Assembly: GCA_021791415.1 (NCBI GenBank)
Contig: JAJYWQ010000050.1
Coordinates: forward strand, 1 to 64,000
Source: a bacterium
GTDB taxonomy: Bacteria > Chloroflexota > Dormibacteria > Aeolococcales > Bog-877
Direction: 5' to 3'
DNA: 64,000 bases
Below the pieces are notes generated by a model. That model ran no database searches. It was not told the origin of the DNA and was given only the letters and a program-made list of their open reading frames with translations. Each line of letters begins with the position of its first letter. The first letter of the stretch is position 1. A program made the position numbers and the translations under genes. This document shows positions 1 through 64,000 of the stretch, in pieces.

Positions 1-62
1 CTGCCCGTCGGGCCAATACCCGTGACCCGCGTCGGAGCCCGGCGCCCACCTGGGCCCTGAGC

Positions 63-1586
63 TCAGCTGAAGTCGACCCGCACGGTGAAGGAGCCGGTCA
101 CCGCGGGGAGGTCGACTGTGAGCAGGTGGGTTGCGGGGTCCAGCCGGGCGCGGGGTGCGGGGCCCGGGAGGGAGGTGCTGACGGTGTACCTGGTGAGGAA
201 GTGGGGCACCTCCACCACCAGCTGCCGCCCCCGGGTGGGGCCGGCTATCCCCAGATCGAGCACCTCGGTCGAAGGGTCATATGAGAGGGACACCAGCCCG
301 CCCGGGGTGGCCCTGGGGTAGGCGCGAGCGACCAACCTCAGGCGGGAGGGGTGCTTGACGAAGGCCCAGCTCCCTCCCTCGTTCCAGTCCCAGTAGGCCC
401 AGCCCAGACGGTAGGCGTCCAGCTCGTTCATCTCCCGCGCGATCCAGGCGTTGCCGGCGGTCCCGGGAGGGCCGCCCACCTCCCCCACCCAGGGAGCCGC
501 CCCGGCGGTCCGGGCCTGGCTCTCGAGCAGGCTGAGGGGAGCCCCGTACTGGGGGACGGGAGCCTGCCAGGGCGGCTCCAAGAGGGTCGCGAAGACGTGG
601 CTGGAGAAGACCTGGTTGGGATAGGGGATCCGCCCCACGTAGGTGGGGAGGCCGAAGTCCAGGGTCTGCTCCTCCATGTACATCTGTCGGGGCGCCACCC
701 GTGCCAGGGTCGATATCAGCCTCGCCTCGAAGGGGAGCAGGAACTTGGCCTCGAACACCCCGGGAGGGATGGGGAAGGGGTGCGGCTCGTTCCAGAGGTC
801 GAAGGCGGCCACCGCGGAGTCGTGGCTGAAGGCCCGGGCCAGGACCGTCCAGGCCTGGATCGCGTCCTCCTGCCACCCGCCCAGGTCGGCCCAGAAGATC
901 CCGTAGCTGGCGAGGACTCCGGGGGCGAGGTGGCGGTTCCAGGGGCTGCCTGAGGGGAAGCTGCGGGGGAGGAAGCCGGCGGTGAGCCAGCTGGGGGCCC
1001 CGTCGCCCCCGTAGTAGACGCTCCAGTCGATGTTGTGCATGTCGATGATGGAGTAAATCCCCTGCCCCGCCGCCTCCCCGACCACCTTCTCCAGGAGGTC
1101 CAGGTAGGCCCTGGAGAACCTCCCCGGCTGGGGCTCGAGCAGAGACCAGCTGATGGGGATGCGGATCACGTCGAACCCGTCCGCCGCCATCTCGGCGAAG
1201 TCCCGGGAGGTGGGGACCGGGCCTGGCCTCATGTCCTTCGCCTGGAGCAGCCCGGTGACGTTCATCCCCCGGAGGAGCACCTGGTCGCCCTCGCTGTTGA
1301 GGATCTCCCTGCCGTTGCTGTGGAGCCAGGGCAGCTTCGAGGTCGAGGGGAATCGGGTCGCCCGGAGAGCGGTGCGGGCACTCTTGGGATAGGTGGGATA
1401 GGAGTTCGGGATGACGGCGAAGCCGGCCAGGACCAGCGCCGCGAACAAGAACACGGTGGCGACTGCGAGGAGACAGCCACAGCAGCCCCGTCGGCAGCCC
1501 GTGAGGCAGCCCCTGGCGGGACGCGCTGGGGGGCCGGGATCCACCGGTAGGTCGGCGGGCGGCACCGGCGGGGAGCCGCCGCTCAT
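63..1586 (-). CDS. Glycoside hydrolase family 5 (endoglycoceramidase-like) with N-terminal membrane anchor
   Basis: ORF 63..1871; likely start MSGGSPPVPP at 1586. Hydrophobic segment LLAVATVFLFAALVLAGFAVI; GH5-type GMNVTG, DLWNEPHPFP (acid/base Glu) and PWVGEVGG (candidate nucleophile). Confidence 0.75.
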   Translation of the reverse strand: MSGGSPPVPPADLPVDPGPPARPARGCLTGCRRGCCGCLLAVATVFLFAALVLAGFAVIPNSYPTYPKSARTALRATRFPSTSKLPWLHSNGREILNSEGDQVLLRGMNVTGLLQAKDMRPGPVPTSRDFAEMAADGFDVIRIPISWSLLEPQPGRFSRAYLDLLEKVVGEAAGQGIYSIIDMHNIDWSVYYGGDGAPSWLTAGFLPRSFPSGSPWNRHLAPGVLASYGIFWADLGGWQEDAIQAWTVLARAFSHDSAVAAFDLWNEPHPFPIPPGVFEAKFLLPFEARLISTLARVAPRQMYMEEQTLDFGLPTYVGRIPYPNQVFSSHVFATLLEPPWQAPVPQYGAPLSLLESQARTAGAAPWVGEVGGPPGTAGNAWIAREMNELDAYRLGWAYWDWNEGGSWAFVKHPSRLRLVARAYPRATPGGLVSLSYDPSTEVLDLGIAGPTRGRQLVVEVPHFLTRYTVSTSLPGPAPRARLDPATHLLTVDLPAVTGSFTVRVDFS

Positions 1587-1913
1587 CGGCGTGCGCCCCG
1601 AGCCGCGGGCGCCCGGGCGGGACTCACTGCCGCGACCTCGCGCCCTTTTTTCCGCACCGCACGCGCGCTCCGTTCCCGTGGTTGCCCGCCGACGTTGCCG
1701 GCGGGCTAGATGATGGCGCTGGGGACAGCTGTTGTCCACCCGTGTCCCGGACCGCACCTCGCCCCACATCGACATCCGGCGCCCCAGGGAGGCATCCGCC
1801 GCGACGGACCGCCGATCGGGTGGTCGGGTCGAGTGGCCGCCGTCAGCGGGGTCGGCCGCCCCCAGCTGCAAGCGTCGGGGCCGCCGTCCCGGGAGGGCCC
1901 TCGCTGACCCCGG

Positions 1914-2951
1914 TCAGGTGAATCGGCGCCGAAGTCCCCAGTAGGCAAGCCCGCCGAGGGCAAGCGCCGCGACGATGAATACCCCCATCTCCAGCCACTG
2001 GAACGGCCAGAAGCGACTTCCCGGCTGGAAGCTGGCCACGGTGTGGTAGGTCAGGGACAGCTTGCGAACGCAGGCGGCGTGGATCGACATTATCTGGGCC
2101 GGGGTCGGCGGCTCCCCGCCGAGGTGGGCGTAGCCGGAACAGATCCGAATGAACTCCTTACCGGTGAGCGCACGGTTCGCTCTGTCGACCAGCGCGGTCG
2201 ACAGCACCCAAGCGTTGCGGATCACCACTGGGGGCGCGGTTAGCGAGTAGGTGCCGGAGGGCGCCGAGAGCTGCAGGCTGCCGAAGCCGGTGGTCAGGAG
2301 CGAGAAGGACCGATGCACCGGCACCGCGAAATTGGGGCGCATCCAGTTCTCCACCGCGAGGCGGGCCGCCACGAAGCCCACGAGCGTGATCGCCATGGCA
2401 GGGACCGTCCGGCGGGCCAGGACACCGGCGGCCACCCCAAGTGCGAAGGCAAACAGCGTGTACCCGATCGGCGCCACCCCGTGCCAGCTGAACACGCCCG
2501 GGGAGAAGCGGTCCTGCTTCACGGCGTCGAGAGGGCCCGCCCACCAGTCGAGCATCCAGATCAGAAGCCCGGTGAGCGCCACGGCCGCCAGCCCCACCAC
2601 GGCCAGCTTGGTCGCGAGCCAGCGCCGCCTTGTGACGCTCTGGGTCCAGGCCAGACGGTAGGTGCCGCTCTCCAACTCGCTGGCGATGAGGGGGGCGCCG
2701 AAGAAGAGCCCGAGCAGCGCGGGCGTGATGATCCCGATCACCGGCAGCAGCACCTGCAGCTGGGGATACTCGGTGAACACCGGATTGGGCGCGGTCTGGC
2801 AGTCTCCCACCGCCCTGCAGGCACGCTGGAACGCGTCGTTCACCTCCGCCAGGTGAGGGCCGGTCAGGGTGATCACCAGCGCCAGGGCGGCGAGGGCGGC
2901 GCAGCCGATGATCGCCCCGGTTCGGAACTGGCGCAGGGTCAGGCGGATCAC
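1914..2951 (-). CDS. ABC-2 type transporter permease
   Basis: 345 aa, several hydrophobic helices; ESGTYRLAWTQSVTRRRWLATKL typical of ABC-2 permeases; 4-nt overlap with the ATPase gene. Confidence 0.85.
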   Translation of the reverse strand: MIRLTLRQFRTGAIIGCAALAALALVITLTGPHLAEVNDAFQRACRAVGDCQTAPNPVFTEYPQLQVLLPVIGIITPALLGLFFGAPLIASELESGTYRLAWTQSVTRRRWLATKLAVVGLAAVALTGLLIWMLDWWAGPLDAVKQDRFSPGVFSWHGVAPIGYTLFAFALGVAAGVLARRTVPAMAITLVGFVAARLAVENWMRPNFAVPVHRSFSLLTTGFGSLQLSAPSGTYSLTAPPVVIRNAWVLSTALVDRANRALTGKEFIRICSGYAHLGGEPPTPAQIMSIHAACVRKLSLTYHTVASFQPGSRFWPFQWLEMGVFIVAALALGGLAYWGLRRRFT

Positions 2952-3838
2952 CGGGCTTCCGCCAACTTCGGCCGGCGGGCGTCTGCGGCGGCGCGGGCCA
3001 TGTAGGCGAGCACCAGGTCTTCGAGGCCCATCCGCTCCACGGTCCAGGAGGGGTCCAGCACCTGGGCGGAGGTCCGGACTACGAACGTGCTCTGCCGGTC
3101 GGTGTGGTCCTCGACAATCACCTGCTGGTCACCTGGCAGACGCCCGCGATCTCGGCGCGGGCCGGTGAGCCGGTAGTGGGTGGCAACCAAGTCCTCGATG
3201 TCGCCGGCGACTCGGACCCGGGACCCCACCAGCACGATCAGGTAGTCGCACACCCTCTCGAGGTCGGAGACGAGGTGGGAGGAGAAGATGACGGTGGCCG
3301 CCTGCTCCACCACGACCTGCATCAGGTCCTGGAGGAACTCCCGCCGGGCGAGGGGATCCAGGCTCGCGATGGGCTCGTCGAGCACCAGCAGCTCCGGCCG
3401 TTTGGCAACCGCCAGGGTGAGGGCCAGCTGGGCACGCTGACCGCCCGAGAGCCGGCCGGCCTTCTGGTTCGGGTCGAGCCCGAGGCCGGCGACGCGGTCG
3501 GCGGCGAGCTCGGTGTCCCAGGTCGGGTTCATCCAGGCGCCCAGCCGCAGGTGGTCTCGGACAGACATCCCGGCGTACACCGGGGCGTCCTGGGCCACGA
3601 ACCCGATGCGGGCCAACTGGGCCGGCGAGGCGCCGGGGCGCGCGCCGAGGACGCGCATCGACCCGGAGGTGGGCTGCAGGAGGCCGACTGCCAGGTGGAG
3701 GAACGTGGTCTTGCCGGCCCCGTTGGGTCCGACCAGCCCGACAACCTTGCCCGAAGGGATGGCCAGCGAACACTCCGAGAGGGCCCAGTTCTGACCGTAG
3801 CGCTTGCCGAGGCCGGCAGCTTCGATGACCGCGGTCAC
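2948..3838 (-). CDS. ABC transporter ATP-binding protein
   Basis: Walker A GPNGAGKTTF, signature LSGGQRAQLALTLA, Walker B LLVLDEPIASLD. Confidence 0.95.
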   Translation of the reverse strand: MTAVIEAAGLGKRYGQNWALSECSLAIPSGKVVGLVGPNGAGKTTFLHLAVGLLQPTSGSMRVLGARPGASPAQLARIGFVAQDAPVYAGMSVRDHLRLGAWMNPTWDTELAADRVAGLGLDPNQKAGRLSGGQRAQLALTLAVAKRPELLVLDEPIASLDPLARREFLQDLMQVVVEQAATVIFSSHLVSDLERVCDYLIVLVGSRVRVAGDIEDLVATHYRLTGPRRDRGRLPGDQQVIVEDHTDRQSTFVVRTSAQVLDPSWTVERMGLEDLVLAYMARAAADARRPKLAEAR

Positions 3839-4227
3839 GCTACCCCCTCCGCCTGAAAGGATCGAACGACGTCGCGAAAGAGCGCCTCGATGCTCTCGTC
3901 ATCGAGGCCTGCGCTCCGCGCCCTCTCCAGCCAGCGCCTGAGCTCGAGGCGGAGGGGCCCGTGGGCGGCGAGCGACTCGTCGGCCAGGGTCCTCAGGACG
4001 AAGGTGCCGATACCCGGGCGGGCGGCCACCAGGCCCAGGTTCTCCAGCTCCTTGTAGGCCTTGAGGACCGTATTCGGATTGATGGCCAGGGTGCCAACCA
4101 CCTCTCTCACCGTCGGCAGCTGGTCGCCGGCCTCGAGCAGACCGAGCCGCAGCGCCTGGCGCACCTGGTGGACGATCTGCTGGTACGGCGCGACCCCCGA
4201 ACGGACGTCGAGGTGGAAGGATATCAC
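3835..4227 (-). CDS. GntR family (YtrA-type) transcriptional regulator
   Basis: SGVAPYQQIVHQVRQALRLGLLEAGDQLPTVREVVGTLAINPNTVLKAYKELE is a canonical GntR wHTH; short C-terminus; overlaps the ABC ATPase start. Confidence 0.92.
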   Translation of the reverse strand: MISFHLDVRSGVAPYQQIVHQVRQALRLGLLEAGDQLPTVREVVGTLAINPNTVLKAYKELENLGLVAARPGIGTFVLRTLADESLAAHGPLRLELRRWLERARSAGLDDESIEALFRDVVRSFQAEGVA

Positions 4228-4247
4228 TCGATACTCCAGTTAACTAG

Positions 4248-4269
4248 GTGTTCTAGCGTACTAGCACAC
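4248..4269. promoter_or_regulatory. Candidate GntR/YtrA operator (inverted repeat GTGTTCTAG-CGTA-CTAGCACAC)
   Basis: 9-nt arms, 8/9 complementary; lies 21 bp upstream of the GntR start codon and abuts a TATAGT -10-like hexamer on the minus strand (4268-4273). Confidence 0.6.
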
Positions 4270-4791
4270 TATATCTCCACACTGCCCGGGTGTCAAGGGC
4301 GCGTTCGGCCACGGTGTCCCGGCTGTGGCCTCTGCCCCCACGTGGGCACCCTGACCGGGTTCGCGGTCGGCGGCCGGAGCCGCGAGCGAGCGGTACGACG
4401 TACCCCGGCCATCGTTGATCACTTGGGAAGCGCGTCCTCCGTGATCGTTGAGTCTGGAAGAGATGACAAGTTGAGAGGGGGGGTCGCAGCCACGGTCGGG
4501 CACCTTGGAAGGCGCCCAGAGCGGCGGGCACGGAGGCCGGGCGGCGTTCGACCTGGGTCCTGAGGGCAAGGGGGCTGCCCGTGGTGTTGAGGGTGAGCGG
4601 AGGCCGGATCCTGGCCGGGGCCGCGTCATCGCTGTTCAGGACCCGGTGCAGGAGGTGGGGGCCGATCGTGGTGCAGGTGGACCTGGTTGCCCGCCGACTC
4701 CAAGGCGGTCAGCTTCATCACCGGGTGAAATGCGGCACTCGGGCCCGCTCGCCACCGCCGCGCTCAACCCGGCCCTCGCCGTGCCCGGCGC

Positions 4792-5751
4792 TCAGCTGGC
4801 GTCCGGCTGGTCCCTCACCGGACCCATTAGCTCGCCGAGATTCACGACGGGCCCTAGGTGACGCAGCTTGTCCGGATTGACTACGGAGCGGATGGCTGTC
4901 ACTGACCCCTGCGCGATCTCGAGGGCCACGACCGCCGCCACCCGTCCGGCCGGGTCCACGACCACCGCGCCCGGCTCCCCGTTGACCTGCTCCAGTCGGA
5001 GGCCCAGCTCCAGTCTGGCCGCCAAGCGGGCCAGGCCAAGCAGGAAGCGGGCCACCCGCTGCCGCCCCGTGGCCGGCTCGGCCAGCGCCGGTGCCTGGCC
5101 GCCACCGTCGCCGATCATGGTGACGTCGGCGGCCAGCACCGCCATCAGGTCATCGACGTTCCCCGCTTGCAGTGCGGTGAAGAAGCGCCCCGCCAACTCC
5201 GCTTGTGCGGCCGGGGCGATCTGGAAGCGCCGCCGCCCGCCTTCGACGTGACGCCGCGCCCGGACGGCGATCTGGCGGACGTTGGCCTCAGACTTGCCGA
5301 CCATCGCGGCGATCTCCTGGTGGCCGTAAGCGAACACCTCGCGCAGCAGGAAGACGGCTCGCTCGACCGGTGAGAGCCGCTCCAGCAGGAGCAGGAAGGC
5401 CATGGAGAGCGATTCGTTCAGCTCCGCGTACCTCTCCACCTGGCTGTCCGCGCTCAGGACCGGCTCGGGCAGCCATTGCCCGACGTACTGCTCCCGGCGG
5501 GAGCGTGCGGAGCGGAGCTGGTCGATGGCGAGGCGGGTGGTGACGGTGACCAAGTACGCCTTGGGGGAGCTGACCGCCTCCTTCTCGCTTCCGCCGACGG
5601 CGCGGTGGTAGCGGAGGAACGCCTCCTGCACGATGTCCTCGGCCTCGGCGACGCTGCCCAGCATCCGGTAGGCGATGGCAAAGAGCAGTGGGCGGGTGCG
5701 CTCGAAGACCTCGGCAGTGGCGGAGGCGCTGAGTGCGGTGGCTCTCTCCAT
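4792..5751 (-). CDS. ECF41-type RNA polymerase sigma factor (SigJ-like) with SnoaL-like C-terminal domain
   Basis: Sigma region 2 (AYRMLGSVAEAEDIVQEAFLRY) and region 4; ECF41 hallmarks WLPEP, DGGGQ and NPDKLRHL in the linker/C-terminal extension. Confidence 0.92.
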   Translation of the reverse strand: MERATALSASATAEVFERTRPLLFAIAYRMLGSVAEAEDIVQEAFLRYHRAVGGSEKEAVSSPKAYLVTVTTRLAIDQLRSARSRREQYVGQWLPEPVLSADSQVERYAELNESLSMAFLLLLERLSPVERAVFLLREVFAYGHQEIAAMVGKSEANVRQIAVRARRHVEGGRRRFQIAPAAQAELAGRFFTALQAGNVDDLMAVLAADVTMIGDGGGQAPALAEPATGRQRVARFLLGLARLAARLELGLRLEQVNGEPGAVVVDPAGRVAAVVALEIAQGSVTAIRSVVNPDKLRHLGPVVNLGELMGPVRDQPDAS

Positions 5752-5792
5752 CGGGGAGCGAGTCTATCTGTGGCCAACGCCCGCCGGTGGTG

Positions 5793-5819
5793 AGTCACAA
5801 CCCGGCCCCTCATCTCGTC
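5793..5819 (+). promoter_or_regulatory. Candidate ECF41 promoter AGTCACA-N16-CGTC
   Basis: Read directly between sigJ-like gene and epimerase; 6/7 match to the ECF41 -35 TGTCACA and exact CGTC at 16-nt spacing. Confidence 0.65.
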
Positions 5820-5857
5820 TCGGTTGCAGATGGCGGCAACTGGAGGAGGAGTGACTG

Positions 5858-6829
5858 ATGAGGGTCTTCGTGGCAGGAGGCAGCGGTGTGGTGGGCCAGC
5901 ATCTGATCCCCATCCTGGTGGCGCGTGGTCACTCCGTGGTCGCTCTGACCAGGCGCGCCGAGAGGGCGGACCAGCTCCAGGGTCTGGGAGCGGAGCCGGC
6001 GGTCGCCGATGCGCTGGACCGGGACGCGATCTTGGCCGCGGTGACCCGCGCCCGGCCGGAGGTGGTCATCCACGAGCTCACGGCGCTCAAGGGGCTGGGC
6101 GACTTCCGGCACCTCGACCGCACCTTCGGACCGACCAACCGGCTCCGAACTGAGGGCACTGACATCCTGCTGGCCGCGGCTATGGGGGCCGGTTCGGCCC
6201 GCTTCATCGCCCAGAGTTACGCCGGCTGGCCCTTCGCCCGAGAGGGCGGACCGGTCAAGAGGGAGGAGGACCCGCTGGACCCCACGCCGCCACGGGAGGC
6301 GCGGCAAAGTTTGGCCGCCATCCGGTACCTCGAGACGGCGGTGCTGCAGTCGCCAGACCTTGAGGGGCTGGTACTTCGATACGGTGGCCTCTACGGCCCC
6401 GGCACCTCTGTCGCACCCGGCGGAGAACAGTTCGAGGACCTCCGGCGCCGACGGTTTCCAATTGTGGGCAGCGGCGCGGGGGTGTGGTCGTTCGTGCACG
6501 TCGGCGACGCGGCGATGGCCACCGCCCTGGCCGTCGAGCGCGGCGCCCCCGGCGTCTACAACATCGTAGACGACGATCCGGCGCCGGTCGCCGAGTGGCT
6601 GCCAGAACTGGCGCGAGCCATCGGTGCCCCCCCGCCCCGACACGTTCCCATCTGGTTGGGACGCCTGCTGGGCGGCGAGTTCGTGGTCACGGTGATGACC
6701 GAGGCTCGTGGCGCCTCCAATGCCAAGGCGAAGCGCGACCTCGGCTGGGCGCCGAGCCAGCCATCGTGGCGTGGCGGCTTCGCCGCCCTGGCGGCACCCG
6801 GCGCCATGGAGCAGAGAGCGGCCCATTGA
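5858..6829 (+). CDS. NAD-dependent epimerase/dehydratase (SDR) family protein
   Basis: MRVFVAGGSGVVGQHLIPILVARGHSVVALTR Rossmann GxxGxxG; YxxxK-like region and epimerase C-terminus. Confidence 0.9.
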   Translation: MRVFVAGGSGVVGQHLIPILVARGHSVVALTRRAERADQLQGLGAEPAVADALDRDAILAAVTRARPEVVIHELTALKGLGDFRHLDRTFGPTNRLRTEGTDILLAAAMGAGSARFIAQSYAGWPFAREGGPVKREEDPLDPTPPREARQSLAAIRYLETAVLQSPDLEGLVLRYGGLYGPGTSVAPGGEQFEDLRRRRFPIVGSGAGVWSFVHVGDAAMATALAVERGAPGVYNIVDDDPAPVAEWLPELARAIGAPPPRHVPIWLGRLLGGEFVVTVMTEARGASNAKAKRDLGWAPSQPSWRGGFAALAAPGAMEQRAAH

Positions 6830-7142
6830 GCGACCTTGCACGGCCGGGCGCACAGCCCGGAGCCCGCCCGCCCGGCCGCCAAGGGGGCGGCAGCCGCGCC
6901 GCCGGGCGAGGGCCCAGCTCCCTCGCTGCCGATCTCCGCAGGCCGCCTCTCGGTGTCATTCCTAGTTGAGGGAGCGATCCCCCAGGGTGCGATTCTCGCT
7001 GAGGCAATGCGAACTGTTGCCAACCTCTTCGCAGTGGACCATACTTCGACCGGCAAGCTGCCGGGGGCCTGGGGGGTCTGGCTCTTCACCAGAGACGCCC
7101 ACAGGGCTGGCCAGTTCGGCACCCGTCGCACGGAGGGTTCTC

Positions 7143-7637
7143 ATGGGACAGACTCTGCGGGTCACGGTGAACGGGGAGGCGCGCACTGACGAGGTCGAGC
7201 CGCGCCTCCTCCTGGTGCATTACCTGCGCGAGACATGCGGGCTGACCGGCACCCACGTGGGCTGCGACACCAGCCAGTGCGGCGCCTGCACGGTGCTCCT
7301 GGACGGGGCGGCTGTCAAGTCGTGCAACATGCTGGCGCTGCAGGCGGACGGCGCCGAGATCACCACCATCGAGGGGCTGGCCCCCGAGGGAGGGCTGCAC
7401 CCCCTCCAGACCGCCTTCTGGGAGAACCACGGGCTGCAGTGCGGCTACTGCACACCTGGGTTCATCATGGCGGCCGCGGCGCTCCTGGCGGAGAACCACG
7501 ACCCCTCCGATGAGGAGATCGGGAGAGGGCTGGAGGGGAACCTCTGCCGGTGCACCGGCTACGTCAACATCCGCAAGGCCGTGAGGGCGGCGGCCCAGGC
7601 GATGCGTGAGGGGGCCACGGCCCCCATCGGAGGGTAG
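7143..7637 (+). CDS. Molybdenum hydroxylase small 2Fe-2S subunit (CoxS/XdhC-type iron-sulfur subunit)
   Basis: Starts [37 protein letters not shown] and LCRCTGY cysteine motifs for two 2Fe-2S clusters. Confidence 0.93.
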
Positions 7638-7641
7638 GGGA

Positions 7642-9987
7642 ATGGCGGTCACTCAGCTGATCGGAGCCCGGGTTCAGCGTCGCGAGGACCCGCGGCTGAT
7701 CACCGGCCACGGACGCTTCATCGAGGACCACACCCTGCCCGGGCTGACGCACCTGGCGGTGGTTCGCAGCCCCCACCCCCATGCCCGGATCCTCGGCATC
7801 GACAGCGCGGCGGCCCGCGCACTGCCTGGGGTGTTGGCGGTATTCACCGCCGCTGACTTCCACAAGGTCCTCAGCGGCAGCATGCCCGTCACTCCCTCCT
7901 TCGCGCCGGAGAAGAAGTACGTCCCGGAGCGCTTCCCGATCGCCGAACGCGAGGTCTGCTTCCAGGGCGAGCCGGTGGCCGTGGTGGTGGCCCAGGACCG
8001 CTACCTGGCCGCCGACGCCGCCGACCTGGTCCAGGTCACCTACGAGCCCCTGCCGGCGGTGGTGGACCCCGAGGTGGCGATGAGCCCGGGAAGCCCCCTG
8101 GTCCACAGCGACGGACCGGACAACATCGGCTGGGACATGACCTACGCGGGCGGGGACATCGAAGCCGCCTTCGGCAGGGCCGAGGTGGTGGTGAAGGAGC
8201 GCATCCTCCAGCAGCGGCTGGCGCCCACCGCTATGGAGCCCAGGGGGGTGATGGCGAGCTACTCCCCCTACGACGAGCAGCTGACCCTCTGGCTCAGCAG
8301 CCAGAACCCGCATTTCATCCGCCTCTTCGTGTCCGGGGCCATGGGGATCCCGGAGAGCCGGGTCCGGGTGGTGTCCCCAGACGTGGGCGGGGGCTTTGGG
8401 AGCAAGATCAGCCCCTACCCTGAGGACTACCTGGTCCCGGCCGCCTCCAAGCTCCTGCAGCGGCCGGTGCGCTGGATCGAGACCCGGACCGAGTCCGTCA
8501 TGACCACCATCCACGGCCGAGGGCAGGTGTTCACCGCGGAGGCGGCGGCCCTCCGGGACGGGACCCTGCTGGGGCTCCGCCTGACCCAGGTGCTGGACCT
8601 CGGCGCCTACCACGGCACCTTCGGCGCCTTCCAGGCCTGCGCCTGCCTCATGTCGGGAGGGGTGTACCGCTGGGAGGCGATCTCGGCCCGGACCGTGGGG
8701 GTGCTCACCAACAAGGTCCCCACCGACCCCTACCGGGGGGCGGGCCGGCCCGAGGGGACCCACCTCTGCGAGCGGATGGTGGACCGGGTGGCCGATGAGC
8801 TGGGGATGGACCCCGCCGAACTCCGGCGCAAGAACTTCGCCCGGGAGTTCCCGTTCCAGAACAACTTCGGCCTGACCTACGACTCCGGCAACTACGACGG
8901 CACCCTGGACCGGGCCCTCGAGCTCTCCGACTACCAGGGCTGGCGGCGGCGGCAGGCGAGCGCCAGGGAGGAGGGCCGGCTCATCGGCGTCGGGCTCTCC
9001 ACCTGGGTGGAGATCTGTGGCCTCGGCCCCAGCGCCCCCACTGCTGCGGCCACCGGGGGGATCGCCCTGGTGGAGGCAGCCCAGATCCGCTTTCTGCCCT
9101 CCGGCTCGGTGGCTGCGTACGTCGGGACCCACGCCCACGGGCAGGGGCACGACACCACCTTCTCGCAGCTGGTGGCGGAGACCCTGGGGGTGCCGCTGGA
9201 GGCGGTCGACCTGCGCCACGGGGACACCGCCGAGGGGCCCTCGTTCGGCTACGGCACCTATGGCAGCCGCAGCCTGGCGGTGGGCGGGATGGCCCTCTAC
9301 ACCGCCTCCCAGGAGATCCTTGCCAAGGCGAGGAAGCTCGCCGCCCACCTTCTGGAGGCCGCCCCTGACGACCTGGAGTTCACGGAAGGCGCCTTCACGG
9401 TCCGGGGCAACCCCCAGGCCAAGAAGACGATCCAGGAGGTGGCCCTGGCCAGCTACGGCGGGAGTCTCCCCCAGGGGATGGAGCAGGGGCTGGAGGCGGT
9501 GAGCCACTTCGACCCCCCCAACTTCGTTTGGCCGTTCGGGGCCCACGTCTGCGTCGTCGAGGTGGATCGTGAGACCGGGGCTGTGGAGATCCTCAGCTAC
9601 ACCGGGGTCGATGACTGCGGCAACGTCATCAACCCGATGATCGTCGAGGGCCAGGTCCAGGGCGGCATCGCCCAGAGCATCGCCCAGGCGCTCTTCGAGG
9701 AGGTGGTCTACGACGGGGAGTCGGGACAGCTCCTGACCGGGACCATGCTCGACTACCTGGTCCCCACCATGAACGAGCTCCCGACCCCCAAGCTCGACCG
9801 GACAGTGACTCCCAGCCCCACCAACGCCCTCGGTGTGAAGGGGATCGGCGAGGCGGGGACGATCGCGGCCTCGGCGGCGGTGATCAACGCCGTCTGCGAC
9901 GCCCTGAGACCGCTGGGGATCCACCACGTGGACATGCCCGCCAGCCCGGACCGGCTCTGGCGGCTGATGCAGGAGGCAGGGCGGTGA
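7642..9987 (+). CDS. Molybdenum hydroxylase large subunit (CoxL form II-like / xanthine dehydrogenase family)
   Basis: GARVQRREDPRLITGHGRFIEDH N-terminus, PDVGGGFGSK, PYRGAGRPEG (form II-like, not AYxCSFR), GVKGIGEAG. Confidence 0.93.
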   Translation: MAVTQLIGARVQRREDPRLITGHGRFIEDHTLPGLTHLAVVRSPHPHARILGIDSAAARALPGVLAVFTAADFHKVLSGSMPVTPSFAPEKKYVPERFPIAEREVCFQGEPVAVVVAQDRYLAADAADLVQVTYEPLPAVVDPEVAMSPGSPLVHSDGPDNIGWDMTYAGGDIEAAFGRAEVVVKERILQQRLAPTAMEPRGVMASYSPYDEQLTLWLSSQNPHFIRLFVSGAMGIPESRVRVVSPDVGGGFGSKISPYPEDYLVPAASKLLQRPVRWIETRTESVMTTIHGRGQVFTAEAAALRDGTLLGLRLTQVLDLGAYHGTFGAFQACACLMSGGVYRWEAISARTVGVLTNKVPTDPYRGAGRPEGTHLCERMVDRVADELGMDPAELRRKNFAREFPFQNNFGLTYDSGNYDGTLDRALELSDYQGWRRRQASAREEGRLIGVGLSTWVEICGLGPSAPTAAATGGIALVEAAQIRFLPSGSVAAYVGTHAHGQGHDTTFSQLVAETLGVPLEAVDLRHGDTAEGPSFGYGTYGSRSLAVGGMALYTASQEILAKARKLAAHLLEAAPDDLEFTEGAFTVRGNPQAKKTIQEVALASYGGSLPQGMEQGLEAVSHFDPPNFVWPFGAHVCVVEVDRETGAVEILSYTGVDDCGNVINPMIVEGQVQGGIAQSIAQALFEEVVYDGESGQLLTGTMLDYLVPTMNELPTPKLDRTVTPSPTNALGVKGIGEAGTIAASAAVINAVCDALRPLGIHHVDMPASPDRLWRLMQEAGR

Positions 9988-10790
9988 TTCCAGCAGCATT
10001 CAAGTACTCGAAAGCCGGCTCGGTGAGGGAGGCGGTGGCCCAGCTCCGGGAGGCCGGACCGGAGGCCAAGGTGATCGCCGGGGGGCAGAGCCTGATCCCG
10101 CTCCTGCGGCTCAGGCTCTCCCAGCCGACCCACCTGGTGGACGTCAACGGGGTTCGTGAGCTCGACTACGTCCACCCGGAGGGCGACGTCCTGCGCGTGG
10201 GGGCCCTGACCCGGCACTCCACCCTGGCCCGCTCCGAGCTGGTCCAACGCCACCTTCCCCTGCTGGCGGAGATGGCCGCCCAGGTGGGCGACCCGCAGAT
10301 CCGGGCCCGGGGCACCCTGGGCGGAGTCTTCGCCCATGCCGACGCCGCGGGAGACTACCCCACGCTGGCGGTGATGCTCGACGCCACCATCGTCACGGAC
10401 CGGCGTCGGGTTGCCGCCCGGGACTTCTTCCAGCACCTCTTCACCACAGTGCTCGCCGAGGACGAACTGGTCTGCGAGGTGGTCTTCCCCATGGCCCCGG
10501 GACCCCACCGGTACCTCAAGTTCCGGCGCCGGCTCTATGACTGGGCCATCGTCGGGGCGGCCGTACAGAAGCTGGACTCCGGGTGGCGAGTCGGTCTGAC
10601 GCACGTCGGCCCCACCGCGGTGCGAGCGGCCGCGGTGGAGGCCCGCCTGCTGGCAGGGGCCACCTTCCAGGAAGCCGCCGGCGCCGCCGCGGAGGAGCTC
10701 GACCCCCCGAGTGACGTGCGCGCCTCGGCCGACTACCGACGCCATCTCGCCCGGGTCCTCACCCGCAGGGCCCTGGAACAGGCGGCCTGA
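9984..10790 (+). CDS. Molybdenum hydroxylase FAD-binding medium subunit (CoxM-like)
   Basis: VIAGGQSLIPLLRLRLSQPTHLVDVN and RGTLGG(V)FAHADAAGDYPT FAD-binding motifs; ATGA-type overlap with the large subunit gene. Confidence 0.93.
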   Translation: MIPAAFKYSKAGSVREAVAQLREAGPEAKVIAGGQSLIPLLRLRLSQPTHLVDVNGVRELDYVHPEGDVLRVGALTRHSTLARSELVQRHLPLLAEMAAQVGDPQIRARGTLGGVFAHADAAGDYPTLAVMLDATIVTDRRRVAARDFFQHLFTTVLAEDELVCEVVFPMAPGPHRYLKFRRRLYDWAIVGAAVQKLDSGWRVGLTHVGPTAVRAAAVEARLLAGATFQEAAGAAAEELDPPSDVRASADYRRHLARVLTRRALEQAA

Positions 10791-10805
10791 GGGCGGTCGG
10801 GGCTG

Positions 10806-11735
10806 GTGGGTCGGGGCGCGGTAGGGGCGCCGGGAGAGTTCGGCTGGCCGGAGGCTCAAGGCCTCGACTCTGTCGAGGAGATGCGCTCCCGGCTGGCCGC
10901 CGCCAGCTACCTCGCCGACCCGGCCCTGGCCACTGCCGCCTACCTGGGGCTCAAACTGGAGCGCCCGGTGCTCCTGGAAGGGGAGGCTGGGGTGGGGAAG
11001 ACCGAGCTGGCCAAGGCCCTCGCCCGGGTCCTGGGCGCCCCCCTGGTGCGGCTGCAGTGCTACGAGGGGATAGACGTGAGCCAGGCGCTGTATGAGTGGA
11101 ACCACGCCCGCCAGCTCCTGGCCATCCGGCAGCACGAGGGAGGAGGGCCCGACCTCGACCTGTACGCCGACCGCTTCCTCATCCGCCGGCCCCTCCTGGA
11201 GGCCCTGGATCCGGCGGACGGGCGGCGACGGGTGCTGCTCATCGACGAGGTGGACCGCAGCGACGACGAGTTCGAGGCCTTCCTCCTGGAGATGCTCTCC
11301 GACTGGCAGGTGACGATCCCCGAGCGCGGCACCCTCAGCTGCGAGAGTCCCCCACTCGTGATCCTGACCTCCAACCGGACCCGGGAGCTCCACGACGCCC
11401 TCAAGAGGCGCTGCCTGTACCACTGGATCGACTACCCGGGGTTCGACGAGGAGCTGGCGATCGTGCGCCTGCGCCTTCCCGAGGTCCCGGCCCAGCTGGC
11501 CGACCAGGTGGTGTCCTTCGTGCAGCAGCTGCGCTCCCTGCAGCTCTACAAGCTGCCGGGGGTGGCCGAGACCCTGGACTGGGCAGCTGCACTGCTGGCG
11601 CTGGAGCGCCACCGGCTGGACCCCGAGGTGGTGGCCGCCACCCTGGGCAGCCTGCTCAAGTACCAGGAGGACCTGGCGGCGCTGTCCGGAACCAGGGTCC
11701 CCGAACTGCTGGCCGAGGCCGGTGTCCGGAGCTGA
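10806..11735 (+). CDS. MoxR-family AAA+ ATPase (CoxD-like)
   Basis: Walker A LEGEAGVGKTELAKALA; Walker B VLLIDEVDRSDDEFEAFLLEML; located after coxSLM-like genes. Confidence 0.88.
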   Translation: MGRGAVGAPGEFGWPEAQGLDSVEEMRSRLAAASYLADPALATAAYLGLKLERPVLLEGEAGVGKTELAKALARVLGAPLVRLQCYEGIDVSQALYEWNHARQLLAIRQHEGGGPDLDLYADRFLIRRPLLEALDPADGRRRVLLIDEVDRSDDEFEAFLLEMLSDWQVTIPERGTLSCESPPLVILTSNRTRELHDALKRRCLYHWIDYPGFDEELAIVRLRLPEVPAQLADQVVSFVQQLRSLQLYKLPGVAETLDWAAALLALERHRLDPEVVAATLGSLLKYQEDLAALSGTRVPELLAEAGVRS

Positions 11736-12897
11736 GGCGAGGTCCGAGGTGTCGGGGCTTCTTCCTGCCCTGGTGGGGCTGGCGCGGCGGCTTCGGCGAG
11801 AGGGGCTGCCGGTGGGCACCTCCGAGCTGCTGCTGGGGCTCAGGGCGGCGGCGCTCGTGGGTGTGCGGGACCGGAGCCGGCTGCGCCTGACGCTGCGTAG
11901 CTGCTGGTGCCACCAGCGTGGCGACCTCGCCGTCTTCGACCGGGCCTTCCGGGAGGAGCTGGGTGGCCCGCGCCCGGAGCTATCGCGGCTGGCCCGCCCG
12001 GTCGCCCAGGTGACCGTGCGCGCCGAGGCTCCAGGCGCCGCCACAGACCCGTCCCAAGCCTGGTCCGAGGGTCAGCCACGGGGGATAGCCAGCGTGGATG
12101 AGCGGCTGCGACGGCTGGACTTCGCCGCCTGCACCAGCGCGGAGCTGGCCGACCTGGAGAGGGCCGTGGCCGAGCTGGCCGCCCGGCCGGCTCTGCGCCG
12201 GTCCCGTCGCTACCGGCCCGCCCGCCGGGGCCGGGAGCTTGATTGGCGGCGCACCAGCGCCGCCGCGCTGCGTTCCGGGGGCGAGCCCTTGCAGCTGCAC
12301 CACCGCCGCCGGGGGGAGCGCCCGGTGCAGCTGCTGCTGATCTGCGATGTGAGCGGGTCCATGGAGCGTTACGCTCGCCTGATGGTGCGCTTCCTGCACG
12401 CCCTGGAGAGGACCTCCCCCGGAGCGGAGGCCTTCGTCTTCGGCACCCGCCTCACCCGGGTCACCCGGGAGCTGCGGCAGGCGGATCCCGGTGCGGCGCT
12501 GAGGGCGGTGGGGGCCGCCGTCCCGGACTGGTCCGGGGGCACGCGCATCGGCGACTGCCTCCATGAGCTCCTGACGAGATGGGGCGGGCGGGCGCTGAGC
12601 CGCGGGCCGGTGACCATCCTGCTCAGCGACGGCTGGGAGACAGGGGACGTCTCCCGGTTGGCGCAGGCGGCCGCCCGGCTGCGGCGGGGCAGCCGCCTCT
12701 TCATCTGGTGCAACCCGCGGATGGGCGATCCCGACTTCCGTCCCGAGGCGGCGGGGATGCGCGCGGCGCTGCCCCACCTGGATCGCCTCCAGCCTGTGCA
12801 CAACTACGCCAGCCTTGTCGAGCTCAGCCGCGTCCTGCGGCTGGACGAGAGCGGACGGCGGAGCCGGGCCCGGAGGATGGGACCGAGCCTTGCTTGA
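11722..12897 (+). CDS. VWA domain-containing protein (CoxE-like)
   Basis: LLICDVSGSMERYARLMVRFLHAL (MIDAS DxSxS), TRIGDCLHELL, LSDGWETGD. Confidence 0.88.
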   Translation: MSGAEARSEVSGLLPALVGLARRLRREGLPVGTSELLLGLRAAALVGVRDRSRLRLTLRSCWCHQRGDLAVFDRAFREELGGPRPELSRLARPVAQVTVRAEAPGAATDPSQAWSEGQPRGIASVDERLRRLDFAACTSAELADLERAVAELAARPALRRSRRYRPARRGRELDWRRTSAAALRSGGEPLQLHHRRRGERPVQLLLICDVSGSMERYARLMVRFLHALERTSPGAEAFVFGTRLTRVTRELRQADPGAALRAVGAAVPDWSGGTRIGDCLHELLTRWGGRALSRGPVTILLSDGWETGDVSRLAQAAARLRRGSRLFIWCNPRMGDPDFRPEAAGMRAALPHLDRLQPVHNYASLVELSRVLRLDESGRRSRARRMGPSLA

Positions 12898-13942
12898 GCT
12901 GATCCCGACCCTAGACGGCTGGGCCCCCCAGTTCCCCGAGGTGGCGGTGGCCACCGTGGTGCGCACCTGGGGCTCGACCCCACGCCCTCCCGGAGCGCGG
13001 CTGGCCATCGCTCCGGACGGGAGGATGGTGGGCTCTGTGAGCGGGGGATGCCTGGAGGCGGAGGTGGTGGAGCAGGGGCTCCGGACCCTGAGGGGCGAGG
13101 GGCCCCGGGTGCTCCACTACGGGATCGCTGATGAGCTGGGATGGACCGTGGGGTTGGCCTGCGGGGGTGAGGTGGACATCTTCGTGGAGCGGCTCCGCTG
13201 GGATCCGGGGGACCCCCTGGTGGCCGAGCTCAAGGAGGCGGCCCAAAGCGGGGGGGACGCGGTGCTCTGCACCTGGATCGCCGGCCCCGAGGTGGGTCGG
13301 CGGGCGCTTCTGGTGGGCGAGCGGCTGGTGGGAGGCGGCGGACCCTCCGAGCTGGCGGCGCTCACCGCGGCGGCGGCGCCTCACCTGCGCAGCGGTCGTG
13401 CGGGGGTCGAGGCGGTCCTCGGGGCGGAGGTCCTGCTGGAGCCGCTGGGCACCGCCCCGGAGATGGTGATCGTGGGCGCGGTGGACACCGGCTCCTCCCT
13501 CTGTCGGCTGGCCCAGGAGCTGGGGTACCGAGTGCTGGTGGTGGACCCCCGGGAGCGGTTTCTGACCCGAGAACGGTTCCCCAGCGCCGACGCGCTGATC
13601 CAGGAGTGGCCCCAAGCCGCCCTGGCCCGGCTCAGGCTCGGGCCGCGCGATGCGGCGGTCTGCCTGACCCACGACCCCAAGTTCGACGACCCAACCCTGC
13701 TGGCGCTGCTGCGGAGCGGGGTCGGATACATCGGGGCCATCGGCAGCCGCAAGACCCAGGAGGCCAGGAGGCAGAGGCTCATCGAGATGGGGGCGGAGCC
13801 GGAGTCTCTGTCTCGCATCCACGGCCCGGTGGGGCTGGATCTGGGCGGTGTCACGCCGGCCGAGCAGGCGCTCGCCATCCTGGCCGAGGCGGTGGCGGTC
13901 CGGTACGGGCGGAGCGGGCTGCCCCTCAAGACGGATAGATGA
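12890..13942 (+). CDS. XdhC/CoxF family molybdenum cofactor maturation protein
   Basis: TTG start at 12890 overlapping the coxE-like stop; VATVVRTWGSTPRPPGARLAI...GSVSGGCLEAEVV; C-terminal Rossmann domain IGAIGSRKTQEARRQRL. Confidence 0.9.
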   Translation: MLELIPTLDGWAPQFPEVAVATVVRTWGSTPRPPGARLAIAPDGRMVGSVSGGCLEAEVVEQGLRTLRGEGPRVLHYGIADELGWTVGLACGGEVDIFVERLRWDPGDPLVAELKEAAQSGGDAVLCTWIAGPEVGRRALLVGERLVGGGGPSELAALTAAAAPHLRSGRAGVEAVLGAEVLLEPLGTAPEMVIVGAVDTGSSLCRLAQELGYRVLVVDPRERFLTRERFPSADALIQEWPQAALARLRLGPRDAAVCLTHDPKFDDPTLLALLRSGVGYIGAIGSRKTQEARRQRLIEMGAEPESLSRIHGPVGLDLGGVTPAEQALAILAEAVAVRYGRSGLPLKTDR

Positions 13943-14583
13943 GCCGGGAGAGCCTGCCCTTTCTGGTGCTGGCGGCCGGTGCCAGCTCTCGCATGGGCCG
14001 GCCCAAGCCGCTGCTGGAGCTGGGAGGGAGGACCCTTCTGGCCCGGGCCCTCTGGGCCGCGCATGAGGGGGGGGCGGCCCCGCTCCTGGTGGTCGCCAGG
14101 GACCCGGAGGAGCTGCGGTCGAGAGCGGGCCGGCTGCCGGCGGCGGAGTGGGTGACGAGCCCGGAGGCCCACCGGGGTCAGTCGTACTCGCTCCGGGTGG
14201 GGTTGCGGGCGGCAGCACGCCACCAGCCGCGGGCGGTCCTGGTGGGCCTTTCCGACCAGGTAGGGCTGCGCCCGGAGGCGGTGGCCGCGGTGCAGGAGGC
14301 GGTGGCCCAGGGTGGCTCCAAGGCCTGGAGCGTGGCGTACGGGGGAGATCGCACCGTCCCCGGCCACCCCGTGGCGCTGGGCCCGACCACCTGGCCACTC
14401 GTGGAACAGCTCCGGGGGGACCGCGGGGCGGGGCCGATCCTGGCCGGGCTGGGCCGAGAGTTGCGGTGGGTCGACCTGCCCGCCACATGGCGGCCGGTGG
14501 ACTGCGACACCGAGGAGGACTACCAGGCGCTGGTCGCCGCCGACCTCGCCGCCGCGCGGACCACATCCGGCGATGCGGGCTGA
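13939..14583 (+). CDS. MobA-like nucleotidyltransferase (molybdenum cofactor cytidylyltransferase type)
   Basis: LVLAAGASSRMGRPKPLLELGGRTLLARAL; ATGA overlap with the XdhC-like gene. Confidence 0.9.
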   Translation: MSRESLPFLVLAAGASSRMGRPKPLLELGGRTLLARALWAAHEGGAAPLLVVARDPEELRSRAGRLPAAEWVTSPEAHRGQSYSLRVGLRAAARHQPRAVLVGLSDQVGLRPEAVAAVQEAVAQGGSKAWSVAYGGDRTVPGHPVALGPTTWPLVEQLRGDRGAGPILAGLGRELRWVDLPATWRPVDCDTEEDYQALVAADLAAARTTSGDAG

Positions 14584-15616
14584 GCGCGTCCCCGCCGAGG
14601 GCTGGCGGGGCTCCCCGGAGCGCTGGCTGGGTGGGGTTCTCTGCCAGGACCTGAGGGCCGGGGACGGGAGCCGGCTGCTGGCCAAGGGGCACCGGCTGGA
14701 GCGCGCCGACGACCTGCTCCTGGAGGCCGCCTCGCCGGCGGACCTACACCTCGTGTTCCTGGATCCGGGGGACGTCGACGAGGACTCGGCGGCGGTGCGG
14801 CTGGCGGCGCTGGTGGCCGGTGATGGGTCGCTGGCGGGTCGGCCGGTCGAGTCCCAGGTGACCTGCCGGGCGCGCTGGCGGGGGCTGGTCCGGGTGGCGT
14901 CGGAGCGGCTGCTGGCCCTCAACGCGCTGGAGGGGATCACCGTCTTCACCCTTCCGGACGGGATGCCCGTGGAGGCCGGGCGGTCGGTGGCCGGGGTCAA
15001 GGTGACCGGGCTCGCAATCCCGGCCGCGGCCCTGGAGGAGGCCCGGGCCCGGGCCGGGAACGGGGGCCTGGTGGACGTGCGGCCCTTCCTGCCCCGCCGG
15101 GTGAGCGCCCTGGTGCTGGAGGGGCTCAGCGAGGGGCGCCGCGACCGGTTCGAGCAGGCGCTCCGGCTCAAGGTGGAGTGGCTGCGGGGATCGGTGCGGG
15201 AGGTCAGGTACCTTCCGGACCGTGGCGCGGCGGACCGGGCGGTGATGACATCCATGGCCGCCACCTCCGACCTGCTGCTGGTGGCCGGCGTGGCCTCCAT
15301 CGACCCCCTGGATCCCCCCTGGCAAGCGCTTCTCGAGGCAGGCGCCGTCGCCGTGCGCCGCGGCCTCCCCGTCCATCCCGGAAGCAGCTATTGGGTGGCC
15401 CGGCTGGGATCGTGTGACGTGGTGGGGGTGGCCTCCTGCGGCATGTTCTCCCGGCGGACGGCTCTCGATCTCCTGCTCTGCCGAAGCTGCTCCGGCGGCC
15501 CGCTGACGCCGGAATACCTCGCCTCCCTCGGGGAGGGAGGGCTGCTGGCGCGGGAGATGCAGCACCGCTTCCCGGACTACCAGGGCGAGGGAGCTGGGAT
15601 CCTGGAAGCCGACTGA
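14573..15616 (+). CDS. Molybdopterin-binding (MoeA/MoCF-like) protein
   Basis: Start ATG 14573 overlaps upstream gene; MTSMAATSDLLLVAGVASIDPLDPPWQALLEAGAVAVRRGLPVHPGSSYWVARLG resembles the MoCF-binding fold; operon context. Confidence 0.7.
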   Translation: MRAERVPAEGWRGSPERWLGGVLCQDLRAGDGSRLLAKGHRLERADDLLLEAASPADLHLVFLDPGDVDEDSAAVRLAALVAGDGSLAGRPVESQVTCRARWRGLVRVASERLLALNALEGITVFTLPDGMPVEAGRSVAGVKVTGLAIPAAALEEARARAGNGGLVDVRPFLPRRVSALVLEGLSEGRRDRFEQALRLKVEWLRGSVREVRYLPDRGAADRAVMTSMAATSDLLLVAGVASIDPLDPPWQALLEAGAVAVRRGLPVHPGSSYWVARLGSCDVVGVASCGMFSRRTALDLLLCRSCSGGPLTPEYLASLGEGGLLAREMQHRFPDYQGEGAGILEAD

Positions 15617-15631
15617 CCGGCCGGACGGCGC

Positions 15632-16297
15632 TCAGCCGCTCCGGTCCTCTATCTCGAAGGCGTGGTCGAGGACGTGCCAGGCGCAGCGGCGGATGCCGTA
15701 GCGGACCGGCCACCTGGCTCCGGGGGCACCGCTGCGCCAGGCGGCGGACAGCGCCCGGCGCTGCTCCTCCCACGGCGCCCCGCGGGACACCGCCACCGCC
15801 AGGCGGCGGGCATGCATGCGCTCGGCCTCGCGAACGTGCTCCACGATCCTGTCGAGGCTCCTGCCGCCCCCCCTCGGACCACGGGACAGCTCCCCGGAGG
15901 TGGAGCCCGCCACGGCGTCGAAGTAGCTCCAGCAGGCCTCGGCCACCCTGGCCAGCCGCGTCAACTCCTGGACAGGGGACGACTCCTCGTCCCAGGGCGT
16001 CGGGGTCCCCGGCGCCCCGAATTCGGTGGTGGCGTCCCCGGCGATTTCGCCCAGCACCTCCACTTCTCCATCGGGCCCGGGGAGATCTACCGCCCGGAAG
16101 TACCGCGGCGCGTAGTCTCTCAGCGCCTGCAGGGATTCCGCCCGGCCCCGGGCCCGGCGGCACCACCCGGGCCAATCCAGGGCGCAGGCGAACACCCAGG
16201 CGCGGCCCACCTCGAGGTACACCCGGGGTGGGCGCCGGTCGGCCAGAGCAGCCGCGGGTTGGGACCCCGGACCGTCAACCGGGGAAGACGAACGCAT
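15632..16297 (-). CDS. Conserved hypothetical protein (possible DinB-like C-terminal helical region)
   Basis: Intact 221-aa ORF in an operon-like minus-strand series; RYGIRRCAWHVLDHAFEIEDR; no firm family. Confidence 0.6.
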   Translation of the reverse strand: MRSSSPVDGPGSQPAAALADRRPPRVYLEVGRAWVFACALDWPGWCRRARGRAESLQALRDYAPRYFRAVDLPGPDGEVEVLGEIAGDATTEFGAPGTPTPWDEESSPVQELTRLARVAEACWSYFDAVAGSTSGELSRGPRGGGRSLDRIVEHVREAERMHARRLAVAVSRGAPWEEQRRALSAAWRSGAPGARWPVRYGIRRCAWHVLDHAFEIEDRSG

Positions 16298-16346
16298 GTC
16301 CGCCAGGGTACTCCCGGGTGCTGGCCGCCGCCTGCCCGGCGCTCGC

Positions 16347-17000
16347 CTAACCGCGGCGTCGGCTCCCGCCCTCCGCGCCCTGGGGCAGTCGGACCGGGAA
16401 CATGAAGGTGATGAGCTCCACCGGCACCGTGCCCTCGGGCCTCTCGGCGGGGTCCAGACGGGGCATGAACCCCCCCAGCATGGTGTGCAGCCGGAGCTGG
16501 ATCTCCTCCAGCTCCTCCCTGGTCACCCAGAGCAGGAACTGGTTGGTCTCGGCCGCTGCCTGCCACTCCGGGGGATAGGTGGACCTGGTCGTCTCCCACA
16601 TCTCCAGGTGCTCGATCAGCCGGCGGCGGAAGATGCTTCCGAGCAACTCCGCCTCGACCGTGGCCTCGGCGTCCTCCCCCTCACGGGGGACGGTGTTGGC
16701 TCGGGCGACCATTCGCCAGGGCCGACGCCGCCCCGGTCCGCGCTCCCCCTCCTCGATGAAACCGTAGCGGGCCAGCTGCCGGAGGTGGAATGAGCAGGTG
16801 GTCGGGCTCTCCCCCACCAGCTCGGACACCTCGGTGGCGGTCAGCGGTCCGTCCACGGCCAGCGCCTCCAGAAGGGCGATGCGCAGGGGATGGGCCAGCG
16901 CCCGAAGAGTCCTGGCATCCTGAAGCCGGCGATAGGACCGGCGGGGATCCGCGGTGTCCGGTGGGGAGGCCTCGGCCTCCCCCTGGCCAAAGTCCTTCAC
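16347..17000 (-). CDS. ArsR-like helix-turn-helix transcriptional regulator
   Basis: RTLRALAHPLRIALLEALAVDGPLTATEVSELVGESPTTCSFHLRQLARYGFIEE winged HTH. Confidence 0.88.
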   Translation of the reverse strand: MKDFGQGEAEASPPDTADPRRSYRRLQDARTLRALAHPLRIALLEALAVDGPLTATEVSELVGESPTTCSFHLRQLARYGFIEEGERGPGRRRPWRMVARANTVPREGEDAEATVEAELLGSIFRRRLIEHLEMWETTRSTYPPEWQAAAETNQFLLWVTREELEEIQLRLHTMLGGFMPRLDPAERPEGTVPVELITFMFPVRLPQGAEGGSRRRG

Positions 17001-17120
17001 GCGCGCTGCCCACCGGCGCCGAGGCCCGCCCGGCGGCAGACCTCCTGGCAGTCTTGGAGTCGCGGCAAGTGGGCCACCACCCCCTCATGTTCGCAGACCA
17101 CACCAGCTGGCGGGCCCTCC

Positions 17121-18812
17121 TCAGGTGCGGCCGAGGGTGCGGGCCTGAAGCGCCACCTGCAGGACCACCCGGGTCTCAGGGTCGTCCAGGGAGAGCTGGA
17201 GGAGCATCTCCAAGCGCTGCACCCGGTAGGTGAGGGTGTTGATGTGCACCTTGAGCCGGCGGGCCGCGGCCCGCTGGTTCCAGCCCTCCCCGGCCAGCGC
17301 CTCCAGCGTGGCCAGCAGCGGGGTCGCCCGCCGCCGTGAGTACTCCAGGAGGGGCCCCAGCGTCTCGCCCACGAAGCGGTCCACCGCCGCCGGGTCCCGC
17401 ACCTCGAGCAGTAGGCGCAGCGCCCCCAGCGAGCGGTAGGAGGCCACCAGCCGCGCCCTCCCTCCCCGGCGCGACAGGCGCAGCGCCTGCCGGGCCTCCT
17501 CATAGGCCCGGGGCAGCTCGTCTGCCCCAGCTGCCAGGTTGCCGATCCCGACGGAGACGCTGAGCCGGCGGTCCACCCCGTGGGCCAGCCGCGACATCTC
17601 CCGCCCCAGCTCCTCCACCTGCGCGAGCGAGGGACGGGCCGGATCACGGCCCGGGGCCTCCGCCGGCACCAGGACCAGGGTGGCGGCCCCCCGGGACGCC
17701 ACCACCGCCCCGGGGTGGCGGGGCCGGCAGTGCTCGACGAGATCGCGGGAGAGGCGCTCCTGAAGGGGCCCGGACTGGAGGGCGGTGGCGGAGCGTTCGT
17801 CGTCCGGCTCCAGGAGCAGCAGCCAGGCCTGGGCGGGGATCCGGAAGCCCAGCCGCTCGGCCCTCTGAGCCAGCCGCCTCGCCTCCTCGGGCTCTCCCCC
17901 GGCGGTGACCAGCCCCTCGATCAGGTCGCCGCGAAGCCGCCGCTCCACCTCGGCGGCGGCCCGCTCCTTGAGGAGCTCCAGCGCCACCACCGTGGCGCCC
18001 TGCTCCAGCGCTCGCCGCCGGGAGGCCGAGCCGCCGAGGTCGCCCTCCAGGGCGAGGACCGCGACCAGCTCGGAGCCCGCGCGGACCGGGGTCAGGGTGA
18101 GCTGCTGGGGTGGCCGGCCGTGGCGGACCGCCACCGGCCCCTCGGCCCCGGCCGTCAGCTGGGGTGGAAGCTGGAGCCGGCGGGGGCCCGGCCCTCGTCC
18201 CAGCCCGTGCTCCAACCGAAACCCCAGGGGGTCGTACACCCCCACCGCGCCCCCGGCCAGGCCTGAGATGGCCTCCACGATCCGGGCCAGTCCGGCGCCG
18301 GTGAGGACCAGCTCCGTGAACCGCTCGTGGGTCAGCTGGGCCAGGCGGACCTCCTCCAGCTGCTCCTCGAGGCGGCGCTGCAGCTCGCTGCGCTCCAGGA
18401 CCCCGGCGATCGCCCCGGCGATCGCCGAGAGGAACGCCACCTCCTCGGGACGGAACTCCCGCCGAGCCACGGTCTGGACGTTCAGCACCCCCACCATCCG
18501 GGGCCCCGCCTCTATGGGGACCGAGAGCATGGAGGTGAAGCGCGCCTCGTCGACCCCCTCCACCCACTTGAACCGGGGGTCGCGGGCCACCTCGGGCACG
18601 ACCAGAGGGAGCCGCGAGGCGGCCACGGCGCCGGTTATCCCCTCCCCCAGCGGCATCACGACCCGTCCCAGAGCCGCCTGGTTCAACCCGTTGGTGGCGG
18701 TGAGGACCAGCCCGCCGCGGGCCTCATCCTGCAGGTACAGGGCGCAGACGTCCGCATCCATGGCGCCGGTGGTCTGGCCGATCACCAGCTCCAGCAGGCG
18801 GTCGCGAGACAT
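17121..18812 (-). CDS. GAF domain / PucR-CdaR family transcriptional regulator
   Basis: GAF-like N-terminus ([25 protein letters not shown]) and C-terminal Puc[30 protein letters not shown]. Confidence 0.88.
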
Positions 18813-18885
18813 GGTGGAGGCGGCGGCCAGCGCCAGCTGCTGGAGGAACAGCAGCTCGCGCAGCTCGCGGTCGTCCCGGGGATGG

Positions 18886-19395
18886 TCAGCCGGCGTGGGG
18901 GTCCTCCGGCCTGGTCACCGCCCCGGAGCGCCCCCCGCTCTTGGCCACCAGCTGCACCCCGTCCACCCGCGCCCAGGGGTCCACGCTCTTCAGCATGTCG
19001 ATCACGGTGAGGGCCGCCACCGCGACCGCGGTGAGGGCCTCCATCTCCACCCCGGTCGCATCGTCGCAGCGGGCCCGGGCCCACAGCCGGATGGCGGGAG
19101 TGTCCCGGTCGAGCTCGGCCTCCACGTCCACATGCCGCAGCGCCACCGGGTGGCAGAGCGGGATCAGCTCCGGGGTGCGCTTGGCCCCCATGATCCCGGC
19201 CAGCCGGGCCACCGCCAGCACGTCCCCCTTGGCGAGCTGACCGGCGGCCACAGCGTCCGCAGCCGCGGCACTGATGTGCACCCGTCCCTCGGCGGTCGCC
19301 TCGCGGCGGGACACCGGGCGGTCACCGACGTCCACCATCCGGGCCCGGCCCCGCTCGTCCAGGTGGGTGAGGCGGTGGCCTTCCTCGGGCGCCAT
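18886..19395 (-). CDS. moaC: Cyclic pyranopterin monophosphate synthase MoaC
   Basis: [31 protein letters not shown]...[19 protein letters not shown]...[27 protein letters not shown]; start at 19395. Confidence 0.95.
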
Positions 19396-20060
19396 CAGCG
19401 CGTCCCCTGGCAGTACGCGGCCGCGGGCGGATGGGAGGAGCCGTAATACACGCCGACCACAACCAGGCCCGGTGGGGCCGCGGCACAGGCGAAGGAGACC
19501 TCCCGCCCCTCGGCGACCAGAGCGAGGTTGAACTGGGGGCTCAGCCCCCGGGTGAGAAGCTCCGGGATCAGCTTGGGAAGCCCCAGCTGCCCGATCGAGA
19601 GGCCCGTGAAGGACATGGTGACCACGGTCCCTCCTCCGGAGCGAAGCTCCACCGGCCCGCTGACGACGATGGCGTGGCCCAGGATCGCGGTGTCCCCGCT
19701 CACCACGATCTGCCCCCCGACGGAGTGGACCTGGAGGTTGCCCAGGCCCACGTACCCGGGGAGGCTCTCCTGAAGCAGGCTGGTCGCCTCGGAGTCGGTG
19801 AGCTGGATGAGCGCCACCGGTTGCTGGGCCGCGAGCGCCGACTCCACGCCGCTGGCCACGGCCAGCTGTACCGCCGCCGGGCCGACCGGCTTCACCGGGG
19901 CGAAGTCCGGGGGGGTCAGCATCTGGTGGACGCCGTAAAGGAGGAGGGCCGCCACCACCAGCAGCGGCAGAAGACAGCCCAGGCACCCCCCGAGGCAGCT
20001 GCGGCGGACGAAGGAGAACACCTCAGCCCTCGCCGGCCCGCCAGGCCGCCAACGCCTCAC
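19395..20060 (-). CDS. Hypothetical membrane-anchored protein (DUF2993/LmeA-like fold possible)
   Basis: LGGCLGCLLPLLVVAALLLYGVHQML N-terminal anchor followed by beta-rich domain; TGATG overlap with moaC. Confidence 0.6.
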   Translation of the reverse strand: MRRWRPGGPARAEVFSFVRRSCLGGCLGCLLPLLVVAALLLYGVHQMLTPPDFAPVKPVGPAAVQLAVASGVESALAAQQPVALIQLTDSEATSLLQESLPGYVGLGNLQVHSVGGQIVVSGDTAILGHAIVVSGPVELRSGGGTVVTMSFTGLSIGQLGLPKLIPELLTRGLSPQFNLALVAEGREVSFACAAAPPGLVVVGVYYGSSHPPAAAYCQGTR

Positions 20061-20526
20061 GGTGGGCGGAGAAGCCCAGCTCGGGTGACCTCGAGGGGTC
20101 GACCAGCGTCAGCTCCAGCGCCTCCGGGGTGGTCCTCCCCTGGCCCCCGCTGAGCCGGCCCACGTAGGCCAGTACCAGGAGCCCACCGCCGTCCCCGACC
20201 GGGACGTGGTGCACCCCCTCCAGCCGCTCCACCTCCAGCTCCAGCCCAGTCTCCTCGAACAGCTCGCGGCGGGCGGCATCAGCGGGGGTCTCGTCGGCAT
20301 CCACGTAGCCGCCGGGGAGCGCCCACTCCCCCTGGGCGGGCGGGGTGCCGCGGCGGATGAGGAGAAGCTGGCCGCCAGCATCGTGGGCCAGCACCGCCAC
20401 CGCCACCTTGGGGTCGGGCCAGGCCACGAACTCGCAGGCGGGGCAGCCCGGGAGCCACCGCCCCTCCACCTCGCGAGGGAGGAGGCGGGTCCCGCAGGCC
20501 GGGCAGAACCGGTACTCCACCCTCAT
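20023..20526 (-). CDS. NUDIX hydrolase with N-terminal zinc ribbon
   Basis: CPACGTRLL...CPACEF ribbon; Nudix box GGYVDADETPADAARRELFEETGLE. Confidence 0.92.
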   Translation of the reverse strand: MRVEYRFCPACGTRLLPREVEGRWLPGCPACEFVAWPDPKVAVAVLAHDAGGQLLLIRRGTPPAQGEWALPGGYVDADETPADAARRELFEETGLELEVERLEGVHHVPVGDGGGLLVLAYVGRLSGGQGRTTPEALELTLVDPSRSPELGFSAHREALAAWRAGEG

Positions 20527-20819
20527 GGGTTCCAGACGATGCCGACCACGGTCAGCTCGCTGTCCTCGCGCCGCAATGACCGGATCCTGGCCGCCACGTA
20601 GCGGCCGTCCCCCGGGAGCAGCGTCAGGGGGTGGCCCGCCCAGGGGCGCGGCACGGTCACCGGCTCGCGCAGCCGGGAGCGGAGGTACTCGGCAAGGCCG
20701 GGGTCGTCTGAGCGCACCTCTCCGTCCTCCCGCACCACGGCCAGCTGGCCCCCGCGCTCGACCTCCCAGCCCAGTACGTCGGTCTTCGAATTCAACCGCC
20801 CGATGATAAGGCGGCTCAC
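20523..20819 (-). CDS. Small conserved hypothetical protein
   Basis: 99-aa ORF from GTG 20819 (VSRLIIGRLNSKTDVLGWEVERGG) overlapping NUDIX start and dinB stop; co-linear with neighbours. Confidence 0.5.
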   Translation of the reverse strand: MSRLIIGRLNSKTDVLGWEVERGGQLAVVREDGEVRSDDPGLAEYLRSRLREPVTVPRPWAGHPLTLLPGDGRYVAARIRSLRREDSELTVVGIVWNP

Positions 20820-22060
20820 CTCTCCCGCAGGGGCGGTTCGCCCAGCGCGCGCAGGTGGTCCCGATTCCAATCCGACACCCGGCCCAGGTCACCGACCCCG
20901 CGGGTGATCGCCCGGGCCCCGAACTGTGAACGCAGCCGGTCGAGGGCCTGGTCCAGCCGGGCGGCACGGGACTCGTCGGTCGGGAAAAGCCCGGACTCCT
21001 CCCCCTCCTGGAGCCGTCCCGCCCCCACGCCGAGGAGCCGGACGCCCGGCGCGTAGACCGCCGCCAGCAGCCCCTCGGCGGACCTGGAGAGCTGCAGGTC
21101 GAGGCAGGAGGGGGTGGCGAGGGACTGCTGGCGGGTCACGGTTCGAAAGTCCTGGAAGCGGACCTTGAGGATGACGGTCCCCGCCAGCAAGCCCTGGGCC
21201 CTAAGCCGGCCTGCCACCGCGAAAGCCATCTGCCGAACCATCCTCCGGGCCTCGTTCAGGGAGGTCAGGTCCACCTCGAAGGTCCGCTCCCGGCTGATCG
21301 ACCGGGGCAGCCCCGGAGGGACCACCGGGCTGGGGTCGTGTCCCCGGGCCCGGGCCTGGAGCTGCGCCCCCTGGGACCCGAGGGCAGCCAGCAGCGAGGG
21401 TTGGTCCAGCCGGGCCAGGTCCCCGATGGTCCTCGCCCCCAGGAGCTTCAGCCTCTCCACGGTCTTGGGCCCGGCCCCGGGCAGCCGCTCCAATGGGAGG
21501 GGGGCGAGGAACTCCGTCTCCCCTCCGGGCGGGACCACGACGAGCCCTCTCGGCTTGCGCAGGTCGGAAGCGACCTTGGCCACCGTCTTGCAGGTTGCCA
21601 CGCCCACGGAGCAGGGCAGCCCCAGCTCGGAGCTCAGCCGGCGCTGGATGGTGGCGGCGATCGTCGGGCCCTCCCCGGCCAGGAGCCTGGACCCGCTAAC
21701 GTCCAGGTAGGCCTCGTCGAGGGACCCCGGCTCCACCAGGGGGGTGTAGTCGCGGAAAACGGCGAAGACCTGCTTGGAGAGCTCGGCATAGTGGGCGATG
21801 TCAACCGGAAGCACCACCAACTCCGGGCACTGGCGCAGGGCCACCGAGAGCGGCAGCGCGGACCGCACCCCGAAGGCGCGGGCCTCGTACGAGGCGGCGC
21901 TCACCACCGCCCGCCCCGGACGGCGCGGCTCCCCGGGGTGGAATTCGGCCCCTCCCGCCACCGCGACCGGTCGGCCGGTCAGCTCCGGTCGGCGGAGCAG
22001 CTCGCAGGAGACGAAGAAGGCGTCCAGATCGGCGTGGAGGATGGTCCGGGCCGTGCCCAC
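20816..22060 (-). CDS. dinB: DNA polymerase IV (Y-family)
   Basis: TILHADLDAFFVSCELL, SLDEAYLDVSG, SVGVATCKTVAKVASDLRKPRG; GTG start at 22060. Confidence 0.95.
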   Translation of the reverse strand: MGTARTILHADLDAFFVSCELLRRPELTGRPVAVAGGAEFHPGEPRRPGRAVVSAASYEARAFGVRSALPLSVALRQCPELVVLPVDIAHYAELSKQVFAVFRDYTPLVEPGSLDEAYLDVSGSRLLAGEGPTIAATIQRRLSSELGLPCSVGVATCKTVAKVASDLRKPRGLVVVPPGGETEFLAPLPLERLPGAGPKTVERLKLLGARTIGDLARLDQPSLLAALGSQGAQLQARARGHDPSPVVPPGLPRSISRERTFEVDLTSLNEARRMVRQMAFAVAGRLRAQGLLAGTVILKVRFQDFRTVTRQQSLATPSCLDLQLSRSAEGLLAAVYAPGVRLLGVGAGRLQEGEESGLFPTDESRAARLDQALDRLRSQFGARAITRGVGDLGRVSDWNRDHLRALGEPPLRER

Positions 22061-22073
22061 GCCGCCGTCTCCC

Positions 22074-23870
22074 TCAGCCGGCGGGTCCGAAGGTGCGCTC
22101 GGCCAGCTCCTCAACTCCCGCCATCCGTTCGCTCACTTGGAGGTCGAGCTCCTGCCAGAGCGCGCCCACCTCCTCCTGCACCGCCCCCGCGGCGCCGGCG
22201 AGGGGAACGTCCCGGGCCTCGCCCAGTCGGCGCTTGAGCTCCACCGCCTCGCGCTGCAGAGTCCTCGGGGATACGGTCACCCGGAGCGGCATCCCACGCA
22301 GGTCGGAGTCCGCGAACTTGATCCCGGCGCTCACGTCCCGGTCGTCGTAGAGGGCCTCGACCCCGGCTCGCTCCAGATCGTGGTACAGGCGCTGCGCGGC
22401 CTCGACGACCTTCGGGTCGGCGCCCACCTGGACCAGCGCCACCTGGAAGGGCGCTATGGAGACCGGCAGGGCCAGACCGCGCTCGTCGTGGTGCTCCTCG
22501 GCAACGCAGGCCAGAAGCCGCCCCAGACCGATGCCGTACGAGCCCATGACCACCGGCCGCTGGCGCCCGTCCTCGTCCGTGTACATGGCACCCAGAGCCT
22601 CGCTGTAACGGGTGCCGAGCTGGAAGATGTTGCCGTACTCGATGCCGCGCCGGAGGTCCAGGGGCCCTGCGCAGCGGGGACAGGGGTCCCCGCCCACCGC
22701 GGCCGCCAGCGGCAGCTCCTGGTCCACCTGGCCGTCCCGCTCCAGGTTGAAGTTGCGCAGGTGCCATCCCTCGCGATTGGCACCCGCCACCAGATTGCGG
22801 CGCCGCCGGAGGCTGGAGTCGGCAATCACGGTGACCGCGGCCCGATCCAGCCCGCGCGGCGACATGTAGCCGGCCACCGCGCCCACCTGAGCCAGCTCCT
22901 CGGCGGTCGCCGCCCGGAGCTCGACCGCCCCGCTGGCCTGGCGGAGGCGGGCGAGGTTCACCTCCCGGTCCCCGGGGACCACCGCCAGGACCACCCGTCC
23001 CCCCCTCCCACGCTCCAACTCGGCGAGGTAGCCCACCGTCTTCGCCACCCTGGACAGCTCGACCCCGAGAGCGGCCGCAACCTCGGCGACGGTGGTGCAG
23101 CCGGGCGTGGCCACCTCCTCGAGGGGCAGCTCCGGGATGTCCTCGGCCGGCGCCTCCAGCCGCTCCGCCACCTCCTGATTGGCGGCGTACCCACAGCGAG
23201 GACAGAGCAGCAGGGTGTCCTCGCCCTGGTCGGAGAGGTACATGAACTCGTGGGCGACCTTGCCGCCCATCATCCCCACGTCGCTGAGCACTGCCGCCAC
23301 CGGAAGGCCCGCCCGGGCAGCGATCCGGAAGTAGGCGTGGAAGTGCTTGCGGTAGGCGGCGAGCAGCCCCTCGGGGTCCCGATCCAGCGAGTAGGAGTCC
23401 TTCATCCAGAACTCCCTGGTGCGGATCAGCCCGGCCCGTGGGCGCGGCTCGTCCCGGAACTTGGTCTGGATCTGGTAGACGATCCGGGGCAGGTCCCGGT
23501 AGGAGCTGACCTGGCTGGCCGCCAGGTCGGCCACCACCTCCTCGTGGGTCATGGCCACCACCATCTCCCGGCCTCGCCGGTCCTGGAAGCGGACCAGGGT
23601 CTCGTCGACGTCCTGCCACCTTCCGGAGCGCTGCCAGATGTCAGCGGGCTGGACGACCGGCATGGCCACCTCCTGCCCCCCGATGGCGTTCATCTCCTCG
23701 CGTAGGATCCGCCGGATCCGCTCCTGGGAGCGCGCCCCCAGGGGGAGCAGGCTGAAGATTCCGGCCGCCAGCTGCTGCAGGTAGCCGGCGCGCAGGAGCA
23801 GCTGGTGGGAGAAGAGCTCGTCCGAGGGCGCCGCTCTCAGGGTCGCGCCGAAGAGCTGGCTCACCCTCAT
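22074..23870 (-). CDS. proS: Prolyl-tRNA synthetase
   Basis: MRVSQLFGATLRAAPSDELFSHQLLLRAGYLQQLAAGIFSLLPLG; class II motifs; FRDEPRPRAGLIRTREFWMKDSYS; C-terminal anticodon-binding domain. Confidence 0.97.
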   Translation of the reverse strand: MRVSQLFGATLRAAPSDELFSHQLLLRAGYLQQLAAGIFSLLPLGARSQERIRRILREEMNAIGGQEVAMPVVQPADIWQRSGRWQDVDETLVRFQDRRGREMVVAMTHEEVVADLAASQVSSYRDLPRIVYQIQTKFRDEPRPRAGLIRTREFWMKDSYSLDRDPEGLLAAYRKHFHAYFRIAARAGLPVAAVLSDVGMMGGKVAHEFMYLSDQGEDTLLLCPRCGYAANQEVAERLEAPAEDIPELPLEEVATPGCTTVAEVAAALGVELSRVAKTVGYLAELERGRGGRVVLAVVPGDREVNLARLRQASGAVELRAATAEELAQVGAVAGYMSPRGLDRAAVTVIADSSLRRRRNLVAGANREGWHLRNFNLERDGQVDQELPLAAAVGGDPCPRCAGPLDLRRGIEYGNIFQLGTRYSEALGAMYTDEDGRQRPVVMGSYGIGLGRLLACVAEEHHDERGLALPVSIAPFQVALVQVGADPKVVEAAQRLYHDLERAGVEALYDDRDVSAGIKFADSDLRGMPLRVTVSPRTLQREAVELKRRLGEARDVPLAGAAGAVQEEVGALWQELDLQVSERMAGVEELAERTFGPAG

Positions 23871-23949
23871 TTGCGGCCAGTTTACCGGCAGTGGGCGGCG
23901 GGAATTGAAGGCCGGGACCGGGGCCGCGGGCAGACCATACAATTCCGCC

Positions 23950-24378
23950 GTGGAGCCCCGGATCTCGCTGATCGCGCTCGGTGTCTCTGATCTGGAGCGC
24001 TCCTTCCGCTTCTACGGGGATGGGCTGGGGCTCCCGACCACAGGCAGGCCCGAGGACGGGATCGTCTTCTTTCAGACCTCAGGCGTGACCCTGGAGCTCT
24101 TCCCGTACTCCGAGCTGGCCGCGGACGTGGGTCCCGGTTGGGACGTTCCCCGTTCCAAGTTCCCCGGCATCACTCTGGCCCACAACGTGCGCCAGCGCCA
24201 CCAGGTGGACGAGCTGCTCCAGCGGGCCCAGGAGGCGGGGGGACAGATCGTGAAACCAGCGGCCGAAACCAACTGGGGAGGATACGGCGGGTACTTCGCC
24301 GACCCGGACGGCTACCTCTGGGAGGTTGCCTTCGGCGCCTTCGACTTCAACGAGGACGGCTCCCTGCGCGTCCCCTGA
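23950..24378 (+). CDS. VOC (glyoxalase/bleomycin resistance) family protein
   Basis: LIALGVSDLERSFRFYGDGLGLPTTGRPEDGIVFFQTSGVTLELF...GYGGYFADPDGYLWEVA; GTG start 23950. Confidence 0.92.
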   Translation: MEPRISLIALGVSDLERSFRFYGDGLGLPTTGRPEDGIVFFQTSGVTLELFPYSELAADVGPGWDVPRSKFPGITLAHNVRQRHQVDELLQRAQEAGGQIVKPAAETNWGGYGGYFADPDGYLWEVAFGAFDFNEDGSLRVP

Positions 24379-24490
24379 GGGGCGGTCGGTGCGGGTGTGG
24401 CCGCCCCCAACCTCCCCGGGAGCGGAGAGGCGACGCCAGCCGAGCCCTGTTTTTAGCAAGCAGCCGGCGGTACCGTGCTGTCCCTCTTGG

Positions 24491-25234
24491 TCAGGCGCAC
24501 AGCCCCGGGGGACGGCGAACTAGCTCCCCGATCTCTTCGAACGAGCCGAGCCGGTGGACCACATGGTCGGGCGCCGCCTCCGCCCCCGGGGCCAGAAGCG
24601 GCAGGAGGCCGGCCCGTCCCGCCCCCTGGATGTCGGCCCTCCACTCGTCCCCCACGAACCAGGCCTCGTCTGGCTCCACCCCCAGCCTGCCGAGAAGGAG
24701 CTGGAAGGCGAGAGGAGAGGGCTTGCGGACTCCCACCTCGCTGCTGAACATGGCGACGTCCAACAGTGGCGCCAGCCGCACCCGGCGGAGGACGCCGTGG
24801 AGCACCGCGGGGGGGTAGGGCGCGTTGGACAGAAGACCGACCCGGAGGCCATCCGCTCGCAGTCCGGAGAGGGCCTCAAGCACCCCCGGGCGCACCGAGA
24901 CCACCTCCGCCCAGGGGGGCTGGAGCACCTCGCAGGCGAGGGCCCCCGCCTCGGCCGGGAGCTGGCGGCGGAGGACGTGGCCCAGCGCCCTCCCGTACAC
25001 GGACACGATCTCCACCTCGCGGAGCGGCCGGCGCCGATGGGCGGCGGCGATCAGGTGATCCACCCTGGCGTCGACCGCGGGCCCCAGCTCCTCGGCCGGC
25101 AGCGGGAGCCGGACCACCTGGAGCCGGTCGATCAGCTCCAGCCCCGCGGCGCGCAGCCCGTCCTCGGGATAGCCGATCTCCACCAAGGTGTTGCCGAAGT
25201 CGAAGGCCACCGCTCGAGGCCGTCGGCGCCTCAT
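24491..25234 (-). CDS. HAD family hydrolase
   Basis: AVAFDFGNTLVEIGYPED (motif I), LLSNAPYPP (II), GVRKPSPLAFQLLL (III), FVGDEWRADIQGA (IV). Confidence 0.92.
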   Translation of the reverse strand: MRRRRPRAVAFDFGNTLVEIGYPEDGLRAAGLELIDRLQVVRLPLPAEELGPAVDARVDHLIAAAHRRRPLREVEIVSVYGRALGHVLRRQLPAEAGALACEVLQPPWAEVVSVRPGVLEALSGLRADGLRVGLLSNAPYPPAVLHGVLRRVRLAPLLDVAMFSSEVGVRKPSPLAFQLLLGRLGVEPDEAWFVGDEWRADIQGAGRAGLLPLLAPGAEAAPDHVVHRLGSFEEIGELVRRPPGLCA

Positions 25235-25746
25235 CCTCCGCTCGGGGCGGCGCCTCCCGGTGTGCCGCCACCGCTGCCCCCCCGGCGGCGGCGGCGCCTC
25301 CGCCGCGGGGTGCCTCCAGCTGGGGAGCCGGTCGTCGCGGGGGGCGCGCCCCCGGAGCGGGGAGGTCGGGAGCGGGAGGGTCGCGCCGGGCTGGGGGCGG
25401 CCGCGGGGCTCGCTGCGTTAGCCCGGCCGGAGGGGCGCTTGCGGCGGCGCGACTTCCGACGCGGCTCAGCTGGCCGGGGATCGAACCGCGCCAGCAGCCG
25501 CTGGTTTCGGTCCGGCTCCCAGACTGGTTCCCCGACGGGGCCCGCCTCCCGCAGCCGCTGCTCGAACTCGAGAAGGAACTCCTCCAGCGGCCGTTTGTCC
25601 TTGGAGGCGTTGAAGATCTGCTTGTCGGCCCAGGGCTGGTAGTGCTCCGACTCGGGGTTCATGAACTCCGGGAGGCGCTCCCCCGGCGGGCTCGGCTCCT
25701 CGGGGCTCTCCGGCCCGCGATCTTCCACGGTGCCGAGTATAGGCAT
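25231..25746 (-). CDS. Hypothetical protein with Arg/Pro/Gly-rich C-terminal tail
   Basis: Globular N-half (MNPESEHYQPWADKQIFNASKDKRPLEEFLLEFEQRLRE), tail RRKSRRRKRPSG...GGTPRRRRRRRRGGSGGG; ATGA overlap with HAD gene. Confidence 0.65.
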   Translation of the reverse strand: MPILGTVEDRGPESPEEPSPPGERLPEFMNPESEHYQPWADKQIFNASKDKRPLEEFLLEFEQRLREAGPVGEPVWEPDRNQRLLARFDPRPAEPRRKSRRRKRPSGRANAASPAAAPSPARPSRSRPPRSGGAPPATTGSPAGGTPRRRRRRRRGGSGGGTPGGAAPSGG

Positions 25747-25750
25747 GGCC

Positions 25751-26263
25751 TCAGGCACCATCTGGCAGGTTGGCCGGCCGGAAGATCACCCTCTGGTAGA
25801 CGAGGAACTTGGCGACCCAGAGCAGGGCGTAGGTGGCCAGGTAGGCTGCCGCGGCCTCGGCCACCCGGGCCGGGTGGGTGCCGGTGGCATGGTCGGCCAC
25901 GAGGTCAGTGGCCGCCGCGGCGAGCAACATCCCCGCCACCGCCACCGCCCAGTAGAGCATCAGCTGCAGGCCGGCGCGACGGCGGTCGGCGTCCCCCCAT
26001 ATCCAGTAGCGGCTGAGGGCGTACGAGACCATGCCGCCGGTGACGGTCGCGGCCATCGCCGCCGCCGGCGCCGGGAGCAGCCGGACCGCCAGGACCGCGA
26101 CAAGGGTTACCTCGGAGACCACGGTGGAGATCCCCGAGGTGAGGAGGTAGCGCGAGATCCGCCGGATCCCGGGCGGCAGGCGCAGTCTGCGGACGGTCAG
26201 GGTGGCGGCGCCGGCCTGGGCGTTATCGGCGGCGGGACGGGTCCGCGCTGCCAGCGCGCTCAT
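25751..26263 (-). CDS. GtrA family membrane protein
   Basis: ISRYLLTSGISTVVSEVTLVAVLAV...GGMVSYALSRYWIWGD...LWVAKFLVYQRVIF four-TM GtrA pattern. Confidence 0.85.
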   Translation of the reverse strand: MSALAARTRPAADNAQAGAATLTVRRLRLPPGIRRISRYLLTSGISTVVSEVTLVAVLAVRLLPAPAAAMAATVTGGMVSYALSRYWIWGDADRRRAGLQLMLYWAVAVAGMLLAAAATDLVADHATGTHPARVAEAAAAYLATYALLWVAKFLVYQRVIFRPANLPDGA

Positions 26264-26526
26264 CCCAGGTGTCCCCGGGGCACCTGTGGTCTCGGTCCCC
26301 CCGGTGCCCTGCCCTCACCATAGCCGTCCGGGTGTGGCGTGGGGCCACCTCTCCAGCGGGTGTCGATCATTTCCCCTCCTCGCCCTACCTCGATGCCCTC
26401 CACGATGACCGCTGGGGCTTGGGCAAGGCTGGGCTCAAGCTGGGGGAAACCTTAAAGCCGCCGGCGGTGCGCACTACACTCGGAAGGAGTCCTAAGAGTC
26501 CGCTAGGGGCGGTTGGGGGATATGCC

Positions 26527-27450
26527 GTGGACCACGTGTTGGCACCGGGGGTGCTGGAGATCGACACCGAGCTCGGCGGGTGGCCCGAGCTGAACGCCGT
26601 CTTCCTCATCGACGCCGAACGGCCCTGCCTGGTGGAGACCGGCCCACAGCTGGACGCCCCGCGGGTGCTGGCCGCGCTGACCGGTCACGGGCTGGGCCCC
26701 GACCAGCTCGCCTACGTGATCCTCACCCACATCCACCTGGACCACGGAGGGGCGGTGGGGGAGTTCGCCCGCCAGTTCCCCCGCGCCGAGGTGATCTGTC
26801 ACCCGCGCGGGCTCCGGCACCTGGCCGACCCCACCCGGCTGGTGGCAGCGGCCGCCAACGTGTACGGGCCCCGGCTGGACACCCTGTACGGGCGGATGAC
26901 CGCGGTCGACCAGGCGCGGCTCCGCCCCGCCGAGGACATGGAGAAGCTGGAGCTGGGGGCCGGCCGCTCGGTCACCCTGGTTCATTCCCCAGGGCATGCC
27001 AAGCACCACATCGCGATCCTGGATGACGCCAGCGGGGTGCTCCTGGTGGGCGACGCCGCCGGGGTCAAGGTGCCCGGCGGCGGCCCCCTCCGTCCCGCCA
27101 CCCCCCCAGACGACTTTGACCTCGAGCTGGCCGTCTCCTCGCTGCGCAAGATGGCGGCCCTCCGGCCGACCCAGCTGGTGCTCACTCACTTCGGGCCCGC
27201 CGGCGAACCTCAGGAGGTGCTCGCCGAGGCCGAGGAGACGATGCGCCAGTGGTGCCAGGTGGCCGAGGAGGCTTGGAACGCAGGGCACTCCCTCGATCAC
27301 ATAGAGCGGGCGCTGCTGGAGCGGGCCTACCAGCCGGCGCCGGACCCCAGCCGCCAGCCGGTGGTGGACGCTCTCAACGGCGTCGAGTCCAACGCCGCCG
27401 GCATCCTGGGCTGGTTGAGGCGGAGGGAGGCCGGCACCGGGGCCGGCTAG
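26527..27450 (+). CDS. MBL-fold metallo-hydrolase
   Basis: VILTHIHLDHGGAVGEFARQFP (HxHxDH), HSPGHAKHHIAIL, LLVGDAAGVK; GTG start at 26527. Confidence 0.93.
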   Translation: MDHVLAPGVLEIDTELGGWPELNAVFLIDAERPCLVETGPQLDAPRVLAALTGHGLGPDQLAYVILTHIHLDHGGAVGEFARQFPRAEVICHPRGLRHLADPTRLVAAAANVYGPRLDTLYGRMTAVDQARLRPAEDMEKLELGAGRSVTLVHSPGHAKHHIAILDDASGVLLVGDAAGVKVPGGGPLRPATPPDDFDLELAVSSLRKMAALRPTQLVLTHFGPAGEPQEVLAEAEETMRQWCQVAEEAWNAGHSLDHIERALLERAYQPAPDPSRQPVVDALNGVESNAAGILGWLRRREAGTGAG

Positions 27451-27953
27451 CCGCCCTGCAGGGTGCCGCGCACCGCCGCCGCCGTGTCCCAGATCTGGCG
27501 GCGGTGGGAGCGCTCGTGCCCGGCGAGCCACCTGCCGTAGAAGAGGACCGAGCGCTGGAGCGGGCGCCCCGCCCCGGTGACCACCACCGTCCTCTCCCAC
27601 CCCGCCGCCGGCAGCCGCCGGAGCTGGGGGAGGAGGTCCTGCCGCTGCTCGGTGTAGGCCCGCAGCGAGACGTTGAAGGGCAGGGTGCGGTAGTCGGTTC
27701 GCTCCACCCAGGTGAGTGGGTTCACGGCGCGGAGGGGTCCCGGCTCCCCGTCGGCGATCGCCGCCATCGCCCCGCCCCAGACGTCCGCGCACGCCCTGAG
27801 ATGGGCCAGGAGCTCGACCAGGGACCACTGTCCCGCCCGGGGGGCCGCCTCCGTCTCGGCCGCTGTCAGCGCTTTCGCGGCGGCCGCGATCTCCGCGGGG
27901 GCGGCGGCCAGGAGCCCCAGGATCTCGTCCGGTCTCAGCGAGTTGCGGACCAT
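27447..27953 (-). CDS. DinB-fold family protein (DUF664/DinB superfamily)
   Basis: GQWSLVELLAHLRACADVWGGAM...FYGRWLAGHERSHRRQIWDT metal-binding His pattern. Confidence 0.8.
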   Translation of the reverse strand: MVRNSLRPDEILGLLAAAPAEIAAAAKALTAAETEAAPRAGQWSLVELLAHLRACADVWGGAMAAIADGEPGPLRAVNPLTWVERTDYRTLPFNVSLRAYTEQRQDLLPQLRRLPAAGWERTVVVTGAGRPLQRSVLFYGRWLAGHERSHRRQIWDTAAAVRGTLQGG

Positions 27954-28180
27954 CGGCTCACCTCCCTGGCGCGCAAGTGCCGTGCATCTCGGCCCCGGAG
28001 ATGCCTCACTGGGGCCTCCGGTGGGCGGCAGGGTCAAGCGTAGCGGGACCCAGGGCGGGCGGTCAGGGGAGGTGGACAGGGGAGCGACGCGGGCCGCAAC
28101 TTGCGATCGGCGAGATCGGCCCATACAATGCGCCTCATTCGCCCGACTTCGGGCATCCAGTCCAGCGGAGGGGCACCCAC

Positions 28181-28330
28181 ATGGCCGTCACCGGTTTCTG
28201 CATGAAGTGCAAGACCAGCCGCGAGATCAAAGACCCCCAGCCCACGACCCTCAAGAACGGCAAGCCGGCCGTGACGGGCAGCTGCCCCGTCTGCGGGACC
28301 AAGATCTTCAAGATCGGGAAGGCGGCCTGA
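28181..28330 (+). CDS. DUF5679 zinc-ribbon small protein
   Basis: MAVTGFCMKCKTSREIKDPQPTTLKNGKPAVTGSCPVCGTKIFKIGKAA: CxxC...CxxC 49-aa protein. Confidence 0.85.
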   Translation: MAVTGFCMKCKTSREIKDPQPTTLKNGKPAVTGSCPVCGTKIFKIGKAA

Positions 28331-28383
28331 TCACCGGCTCCGCCGAGCGGGACCCCCGCCTGCGCGGGGGTGCCCGCCGGTGA
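28331..28383 (+). other. Predicted three-way-junction RNA/DNA secondary structure
   Basis: Outer stem TCACCGGC/GCCGGTGA (28331-28338/28376-28383) enclosing hairpins CCGC-CGA-GCGG (28340-28350) and ACCCCCGC-CTGC-GCGGGGGT (28352-28371); all stems perfect. Confidence 0.6.
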
Positions 28384-29777
28384 CCGGTGGAGGAGTGGGC
28401 GGGGAGGGGCGGCTCCAAGCTCGCCAGCGGCCCCTCGTGGAGACGCTGGCCCGTTGGGTCGAGATACCCTCGGTCAGCACCGACCCCGAGCACGCGCAGG
28501 ACGTGGCTGGGTCGGCGCGCTTCCTTCGCGATCACGCGCTGAGCTCCGGCATGACCCGCGCCGAGGTCTGGGAGACGGCGGGTCACCCGGCGGTCTTCGC
28601 CGAGCGGATCGAGGACCCGGGTCTGCCCACTGTCTTGGTCTACGGCCATCACGATGTCCAGCCGGTGGACCCGCTGGACGAGTGGGAGGCCGCGCCCTTC
28701 GTACCGCTGGAGCGGGACGGGCAGCTCCTGGGCCGCGGGACCGCGGACGACAAGGGTCACGTGGTCATGCACCTGGAGGCGATCCGGGGGATCCTGGACT
28801 TAGAGGGACGGCTCCCACTCAACCTCAAGATGATCGTGGAAGGGGAGGAGGAGGACGGGTCGGAGCACTTCGACCAGCTGGTGGCCGACCACCGGGCCGA
28901 TCTGATTGCCGACGTGTGTGTGGTCAGTGACACCGGGATGCTGGCCGAGGACCAGCCCGCGCTCACCGTCGGCCTGAGAGGGCTCGCCTACTGGGAGATC
29001 GAGGTCCGGGCCGCCACGACCGACCTGCACTCGGGCGTGTACGGGGGGGCGGTTGTCAACCCCCTCGCCGTCCTGGCCGACCTTCTGGCGGGGCTCCACG
29101 ACCGAGACGGTCGGGTCGCCGTGGAGGGCTTCTACGACCAGGTCACAGAACTCACCCCCGAGGAGCGCTCCCAGCTGGCCGCTGTGCCCTTCGACGAGGC
29201 GGCCTTCCTCTCCGATGTCGGGGCGGCAAAGGGTGGCGAGGCGGGGTACACCACCATGGAGCGGCGCACGGTGAGGCCCACCCTGGAGATCTGCGGCGCC
29301 TGGGGCGGCTACCAGGGAGAGGGGGCCAAGACCGTGATCCCGGCCCGGGCCGGAGCCAAGCTCTCCTCGCGCCTGGTCCCCCACCAGCTGGCCCCCCAGG
29401 TCACGGCGGTGGTGGAGCGGCACCTCCGGCGAGCGGCCCCCCCGGGTGTGGAGCTCGACTTCCGCCTGATCCACGACGGGCCCTTCGTCCTCACCCCCAC
29501 CGACCACCCCGCGGTCAGGCTGGCGGCGAAGGCCGTGGAGTCCGTCTGGGGGCGGGCCCCGGCATACATCCGGGAGGGAGGGAGCATCCCCCCGGTGGCC
29601 ACCCTGGCGGGTGAGCTTCAGCTCCCCTGCGTGCTCTTCGGGGTGGGGCTCCCCGGAGACCGGATCCACGCCCCCAATGAGCGGGTGGTGCTGGGCCAGC
29701 TCTTCCGGGGCATGGAGGCCGTGGCCGAGATGTGGCGGCTCTTCGCGAGGGCGGGGAGGAGCGGCCTCAGCCGCTGA
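28380..29777 (+). CDS. M20 family dipeptidase/metallopeptidase
   Basis: VYGHHDVQPVDPLDEWEAAPF, GRGTADDKGHVVMHLEAI, MIVEGEEEDGS. Confidence 0.93.
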   Translation: MTGGGVGGEGRLQARQRPLVETLARWVEIPSVSTDPEHAQDVAGSARFLRDHALSSGMTRAEVWETAGHPAVFAERIEDPGLPTVLVYGHHDVQPVDPLDEWEAAPFVPLERDGQLLGRGTADDKGHVVMHLEAIRGILDLEGRLPLNLKMIVEGEEEDGSEHFDQLVADHRADLIADVCVVSDTGMLAEDQPALTVGLRGLAYWEIEVRAATTDLHSGVYGGAVVNPLAVLADLLAGLHDRDGRVAVEGFYDQVTELTPEERSQLAAVPFDEAAFLSDVGAAKGGEAGYTTMERRTVRPTLEICGAWGGYQGEGAKTVIPARAGAKLSSRLVPHQLAPQVTAVVERHLRRAAPPGVELDFRLIHDGPFVLTPTDHPAVRLAAKAVESVWGRAPAYIREGGSIPPVATLAGELQLPCVLFGVGLPGDRIHAPNERVVLGQLFRGMEAVAEMWRLFARAGRSGLSR

Positions 29778-30447
29778 CCCGCGCCGGCTCGGCCCGCGGC
29801 TGGATGGTCAGATCCGGGAGAGGGCGGCTGGTGTAGAGGACGAGCTGGTCTCCCACCTCCAGCACCGAGTCCAGGGGGATCTCCTTGCCCTGCCGCAACA
29901 GGAGCAGCAGCCGCTCCTCGCGGAGCTCGGGGGTCTCGGCGACGCGCCGGCCGCCGCCCCCCGGTGGGACGGAGAGCCGCACCACCCCGGCCCGGGATCC
30001 GTCCAGCGGGAGCCGCTGGGCGTCGCTGTTGGTGGCCAGCGCGCTGTCGATCTCGTTGAGGATCAGCTCGGTGGCGGACACGGCCACGTCCACCCCCAGC
30101 CTCTGGAACAGCTGAACGTTGCTGGGGTTGTTCACCCGGGCCACGGTGTGGGGCACCTTGAACTGCCGCTTGGCCAGCTGGCAGGCCACCAGGTTGTCCT
30201 CGTCGTCGCCGGTCACCGCGGCCACCACGTCGGCCCTCTCGATCCCGCTGGTGGCCAGGAACGCCATCTCGTCCCCGTCGCCCACCAGGCAGGCGCAGCT
30301 GCCCAGCTGCGCGGAGATCGACGCCGCCCGGGTGCGGTCCTTCTCGATCAGGGCCACCTCGTAACCCGCCCCCAGCAGCCGGTGGGCCAGGTAGTAGCCC
30401 ACCTTGCCGCCCCCGATCACGATGACGTAGGCGGGGCGGTCACCCAC
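29767..30447 (-). CDS. TrkA family potassium uptake/channel regulatory protein (RCK_N + RCK_C)
   Basis: VIVIGGGKVGYYLAHRLLGAGYEVALIEKD; C-terminal TrkA-C domain. Confidence 0.88.
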   Translation of the reverse strand: MGDRPAYVIVIGGGKVGYYLAHRLLGAGYEVALIEKDRTRAASISAQLGSCACLVGDGDEMAFLATSGIERADVVAAVTGDDEDNLVACQLAKRQFKVPHTVARVNNPSNVQLFQRLGVDVAVSATELILNEIDSALATNSDAQRLPLDGSRAGVVRLSVPPGGGGRRVAETPELREERLLLLLRQGKEIPLDSVLEVGDQLVLYTSRPLPDLTIQPRAEPARVSG

Positions 30448-30901
30448 GGCTCGCCACCAGCGACCCGGTGAGCTCCGAGCGGGCCTGGTCGGCCGCCTCC
30501 GGCCCCTCCTCGAAGTATGTCCGGGCGACCGCCGCGCCCACCAGCGTGGGGCAGTAGGTGTAGAGGCCCATCTCCCGGTAGACAGCCTCCCGGATGGGGT
30601 CGTAGATCCGGGTCATGACCCGGGGGATCTTGAAGATCTCCTTGGCGATCTGGGCCGACATGATGTTGCGGTTGTCGCCGTTGGTGACGGAGACGAACCA
30701 ATCAGCCCCGGGGGCGCCAGCCTCCTCGAGCACATGCTGGTCGATGCCGTTGCCCAGAACCATCCGTCCGGGGAAGTGGCTGCCCAGGCGGTCGAAGGAG
30801 GCCCTGGAGGTGTCCACCACGGTGACATCGTGGCCCGCGGCCGCCAGCTCGCGGGCGAGCACCGACCCCACCCGGCCACACCCCACGATCACGGCCCTCA
30901 C
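30440..30901 (-). CDS. TrkA-N domain protein
   Basis: GTG start 30901: VRAVIVGCGRVGSVLARELAAAGHDVTVVD; overlaps the second trkA-like gene by 8 nt. Confidence 0.85.
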   Translation of the reverse strand: MRAVIVGCGRVGSVLARELAAAGHDVTVVDTSRASFDRLGSHFPGRMVLGNGIDQHVLEEAGAPGADWFVSVTNGDNRNIMSAQIAKEIFKIPRVMTRIYDPIREAVYREMGLYTYCPTLVGAAVARTYFEEGPEAADQARSELTGSLVASRG

Positions 30902-30970
30902 GACGAGGTGAGTATAGCCCGGCCTCGGGAGCGCTCCCGCGGACGGCTCGAGCGGGCACAATGTGGAGCC

Positions 30971-31498
30971 GTGGCATCGAGATTCTTCCGCCCTGGGGCG
31001 GCCAGCGAGTTGGAGCGCACCGGGGTGCTGGGGCCACGCCGCATCGTGGTCCCCGTCCAGGGGGTCCTGGTCGATGAGGATGCCCTGCGCGCCGCCTGCC
31101 GGCTGGCCCGCCCGGCCCGGGCCCAGGTCCTGGTGCTCACCGTCCTGGAGGTGCCCCGGCACCTCCCGCTCTCGGCCACTCTGGGGGAGGAGCTGGGGGT
31201 GGCCGAGGAGATGCTGGCCAGGATGGAAGAGCTGGCCGCCAAGCTGGGGACCAAGGTGGAGACCGAGGTCCTGCAGGCCCGGGACGCGGGCCCGGCCATC
31301 GTCGACGAGGCCCGGCGCTGGGGAGCGGACCTGGTGGTGGTCGGGCTGGGCGCCCCCGCCCAGTTCGGCGAGTTCACCCTGGACCGCGCCGGCCAGGAGC
31401 TGCTCAACCGGGTTCACTGCCGGCTGGTGATGATCCGCGAGGAGCTGGAGGCGGAGGCGCAGATGCGGGCGGTGGCGGTTCGCGAGGGACCGGACTGA
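30971..31498 (+). CDS. Universal stress protein (UspA) family
   Basis: RIVVPVQGVLVDEDALRAACRLARPARAQVLVLTVLEVPRHLPL...WGADLVVVGLGAP. Confidence 0.8.
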   Translation: MASRFFRPGAASELERTGVLGPRRIVVPVQGVLVDEDALRAACRLARPARAQVLVLTVLEVPRHLPLSATLGEELGVAEEMLARMEELAAKLGTKVETEVLQARDAGPAIVDEARRWGADLVVVGLGAPAQFGEFTLDRAGQELLNRVHCRLVMIREELEAEAQMRAVAVREGPD

Positions 31499-31508
31499 CC
31501 GCTCTCGA

Positions 31509-32123
31509 TCAGCCCGCGGCGGCGCGGCGCCGGCGCACCAAGACCCATGCCACGTAGGCGAGAAGTCCGACCAGGACCAGCCCCCCGGCGATCAGCAGTC
31601 CCCGGCCGGCCAGGTGGAGGATCGCCCGGTAGTGACTTCCCAGAGCGTCCCCCACCGAGGTCACTGTGGTGCACCAGACCAGGGCGCCCAGGAGCATGGC
31701 TGGGTAGAAGACACGGGGGGGGATGGCCGCGATCCCCGCGGCGTAGGAGGCGAGGTTGCGGGCGAAGGGGATCACCCGGGTGAGGAAGACCCCGATCCCG
31801 CCCCGGCGACGCACCCGGACGGCCGCGTGGTCGAGGCGCTCGGGGGAGATCCCGACCCGGCCGGCGATCCTGATGACCACCGGCCTTCCCAGGGCGTATC
31901 CGATCTGGTAGGAGACGGTCGCCCCGATCGCCGAGCCCAGGGTGGCGCAGAGGATGAGCGGGACCAGGGACACCGATCCCCGGTGGGCCAGGAAACCCAG
32001 GGTCAGCAGCACCGCCTCGTCCGGGAGGGGAAGGCCGACCGACTCCCCGGCCAGCCAGAGGAGGACGAAGGCGTATACCCCGAGCGGCGGGAGGTGGGTG
32101 AGCTGGGTGAGGATCTGGCTCAC
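31509..32123 (-). CDS. DedA family membrane protein
   Basis: GLPLPDEAVLLTLGFLA...LGSAIGATVSYQIGYALGR...FLTRVIPFARNLASYAAGIAAIP. Confidence 0.88.
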   Translation of the reverse strand: MSQILTQLTHLPPLGVYAFVLLWLAGESVGLPLPDEAVLLTLGFLAHRGSVSLVPLILCATLGSAIGATVSYQIGYALGRPVVIRIAGRVGISPERLDHAAVRVRRRGGIGVFLTRVIPFARNLASYAAGIAAIPPRVFYPAMLLGALVWCTTVTSVGDALGSHYRAILHLAGRGLLIAGGLVLVGLLAYVAWVLVRRRRAAAG

Positions 32124-32160
32124 CGGCAGCTCAGCCCCGCAGAGCGGAGGCGGCCGCCGA

Positions 32161-34629
32161 CTACGCCTCCTCGAGGTCGCCGGGCGGCGCCACCCCGGCT
32201 ATGGAGCCGACCAGGTCGGAGTCCTCAAGACGCATCAGGATCACCCCCCTGGTCTGGCGGCCGGAGATCCTGATCCCCTCGAGGGGGATGCGGATGATCT
32301 GGCCCTTGGTGCTGATCAGCATCAGCTCCTCGGAGAGATCCTGCACCATCCTGGTCCCCACGATCTCCCCCACCTTGGAGATGGCGTGCTGGTCCAGGGT
32401 GTACACCCCCTGGATGGCCCGGTTCTTGATCGGGTAGTCGGCGACCGGGGTGAGCTTGCCATACCCCCGCTCGGTCACCACCAGCACATGGCCGCCGGGG
32501 CGGATTAGGTCCATGCCGGCCAGCAGGTCACCAGCTTGCAGGCGCACCCCGGTCACCCCCTGGGTGTCCCGCCCCATGGGCCGCACCTGGCGTTCCGAGA
32601 AGCGCAGCGCCTTGCCTCGGCGGGTCACCAGCAGGATCTCGTCGCCGCCATTGCTGACGGCCACCCAGTTGAGCTCGTCGCCCTCGCTGAGGTTCATGGC
32701 GATCAGCCCGTTGCGGCGCACGGCGGAGTAGGCCGAGGCGGGTGTCTTCTTGATGTGGCCCCGGAGGGTGGCCATGACCATGAAGGTCTCCTCGGAGTAG
32801 CCGTCCACCGAGAGCATGGAGGTGACCCGCTCCCCCTGGTCCATCTCCAGGAGGTTGATGACCGCCGTCCCCTTGGCCTGGCGGCTCACGTCGGGGATCT
32901 CATGGGTGCGGAGCCGGAAGACCCGGCCGCGGTTGGTGAAGAACAGCATGTCGGAGTGGGTGGAGGCCACCTGCAGGAACTCCACGTAGTCCTCGTCCCC
33001 CACCCGCTTGGCTCCCACCACCCCCTTGCCGCCCCTGCGCTGCGAGCGGTAGTCGGTGGCCGGGGTCCGCTTGATGTAGCCCCGGCGGGTCAGGGTGACC
33101 ACCACCTGCTCGCGGGGGATCAGGTCCTCCTCGTTGAGCTCGATGTCCCCGTGGCTGATCTCGGTCCGGCGGGCGTCGCCGTACTTGCGCCGGAGGGTGA
33201 GCAGCTCCGCGCGGACCACCGCCATCAGGTTGGCCCGGCTGGAGAGGATCTCCTCCAGCTCGGCGATCCGCTCCATCAGCTCCCGGTGCTCCTGTTCCAG
33301 CCGCTCCCGCTCCAGGCGGGTGAGGCGGCCGAGGCGCATGTCCACGATCGCCTTGCTCTGGCGGTCGGTCAGCCCGAAGCGCTCTTCCATCTGGCGCTGG
33401 GCGGTGACCTCGTCCGGGGCGGCGCGGATCAGGCGGATCACCTCGTCCAGGTTCTGCAGGCAGATCCGCAGCCCCTCCACGATGTGGGCCCGCTCCCGCG
33501 CCCGCTCCAGCTCGTGCTGGGTCCGCCGCTCCACCACCTCCCGACGGTGTTCCAGGTAGTGCTGCAGCAGAGAGCGCAGCGAGAGCACCTGGGGGCGCCC
33601 GTCCACCAGCGCCAGCAGGATGCAGGTGAACGAGGACTGCAGCTGGGTGTGCTTGTAGAGGTTGTTGAGGACGGTATAGGGGCGGGCGTCGCGCTTCAGC
33701 TCGATAACCAGCCGGGTGCCCTCCCGCCGCCCGGTCTCGTTGCGCAGGTCGGCGATCCCCTCCAGCTTGCGCTCGTTGACAAGTTCGGCGATGGTCTGGA
33801 GCACTCGGCTGGGGTTCACCTGGTAGGGGAGCTCGCTGACGATGATCTGCTCCCGGCCGCTCTTGGACTCCTCGAAGGTGACCCGCGCCCGCTGGACCAC
33901 CCGGCCGTGGCCGGTGCCGTACACCTGGGGGAGGTCCTTGCCGTAGATGATCCCGCCGGTCGGAAAGTCGGGGCCGGGGATGAGCCGCATCAGCTCCTCG
34001 GTCGAGGCCTCGGGGTTGTCGATCAGCCGGACCAGCCCGTCGCAGACCTCGGAGAGGTTGTGGGGAGGAATGCTGGTCGCCATCCCCACGGCGATCCCGG
34101 CAGCGCCGTTGACCAGCAGGTTGGGCAGCGCGGAGGGCAGGACCGCGGGCTCCTGCTTGGTGGCCGAGTAGTTGTCCACGAAGTCGACGGTCTGCTTGTC
34201 GATGTCGGCCACCATCTCGGCGGCGATGGGGGCCATCCGCGCCTCCGTGTACCGGTAGGCGGCGGCGGGGTCCCCCTCGGGGGAGCCGAAGTTGCCCTGG
34301 CCGTCCACCAGCGGATAGCGCATGACCCAGGGCTGGGCCAGACGGACCAGGGTGTCGTAGACCGAGATGTCGCCGTGGGGGTGGTAGTTCTTCAGAACCT
34401 CGCCGACGATGGCGGCGCACTTCTGGTGCGAGGCGCCGGGGGTCATCCCCTGCTCCTGCATGGCGTAGAGGATGCGGCGCTGGACCGGCTTGAGGCCGTC
34501 CCGGACGTCGGGCAGCGCCCTGGCCACGATCACGCTCATGGCGTAGACCAGGTACGACTCCCGCATCTCGCTGACCAGCTCCACCCCGCGGAGCTGGCCC
34601 GCGCCGCCTCCCTGGCCCTCAGCCATCAC
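32161..34629 (-). CDS. gyrA: DNA gyrase subunit A
   Basis: Catalytic region [42 protein letters not shown]; GyrA box QRRGGKG; C-terminal beta-pinwheel repeats. Confidence 0.97.
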
Positions 34630-34636
34630 TTACTCC

Positions 34637-37755
<3,119 letters not shown>

Positions 37756-37850
37756 TCAGACCCAGCGGAGACCACGCCTAATTCTACCAGTCCGAACTCG
37801 CCCCCCACCGCGGCCGGGCACCGCGGGAGACGGTCCGGGGACGGGCTCTG

Positions 37851-38770
37851 GTGACCATGGAGGAGAACTCGCACCGGGCCAAGGAGGCCTTACTGGACGC
37901 TCTCCCCGGGGCCATCGACGTCCCGGCCCCTAGGGAAGCGAATGGGGAGCCGGGGCCCGGATCCTCCACGGGTGGGCGGGCCCTGATGCGGAGGAGTTGC
38001 GGATGGTCCTCGGCGAGGTCGCCGGCACCTTCGGCGACGAGTGCGCCCGGTTGGGGGTCGCCTGCATTCGGTGGCTGGATGCCCTCGTGGTGGTGAGCCG
38101 CCGCGAGCTCCTGCGGGTCGCGGCCCACGGCCAGGTCACCATAGTCGACGTCCGGCCGCGGTAGGAGCGCCTGCTGGGGCACATGTTCCTGGCCGTCTCC
38201 GTTCGGCTCTGGCCGAGTTTGCGGCGGACGAGCCGCAACTGGTGGTGGCCAGCGGAACCTGGACAGCGGCGGACGGACAACCGGCCAGGGCGAGTCGTCC
38301 CCGAGGTTGGGCGGAGCTGTGGGAACAATCGGCTCCCAGGAGAGACGCGGTGAGGTTCGGCGAGGATGCCGCGGCGATTCTTCAGCCCTGCCGCCTGAGG
38401 GGCTCTGCGTGGACGCCGGGTCCTCGCCGGGCCCTCTCTTGCCGGCACTGGCGGGGCTCCGGGCCCCCTTCGAGCAGGCGGGTGCGCTGCTCGCCCACGC
38501 GACGGTAGTGAGCCGCGCCCTGCTTCACGTGACGCCTCCCCGCCGCCGGACGAACGCCACCAGCTGGACCCGGGGCCCGGACGTCGCCGGGTCCAGCTGG
38601 AGGCCTCCCCCCCGCGGCGGACCGATTCGCGGTATGGTTGGCACGACAAGCGGCCCGCCGGTTGCGGCTGGGCCCGCGGCTCATCTGACCGGAGCGCCGG
38701 CCGGGAGCCACCAAATTCAAGCCTTGGCAATTTCAAGCCATCGGTACGCTGCGGAGGAAGTGGCGCCCTG
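37851..38770 (+). pseudogene. Possible decayed coding region; includes an ArsR-rhodanese-like linker fragment in shifted frames
   Basis: No intact convincing ORF; fragments in three plus-strand frames (MEENSHRAKEALLDALPGAIDVPAP..., PDAEELRMVLGEVAGTFGDECARLGVACIRWLDALVVVSRRELLRVAAHGQVTIVDVRPR*, RLRSALAEFAADEPQLVVASGTWTAADGQPAR...). Confidence 0.3.
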
Positions 38771-38806
38771 ACGCCCCCCAATCTGACCCTGGAGCGCCTG
38801 CATCTG

Positions 38807-41335
38807 GTGGTCCCAGAGAAGTCGCAGGCCATGTCCTTCCTTGAGGCCCTGAACGGCCACGGTGAGGGTGATGCCCGGCTTCACTTCGCCGAGCAGCTCG
38901 CCGAGGTCGGTGAGTTCGCGGTCGTCCCGGCGGGCTCAGACGCCACCGGGGTAACCCTGCTGCTTCCCGGCCTGGACGTGAGCTGCGTTCCGGTGCACCG
39001 GGCCCGCACCGCCCCGGAGAGGGAGGCTCTCAAGGTGGAGTCCGTCAGACCGGCGCCGCCGGACCGGGACGGGCCGGGACGGACGGCCATCATGATCCGC
39101 TGCTCCAGCGCCCTGGTCTCGGCCAAGGAGGGCGAGCCCAGCGACACCTTCCACCTGCTGCGCCTGGCCCGCCTCGCCCACCGCTCCAAGGAGCCCGACC
39201 CGATACTGCTGCAGACCCTGGCGCTGGTGGATGGACTGGAGGCGGCCGAGCGGGGGCGGGCCTCGACCCAGCGGACACCCTTTGAGGCGGTGACCGAACT
39301 GTGGCGGTGCCGCCAGTGCCGGGGCCTGTGGCGCCCGGATCGGGACGAGCGCTGTCCCTCGTGCGGACGTGAGATCCAGGAGCAGGACCGCCGCCGCCCA
39401 GAGCCGGGAAGGCTGGAGTTCCAGGTCCCCAAGGACCACCCCATCGCCCTCACCGTGGACGCGGCGGTGATGGTGGAGCCCGAGGACGAGCCTCACTATC
39501 TCGGCCGGGTGACCAGGATCGATCACCGTCGCCACCTGGTGGAGGTGGCGTGCAAGGCCTACGAGTCCCCGGGCGAAGTTGGCTGGATCACCCCCTCCTT
39601 CAACAAGCAGCTCTACCAGGCCAAGCGCGCCACCCTCGCCTCGATCGCCGCCGGTGACGCTCGCAGCCTGCTCCTGGCCCAGCTCCTCATCGACCCCAAG
39701 GCCGTATACGCGCCGGCCGCCCCCCCCCGTCCCGACTGGGTCACCCCCTCGATGCACAGCAACCCCGCCCAGGACCGGGCCATCGGGATCATGGTGGCGC
39801 TGGACGCCGGCCAGGCGGCCCTGATCCAGGGCCCCCCCGGTACGGGCAAGACCACGGTGATCGTGGAGGCCATCAAGCATCGGCTGAGGGAGCGGCCTGA
39901 CGAACGGATCATGGTCTGCTCGCACAGCAACCTGGCGGTGGACAACGCCCTGGAGCGGCTGGCCGGCACGCCGGGCCTGAGGGCGGTCCGGGTGGCCAAG
40001 GCCGAGCGGGTGAGCTCCACCGTGGACGCCTTCCGGGTCGAGGATGAGGACGACGAGCGGCTGGTGTCCGCCAACGTGGTCTTCGCCACCTGCGCCACGG
40101 CGGCCACCTCGTCCGTCACCGCCGACGAGACCTTCGACCTGGTGATCCTCGACGAGGCCAACAAGGCCCGCATCGACGAGGCACTGCCGTGCCTGCGGCT
40201 GGGAGCCGCCCTGGTGCTGGTCGGGGACCACAAGCAACTTCCGCCCGTGGAGGACGACGCGATCTACCAGATCGTGGAGGACCGCCCCGACCTGGAGGCC
40301 ATCGTAGACACCAGCCTCTTCGAACGCTGTTGGGAGGGGGGTGTCCCGGATCGGGCCCGCTGCCTTCTGGTGGAGCAGCACCGGATGCACCCAGAGATCG
40401 CCCAGTACATCAGCTCGGCCAGCTACGACAACCTCCTGGAGAACGCTCCCGAGGTCCTGGAGTACCCCTACCTCACCCGGAGGCCCTTCCCTGTCGCCCT
40501 GCACATGGTGGACACCGCCGGCCTCCGGGGCGGACGTGAGCGCCGGGGGGCCGGGGGCGCACTCCGCAATGACGCGGAGGTCAGGGTGTGCGCCCAGGTG
40601 GTCCGCCTCCTGGACGAGCGCGTCGACCCCCAGCTGTCCCTGGCGGTGATCGCCATGTACGCCGACCAGGTGGACCGCCTGCGGCAGTCGCTGAGCCGGC
40701 GCCACTTCCGCCGCCCGGTGAAGATCGACACGGTGGACTCCTTCGAGGGCCGGGAGGAGGACATGGTGGTGATCTCCCTGGTGCGCAGCAACGAGCGCGG
40801 GCGCATCGGCTTCCTACGAGTGCCCAACCGGCTCAACGTGGCCATCTCCCGGGCCCGGCGGCTGGTGGTCTGCGTGGGCGATGCCGACACCCTGCGGTCT
40901 GGGGAGGAGAGCATGTACGGGCGGCTCGTTGAGGCGGCCAGGGCCTGCGGCGGGTACCTGCGCGCCACCGACCTGCTCGGGCCCAGGGTGCGCCCCGGTC
41001 GGCCCGTTCCCCGGCGCGCCGAAGGTGAGGAGGCCGGGCTGCCCGCCGGGCCCCGCCGGCACCGGCGTAGGCGACGGCGGCCGGCGGTCCCGGGGGAGGT
41101 TGCCGCCACCACCGTCCCCGGGGAGGCACCCCCGGCAGGGGTGCGCAAGCGCCGCCGGAGGAGGCGGCGGCCCGCGTTCGGGCCGGACGGCCAGCCGGTC
41201 GCCAGCGCCGCATCCCCACCTGGAACGGTGGCCGCACCTCCCCGGCGGCGGCGGCGCCGACGTCGGGGAGGCGGAGCGGGTGGCCCCGGCCCCGCGGCGC
41301 CGGAGGGGACGTCGACCGAGGGAGGTGCGCCATGA
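38807..41335 (+). CDS. Superfamily I (UPF1/DNA2-like) helicase with zinc-ribbon insertion and Arg-rich tail
   Basis: Walker A GPPGTGKTTVIVEAI; VILDEANKARIDE; VGDHKQLPPV; QHRMHPEIAQYIS; VDSFEGREEDMVVISLVRSN; LNVAISRARRLVVCVGD; CRQCRGLW...CPSCGRE. Confidence 0.92.
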   Translation: MVPEKSQAMSFLEALNGHGEGDARLHFAEQLAEVGEFAVVPAGSDATGVTLLLPGLDVSCVPVHRARTAPEREALKVESVRPAPPDRDGPGRTAIMIRCSSALVSAKEGEPSDTFHLLRLARLAHRSKEPDPILLQTLALVDGLEAAERGRASTQRTPFEAVTELWRCRQCRGLWRPDRDERCPSCGREIQEQDRRRPEPGRLEFQVPKDHPIALTVDAAVMVEPEDEPHYLGRVTRIDHRRHLVEVACKAYESPGEVGWITPSFNKQLYQAKRATLASIAAGDARSLLLAQLLIDPKAVYAPAAPPRPDWVTPSMHSNPAQDRAIGIMVALDAGQAALIQGPPGTGKTTVIVEAIKHRLRERPDERIMVCSHSNLAVDNALERLAGTPGLRAVRVAKAERVSSTVDAFRVEDEDDERLVSANVVFATCATAATSSVTADETFDLVILDEANKARIDEALPCLRLGAALVLVGDHKQLPPVEDDAIYQIVEDRPDLEAIVDTSLFERCWEGGVPDRARCLLVEQHRMHPEIAQYISSASYDNLLENAPEVLEYPYLTRRPFPVALHMVDTAGLRGGRERRGAGGALRNDAEVRVCAQVVRLLDERVDPQLSLAVIAMYADQVDRLRQSLSRRHFRRPVKIDTVDSFEGREEDMVVISLVRSNERGRIGFLRVPNRLNVAISRARRLVVCVGDADTLRSGEESMYGRLVEAARACGGYLRATDLLGPRVRPGRPVPRRAEGEEAGLPAGPRRHRRRRRRPAVPGEVAATTVPGEAPPAGVRKRRRRRRRPAFGPDGQPVASAASPPGTVAAPPRRRRRRRRGGGAGGPGPAAPEGTSTEGGAP

Positions 41336-42195
41336 GCGAGTCGCAGGTCCGTTCGTTGTTCGTGGCGGGCGCCGGGCTGATGGGGTCGGGAATCGCCCAG
41401 ACCGCCGCCCAGAAGGGCTTCGCGGTCCAGCTCTTCGATGCCCTCCCCGGCGCGGCCGGGCGGGCGATAGGACAGATCCGCCAGCGCCTGGAGCGGGCAG
41501 AACAGCAGGGCAAGGCCGTACCGGGGACTGCGGCCTCGTGCCTCCAGCACCTCCACGAGGTGGAGATCCCGGTCCCCGAGGCGAGCACGGAGGTGGTGAT
41601 CGAGGCGATCACCGAGCAGCTGGACGTCAAGCTGCAGTTCTGGACGGGGATGGGGGGCAGTTGCGCTCCGGGGGTGCTCTTCGCCAGCAACACCAGCTCC
41701 ATCCCCATCACCCGCCTGGCGGCCGCCAGCGGCCGTCCGGAGAGGTTCATCGGGATGCACTTCTACAGCCCGGTGCCGGTGATGGAGCTGGTGGAGCTGG
41801 TGCCCGGGCTGGCCACCTCCCCGGAGACTTACTCGGCGATCGAGGAGCTGGGACTGCAGTTGGGCAAGCGGCCGGTGCGCTCAGCCGACTCCCCCGGCTT
41901 CATCGGCAACCGCATCCTGATCCCCTTCCTCAACGAGGCCATGCGGGCGCTGCAGGAGGGCGTGGGCAGCGCCGAGGACATCGACCAGGTGGCCAAGCTG
42001 GGGTTCCGCCACCCCATGGGCCCGCTGGAGCTGGCCGATTTCATAGGGCTGGACGTGGTCCTGGGCATCTGCCGGGTCATGCACGAGGGGCTGCACGACC
42101 CCCGGTACGCCCCCCTGCCAATCCTGGAGCGCATGGTCGAGGCCGGGCGGCTGGGACGCAAGAGCGGACGGGGCTTCTACGACTACGGCGGCTGA
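41332..42195 (+). CDS. 3-hydroxyacyl-CoA (3-hydroxybutyryl-CoA) dehydrogenase
   Basis: VAGAGLMGSGIAQTAAQKGFAVQLFD; SNTSSIPITRLAAASGRPERFIGMHFYSPVPVMELVE; GFIGNRILIPFLNEAM. Confidence 0.93.
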   Translation: MSESQVRSLFVAGAGLMGSGIAQTAAQKGFAVQLFDALPGAAGRAIGQIRQRLERAEQQGKAVPGTAASCLQHLHEVEIPVPEASTEVVIEAITEQLDVKLQFWTGMGGSCAPGVLFASNTSSIPITRLAAASGRPERFIGMHFYSPVPVMELVELVPGLATSPETYSAIEELGLQLGKRPVRSADSPGFIGNRILIPFLNEAMRALQEGVGSAEDIDQVAKLGFRHPMGPLELADFIGLDVVLGICRVMHEGLHDPRYAPLPILERMVEAGRLGRKSGRGFYDYGG

Positions 42196-42470
42196 ACTTC
42201 CTCGAGGGCTCGGCTGCCGCAGAGCCGGTCCCGGGGACCGCCCACCTCCGGATCGCAGGTAGCTCTCGGGCTCCCCGCCCGGAGACCTGGCCGCCTGCCG
42301 CCCCGCCGTGTCTGAGGATGGGCAGGTCAGCCGAACCCGTCGGACCTCCCAGTGGCGTGTGAGGGTGGCCGGAGAGCGCTTGCTGGGGCCGGTGGGCACG
42401 CCCAACCGGAGCGCAGGGTCATCTCTGCAAGGGCGTCGACAACCGTCGGGTGAGCGTCCGAGGAGTCGCC

Positions 42471-43562
42471 CTAGGGCGCCAGCCGCTCCGCCAGGAACTG
42501 AATCCCCACGGGATAGCGGTACTCGATTCCTCCGTGCCCGCCCTCGAAGAGTTCGACCCGCACGTCCCCCAAACCCGCGCGCCTCAGCTCCGCCGCCACC
42601 GCCGTGGCCCCGACCTCCAGGCTGTACTCGTCGTGCCGCCCGCCGTCCAGGTAGGCCGCCTTGAGGCTCTTGGCCGTGCCGGGGTCGGCGGCCACCATCC
42701 GGACCGGGTCCTTCTCCAGCCACCGGGCCCACACCTCCGGGCGCATGGCCCCCGTGGCCAGGTCGAAGGGCAGCTCCGGCGTTCCGTCGGGGGCGGCGGA
42801 GTAGCAGGCCGCCATGCAGTAGGAGTTGACGAGGACCCCGTCCTCGGGCCGGCTGGTCCCCTCCCGCGAGCGGAAGTCGCTCCAGAACCGCTCAAAGGAG
42901 CCCTGGTAGTTGTCCCGCAGGGCGCGCACCACCTGGGGGAACTCGGGGAGGTAGCAGTACTCGAAGAGGGCGTCCCCGGCGTGGCTGGCGAAGGCGCTGA
43001 AGAGGTCGGGGCGCAGAAGTGGGGTGACCATCGCCCCGTAGCCGCCGCTCGACTTGCCCGCCACCCCCCGGTGCTCGCGGGCGGCCAGGGTCCGGAACTC
43101 CCGGTCGACCAGGGGCACCACCTCGTCGCAGAGGTAGGTGTGGTACCTGCCGGTGCCCGCGGAGTCGAGGAACTGGCTCCCTCCGAGGGAGGTCCAGCAG
43201 TCCACGAACACCAGAAGACATGGCGGGGTGGCAGGGTCGCTGAGCAGCCCGTCGTACAGCTCAAGGGGCGTGCGGCGGAAGGCTGAGCGATTGCGCCACA
43301 TGTCGATCTGCCCGGTCATCCCCTGAAGCAGGTAGACGACAGGGAATCGCCGGCCGGTGTCCTGCTGGTAGGCGGGTGGGAGGTACACCCAGAGGGGCCG
43401 GCGAGACGGATCGTGCAGGTGGTTGCCCTCCAGCGCCCGGCTGGTCAGGACCAGTTCCACCAGCTCTCCGCGGAGTGGATGAGCCCACGGTGGACCCTCG
43501 TACCGCCCTCTCTCAAGTAGCGGCGGACGACCGGGTTCCCCGGCGGCGAAGTCCTGGCCCAC
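42471..43562 (-). CDS. Alpha/beta hydrolase, esterase family (esterase D-like)
   Basis: GTG start 43562; PLWVYLPPAYQQDTGRRFPVVYLLQGMTGQIDMW; nucleophile elbow GVAGKSSGGYGAM; terminal FEGGHGGIEYR. Confidence 0.85.
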   Translation of the reverse strand: MGQDFAAGEPGRPPLLERGRYEGPPWAHPLRGELVELVLTSRALEGNHLHDPSRRPLWVYLPPAYQQDTGRRFPVVYLLQGMTGQIDMWRNRSAFRRTPLELYDGLLSDPATPPCLLVFVDCWTSLGGSQFLDSAGTGRYHTYLCDEVVPLVDREFRTLAAREHRGVAGKSSGGYGAMVTPLLRPDLFSAFASHAGDALFEYCYLPEFPQVVRALRDNYQGSFERFWSDFRSREGTSRPEDGVLVNSYCMAACYSAAPDGTPELPFDLATGAMRPEVWARWLEKDPVRMVAADPGTAKSLKAAYLDGGRHDEYSLEVGATAVAAELRRAGLGDVRVELFEGGHGGIEYRYPVGIQFLAERLAP

Positions 43563-43809
43563 CCCCTGAGGATAGGGCGTGACAGCAGGCGCGGTCGAGT
43601 GCCCGTCGGTCGCGCACAAGGCGAGACCCAAGCCGAGCCCGGAGAGCGGCGAGGCTCGGTGACCGGGCGGACACCCCTTACGCGGGTCGCGAGGGCTCGA
43701 TGCCCGCCGCCTGCCGGCGATGGGGGGAGGAGCGCCGCGGCGCCTGGACTGTGTCGGCGTCAGGCGCCGCGGGCGGCTCCAGGACTTGGCTGGGGGCGGC
43801 CCCCAGAAC

Positions 43810-44391
43810 TCAGTCGGGTGTGGGAACGAAGCTGGGCCGGCCCTTCCCGGCCGAGGTCGGCAGGGAGGCGGGGCGACCCTTCCCGGGTGGGGTGGGGAGG
43901 GAGCTGGGACGGCCGTGCCCCTTTGGCGACGGCATGGGATTGGGAGTGCCTGACGCGTTGGCATGCGCAGCCCGCTCCGTCTGGCCGTGGGTCTTGGCGA
44001 TGGCGCTGATGCATCGGCCCACGTTGTGCTGGCCCTCCGACCCCGGGGTCATCCCTCCGCCCGACGGCAGGTACTGGGCCTTGCACCCGTTGGGCCCTTG
44101 AAGGGCTGCCACCACGTCCTGCCCCCAGGTCACGGGGCTGACGCTGTGGGTGACCAAGGTGGCGGCGGTGCCTCCCCCGACCGCGGCCGCGGCCAGCGTG
44201 ATACCGGCCGCCGCCTTGAGTGAGAGACCGGCGAGAAACTGGGGCAGCAGCGACATATGGCGTCCTCCCTGCAGCGCCAGGGAGCGGTACCGTGGCGCCG
44301 GCGGCGCCAGCCGCCCGACGTTCAACTGCTGCTGGTGGAGCTCTTGCGCCAGCAGCCGGTCGAGGTCCGGACCGCTACTTCCCTGGGGCAT
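43810..44391 (-). CDS. Hypothetical single-TM protein encoded with ECF sigma factor; C-terminal 12-residue repeats
   Basis: Start MPQGSSGPDLDRLLAQ at 44391 overlapping the sigma gene; TM segment AAAGITLAAAAVGGGTAATLV; tail KGHGRPSSLPTPPGKGRPASLPTSAGKGRPSFVPT. Confidence 0.65.
   Translation of the reverse strand: MPQGSSGPDLDRLLAQELHQQQLNVGRLAPPAPRYRSLALQGGRHMSLLPQFLAGLSLKAAAGITLAAAAVGGGTAATLVTHSVSPVTWGQDVVAALQGPNGCKAQYLPSGGGMTPGSEGQHNVGRCISAIAKTHGQTERAAHANASGTPNPMPSPKGHGRPSSLPTPPGKGRPASLPTSAGKGRPSFVPTPD
43817..43925 (-). repeat. Degenerate 36-bp tandem repeat (about 3 copies) encoding GRPxSLPTxxGK
   Basis: Three consecutive 12-aa units HGRPSSLPTPPGK/GRPASLPTSAGK/GRPSFVPTPD with matching DNA similarity (gaGCTGGGaCGGCC... 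units). Confidence 0.65.
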
Positions 44392-44989
44392 CTTCACCAG
44401 AGGAAACGCCCCTGGTCGACGTATCAACCATCCCAGCTCCATACTCACTTCCCAGCCGAGCCCGGAGCCGGGCCTTGGCGGCGGCCAGCCGGGAAGCCAC
44501 CGTCTGCTCGGGGACCCTGAGGGCGACGGCTATCTCCCGATTGGAGTAGCCGTGAAGGTGGCGCAGGACGATCACCGCAGCCTGCTTGGGGGGGAGGCCG
44601 GCCAGCTCCCTCGTGAGGACCGATCCCTCCGGGGCGGTGGGGTCAGGACCAGCTGCCGGCAGGCCGAGCCGCCGCACCAGCTCACCGACCTGGCGCAACC
44701 GCTCGCGGCGGCGATGGGAGACGGCCACGTTGATGGCGATCCTATGGAGCCAGGCTTCCGCCGGCGCCACCTCCCGCCATCTCGGCCAGGCCCTGTAGGC
44801 CCGCACGAAGGCCTCCTGAGCGCAATCTTCGGCGGCCTCGCGGTCGTGCAGCATCCCCACCAGGGTCGCCAGGATCCGGGGGTACGCCACCCGGTAGAGG
44901 CGGTCGAAGTCCTCGTCGTTCCCGGGCCGGTACGGCGCGGCTCCGGGCTCCCCGGACGGCGGGTCGGGCGGAGCCGCTGGGGTGGTCAA
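44375..44989 (-). CDS. ECF-type RNA polymerase sigma factor
   Basis: RLYRVAYPRILATLVGMLHDREAAEDCAQEAFVRAYRAWPRW (region 2) and LPPKQAAVIVLRHLHGYSNREIAVALRVPEQTVASRLAAAKARLR (region 4). Confidence 0.93.
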   Translation of the reverse strand: MTTPAAPPDPPSGEPGAAPYRPGNDEDFDRLYRVAYPRILATLVGMLHDREAAEDCAQEAFVRAYRAWPRWREVAPAEAWLHRIAINVAVSHRRRERLRQVGELVRRLGLPAAGPDPTAPEGSVLTRELAGLPPKQAAVIVLRHLHGYSNREIAVALRVPEQTVASRLAAAKARLRARLGSEYGAGMVDTSTRGVSSGEDAPGK

Positions 44990-45045
44990 CGAGCGCGGGC
45001 CATCGCCATAGAAACGCTCCAGCTTCCCAGTTCACCCAGGATGGG

Positions 45046-45660
45046 TCAGTCGAGAAGTGGAACAAAGCGGCAGGGCCCGAGCGCCTCTCGGTGCCACTCT
45101 CCGCCGCCGCCAAGGCGGAGCCGCACCAGCTCCTGCTCCTCCGGGCCACCGAGGGGCGCCAGGAAAGCGCCACCCTGGGCCACCTGCGCGAGGAGCGCCT
45201 CGGGCACCGTCCCAGCCGCGGCCGAGATCACCACCGCCTGGAACGGGGCCCGGTCCGGGGCCCCCCTGCGGCCATCCTGGCAGCGCACCTCGACCTTCCC
45301 CACCCCTGCCCGGCTCAGGTTGTGACGGGCGGTCGCGGCCAGCTCGGGGATGAGCTCCAGGGTCACCACCTCGGAAGCTCCCGCGGCGCGGAGCACCGCG
45401 GCCATGTAGCCGCTCCCGGCACCCACCTCCAGCACCCGGGCTCCCGAGAGCGGCAGCAGCGCCGCCACCATCACCCCCACCATCTCCGGCTGGGAGCAGG
45501 TCTGCCCCCAGCCGATCGCCAGCGGCCGGTTCTGGTAGGCGAGCGGCTGCTCCCGGGCCGGCAGGAAGAGCTCCCGCGGGACCCGGCGCAAGGCCGCCCT
45601 CGCCGCCGGAGGGAGGACCGGCGCGAGCCGCTCCCACAGCTGCTCGCGCTCCGCCCTCAG
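45046..45660 (-). CDS. pcm: Protein-L-isoaspartate O-methyltransferase-like
   Basis: VPRELFLPAREQPLAYQNRPLAIGWGQTCSQPEMVGVMVAALLPLSGARVLEVGAGSGYMAAVL; start ambiguous (apparent CTG at 45660 overlapping previous stop). Confidence 0.85.
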   Translation of the reverse strand: MRAEREQLWERLAPVLPPAARAALRRVPRELFLPAREQPLAYQNRPLAIGWGQTCSQPEMVGVMVAALLPLSGARVLEVGAGSGYMAAVLRAAGASEVVTLELIPELAATARHNLSRAGVGKVEVRCQDGRRGAPDRAPFQAVVISAAAGTVPEALLAQVAQGGAFLAPLGGPEEQELVRLRLGGGGEWHREALGPCRFVPLLD

Positions 45661-46370
45661 CCGGCGCTCAGGATCTGGAGGCAGTGGTTGACGTCCTCGC
45701 TGTAAAGGTCGGTTGGCACCCGGGCCGGGACCGCGCCCCGCCCCACGGGCATGAAGAAGCCGTACTGGGGGGTGGGGTTGACCAGCGCCAGCGGGATGCC
45801 CCGGCGCACCGGGGGAAAGACGGCCAGGAGCCAGACGGCGGCCCCGGGGTTGACGTCCGCCGAGCAGAGGTCCAGCCGGTTGCTGGAGAGGACCAGGATC
45901 GGCCGGATCGGGTCGTAGTAGCTGAGCTGCACCTGGCTGCGGGCCCCTGCGGGCACCAGGTGCAAGGTGCCGCCGTTGGCGGCGGTGGTCTCCAGCACCA
46001 CCTGGGTGAGGCCGACGCCGCAGGTGGACGCCCCCGGGTTCCGGGCCAGGGCCACCACCTCCAGCAGTGGACCCAGCCCCGCCAGCTGGCGTGCGTCCCG
46101 GGCCTCGGGCCCGGAGAGGAGGGGGAGGATGTCGGCCAGGGGCACCTGGCGGCTGTAGTAGAAGGCGATGCTGCTGTGATCCACGTAGAAGCCGCCGTCG
46201 GGGCTGCAGGCGGCACTCCCCTCGCTCACCGGCCGGGCGTGCGAGCTGACCGGGAGCTGGCCGGTCAGCGCCCGCTGAGCGCCGGCGGCGCTGGTGACGC
46301 CGGCCCCGCAGGCCGAGAGGGTGAGGGCCAGCAGAACCAACGCCCCCACCCCCCGTCGGGGGAAGAACAC
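45657..46370 (-). CDS. Putative lipoprotein, hypothetical
   Basis: GTG start 46370; signal peptide with lipobox VLLALTLSAC; rest of ORF without recognised family. Confidence 0.65.
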   Translation of the reverse strand: MFFPRRGVGALVLLALTLSACGAGVTSAAGAQRALTGQLPVSSHARPVSEGSAACSPDGGFYVDHSSIAFYYSRQVPLADILPLLSGPEARDARQLAGLGPLLEVVALARNPGASTCGVGLTQVVLETTAANGGTLHLVPAGARSQVQLSYYDPIRPILVLSSNRLDLCSADVNPGAAVWLLAVFPPVRRGIPLALVNPTPQYGFFMPVGRGAVPARVPTDLYSEDVNHCLQILSAG

Positions 46371-46372
46371 GG

Positions 46373-46957
46373 CTACGGCCGCCCCCCCGGGGCGGGAGAT
46401 CCGGCGAGCAGCTCCGAGCGGGTGAAGATGGCCCGGAGCCGATGGCCGGCGGCCTCCACCCGCTCCCGGCCGCCCTCCTCCCGGTCCAGCAGGGTGTACA
46501 GGCATACCACCCGGGCGCCCGCCGCCTGCACCCGCTCGGCGGCCGCGAGCAGTGAGCCGCCGCTGGTGAGGGCGTCGTCGACGACGGCCACCGGCTGGCC
46601 CGGGGTCGGGGGAGGGCCGGCGAACTCCCCGCCCACCCCGTGCTCCTTGGTGCCCTTGCGGACGATGAACGCCGCCACCCGCGGGCCCCCGTCCAGGGCG
46701 CTGCAGAGCGCGACGGCGGTGACCATGGGGTCTGCGCCCAGGGTGGGCCCGCCAACCGCCTGTGCGCCATCCTCGCGGGCGAACTCCAGCAGCGCCCTCC
46801 CCACCAGGAGGGCCCCGACCGGGTCCAGGGTCACCAGCCGGCCGTCGAAGTAGTAGGGGCTCCGACGGCCACTGGTCAGGAGGAAGTCCCCCACCCTGAA
46901 GGCCCGGTCCAGCATCAGCCGGAGAAGCGTCTGCCGCTCCTCGGCGCTGAGCGGCAT
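46373..46957 (-). CDS. pyrE: Orotate phosphoribosyltransferase
   Basis: GDFLLTSGRRSPYYFDGRLVTLDP; PRPP motif PVAVVDDALTSGGSLL; RKGTKEHG. Confidence 0.93.
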   Translation of the reverse strand: MPLSAEERQTLLRLMLDRAFRVGDFLLTSGRRSPYYFDGRLVTLDPVGALLVGRALLEFAREDGAQAVGGPTLGADPMVTAVALCSALDGGPRVAAFIVRKGTKEHGVGGEFAGPPPTPGQPVAVVDDALTSGGSLLAAAERVQAAGARVVCLYTLLDREEGGRERVEAAGHRLRAIFTRSELLAGSPAPGGRP

Positions 46958-48441
46958 CAGCCGCCGGTCGGGGGCCGCCAGCGCAGCACCAGGTGGCGCG
47001 CGGCGCGCACCTCGTCCACCCGCCCGACCGGGGCCTGGTGCGGCGCCGAGAGCAGGGCCTCGGGGTCCCGTCCCCCCTCCTCCACTATCAGGCGCACTAC
47101 CTCCGCCAGGTCGTCAAGGGAGCGCTTGGACTCGGTCTCGGTCACTTCGAACATCATCGCCTCGGGGACGGTGCTGGGGAAGTAGACGGTGGGCGGATGG
47201 ACCCCGTAGTCGATCATCCGCTTGGCGATGTCCAGGGCCCTCAGCTCCCGGTGGGCCGAGCGCTTGGGAGTGGCCACGAACTCATGGAAAGTGTCGGTCT
47301 CCAGCTGGGTGGGCAGGACCTGGCGCAGGCGGGCGCGCAGGTAGCGGCTGTTGAGCACCGCATCCCGGGCGACCTCTCCGATCTCGTTCCCATAGGCCAG
47401 GATGTAGGCATACGCCCGGACCAGCATCCCGAAGTTGCCGAAGTAGGCCCGGACCTTGCCCACGCTCTGGGGGAGGTCGGAGTCGAGGAGGTAGCCGTCC
47501 CCCTGGCGGCGGATCCTCGGGACGGGGAGGTAGGGCTCCAGCTCGGCCCGCACCCCCACCGGACCGGCGCCCGGCCCGCCCCCGCCGTGAGGCGTGGAGA
47601 AGGTCTTGTGGAGGTTCAGGTGGACCACGTCGAAGCCCATGTCCCCGGGCCGGGCCACCCCCACCAGGGCGTTGAGGTTGGCGCCGTCGTAGTAGACCAG
47701 CGCTCCCGCGCGGTGAGCCATCTCCGCCATCTCCTCGATGGAGCGCTCGAAGATGCCGAGGGTGTTGGGGTTGGTGAGCATCACCGCCGCCACCTCAGGG
47801 CCGAGTTTGGCCCGGAGGTCTTCCAGGTCCACCGTGCCGTCCGGCGAGCTGGCCACCGTCTCCACCTGGAAACCGAGCTGGGCGGCACTCGCCGGGTTGG
47901 TGCCGTGGGCGGTGTCCGGCACGATCACCTTGATCCGCGAGTGGTCCCCCCGGCTGCGATGGTGGGCCTGGATCATGCGGAGGCCGGTCCACTCCCCGTG
48001 GGCCCCGGCGGCCGGCTGCAGCGAGACGGCGTCCATCCCGGTGATCTCGCAGAGAAGTCGCTCCAGCCCCCACATCAGCTCCAGAGCCCCCTGGATCGAG
48101 TCCACCGGCTGCCAGGGATGCAGGTCGGCGAACCCCGGAAGGGCCGCCAACCGTTCGTTGATGGCGGGGTTGTACTTCATGGTGCAGGACCCCAGCGGGT
48201 AGCCGCCCTGCTGCAGGTTGTGGTTGCGCCGCGCCAGCCGGCCGAAGTGTCTGGCCAGGTCGGGCTCGCTCACCTGGGGGATGTGGGCGGGAACCCGGCG
48301 GCGCCAGCGCTCCGGGATCGCCTCGTCGGCGCCCGGGCCGGGCACCCCCGCCGCGGGAAGCCTGGGGCCCGAGCCAGCCTCCTTAGCGATCTCAAAGACC
48401 AGGGGCTCCTCCCCCGCCCACGCCGGCTGAGGGCCGCTCAC
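46957..48441 (-). CDS. gcvPB: Glycine dehydrogenase (decarboxylating) subunit 2
   Basis: YPLGSCTMKYNPAINERLAALPGFADLHPWQP; PDTAHGTNPASAAQLGF; HLNLHKTFSTPHGGGGPGAGPVGV (PLP Lys). Confidence 0.96.
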   Translation of the reverse strand: MSGPQPAWAGEEPLVFEIAKEAGSGPRLPAAGVPGPGADEAIPERWRRRVPAHIPQVSEPDLARHFGRLARRNHNLQQGGYPLGSCTMKYNPAINERLAALPGFADLHPWQPVDSIQGALELMWGLERLLCEITGMDAVSLQPAAGAHGEWTGLRMIQAHHRSRGDHSRIKVIVPDTAHGTNPASAAQLGFQVETVASSPDGTVDLEDLRAKLGPEVAAVMLTNPNTLGIFERSIEEMAEMAHRAGALVYYDGANLNALVGVARPGDMGFDVVHLNLHKTFSTPHGGGGPGAGPVGVRAELEPYLPVPRIRRQGDGYLLDSDLPQSVGKVRAYFGNFGMLVRAYAYILAYGNEIGEVARDAVLNSRYLRARLRQVLPTQLETDTFHEFVATPKRSAHRELRALDIAKRMIDYGVHPPTVYFPSTVPEAMMFEVTETESKRSLDDLAEVVRLIVEEGGRDPEALLSAPHQAPVGRVDEVRAARHLVLRWRPPTGG

Positions 48442-49793
48442 GCCATCACCTCGGCCGGACGGGCCCCCTGGACCACCCCGAGCAGCGCGGCCCTGTACCG
48501 ATCGATGGCGCCAGGCGAGGACATCTCGGTGGCGCAGACCAAGATCCGGTTCCCCTCCAGAGGATGGCCGGCGAGGATGCCCTCCTCGGCCAGCCGGCGG
48601 CAGACCTCCGCTCCGGGCAGCGGCGTCTCCAGGACGAACTCCCAGAGGAACTCCCCGGGGAGGGGAAGCCGGCAGCCCGGAAGTTCGGAGAGCAGCTGGG
48701 CAAGCCGGTGGGCCCGCCGGTAGGAGATTTCGGCCACCTGGCGCAGGCCGGCCGACCCCATCTTGGCGAGATAGGCAGTCGCCGCCAGAGCCATGAGCGC
48801 GTGGTTGGTGCAGATGTTGGAGGTCGCCCGCTCCCTGCGGATGTGCTGCTCGCGCGTCTGCAGAGTGAGGGTGTAGGCCCGGCCGCCGCGGCTGTCGACG
48901 GTGAGGCCCACCAGCCGTCCCGGCATGCGCCGAACCAGCTCCTGCCGGCAGGCCAGCAGCCCGACGGTGGGCCCTCCCAGCTGCGGGGGGATTCCCAGCT
49001 GCTGGCCGTCCCCGGCGGCCAGGTCCGCGCCCTCGGCGCCGGGAGGCTGGACCACGGCGGCGGCCACCGGGTCCGCGGCCACGAGACCGAGGGCGCCCTT
49101 GGCATGGGCCAGCTCCATCAACTCCGCCACCGGCTCCAACTGGCCGAAGAAGTTGGGCTGGGGGACCGCCAGCACGGCCGCCGGTGAGGCGGCGAGCGCC
49201 GCCTCGGCCCGAGACAGGTCCGTCGTTCCGGACGCGGACGAGGGGAGCAGCTCCAGCTCCGCGCCCCGGCCGTCCGCGTAGGTCTGGAGCACCCTAAGGG
49301 CCTCCGGGTGCAGCGTCGAGGCGGCCAGGATCCGGGCCCGCCCGGTATGGGCCACCGCCAGCAGCGCCCCCTCGGCGACCGCCGTGGCGCCGTCGTACAT
49401 GGAGGCGTTGGCCACATCCAGGTCGTACAGCTCTGCCACCATCGATTGGAACTCGAAGATGGTCTGCAGGTACCCCTGACTGGCCTCCGCCTGGTAGGGC
49501 GTGTAGGCGGTGTAGAACTCCGGGCGGGCGATCGTGGCCAGCACCACTGCTGGGATGAAGCGGGAGTAGATACCCGCTCCCAGGAAGCAATCCCACCGGG
49601 CAAGCTCCCGGTTGCGGCGCGCCAGCCGCTCCAGCTCGGCGGCCAGCTCCGGCTCGCTCAGCGGCTCGGGAAGATCGAGACGGCGGCCCAGAAGGTGGCG
49701 GGGCACCTCGCGGAACAGCTCGTCCACCGACCTGGCGCCGATCTCGGCCAGCATCTCGGCGCGCTCCGTCTCGGTGTTGGGCAGGTAGGCCAT
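48438..49793 (-). CDS. gcvPA: Glycine dehydrogenase (decarboxylating) subunit 1
   Basis: MAYLPNTETERAEMLAEIGARSVDELFREVP; FLGAGIYSRFIPAVV; YTAYTPYQAEASQGYLQTIFEFQSMVAELYDLDVANASMYDGATA. Confidence 0.96.
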   Translation of the reverse strand: MAYLPNTETERAEMLAEIGARSVDELFREVPRHLLGRRLDLPEPLSEPELAAELERLARRNRELARWDCFLGAGIYSRFIPAVVLATIARPEFYTAYTPYQAEASQGYLQTIFEFQSMVAELYDLDVANASMYDGATAVAEGALLAVAHTGRARILAASTLHPEALRVLQTYADGRGAELELLPSSASGTTDLSRAEAALAASPAAVLAVPQPNFFGQLEPVAELMELAHAKGALGLVAADPVAAAVVQPPGAEGADLAAGDGQQLGIPPQLGGPTVGLLACRQELVRRMPGRLVGLTVDSRGGRAYTLTLQTREQHIRRERATSNICTNHALMALAATAYLAKMGSAGLRQVAEISYRRAHRLAQLLSELPGCRLPLPGEFLWEFVLETPLPGAEVCRRLAEEGILAGHPLEGNRILVCATEMSSPGAIDRYRAALLGVVQGARPAEVMA

Positions 49794-49831
49794 GACCGTT
49801 CCTCAGAACTTCAAGCTTCGGATGGCGGCGC

Positions 49832-50221
49832 TCAGTGGGAGTCGCTCTCCGCGAAGGCATCGTACGCCTGGGCGTCGAGAAGGTCGGTCGGAATCTCGCC
49901 CTCCAGCCGTACTCGGAGAAGCCAGCCCGCGCCCTGAGGGTCCTGGTTGACCACCTCCGGAGCGGACACCGCCGCCTGATTCACCTCCACAACCTCGCCG
50001 CTGACCGGGGAGTAGAGGTCGCTGGCGGCCTTGACCGACTCGACTGCGCCGAAGCGCTGTCCGGCGGAGAGGTGCGCCCCGGCCGCGGGGAGCTCCAGGA
50101 AGATGACATCGCCGAGCTGGGCCTGGGCGTGGTCGCTGATGCCGATCACCGCCTCTCCCGCCCCCTCGGGGCGCACCCACTCGTGGGTTCTGGTGAAGCG
50201 GACAGGGCTGGGGTCAGACAC
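49832..50221 (-). CDS. gcvH: Glycine cleavage system H protein
   Basis: FTRTHEWVRPEGAGEAVIGISDHAQAQLGDVIFLELP; lipoyl-Lys motif GAVESVKAASDLYSPVSGEV. Confidence 0.95.
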   Translation of the reverse strand: MSDPSPVRFTRTHEWVRPEGAGEAVIGISDHAQAQLGDVIFLELPAAGAHLSAGQRFGAVESVKAASDLYSPVSGEVVEVNQAAVSAPEVVNQDPQGAGWLLRVRLEGEIPTDLLDAQAYDAFAESDSH

Positions 50222-50257
50222 GGGGGCACCTCCTCTCGATTGCCGGACGCTGGACGC

Positions 50258-51358
50258 TCACGTGGGCCGGCGATAGAACGGAAGGGACACCACCTGGGCC
50301 GCGCCGGCCTCGGCGGGGTCGGCACGCAGCATGACCTCAACCTCGCTGCCTTTCGGAGCCGAGCCGGGCCGAACGTACCCCATGGCGATTCCGGATCCCA
50401 CGGAGAAGCCGTAGCTGCCGCTGGTGACCTCGCCGATGGGCTCGCCGGCCGCCAGGATCGCCTGGTGGGGCCGGGGTATGCCCCGCCCCCGGAGCCGGAG
50501 ACCGATGAACGAGAGCTGGGGCTGGGCCTTGGCCCGAAGCAACGCGTCGCGGCCGAGAAAGTCCCCCTTGTCGAACTTCACCACCCAGCCAAGCCCTGCG
50601 CTGATGGGGTCGCGCTCCAGGGTGATGTCCTGACCGTACAGCCGGAAGCCGGCCTCCAGCCGCAGGGTGTCCCGCGCTCCCAGCCCGGCCGGCAGCAGCC
50701 CGTGGCCACGGCCGTGGTCCAGCATGCCTTGGAAGAGCCCCTCGGCCGCGTCCCGGTCGCAATACAGCTCAAAGCCGTCTTCACCCGTGTAGCCGGTGCG
50801 GGAGATGCGCACGGGGATCCCGAGCACGCGGCCCGGCCGGTGATGGTAGTAGGGGATCGCCCCCAGCTCGGCGCCTTCCGCCAGCGGCCCGAGGATCTGA
50901 AGAGAGAGCGGGCCCTGCAGCGCGATCAGGCAGGTCTGGTCCGACTGGTCCTCCAGCTCGACCCCCGACGGTGGCTGCTGCCTCCGCATCCAGGCCAGAT
51001 CGTCGTCGTGGCGCGCCGCGTTGACCACGCACATGTAGCCGTCGGGGTCGCGGTACACCAGCAGGTCGTCGACGATCCCTCCGTCCTCCCGGCACATCAC
51101 GGTGTACAGCGCCTGGCCGACCTCGAGCTTGCCGACGTCGTTGGTCACGAGCCGCTGCAGGTAGGCCGGGGCACCCGGGCCGCCAACCCGGACCTCGCCC
51201 ATGTGGGAGACGTCGAAGAGACCGGCGCGCTCCCGCACCGCCCGGTGCTCCTCGCGGATGCTGCTGTACTGCAGGGGCATCTGGTAGCCGGCGAAGGGCA
51301 CCATCCTGGCTCCCAGGCGGCGGTGCAGGGCGCCCAGCGGCACCTCCTTTTCGCTCAC
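50258..51358 (-). CDS. gcvT: Aminomethyltransferase (glycine cleavage T protein)
   Basis: GTG start 51358; LGARMVPFAGYQMPLQYSSIREEHRAVRERAGLFDVSHMGEV; ISRTGYTGEDGFELY. Confidence 0.95.
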   Translation of the reverse strand: MSEKEVPLGALHRRLGARMVPFAGYQMPLQYSSIREEHRAVRERAGLFDVSHMGEVRVGGPGAPAYLQRLVTNDVGKLEVGQALYTVMCREDGGIVDDLLVYRDPDGYMCVVNAARHDDDLAWMRRQQPPSGVELEDQSDQTCLIALQGPLSLQILGPLAEGAELGAIPYYHHRPGRVLGIPVRISRTGYTGEDGFELYCDRDAAEGLFQGMLDHGRGHGLLPAGLGARDTLRLEAGFRLYGQDITLERDPISAGLGWVVKFDKGDFLGRDALLRAKAQPQLSFIGLRLRGRGIPRPHQAILAAGEPIGEVTSGSYGFSVGSGIAMGYVRPGSAPKGSEVEVMLRADPAEAGAAQVVSLPFYRRPT

Positions 51359-51963
51359 TCCGGGTCCTCCAAGGCACCTAGCACCTCCGCCATCTCCCGA
51401 TCGTACTGAAGGCGGGCCTCGTCCACCGCCCGCCGGAGCTGGGCCGTTCGGTCCACGGTCCAGCCGAGGTGGGCCGCGAGTTCCAGGTCCGAGGCCGGTC
51501 GGCCCAGCTCGGTTTCCAGGGCCACCACTGCCAGCGCCAACCGCTCCCCGTCCGCCGCCCAGCGCCGGTCGGCGTCCCTGGCCTCCTGCGCCTCCAGCAG
51601 GGTCCCGCGCACGGTGTCGGCCACCGCCTGGCGGACCGCGTCCCGGAATTCCCGGGGGGAGATCTGCGGGTGGGGCGCCAGGCCCTGGACCACCTTGAGC
51701 AGGGCGGTGGTCCCGTCCTGGAAGAGGTCGCCCGCATCCTGACCGTCGTCCAGCCGGGCCACTTCCTCCAGGACCAGCCAGAGGTGGTGCTGGGCCAAGA
51801 GGCGGCGCGGGCGGGCGTCCAGCCCCTGCTCGGAGACCTCGGCCAGGAGCGCCACCACCTCGGCGTCGGGCAGCCTCGGATGTTCGGCCACCAGCTCGCG
51901 CAACCGGACCATCTCCCGGTCCGGCCCCTCCTCCAACGGCTCCCCCGAGGAAGGCGCTCCCAC
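51355..51963 (-). CDS. Sigma-70-like protein with regions 2 and 3 but no visible region 4
   Basis: GTG start 51963; ARPRRLLAQHHLWLVLEEVARL...DAGDLFQDGTTALLKVVQGL (region-2-like) and LGRPASDLELAAHLGWTVDRTAQLRRAVDEARL (region-3-like); ORF ends 17 residues later. Confidence 0.6.
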   Translation of the reverse strand: MGAPSSGEPLEEGPDREMVRLRELVAEHPRLPDAEVVALLAEVSEQGLDARPRRLLAQHHLWLVLEEVARLDDGQDAGDLFQDGTTALLKVVQGLAPHPQISPREFRDAVRQAVADTVRGTLLEAQEARDADRRWAADGERLALAVVALETELGRPASDLELAAHLGWTVDRTAQLRRAVDEARLQYDREMAEVLGALEDPE

Positions 51964-52018
51964 GTCCTGGAGTATAGGCGCGACCCGGCCGTCCGCCTGG
52001 CCCCGGTACACTCGGGCC

Positions 52019-53461
52019 GTGCCCCCCGAGACGCTGCGGGTCCCCCCGGACCAGGATCTGGTGGTCTTCGGGGCCACCGGGGACCTCGCCCGCCGCAAGC
52101 TGCTCCCCGCCCTCTACGAGCTGAGCTCCCAGGGCCTGCTGCCGCGGCACGGCGACGTGGTGGGGACCGCCACCACCGACCTGGACGACGAGGGCTTCCG
52201 GGAGCTCGCCAGGGGCGCCGTGGTGGAGTTCGGGCGCAGCCAGCTGGACGAGGCCGCCTTCACCGCCTTCGCCGCGCGCCTGCGCTACATCCCGGCGGTC
52301 ACGGACCCCGGCCCCAAGCTGGCCAAAGTCCTGAAGCGGCCCCGCCGGATCATCTACCTGGCAGTCCCCCCCTCCGCCTTCGACCCCATCCTCCAGGAGC
52401 TGCGCTCCGCCGGCCTGGCCCGCGGGTCATCCATCATCATCGAGAAGCCCTTCGGCCACGACCTTGCCTCGGCCCGCGAGCTCAACACCGCTCTGCACCA
52501 CATCGTGCCCGAGGAGCGGATCTACCGCATAGACCACTACCTGGGCAAGGAGACCGTCCAGAACCTCCTGGTCTTCAGGTTCGCCAACACGCTGGTGGAG
52601 CGGATCTGGAACCGGGATGTGGTGGCCTCGGTGCAGCTCACCGTGGCCGAGGACATTGGGGTGGAGAACCGGGGACGGCTGTACGAGGAGACCGGCGCGC
52701 TCCGGGACATCGTCCAGAACCACATGTTCCAGCTCCTGGCCCTCACCTGCATGTCCCCGCCCAGCTCCTTCGACCCGGAGGCGCTGCGGGACGAGAAGGT
52801 CAAGGTGCTCCACTCCATCCGTCCTGTGGCGCCGAACGACGTGGTCCGAGGCCAGTACACGAGGGGCTCGGTCAACGGCAAGATCATGCCCGGGTACCGG
52901 GAGCTGGAAGGGGTATCCCCCGACTCGACCACGGAGACGTACATCGCCATGCGGCTGGCGGTGGACTCCTGGGAGTGGGCCGGCGTGCCCTTCTACCTGC
53001 GCTGCGGCAAGGCCCTGACCACCCGCCGGACCGAGATCATGCTCTTCTGCCGCGACGTGCCGCTGCACCTCTTCGAGGGCACCGGGATCGAGCAGCTGCA
53101 GCCCAACCGGATCACGCTCCGGATCCAGCCGGAGGAGGGCATCTCCTTCTCCTTCGAAGCCAAGCAGCCTGGGCCGACGGTGCTGGAGCAGGGTGTGCGC
53201 ATGGACTTCTCCTATGGCAAGTCATTCAAGACCCAGCCCGCGGAGGCCTACGAGCGGCTCCTGCACGACGCCCTGCTGGGAGATCACACCCTCTTCATCC
53301 GCCAGGACGAGACGGAGGCGGCCTGGAAGGCCCTTCAGCCGGTGCTGGACGACACCCCGCCCATCAACCTGTACGCGGCGGGCAGCCAGGGCCCCACCGA
53401 GGCCGAGGCGCTGCTCCGGGGCGGGCGCTGGCACGACCTCTCCCACCACGTGGGCGACTGA
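52019..53461 (+). CDS. zwf: Glucose-6-phosphate 1-dehydrogenase
   Basis: VVFGATGDLARRKLLPALYEL; IIIEKPFGHDLASARELN; RIDHYLGKETVQNLLVFRFAN. Confidence 0.97.
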   Translation: MPPETLRVPPDQDLVVFGATGDLARRKLLPALYELSSQGLLPRHGDVVGTATTDLDDEGFRELARGAVVEFGRSQLDEAAFTAFAARLRYIPAVTDPGPKLAKVLKRPRRIIYLAVPPSAFDPILQELRSAGLARGSSIIIEKPFGHDLASARELNTALHHIVPEERIYRIDHYLGKETVQNLLVFRFANTLVERIWNRDVVASVQLTVAEDIGVENRGRLYEETGALRDIVQNHMFQLLALTCMSPPSSFDPEALRDEKVKVLHSIRPVAPNDVVRGQYTRGSVNGKIMPGYRELEGVSPDSTTETYIAMRLAVDSWEWAGVPFYLRCGKALTTRRTEIMLFCRDVPLHLFEGTGIEQLQPNRITLRIQPEEGISFSFEAKQPGPTVLEQGVRMDFSYGKSFKTQPAEAYERLLHDALLGDHTLFIRQDETEAAWKALQPVLDDTPPINLYAAGSQGPTEAEALLRGGRWHDLSHHVGD

Positions 53462-53470
53462 GCCCGGGGC

Positions 53471-54064
53471 CTACCTCCGGTCCAGGCCGAGGTCGGGGAC
53501 CAGCTGATCGGCCTCGATCCACCCCTCCTCCGACTCGTCGCCTGCCAGAGCCCGCACCCGAACCCAGCGACCCTTCTGCTCCAGAGCCTGCAGCGGGGAG
53601 GCGGGCCGGACCGCCCGGCCCCTCTCGGACAGAAGGTCGGGCTCCCGGTACAGGGGATAGCCGGTGCCGGCCCAGCTCTGCACCAGGGTGCAGCCGCCCG
53701 GGGGGATCGCCCGGTACCGGTACACGGTCGCCCGGTCCCTCTCCCCCAGGGTGAGCAGACGGATGAGGTTGCTCGCCCGGAGCAGGGCACTCCGGTCGCC
53801 CACCGCCGTCATCCGCACCTCGGTTCCGGCTTCCGTGGGCCGGCATTCGATACGCACCCGGTTCTTCGGATAGGGGACCTGGCGCCACTGGCCGAAGAAG
53901 CCGTTCATGCGGTCCTGGACCACCTCGGCGGTGTGGTCGTCGACCACCCGGAAGGCGTATGGGGGCAGGGCGGCGACCTGCTCAGCGGTGGCGAAGACCT
54001 CGCGGGGGGCGGCGAACACGGTCGCTGTCCAGGAGTCCTTGCGCTTGCGGCCCAGGATCTGCAC
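53471..54064 (-). CDS. Hypothetical protein with C-terminal SH3-like region
   Basis: GTG start 54064; SRPBCC/polyketide-cyclase-like N-half (PYAFRVVDDHTAEVVQDRMNGFFG...TEVRMTAVGD) and SH3-like C-half (PLQALEQKGRWVRVRALAGDESEEGWIEADQL). Confidence 0.55.
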   Translation of the reverse strand: MQILGRKRKDSWTATVFAAPREVFATAEQVAALPPYAFRVVDDHTAEVVQDRMNGFFGQWRQVPYPKNRVRIECRPTEAGTEVRMTAVGDRSALLRASNLIRLLTLGERDRATVYRYRAIPPGGCTLVQSWAGTGYPLYREPDLLSERGRAVRPASPLQALEQKGRWVRVRALAGDESEEGWIEADQLVPDLGLDRR

Positions 54065-54257
54065 GCCTGAAATTCTAGAGCTCGACCTCGCCCGCAAGCG
54101 CACGGCTGTGGCCGGTGGGGTCTAGCCACGGCCGGGGATGGCGTCGCAGGGGCGGCGTCGAATCGATCGAGACAACGCGGACCTGCCCCCCCTGGAGCAC
54201 CCGCGGCATCGAAGACGCAGCTGCCTTTTGATCTCACAAACCGGGAGGTACGGCGCC

Positions 54258-55304
54258 TCAGGTCAGAAGCGGCCTCCTGCCCAGGAGCACCCGCTCCAGC
54301 CCGGCCAGGGGGCGGTCCAGGGGGCCAAGCCACGGCGCCGCCTGAAGGCCAGAGTGGTCCTCCAACCGCCCTCCCCACCTGGTCTTGAAGACCGCGTAGC
54401 CGGGCCCCGGGTCCCCCGGGGAGAAGCGGCTGGGGACCCCCCACATGTCGTACAGACGACACCCCCGCTCCAATCCCCAGCGGATGGCTGCCCAGTGGAC
54501 GGCGTACATGGCTCGGTGCGGCCCGGGCTCACTCCCACCGTACAGGTAGGCCAGTCGTGGGCCGCAGACCGCGACGACCGCCGCCGCCAGCGGCAGCCCG
54601 TCCCTGGTGGCCAGGACCACCTGGGCGTCCAGCCCGTCCACGACGGCCCGGTAGTAGCCGAGGGGACGGGTCTGGAAGCGTTGGCGGGCCACCGTCTTGA
54701 GGTGGAGCCGGTAGAAGGGCTCCACACCATCCCCGGCCAGGCGCGCCACCGTGACCCCGGCCCGCTCCGCCAGCGCGATGTTGCGACGGGTCGAGGGCGG
54801 CAGCCGGCCCCGGACCTCATCCTCGGAGCCGCCGATCTCCACCAGCCAGGTCCGGCGGTGCTGGATGTCGAAGGGCATGGGGCGGAGCCGGAGACGGCGC
54901 TGAAGCTCCGCCCCGGCACCGGCCGCGGCCCACTCCGGGTCCAGCCGGAGAGCGATGACCCCGCGGCGCAGGAGGCGGGAGCGGGCTCCGCGGAGGAGTG
55001 CCCGCGCCGCCAGCTCATCGTCGAGGTGGGCCAGGGCCGGACCCCGGGGGGCGTATGCCCAGCGGATCTGGGGGGGGCCAACCTGCCGATGGAGGAGCTG
55101 GATGGCCCCACGCCAGCCGTGGTCACCTGCGCCCTGGGCCACGAGGCGCGTCACCCCCCACCCGAACTGACGGCGGATCTCACCCCACCCCCAGCTCTGC
55201 AGCAGAACGCCGCCGCACTCCTGGCCCACGAAACGATCCCACTCCGGACGGTCGGCCGGGCCCGCCTCCCGTACCTGGGGCGGGGCCGACGGAGGGGCGT
55301 GCAC
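54258..55304 (-). CDS. FemA/FemB (FemABX) family peptidyltransferase, lipid II interpeptide-bridge type
   Basis: WDRFVGQECGGVLLQSWGWGEIRRQFGW; LPPSTRRNIALAERAGVTV; YLYGGSEPGPHRAMYAVHWAAIRWGLERGCRLYDMWGVP. Confidence 0.9.
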   Translation of the reverse strand: MHAPPSAPPQVREAGPADRPEWDRFVGQECGGVLLQSWGWGEIRRQFGWGVTRLVAQGAGDHGWRGAIQLLHRQVGPPQIRWAYAPRGPALAHLDDELAARALLRGARSRLLRRGVIALRLDPEWAAAGAGAELQRRLRLRPMPFDIQHRRTWLVEIGGSEDEVRGRLPPSTRRNIALAERAGVTVARLAGDGVEPFYRLHLKTVARQRFQTRPLGYYRAVVDGLDAQVVLATRDGLPLAAAVVAVCGPRLAYLYGGSEPGPHRAMYAVHWAAIRWGLERGCRLYDMWGVPSRFSPGDPGPGYAVFKTRWGGRLEDHSGLQAAPWLGPLDRPLAGLERVLLGRRPLLT

Positions 55305-55360
55305 ACGGGGGATTATCGGGTGGGAGCGGCGGCGCAGGAGGGTGTAGGATGAGGTAGGCC

Positions 55361-56140
55361 ATGCGCCGCTCTTCAGTCGCCGGGGCGATCTGCGGGGCGG
55401 GAGCTGGGGGGCTCCTCGCCCAGTCCACGGTGCTGGCGGCCAGCCCGGACCGGACCGGGCATCTCCTTCCCGCGCCGCTCAGTGTGCTCGCCGACCCGAC
55501 CCTGGCTTTCGGGCTCCTCCTCCTGGCACTGTTGGGGGTCGGCCTGGAGGCCATGCACCCCGGTGCGGTCGTCCCCGGGACCGTGGGCCTCCTCTCCGGA
55601 GTATTGGCGGTGGCGGCGCTGCTCGACCTTTCCCTGAACCTTCTCGGCCTGGTCCTCGTGGCCGTCGCGGCGGGGCTGTTCGTGCTCGACCTCGGTGCCC
55701 AGAGTCACGGGGTGCTGAGCGTGGCGGGCATGGCCGCCGCCGCCGCCGGGGGCTGGCTGCTCTTCCGGGGCCCCGGGGTCGACCCGGTGGCGCTGGTGGC
55801 GCTTCCGGTCGCGCTCGGCACGATCTGGCTCTGGCTCAGCGCCCGGGCGATGGCGGTCCGCCGCCGCGCTTACCCGGCGGTGCCTCAGGAGCTCTTGGGG
55901 CACTGCGGGCTAGTGGTCGAACCGCGAGACGGCGGGGCGGTGGCCAGGGTGGACGGCGAGCTCTGGCGGGTGGTGGAGCGAAGCGACCATCCCCTCTCGG
56001 CAGGCGACGAAGTCGAGGTTCTGGCCCAGGACGGGCTGACGTTGATAGTGCGGCAGACGGCGGCGGGCGGGAGCGCGGAGCCCTCGCCGGACCGGCGGCT
56101 GGGGGCTGAAGCGACTAGCTCGCATAGGAGTGGGACATGA
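55361..56140 (+). CDS. NfeD family membrane protein
   Basis: [34 protein letters not shown] multi-TM plus C-terminal OB fold ([23 protein letters not shown]...[17 protein letters not shown]). Confidence 0.88.
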
Positions 56141-56997
56141 GCGGAGCGCTGGCCGCCCTGGTGGTGGTCCTGATAGTGGTGGTCTTCTTCGTGCTGCTGG
56201 CCTTCGCCACCGGCTTCCGAGTGATCAACGAGTACGAACGGGGGGTGGTCCTCCGGCTGGGGCGGCTGATCGACGTCAAGGGACCGGGGCCGCGGCTGAT
56301 CATCCCCTTCGGCATCGACCGCATCATCAAGGTCGACCTCCGAACGGTGGTGCACGAGGTACCCGCACAGGACGTCATCACCAGCGACAACGTGACGGTA
56401 CGGGTCACGGCGGTGGTCTTCTTCCGGGTGGTGGATGCGCGGGATTCCTTCGTGAAGGTGCGCGACTACATGGGGACGATCTCCAAGACCGCCCAGACGA
56501 CCCTCCGCTCGATCTTGGGCCAGTCCACCCTTGACGAGCTGCTCAGCCGGCGGGACAAGGTGAACGCGGAACTCCAGGCCGTGATCGACGAGCAGACCGA
56601 GCCCTGGGGGGTGAAGGTGACCGCCGTCGAGGTGAAGGACGTCGACCTTCCCCAGTCGATGCAGCGGGCCATGGCGCTCCAGGCGGAGGCCGAGCGGGAG
56701 AAGCGCGCCAAGGTGATCCGCGCCCAGGGGGAGCTGCAGGCGGCGCAGACGCTGGCGGACGCCGCCACGGTGATCGCCTCGCAACCCGCCACCCTCCAGC
56801 TTCGCTACCTGCAGACCCTCTCGGAGATCGGCGCCGACCAGAACAGCACAGTGGTCTTCCCGCTCCCCCTTGATCTCATCGAGCCGTTCTTCAAGCTCCG
56901 GCCCGGGGCCGGGCCGGGCAACGGTCATGTCAAGGTCGCCATCCCGGCCGAGGATCGGGTTGGGGCCGGGGAGGCCGAGGCGGGCCAGGCGGGCTGA
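56137..56997 (+). CDS. SPFH domain (slipin/stomatin-like) protein
   Basis: [68 protein letters not shown] overlap with NfeD gene. Confidence 0.95.
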
Positions 56998-57710
56998 GCT
57001 CCGCAGCGACACCCGAGCGGCGCTTCCTGCTGCTGGGGTCCGGGGAGTTCGAGCGCTGGGCCGAGGCGGTTGAGCGCCAGGCACTCGAGGGAGCCGGCGG
57101 TGACGGCAGCGTTGTGGTGCTGGCCACCGCCAGTGCCCCGGAGGGGGAGGCGGTCTTCTCCAGATGGGGACGCGCGGGAGTGCGGCACTTCGAGGGGCTG
57201 GGTCTCTCCGCCCGTGCCCTGCCGGTGCGCGATCGCGAGGACGCCCAGCGCCTGGACGTGGCCGGCGCCGTGGCCCGCTGCAGCCTGGTCTTCTTCTCAG
57301 GCGGAGATCCGGGTCACCTGAGCCGCTCTCTCGGGGGCAGCCGGTTGCTCTCCGCCATACATGAGCTGCTGGCGGCTGGCGGGGTGTACGCCGGCTGCAG
57401 CGCGGGAGCCATGGTCGTCGGGGAGGCGGGTCGGTCTGGCGGGCGCTTCTCCTTCGGGACGGGCCTGGGGATCCTTCGCCGGGAGGTTTTCGGGGTCCAC
57501 TGGGACGCCACCTTGGCCGCCCCCTGGCGAGCGATTTTGAGATCACGCGTACCGCCGGGGTGCCGGCTGATCGGGGTCGCCGAGCGCACCGCGGTGCTCG
57601 GGGGGGAGGGTGGCTGGACGGTGCACGGTAGAGGGCGGGTGGAGGTGCGGGACGGGACGGGGTCGAAGTGGTTCTCTGAGGGCGAGGAGATCCCCGGTCG
57701 GCCGGGCTGA
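56994..57710 (+). CDS. Peptidase S51/cyanophycinase-like (class I glutamine amidotransferase-like) protein
   Basis: [24 protein letters not shown]; nucleophile elbow [13 protein letters not shown]; start uncertain (CTG 56994 or GTG 57114). Confidence 0.75.
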
Positions 57711-57718
57711 CCTCGCGA

Positions 57719-57734
57719 TGTTTCACGTGAAACA
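57719..57734. promoter_or_regulatory. parS: parS centromere site TGTTTCACGTGAAACA
   Basis: Exact 16-bp consensus palindrome immediately upstream of parA, read directly. Confidence 0.97.
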
Positions 57735-57744
57735 GACTCGAGCC

Positions 57745-57750
57745 TATACT
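57745..57750 (+). promoter_or_regulatory. -10 element TATACT of parA
   Basis: TATACT followed by 6 nt then ATG (57757); a -35 at 17-nt spacing (TTCACG, 57722-57727) falls inside parS. Confidence 0.55.
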
Positions 57751-57756
57751 GCCCCC

Positions 57757-58539
57757 ATGTCCCGCCCCCGGATCATCACCGTGTGCAACCAGAAGGGTGG
57801 GGTTGGCAAGACCACCACCGCCATCAACCTGGGGGCGGCCCTCGCGGAGAGGGGGATGCGGGTCATGCTGGTCGACAGCGACCCCCAGGCCAACGCCACC
57901 TCGGGATTGGGAGTCAGCCCGAGTTCGCTCTCGGCGTCCGTGTACGACGTGGTGGTGATGGGCCGCCCGCTCAGGGAGGTGGCCGTTCCGCTGAAGCATG
58001 TTCCCGGGATGACCTTGGTGCCGGCCTCTGTGGAGCTGGCCGGGGCGGAGCTGGAGCTGGCCGACCTGCCGCTGCGCGAGTCCCGTCTCCGCCTCGCCCT
58101 GGACGGGCTGGACGAGTTCGACTACGTGCTGGTGGACACCCCTCCGTCGCTCGGGCTGCTCACGGTGAACTGCCTGGTCGCCGCCGATCGGATGCTCATC
58201 CCCCTGCAGTGCGAGTACTTCGCCCTGGAGGGCCTGACCCTCCTGACGCGCACCCAGGCCATGGTGCGGCAGTCGCTGAATCCCGCCCTCTCCCTGGCGG
58301 GAATAGTCCTCACCCTCTTCGACCCCCGCACGGTGCTCAGCGCCCAGGTGGTGGCCGAGGTGCGCCGTCAGTTCGGCGACCAGACGTTCGCCACCGTGAT
58401 CCCCAGATCGGTCAGGCTCTCCGAGGCCCCCAGCCATGGGCTGCCGATCACCCAGTACGAGCCATCAGGGCGGGGAGCCACCGCCTACCGCGCCCTGGCG
58501 GAGGAGCTGGTGATGCGCAGCAGCCGGGTGGCAGCGTGA
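57757..58539 (+). CDS. parA: Chromosome partitioning ATPase ParA/Soj
   Basis: MSRPRIITVCNQKGGVGKTTTAINLGAALAERGMRVMLVDSDPQANATSGLG deviant Walker A. Confidence 0.97.
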   Translation: MSRPRIITVCNQKGGVGKTTTAINLGAALAERGMRVMLVDSDPQANATSGLGVSPSSLSASVYDVVVMGRPLREVAVPLKHVPGMTLVPASVELAGAELELADLPLRESRLRLALDGLDEFDYVLVDTPPSLGLLTVNCLVAADRMLIPLQCEYFALEGLTLLTRTQAMVRQSLNPALSLAGIVLTLFDPRTVLSAQVVAEVRRQFGDQTFATVIPRSVRLSEAPSHGLPITQYEPSGRGATAYRALAEELVMRSSRVAA

Positions 58540-59411
58540 GCAAGCGCCGGGGGCTGGGCCGGGGGCTGGAGCAGCTGATCCCCACCGGCTCTCCGGGCCT
58601 GGGTGGCGGCGCTGCTTCGTCCCCCGCCAGGGAGATACCCATCTCCGAGATTGCTCCCAACCCGCTGCAGCCGCGCAGCACCTTCGACCCGGCGACCCTG
58701 GAGGCGCTGGCGCAGTCCATCCGAGAGTACGGCGTTCTCCAGCCGCTGGTGGTGGAGGCGGCCGATGGTGCCTACCGGCTGGTGGCCGGGGAGCGGCGCC
58801 TGCGGGCCTCGCAGCTCGCCGGGCTGCAGACGGTGCCGGTGGTCGTGCGGCCGGTCGGCCCCGAGCGCTCCCGGCTGGAGATGGCGCTGGTCGAGAACCT
58901 GCAGCGAAGCGACATCTCCGCCCTGGACGAGGCCCGGGCCTTCACACGCCTCTGCGACGAGTTCGGCCTCACCCAGGAAGACGTGGCTCAGCGGCTGGGA
59001 CGGAGCCGGTCCGGGGTGGCCAACACGATGCGCCTGCTCCAGGCCACCCCCGAGGTGCAGCGCGCACTGGAGCGCGAGCAGATCTCCCCCGCCCACGCGC
59101 GCGCTCTCCTGGCCGTGACCGACCCGGCTCTGCAGGCCAAGACCCTTCTCCACGTGATCGCCCGCCGGCTCTCGGTCCGGGAGACGGAGAGGCTCGTGGG
59201 ACGGCTCGGCCAGCGTCGCGAGCCGCCCCAGACGTCCGGGAGGGCGGCGCCGGGGACCGAACTCCGAGCCCTAGAGACAGCCATCGCCAGGCGGTTGGGC
59301 ACCCGGGTGCGCCTCACCCAGGGAGCTCGTGGCCGTGGCCGGATCCTGATCGAGTACTTCTCCGCCGAGGAACTCTCCGGCATATGCGAGGCCCTCGGAG
59401 TCGAGCTCTAG
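58536..59411 (+). CDS. parB: Chromosome partitioning protein ParB/Spo0J
   Basis: SKRRGLGRGLEQLIP; SEIAPNPLQPRSTFDPATLEALAQSIREYGVLQPLVV; GERRLRASQLAGL; HTH LTQEDVAQRLGRSRSGVANTMRLL. Confidence 0.97.
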   Translation: MSKRRGLGRGLEQLIPTGSPGLGGGAASSPAREIPISEIAPNPLQPRSTFDPATLEALAQSIREYGVLQPLVVEAADGAYRLVAGERRLRASQLAGLQTVPVVVRPVGPERSRLEMALVENLQRSDISALDEARAFTRLCDEFGLTQEDVAQRLGRSRSGVANTMRLLQATPEVQRALEREQISPAHARALLAVTDPALQAKTLLHVIARRLSVRETERLVGRLGQRREPPQTSGRAAPGTELRALETAIARRLGTRVRLTQGARGRGRILIEYFSAEELSGICEALGVEL

Positions 59412-59631
59412 AACCGCTCAGCGAACATCTGTTTGGCCACTTCCCCGCCACTCCCTCCCCCTCTAGGAACCGCCAGCCCTTGAGGTCCCTCCGCCCCACC
59501 TGATATCGGGGCTCTGCCGGGCCTCGAGCGGGTCGGCCCCACCAGCCCGGTGCGAGGCGCCGATCCGGAGGTCGCTCCTCCCAGCCTGAGATCAAAGCGG
59601 CCCATCCGGGGGCGGTTCGTATACTGCCGGG

Positions 59632-60396
59632 GTGCTTCAGGGACCCGGCAACACGCCCACGCCGGTGCCCGCCCAGGGCCCCTCCCGGGGCCGGGGATCC
59701 CTCCTCCGGGACCTCATCGAGGTGGTCGCGCTGGCGGCGGTGATCTACCTGCTCATCGCCTTCGCCGTCCGTCCGGTCCATGTCGAGGGGACCAGCATGT
59801 ACCCCGGGCTGCACAACAACGACCTCCTCCTCACCGAGGAGATATCGCTCTACTTCAGCGGCCCAAGCCGGGGCCAGGTGGTGATCATCAACCCCCCCAT
59901 CCCGTCCTCCAACGACTTCATCAAACGGGTCATCGGTCTGCCCGGGCAGTGGATCCGCATCGCCCCCGACAGCCAGGGGGTGGGGCATGTCTACATCTCC
60001 AACTCCCGCCCCACCTCGGCGGGAGGCGGTACGCAGCTGGTGGAGCCCTACATCAACGGCGTCTGGACCCAGGAGGTGCTCTGCTGCACCAACCAGGGCA
60101 CCGCGTCGCCCCTGCTGCCCCCGACCGGGAGGTGGGCCCACATCCCGGCGCACGACTATTTCGTGATGGGCGACAACCGCAACGTGTCAGAGGACTCCCG
60201 CACCTTCGGCTGGGAGCCGCGGTCCGGCATCCAGGGGATCGCCGTCCTGCGCTTCTGGCCGCTCACCCGGCTGGGCCCGGTCCCGGCTCAGGAGCCCTCC
60301 CTGGCCGCCCTCCTGAGCCTCGGGGCGGTGGTCCCCGTGGGGGCTCGTAGAGGCCTCAGGGATAGATCCAGGAGCCGCCCGCGCGCTCCCAGCTGA
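59632..60396 (+). CDS. lepB: Signal peptidase I
   Basis: [23 protein letters not shown] (Ser), [13 protein letters not shown] (Lys), [21 protein letters not shown]. Confidence 0.95.
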
Positions 60397-60805
60397 CGAG
60401 CTCAGAGGGCTGGAAGAAGAGGGACACCTCCACCTCGGCGCGAGCCGGGCTGTCCGACCCGTGGACCACGTTCTGCCCGATGTCCACGCCGAGGTCTCCA
60501 CGGATCGTTCCCGGGGGCGCGGTCGCCGGGTTGGTCGGCCCCATCATGGAGCGCACCAGGCTGACCACGTTGGGTCCCTCCCAGACCATGGCCACCACCG
60601 GCGACGAGGAGATGAAGTCGATCACCGCCCCGAAGAAGGGACGCTCCCGATGCTCGGCGTAGTGGCGCTCCGCCAGCTCCCGCTCCACCGCCATCAGCTT
60701 CAGCCCGACCAGGTGCAGCCCGCGGCGCTCCAGCCTTCCGATGACCTCGCCCACCAGCCCGCGCTGCACCCCGTCTGGCTTGATCAGCACCAGCGTCCGT
60801 TCCAA
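60356..60805 (-). CDS. ndk: Nucleoside diphosphate kinase
   Basis: [71 protein letters not shown]. Confidence 0.97.
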
Positions 60806-60828
60806 TTCAGCTCCTCCTCAACTCACGG

Positions 60829-62136
60829 TCATTCCCGCACCGCCGCCTCGAGGCCCTCGCGATCCCGGATCGGGCCCACCGCCGCCAGGCGCCAGCTGGA
60901 GCGCCCGGGCAGCAGCTCTCGCGCCAGCCCCACCACCGCATCCTCCTCGACGTCCCGGACCCGCTGTACCACCTCCTCGGGGCTGAGGAGGCCGCCGGTG
61001 AGCAGGGCCTCGTGCCCCAGGAACTCGCTGAGGCCGCCCGAGCTCTCGGTCTGGAGGGCCAGCCGCCCCTCCATCTGAGCCTTGGCCCGTTCCAGCTCGC
61101 GGGGCTCCAGCCCCCGATCCGCCAGCCGACGCAGCTCCGCCAGAGCCGCCCGAGCCCCGGTCGCCGCCTGATCGGGCCTGGTGGCCAGGTAGATCGCAAA
61201 GGCCCCCGAGTCCCGATGGCGGGCGGTGAAGGAGTGGACGTCATAGGCCAGCCCCTGGTTCTCCCTCAGCTCGAGGAAGAGCCGGCTGCTCATACCCTCC
61301 CCCAAAAGGGTGTTGAGCAGGTCCAGCGCCCAGCGGTCGGGGGCAGCGTAGGGTGAGCAGCGCGTGCCCAGGAGGAGGTGCACCTGCTCGCCGCGGCGTG
61401 AGATGAGGCGGGCCTCGAAGGGGGTGGCCAGGGGCAGCGGAACCCCGCCATCGCGACCTGGGTCCGGAGGCGCCTCCGCGGGCCGGGGAAGCCGGGACTC
61501 CAAGCGCTTGAGCACCTCCCGACGCGCCCGCGCCGGGGAGAAGGCCCCGGCGATCATGACCACCAGCCTTCCCGGCCGATAGTTGGCCGCCCGGTAGGCT
61601 CCCAGCTCCGGGGCCGCGATCCGCCGCAGGGACCGGCGGTCGCCGGCGGGGTCGCGGGCCAGGGGGTGTCCCTCCCACATCCCCTCGTCGAAAGCCATCT
61701 GCACGAGGTCGGCCGGCTGGTCCAGGTACATCTTCAGCTCCTCGAAGACCACCTCGCGCTCCCTCTCCACCTCCGCTGGATCGATCCGCGGCGCCAGCGC
61801 CAGCTCGGCGAGCACGTCCAGGGCGGTGGAGAGGTGGCGGCCGGCCACCCTGGCCCAGAAGACGGTCATCTCCTTCTCCGTGCTGGCGTTCATCACCCCC
61901 CCCAGCCCCTCTATGGCCGAGGAGACCGCCCGGCTGTCCCGATAGCGCTCGGTCCCCTTGAAAACGATGTGCTCCAGGAAGTGGGAGATGCCGGCCAGCC
62001 GGGGGGGCTCGAAGCGGGACCCGACCCCTAACAGCAGGGAGACCGAGACCGAGCTTCGGCCCGAAAGCGGGGCCATGATCAATCGCGCGCCGCTGGGCAG
62101 CGTCTCCTCCTCGAACCTCAGGGTCCGCGCCGCCAA
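60829..62136 (-). CDS. M16 family (insulinase/MPP-like) zinc protease
   Basis: GISHFLEHIVFKGTERYRDSRAVSSAIEGLGGVMNASTEKEMTVFWARV: HFLEH zinc motif. Confidence 0.95.
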   Translation of the reverse strand: MAARTLRFEEETLPSGARLIMAPLSGRSSVSVSLLLGVGSRFEPPRLAGISHFLEHIVFKGTERYRDSRAVSSAIEGLGGVMNASTEKEMTVFWARVAGRHLSTALDVLAELALAPRIDPAEVEREREVVFEELKMYLDQPADLVQMAFDEGMWEGHPLARDPAGDRRSLRRIAAPELGAYRAANYRPGRLVVMIAGAFSPARARREVLKRLESRLPRPAEAPPDPGRDGGVPLPLATPFEARLISRRGEQVHLLLGTRCSPYAAPDRWALDLLNTLLGEGMSSRLFLELRENQGLAYDVHSFTARHRDSGAFAIYLATRPDQAATGARAALAELRRLADRGLEPRELERAKAQMEGRLALQTESSGGLSEFLGHEALLTGGLLSPEEVVQRVRDVEEDAVVGLARELLPGRSSWRLAAVGPIRDREGLEAAVRE

Positions 62137-62137
62137 C

Positions 62138-62767
62138 TCAGCTGGACCTCAGCCGCCGCTCGGCGAGCTGCGCCAACTGGACCGCGTACTGGACGTCCAT
62201 GGTTGCGGCGTTGCCGGCCGCCAGGATCACACCCACGGCGTTGTCCTGACGCCAGAGGACCACGAAGGAGTCGTAGGCCACACCGTCTAGCTGCTTCTGG
62301 ATCACGTATCCCAGCACCGCCTGGCCCACCTGGCCTGTGGAGATCGGGGTCCCGCCGGCCCGGACCAGCTCTGCGCCCAGGAGGGCGAGGCCCTGGGCGG
62401 CGCCGGAGCCGGTCCTAAAGAGGGATGCGGAGCTCTCGATGACCACCGGCCCCACGGCCTGGACGGGGCTGACGGCGCGGGAGAAGTCCCGCTCATACCC
62501 GCCGAGGCGCCCGGCCCGGCGGAGGGCGGCCAGGGTGGCGACGTCTCCGGCCGCCAGGCGGGAGTTGCTGTAAAAGCCGGCCGACGGCGAGTTCGCCTCC
62601 ACCTCGAAACCGGGGAAGGGGATCTCCTGCACCGTGAGGGGAAGGTCCTCCACCGGGCCGCGGATCATCGCCGGAGCAGAAGCGCAGCCCGCCACCGGTC
62701 CCGCGGCCAGGCAGCCCAAAAGGGCGAGCGCGACCGCCCGGAGGGGGAGCTGGACCCTCAGCTCCAC
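62138..62767 (-). CDS. Putative lipoprotein, hypothetical
   Basis: Signal sequence with lipobox LAAGPVAGC; 209-aa intact ORF between jag and M16 protease. Confidence 0.65.
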   Translation of the reverse strand: MELRVQLPLRAVALALLGCLAAGPVAGCASAPAMIRGPVEDLPLTVQEIPFPGFEVEANSPSAGFYSNSRLAAGDVATLAALRRAGRLGGYERDFSRAVSPVQAVGPVVIESSASLFRTGSGAAQGLALLGAELVRAGGTPISTGQVGQAVLGYVIQKQLDGVAYDSFVVLWRQDNAVGVILAAGNAATMDVQYAVQLAQLAERRLRSS

Positions 62768-63444
62768 CCGCCCCCGGTGGGCTCCCCCCCCTCGCCGGGC
62801 ACGGGCCTGATCACCACGTGGCGCTCGCCGTCCACCCCTTCGCTCTCCGTCTCCACCCCGGGCAGGCCCGCCAGCGCCAGGTGCACCGCCCGCCGCTCGT
62901 ACGGCGGCATGGGGCTGAGGCGCTGCGCCCGCCCGGTGCGCACCACGGTCTCGGCGACCCGCTCCGCCATCCGGCTCACCACCTGCTCCCGCCTCTCGCG
63001 GTAGTGGGCGATGTCCACGATCACCCGCGACCGTCCCGGCTCAGCGCCGAGCATCAGGTTGAGCACCGTCTGCAGCGCGCGCAGCGACTCGCCCCTCCAG
63101 CCGATGAGCACCCCCAGGTCGTCCCCCTCCACCTCCAGCACGGTGGGTGGCGGCTCGCCGTCCTGGCCGCCGGCCCGCGCCAGCCGAGCCTCGACCCGGG
63201 CCTCGATCCCCATGAGCTGGAGAAGTCGCTGGAGCTGCTCCCGGGCGCCGCGCGCCTCCTGGGGCAGGGGGGTCACCCTCACCCGGGCCATGGCCCCGGT
63301 GAGCCGCTCCCCGGCGATCACCGGGGCACCGGCGCTGACCACCTCGACCGCCGCCTCGTCCTCCCGGAGGCCGGCCTCGGCCAGTGCGCGGCTGAGCGCC
63401 TCCTCCACCGTGGCGCCGCTGGCCTCGTAGGCGGGCTGGTTCAT
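62758..63444 (-). CDS. jag: Jag (SpoIIIJ-associated/KhpB-type) RNA-binding protein
   Basis: ASGATVEEALSRALAEAGL Jag-N; KH-like VLEVEGDDLGVLIGWRGESLRALQTVLNLML; R3H RMAERVAETVVRTGRAQRLSPMPPYERRAVHLAL. Confidence 0.93.
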   Translation of the reverse strand: MNQPAYEASGATVEEALSRALAEAGLREDEAAVEVVSAGAPVIAGERLTGAMARVRVTPLPQEARGAREQLQRLLQLMGIEARVEARLARAGGQDGEPPPTVLEVEGDDLGVLIGWRGESLRALQTVLNLMLGAEPGRSRVIVDIAHYRERREQVVSRMAERVAETVVRTGRAQRLSPMPPYERRAVHLALAGLPGVETESEGVDGERHVVIRPVPGEGGEPTGGGWS

Positions 63445-64000
63445 CGGCGCCCCACCCGGCGGGCCGGCCGCCCCGACCTGGTGGCGCCAGCGGAGGGTCG
63501 GCGCACCGAGGCTCCCCCGGAAGGCTGCTCGGGCTTCCGGGGGCGGCCGGCAACGGAGCCTCCACGCGCATCCGCGTCCCCGGGCCCGGGCCCGCCGCCC
63601 CGAGGCAGTTCGCCGAATTCGGCCGCCAGCCTGGCGCGGGGTGAGTTCGCCGGGTACCACCCGGCGCCCGGGACCCAGGAGGGCACCTTGAGCCCGCCCC
63701 ATCCCATCATGGTGAACACCTGCAGAACCATCACCAGGCTCTGGGTGATCCAGTAGAGGCCGATGCCCTGGTAGAAGTTGAGGGCGAAGAAGGCGATCAT
63801 CACCGGCATGAGGTAGGTGGTCTGGGACATCACCCGGTACATCTGTCGCTCGGACTCGCTCATGTCCGGGCGCGCCGGCTGCATCATCATCTTGGACTGC
63901 ATGTAGGTGAGGATCCCGGCCAGCAGCGGGACCACCAGCAGCAAGGGGTCGCCCACGATCCCACCCTTCACCTTGAGAGCGACGTCGTTGAGGTTGGAGA
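63441..64000 (-). CDS. yidC: Membrane protein insertase YidC (5' truncated by window edge)
   Basis: LLLVVPLLAGILTYMQSKMMMQPARPDMSESERQMYRVMSQTTYLMPVMIAFFALNFYQGIGLYWITQSLVMVLQ; frame continues past 64000. Confidence 0.93.
   Translation of the reverse strand, partial: SNLNDVALKVKGGIVGDPLLLVVPLLAGILTYMQSKMMMQPARPDMSESERQMYRVMSQTTYLMPVMIAFFALNFYQGIGLYWITQSLVMVLQVFTMMGWGGLKVPSWVPGAGWYPANSPRARLAAEFGELPRGGGPGPGDADARGGSVAGRPRKPEQPSGGASVRRPSAGATRSGRPARRVGRR

Follow-up and report, generated by a model that had tools for sequence, protein, structure and literature searches.

A probable ECF41 sigma factor-epimerase module in a Dormibacteria genome and a residue-base rule for the first base of the -10 element

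We considered the first 64,000 nucleotides of contig JAJYWQ010000050.1 (the window), in which a sigma factor gene and an NAD-dependent epimerase/SDR gene are transcribed divergently from a gap of 106 bp (5752-5857); their features are collected in Table 1. A GntR-family regulator (PF00392) and, downstream of it, ORFs for an ABC transporter permease and ATPase occupy 1914-4227 on the minus strand. Downstream of the epimerase gene, a set of CO-dehydrogenase-like ORFs (small, large and medium subunit) occupies 7143-10790 and is followed by MoxR-like and VWA-like ORFs. The large subunit of this set reads PYRGAGR, which we take to be the form II type and not that of a true CO dehydrogenase. A search against Rfam gave no match in 3800-7200, and a search for terminators around the start sites was likewise negative.

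Table 1. Coordinates of genes and regulatory elements at the sigma factor-epimerase locus
Feature	Coordinates	Strand	Basis
ECF41 (SigJ/SigX4-type) sigma gene, 319 aa	4792..5751	-	domain, family-model and motif matches
sigma2 (residues 16-84), WLPEP linker, sigma4 (117-168), SnoaL_2-like C-terminal extension bearing DGGGQ and NPDKL	within 4792..5751	-	
Asp77 codon, region 2.4 'LAIDQLRSAR'	5521..5523	-	counted from start codon at 5751
-35 element AGTCACA, epimerase promoter (putative)	5793..5799	+	sequence, genome pattern search, conservation
16-bp spacer between -35 and -10	5800..5815	+	sequence
-10 element CGTC (putative)	5816..5819	+	sequence; within TCTCGTCTCG
Predicted transcription start, G, 7th base after CGTC	5826	+	inferred from spacing
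Likely ribosome-binding site, purine-rich GGAGGAGGA-type stretch	5843..5851	+	sequence
NAD-dependent epimerase/SDR gene ('COE' target), ATG at 5858	5858..6829	+	domain and family-model matches

An earlier note on this DNA had assigned the sigma ORF to ECF41 by three signatures, WLPEP, DGGGQ and NPDKL, and all three are indeed present. The protein scored above both curated cut-offs, with 360 bits against 323 for the SigX4 model TIGR02957 and 331 against 271 for that of SigJ; Pfam matched Sigma70_r2 and r4_2 in it, with no match for a sigma3 domain. SnoaL_2 matched residues 189-265 with 24.6 bits, slightly under the 27-bit cut-off, and Mycobacterium tuberculosis SigJ (PDB 5xe7) could be aligned over nearly the whole length, to residue 296; together these matches delineate the C-terminal SnoaL-like extension of ~100 aa that characterizes ECF41. 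Also as in this family, a COE gene, the epimerase, adjoins the sigma gene, and no anti-sigma gene was seen among its neighbors in the ORF list (the other identified neighbors being the GntR regulator and the ABC transporter ORFs). Sequence evidence thus supports membership of the sigma factor in ECF41. SigJ resembles it over sigma2, sigma4 and the SnoaL_2 domain and has Asp at the position equivalent to residue 77, but is a distinct and more distant member of ECF41.

The partner protein carries an Epimerase domain, as identified by domain search. Its best NCBIfam model, matched over full length, was the AvaA7 diazo reductase NF058621, with 299 bits against a curated cut-off of 400; the protein is thus a sub-threshold relative of the AvaA7 3-diazoavenalumate reductase family (PMC10777205).

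The candidate promoter that the note had placed in the divergent region on the epimerase strand, AGTCACA-N16-CGTC, was located at 5793-5819. It agrees with the ECF41 promoter consensus, TGTCACA-N16-CGTC, at 10 of 11 positions; the first base of the -35 element is A where the consensus has T, and A is likewise found in the relative G032. The predicted start (G, 5826) would give the transcript a leader of 32 nt before the ATG at 5858; both experimentally tested ECF41 promoters start at a G (PMC3426412). The genome-wide scan suggested in the note returned WGTCACA-N16-CGTC once in 2,160,460 bp, at the epimerase site. A looser pattern, NGTCACR-N16-YGTC, had 10 sites in the genome; only two of them contained GTCACA, and both adjoin the two ECF41 genes of this genome. 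When the bases of the 106-bp intergenic region were shuffled 200,000 times, the strict motif arose six times.

Orthologs were searched for in 61 close genomes, 400 genomes of the phylum and 79 named loci. The motif preceded the orthologous epimerase in 23 of the 26 loci where an ECF41 gene was detected next to it and in 4 of the 9 loci with no ECF41 detected in the flanks (Fisher p 0.015), although some flanks in the latter class were only 1.5 kb long and absence of the sigma gene there is not proven. It lies at about -53 to -115 in the 23 loci, is kept before the epimerase in all three gene orders (divergent, COE>ECF and ECF>COE), and its conservation spans several genera. The sigma factors closest to that of the window, with 67-68% identity, are encoded in G030 and G032, again divergently from their partner genes, and form one clade with it; TCTCGTCTCG around the -10 element is invariant across the three loci. 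Since the other gene neighbors differ in G030 and G032, the sigma and epimerase genes appear to move together as a unit; for the same reason, we abandoned the idea of a functional tie between the epimerase and the CO-dehydrogenase-like genes that follow it. The sequence data support the view that the epimerase gene is preceded by an ECF41 promoter read by the adjoining sigma factor. Such an arrangement was described for ECF41 in 2012, with 15% of loci divergent (PMC3426412); the window locus is an ordinary one for the family and extends it to another lineage. Two epimerase orthologs (L120 and L121) have GGTCACA-N16-TGTC upstream and no ECF41 gene within 1.5 kb; they may be controlled by a sigma factor at a distant locus.

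Elsewhere in the genome lies a second ECF41 gene (L003, G000:C82:53259-54134), whose product is 51% identical to the window sigma factor, reads WLPAP in place of WLPEP and has Asn at position 77. TGTCACA-N16-TGTC is situated upstream of this gene, and a carboxymuconolactone decarboxylase-like ORF follows it in the same direction.

When sigma factors associated with CGTC and with TGTC were compared, position 77 alone separated the two groups fully, as Asp and Asn, respectively. Asp77 was found with CGTC in 65/65 ECF41 loci and Asn77 with TGTC in 20/20, i.e. 85 loci of 85. As position 77 had been picked from the first data set (53/53 Asp-C and 16/16 Asn-T), a fair test was provided by 22 held-out plasmid loci, chosen for diversity of organisms and blind to residue and motif: all 16 Asp/Asn loci among them followed the rule (12 Asp-C, 4 Asn-T, none against), one locus each was Ser-C and Thr-C, and four had no strict motif. 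In a maximum-likelihood tree built without column 77, residue and base each change nine times, in parallel; the well-supported independent pairs agreed in 6 of 6 cases (sign test p 0.031). Position 77 carried all 0.778 of the 0.778 bits of information on the base, with 0.43 bits for the next-best position. With looser -35 patterns, the opposite base (C for T or T for C) appeared at a few loci; these are probably chance matches.

We think it likely that the choice between C and T at the first -10 base is set by residue 77 of region 2.4, a two-state (Asp or Asn) switch that has flipped repeatedly together with the promoter and insulates paralogues within one genome. The chemistry is plausible: Asp could accept a hydrogen bond from cytosine N4, while Asn could donate one to thymine O4. 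Residue 77 aligns with Asp79 of sigmaL, within residues 78-82, for which Lin et al. suggested that they might read the upstream C-G (PMC6372665). In our alignment its counterpart in sigmaH is N92, a residue in contact with the adjoining -11 pair (PMC6411747); sigmaH promoters are listed as preferring C-G at the upstream base (PMC6372665). As sigmaH has Asn yet prefers C-G, the rule may hold only within ECF41 and fail outside it. The idea that single sigma residues predict promoter bases is shared with the general ECF code of Todor et al. 2020, in which, as far as the summary in PMC8103513 conveys it, such residues belong to sigma2 and sigma4. This rule is the part of the analysis worth following, as a simple and testable guide to which ECF41 sigma factor reads which promoter; it could be used in regulon prediction and in choosing sigma-promoter pairs that do not interfere.

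The locus is best explained, with a probability of about 0.85, as a typical ECF41 module in which the sigma factor would drive the divergent epimerase, Asp77 would read C, direct feedback would be missing and the paralogue would be insulated. The sigma factor would bind RNA polymerase and direct transcription of the epimerase gene from AGTCACA-N16-CGTC, the initial C of CGTC being probably read by Asp77 of sigma2; the sigma gene itself is probably transcribed independently. Promoters of this kind are turned on by ECF41 factors in B. licheniformis and R. sphaeroides, and gating by the C-terminal domain has been shown for other ECF41 members (PMC3426412); by analogy with these, the fused SnoaL-like domain would gate the activity of the window sigma factor. 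No cross-activity is expected between it and the second ECF41 factor, whose Asn77 goes with a promoter ending in TGTC.

The presence of a motif is in itself no proof of its use, and the match could have arisen by chance, with the epimerase gene transcribed by a housekeeping sigma factor. There is one mismatch to the consensus, and a one-mismatch scan of the whole 64 kb found one site versus 0.76 expected, which is not significant by itself; weight was therefore placed on the position of the motif and its conservation. With a single genomic copy at the expected place, kept over several genera and gene orders, and with no sigma70-like promoter found in 5700-5900, we regard a chance match as highly improbable. 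A real ECF41 promoter could also be served, wholly or partly, by the C82 paralogue, given the 51% identity and the GTCACA and N16 common to both motifs; against such cross-talk, which we consider quite unlikely, the paralogue has Asn77, a motif of its own that ends in TGTC, as in its clade, and an adjoining decarboxylase-like ORF, and the D-C/N-T rule had no exception in 85 loci. The residue-base covariation thus ties the epimerase site to the window sigma factor, and no cross-talk is predicted.

The note also held that the epimerase-side motif would not drive the sigma gene. No sigma-side copy was found: the strand of the sigma gene has no acceptable site in front of that gene, the best candidates matching 8 of 11 positions, which speaks against autoregulation through a degenerate ECF41 site or readthrough, as does the lack of a sigma-side motif in the divergent relatives G032, L010 and L012. 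In favor of such feedback, which we see as unlikely, G030 (sigma factor 67% identical) has TGTCACA-N16-CGTC on both sides, the second copy preceding the sigma gene, and the 2012 survey found a sigma-side motif in 36 of 55 divergent loci and a COE-side motif in 41 (PMC3426412). As that survey includes divergent loci without the sigma-side motif, a motif-less sigma gene is a known variant and not a novelty. Direct feedback on the sigma gene appears to be absent in the window, so that the circuit would run without direct positive feedback. The observation of the earlier note is confirmed, but 'complete' was an overstatement of the circuit, as no feedback element was seen on the sigma gene.

The closest described systems are Ecf41Bli-ydfG of Bacillus licheniformis and Ecf41Rsp-RSP_0606 of Rhodobacter sphaeroides (PMC3426412), which have, as the window does, a fused C-terminal extension and an adjoining COE gene. 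Their promoters, TGTCACA-N16 followed by CGTC (Ecf41Rsp) or TGTT (Ecf41Bli), with a leader of 31-32 nt (Table 5 of PMC3426412), are similar to that of the window; unlike them, the window has AGTCACA and no sigma-side motif, and its target is a divergent epimerase/SDR instead of a carboxymuconolactone decarboxylase. Among the plasmid loci (L185-L206), several ECF41 genes adjoin FAD-dependent oxidoreductases, an antibiotic biosynthesis monooxygenase-like gene or a rifampin monooxygenase; with such neighbors, the target repertoire of ECF41 may exceed the types first named.
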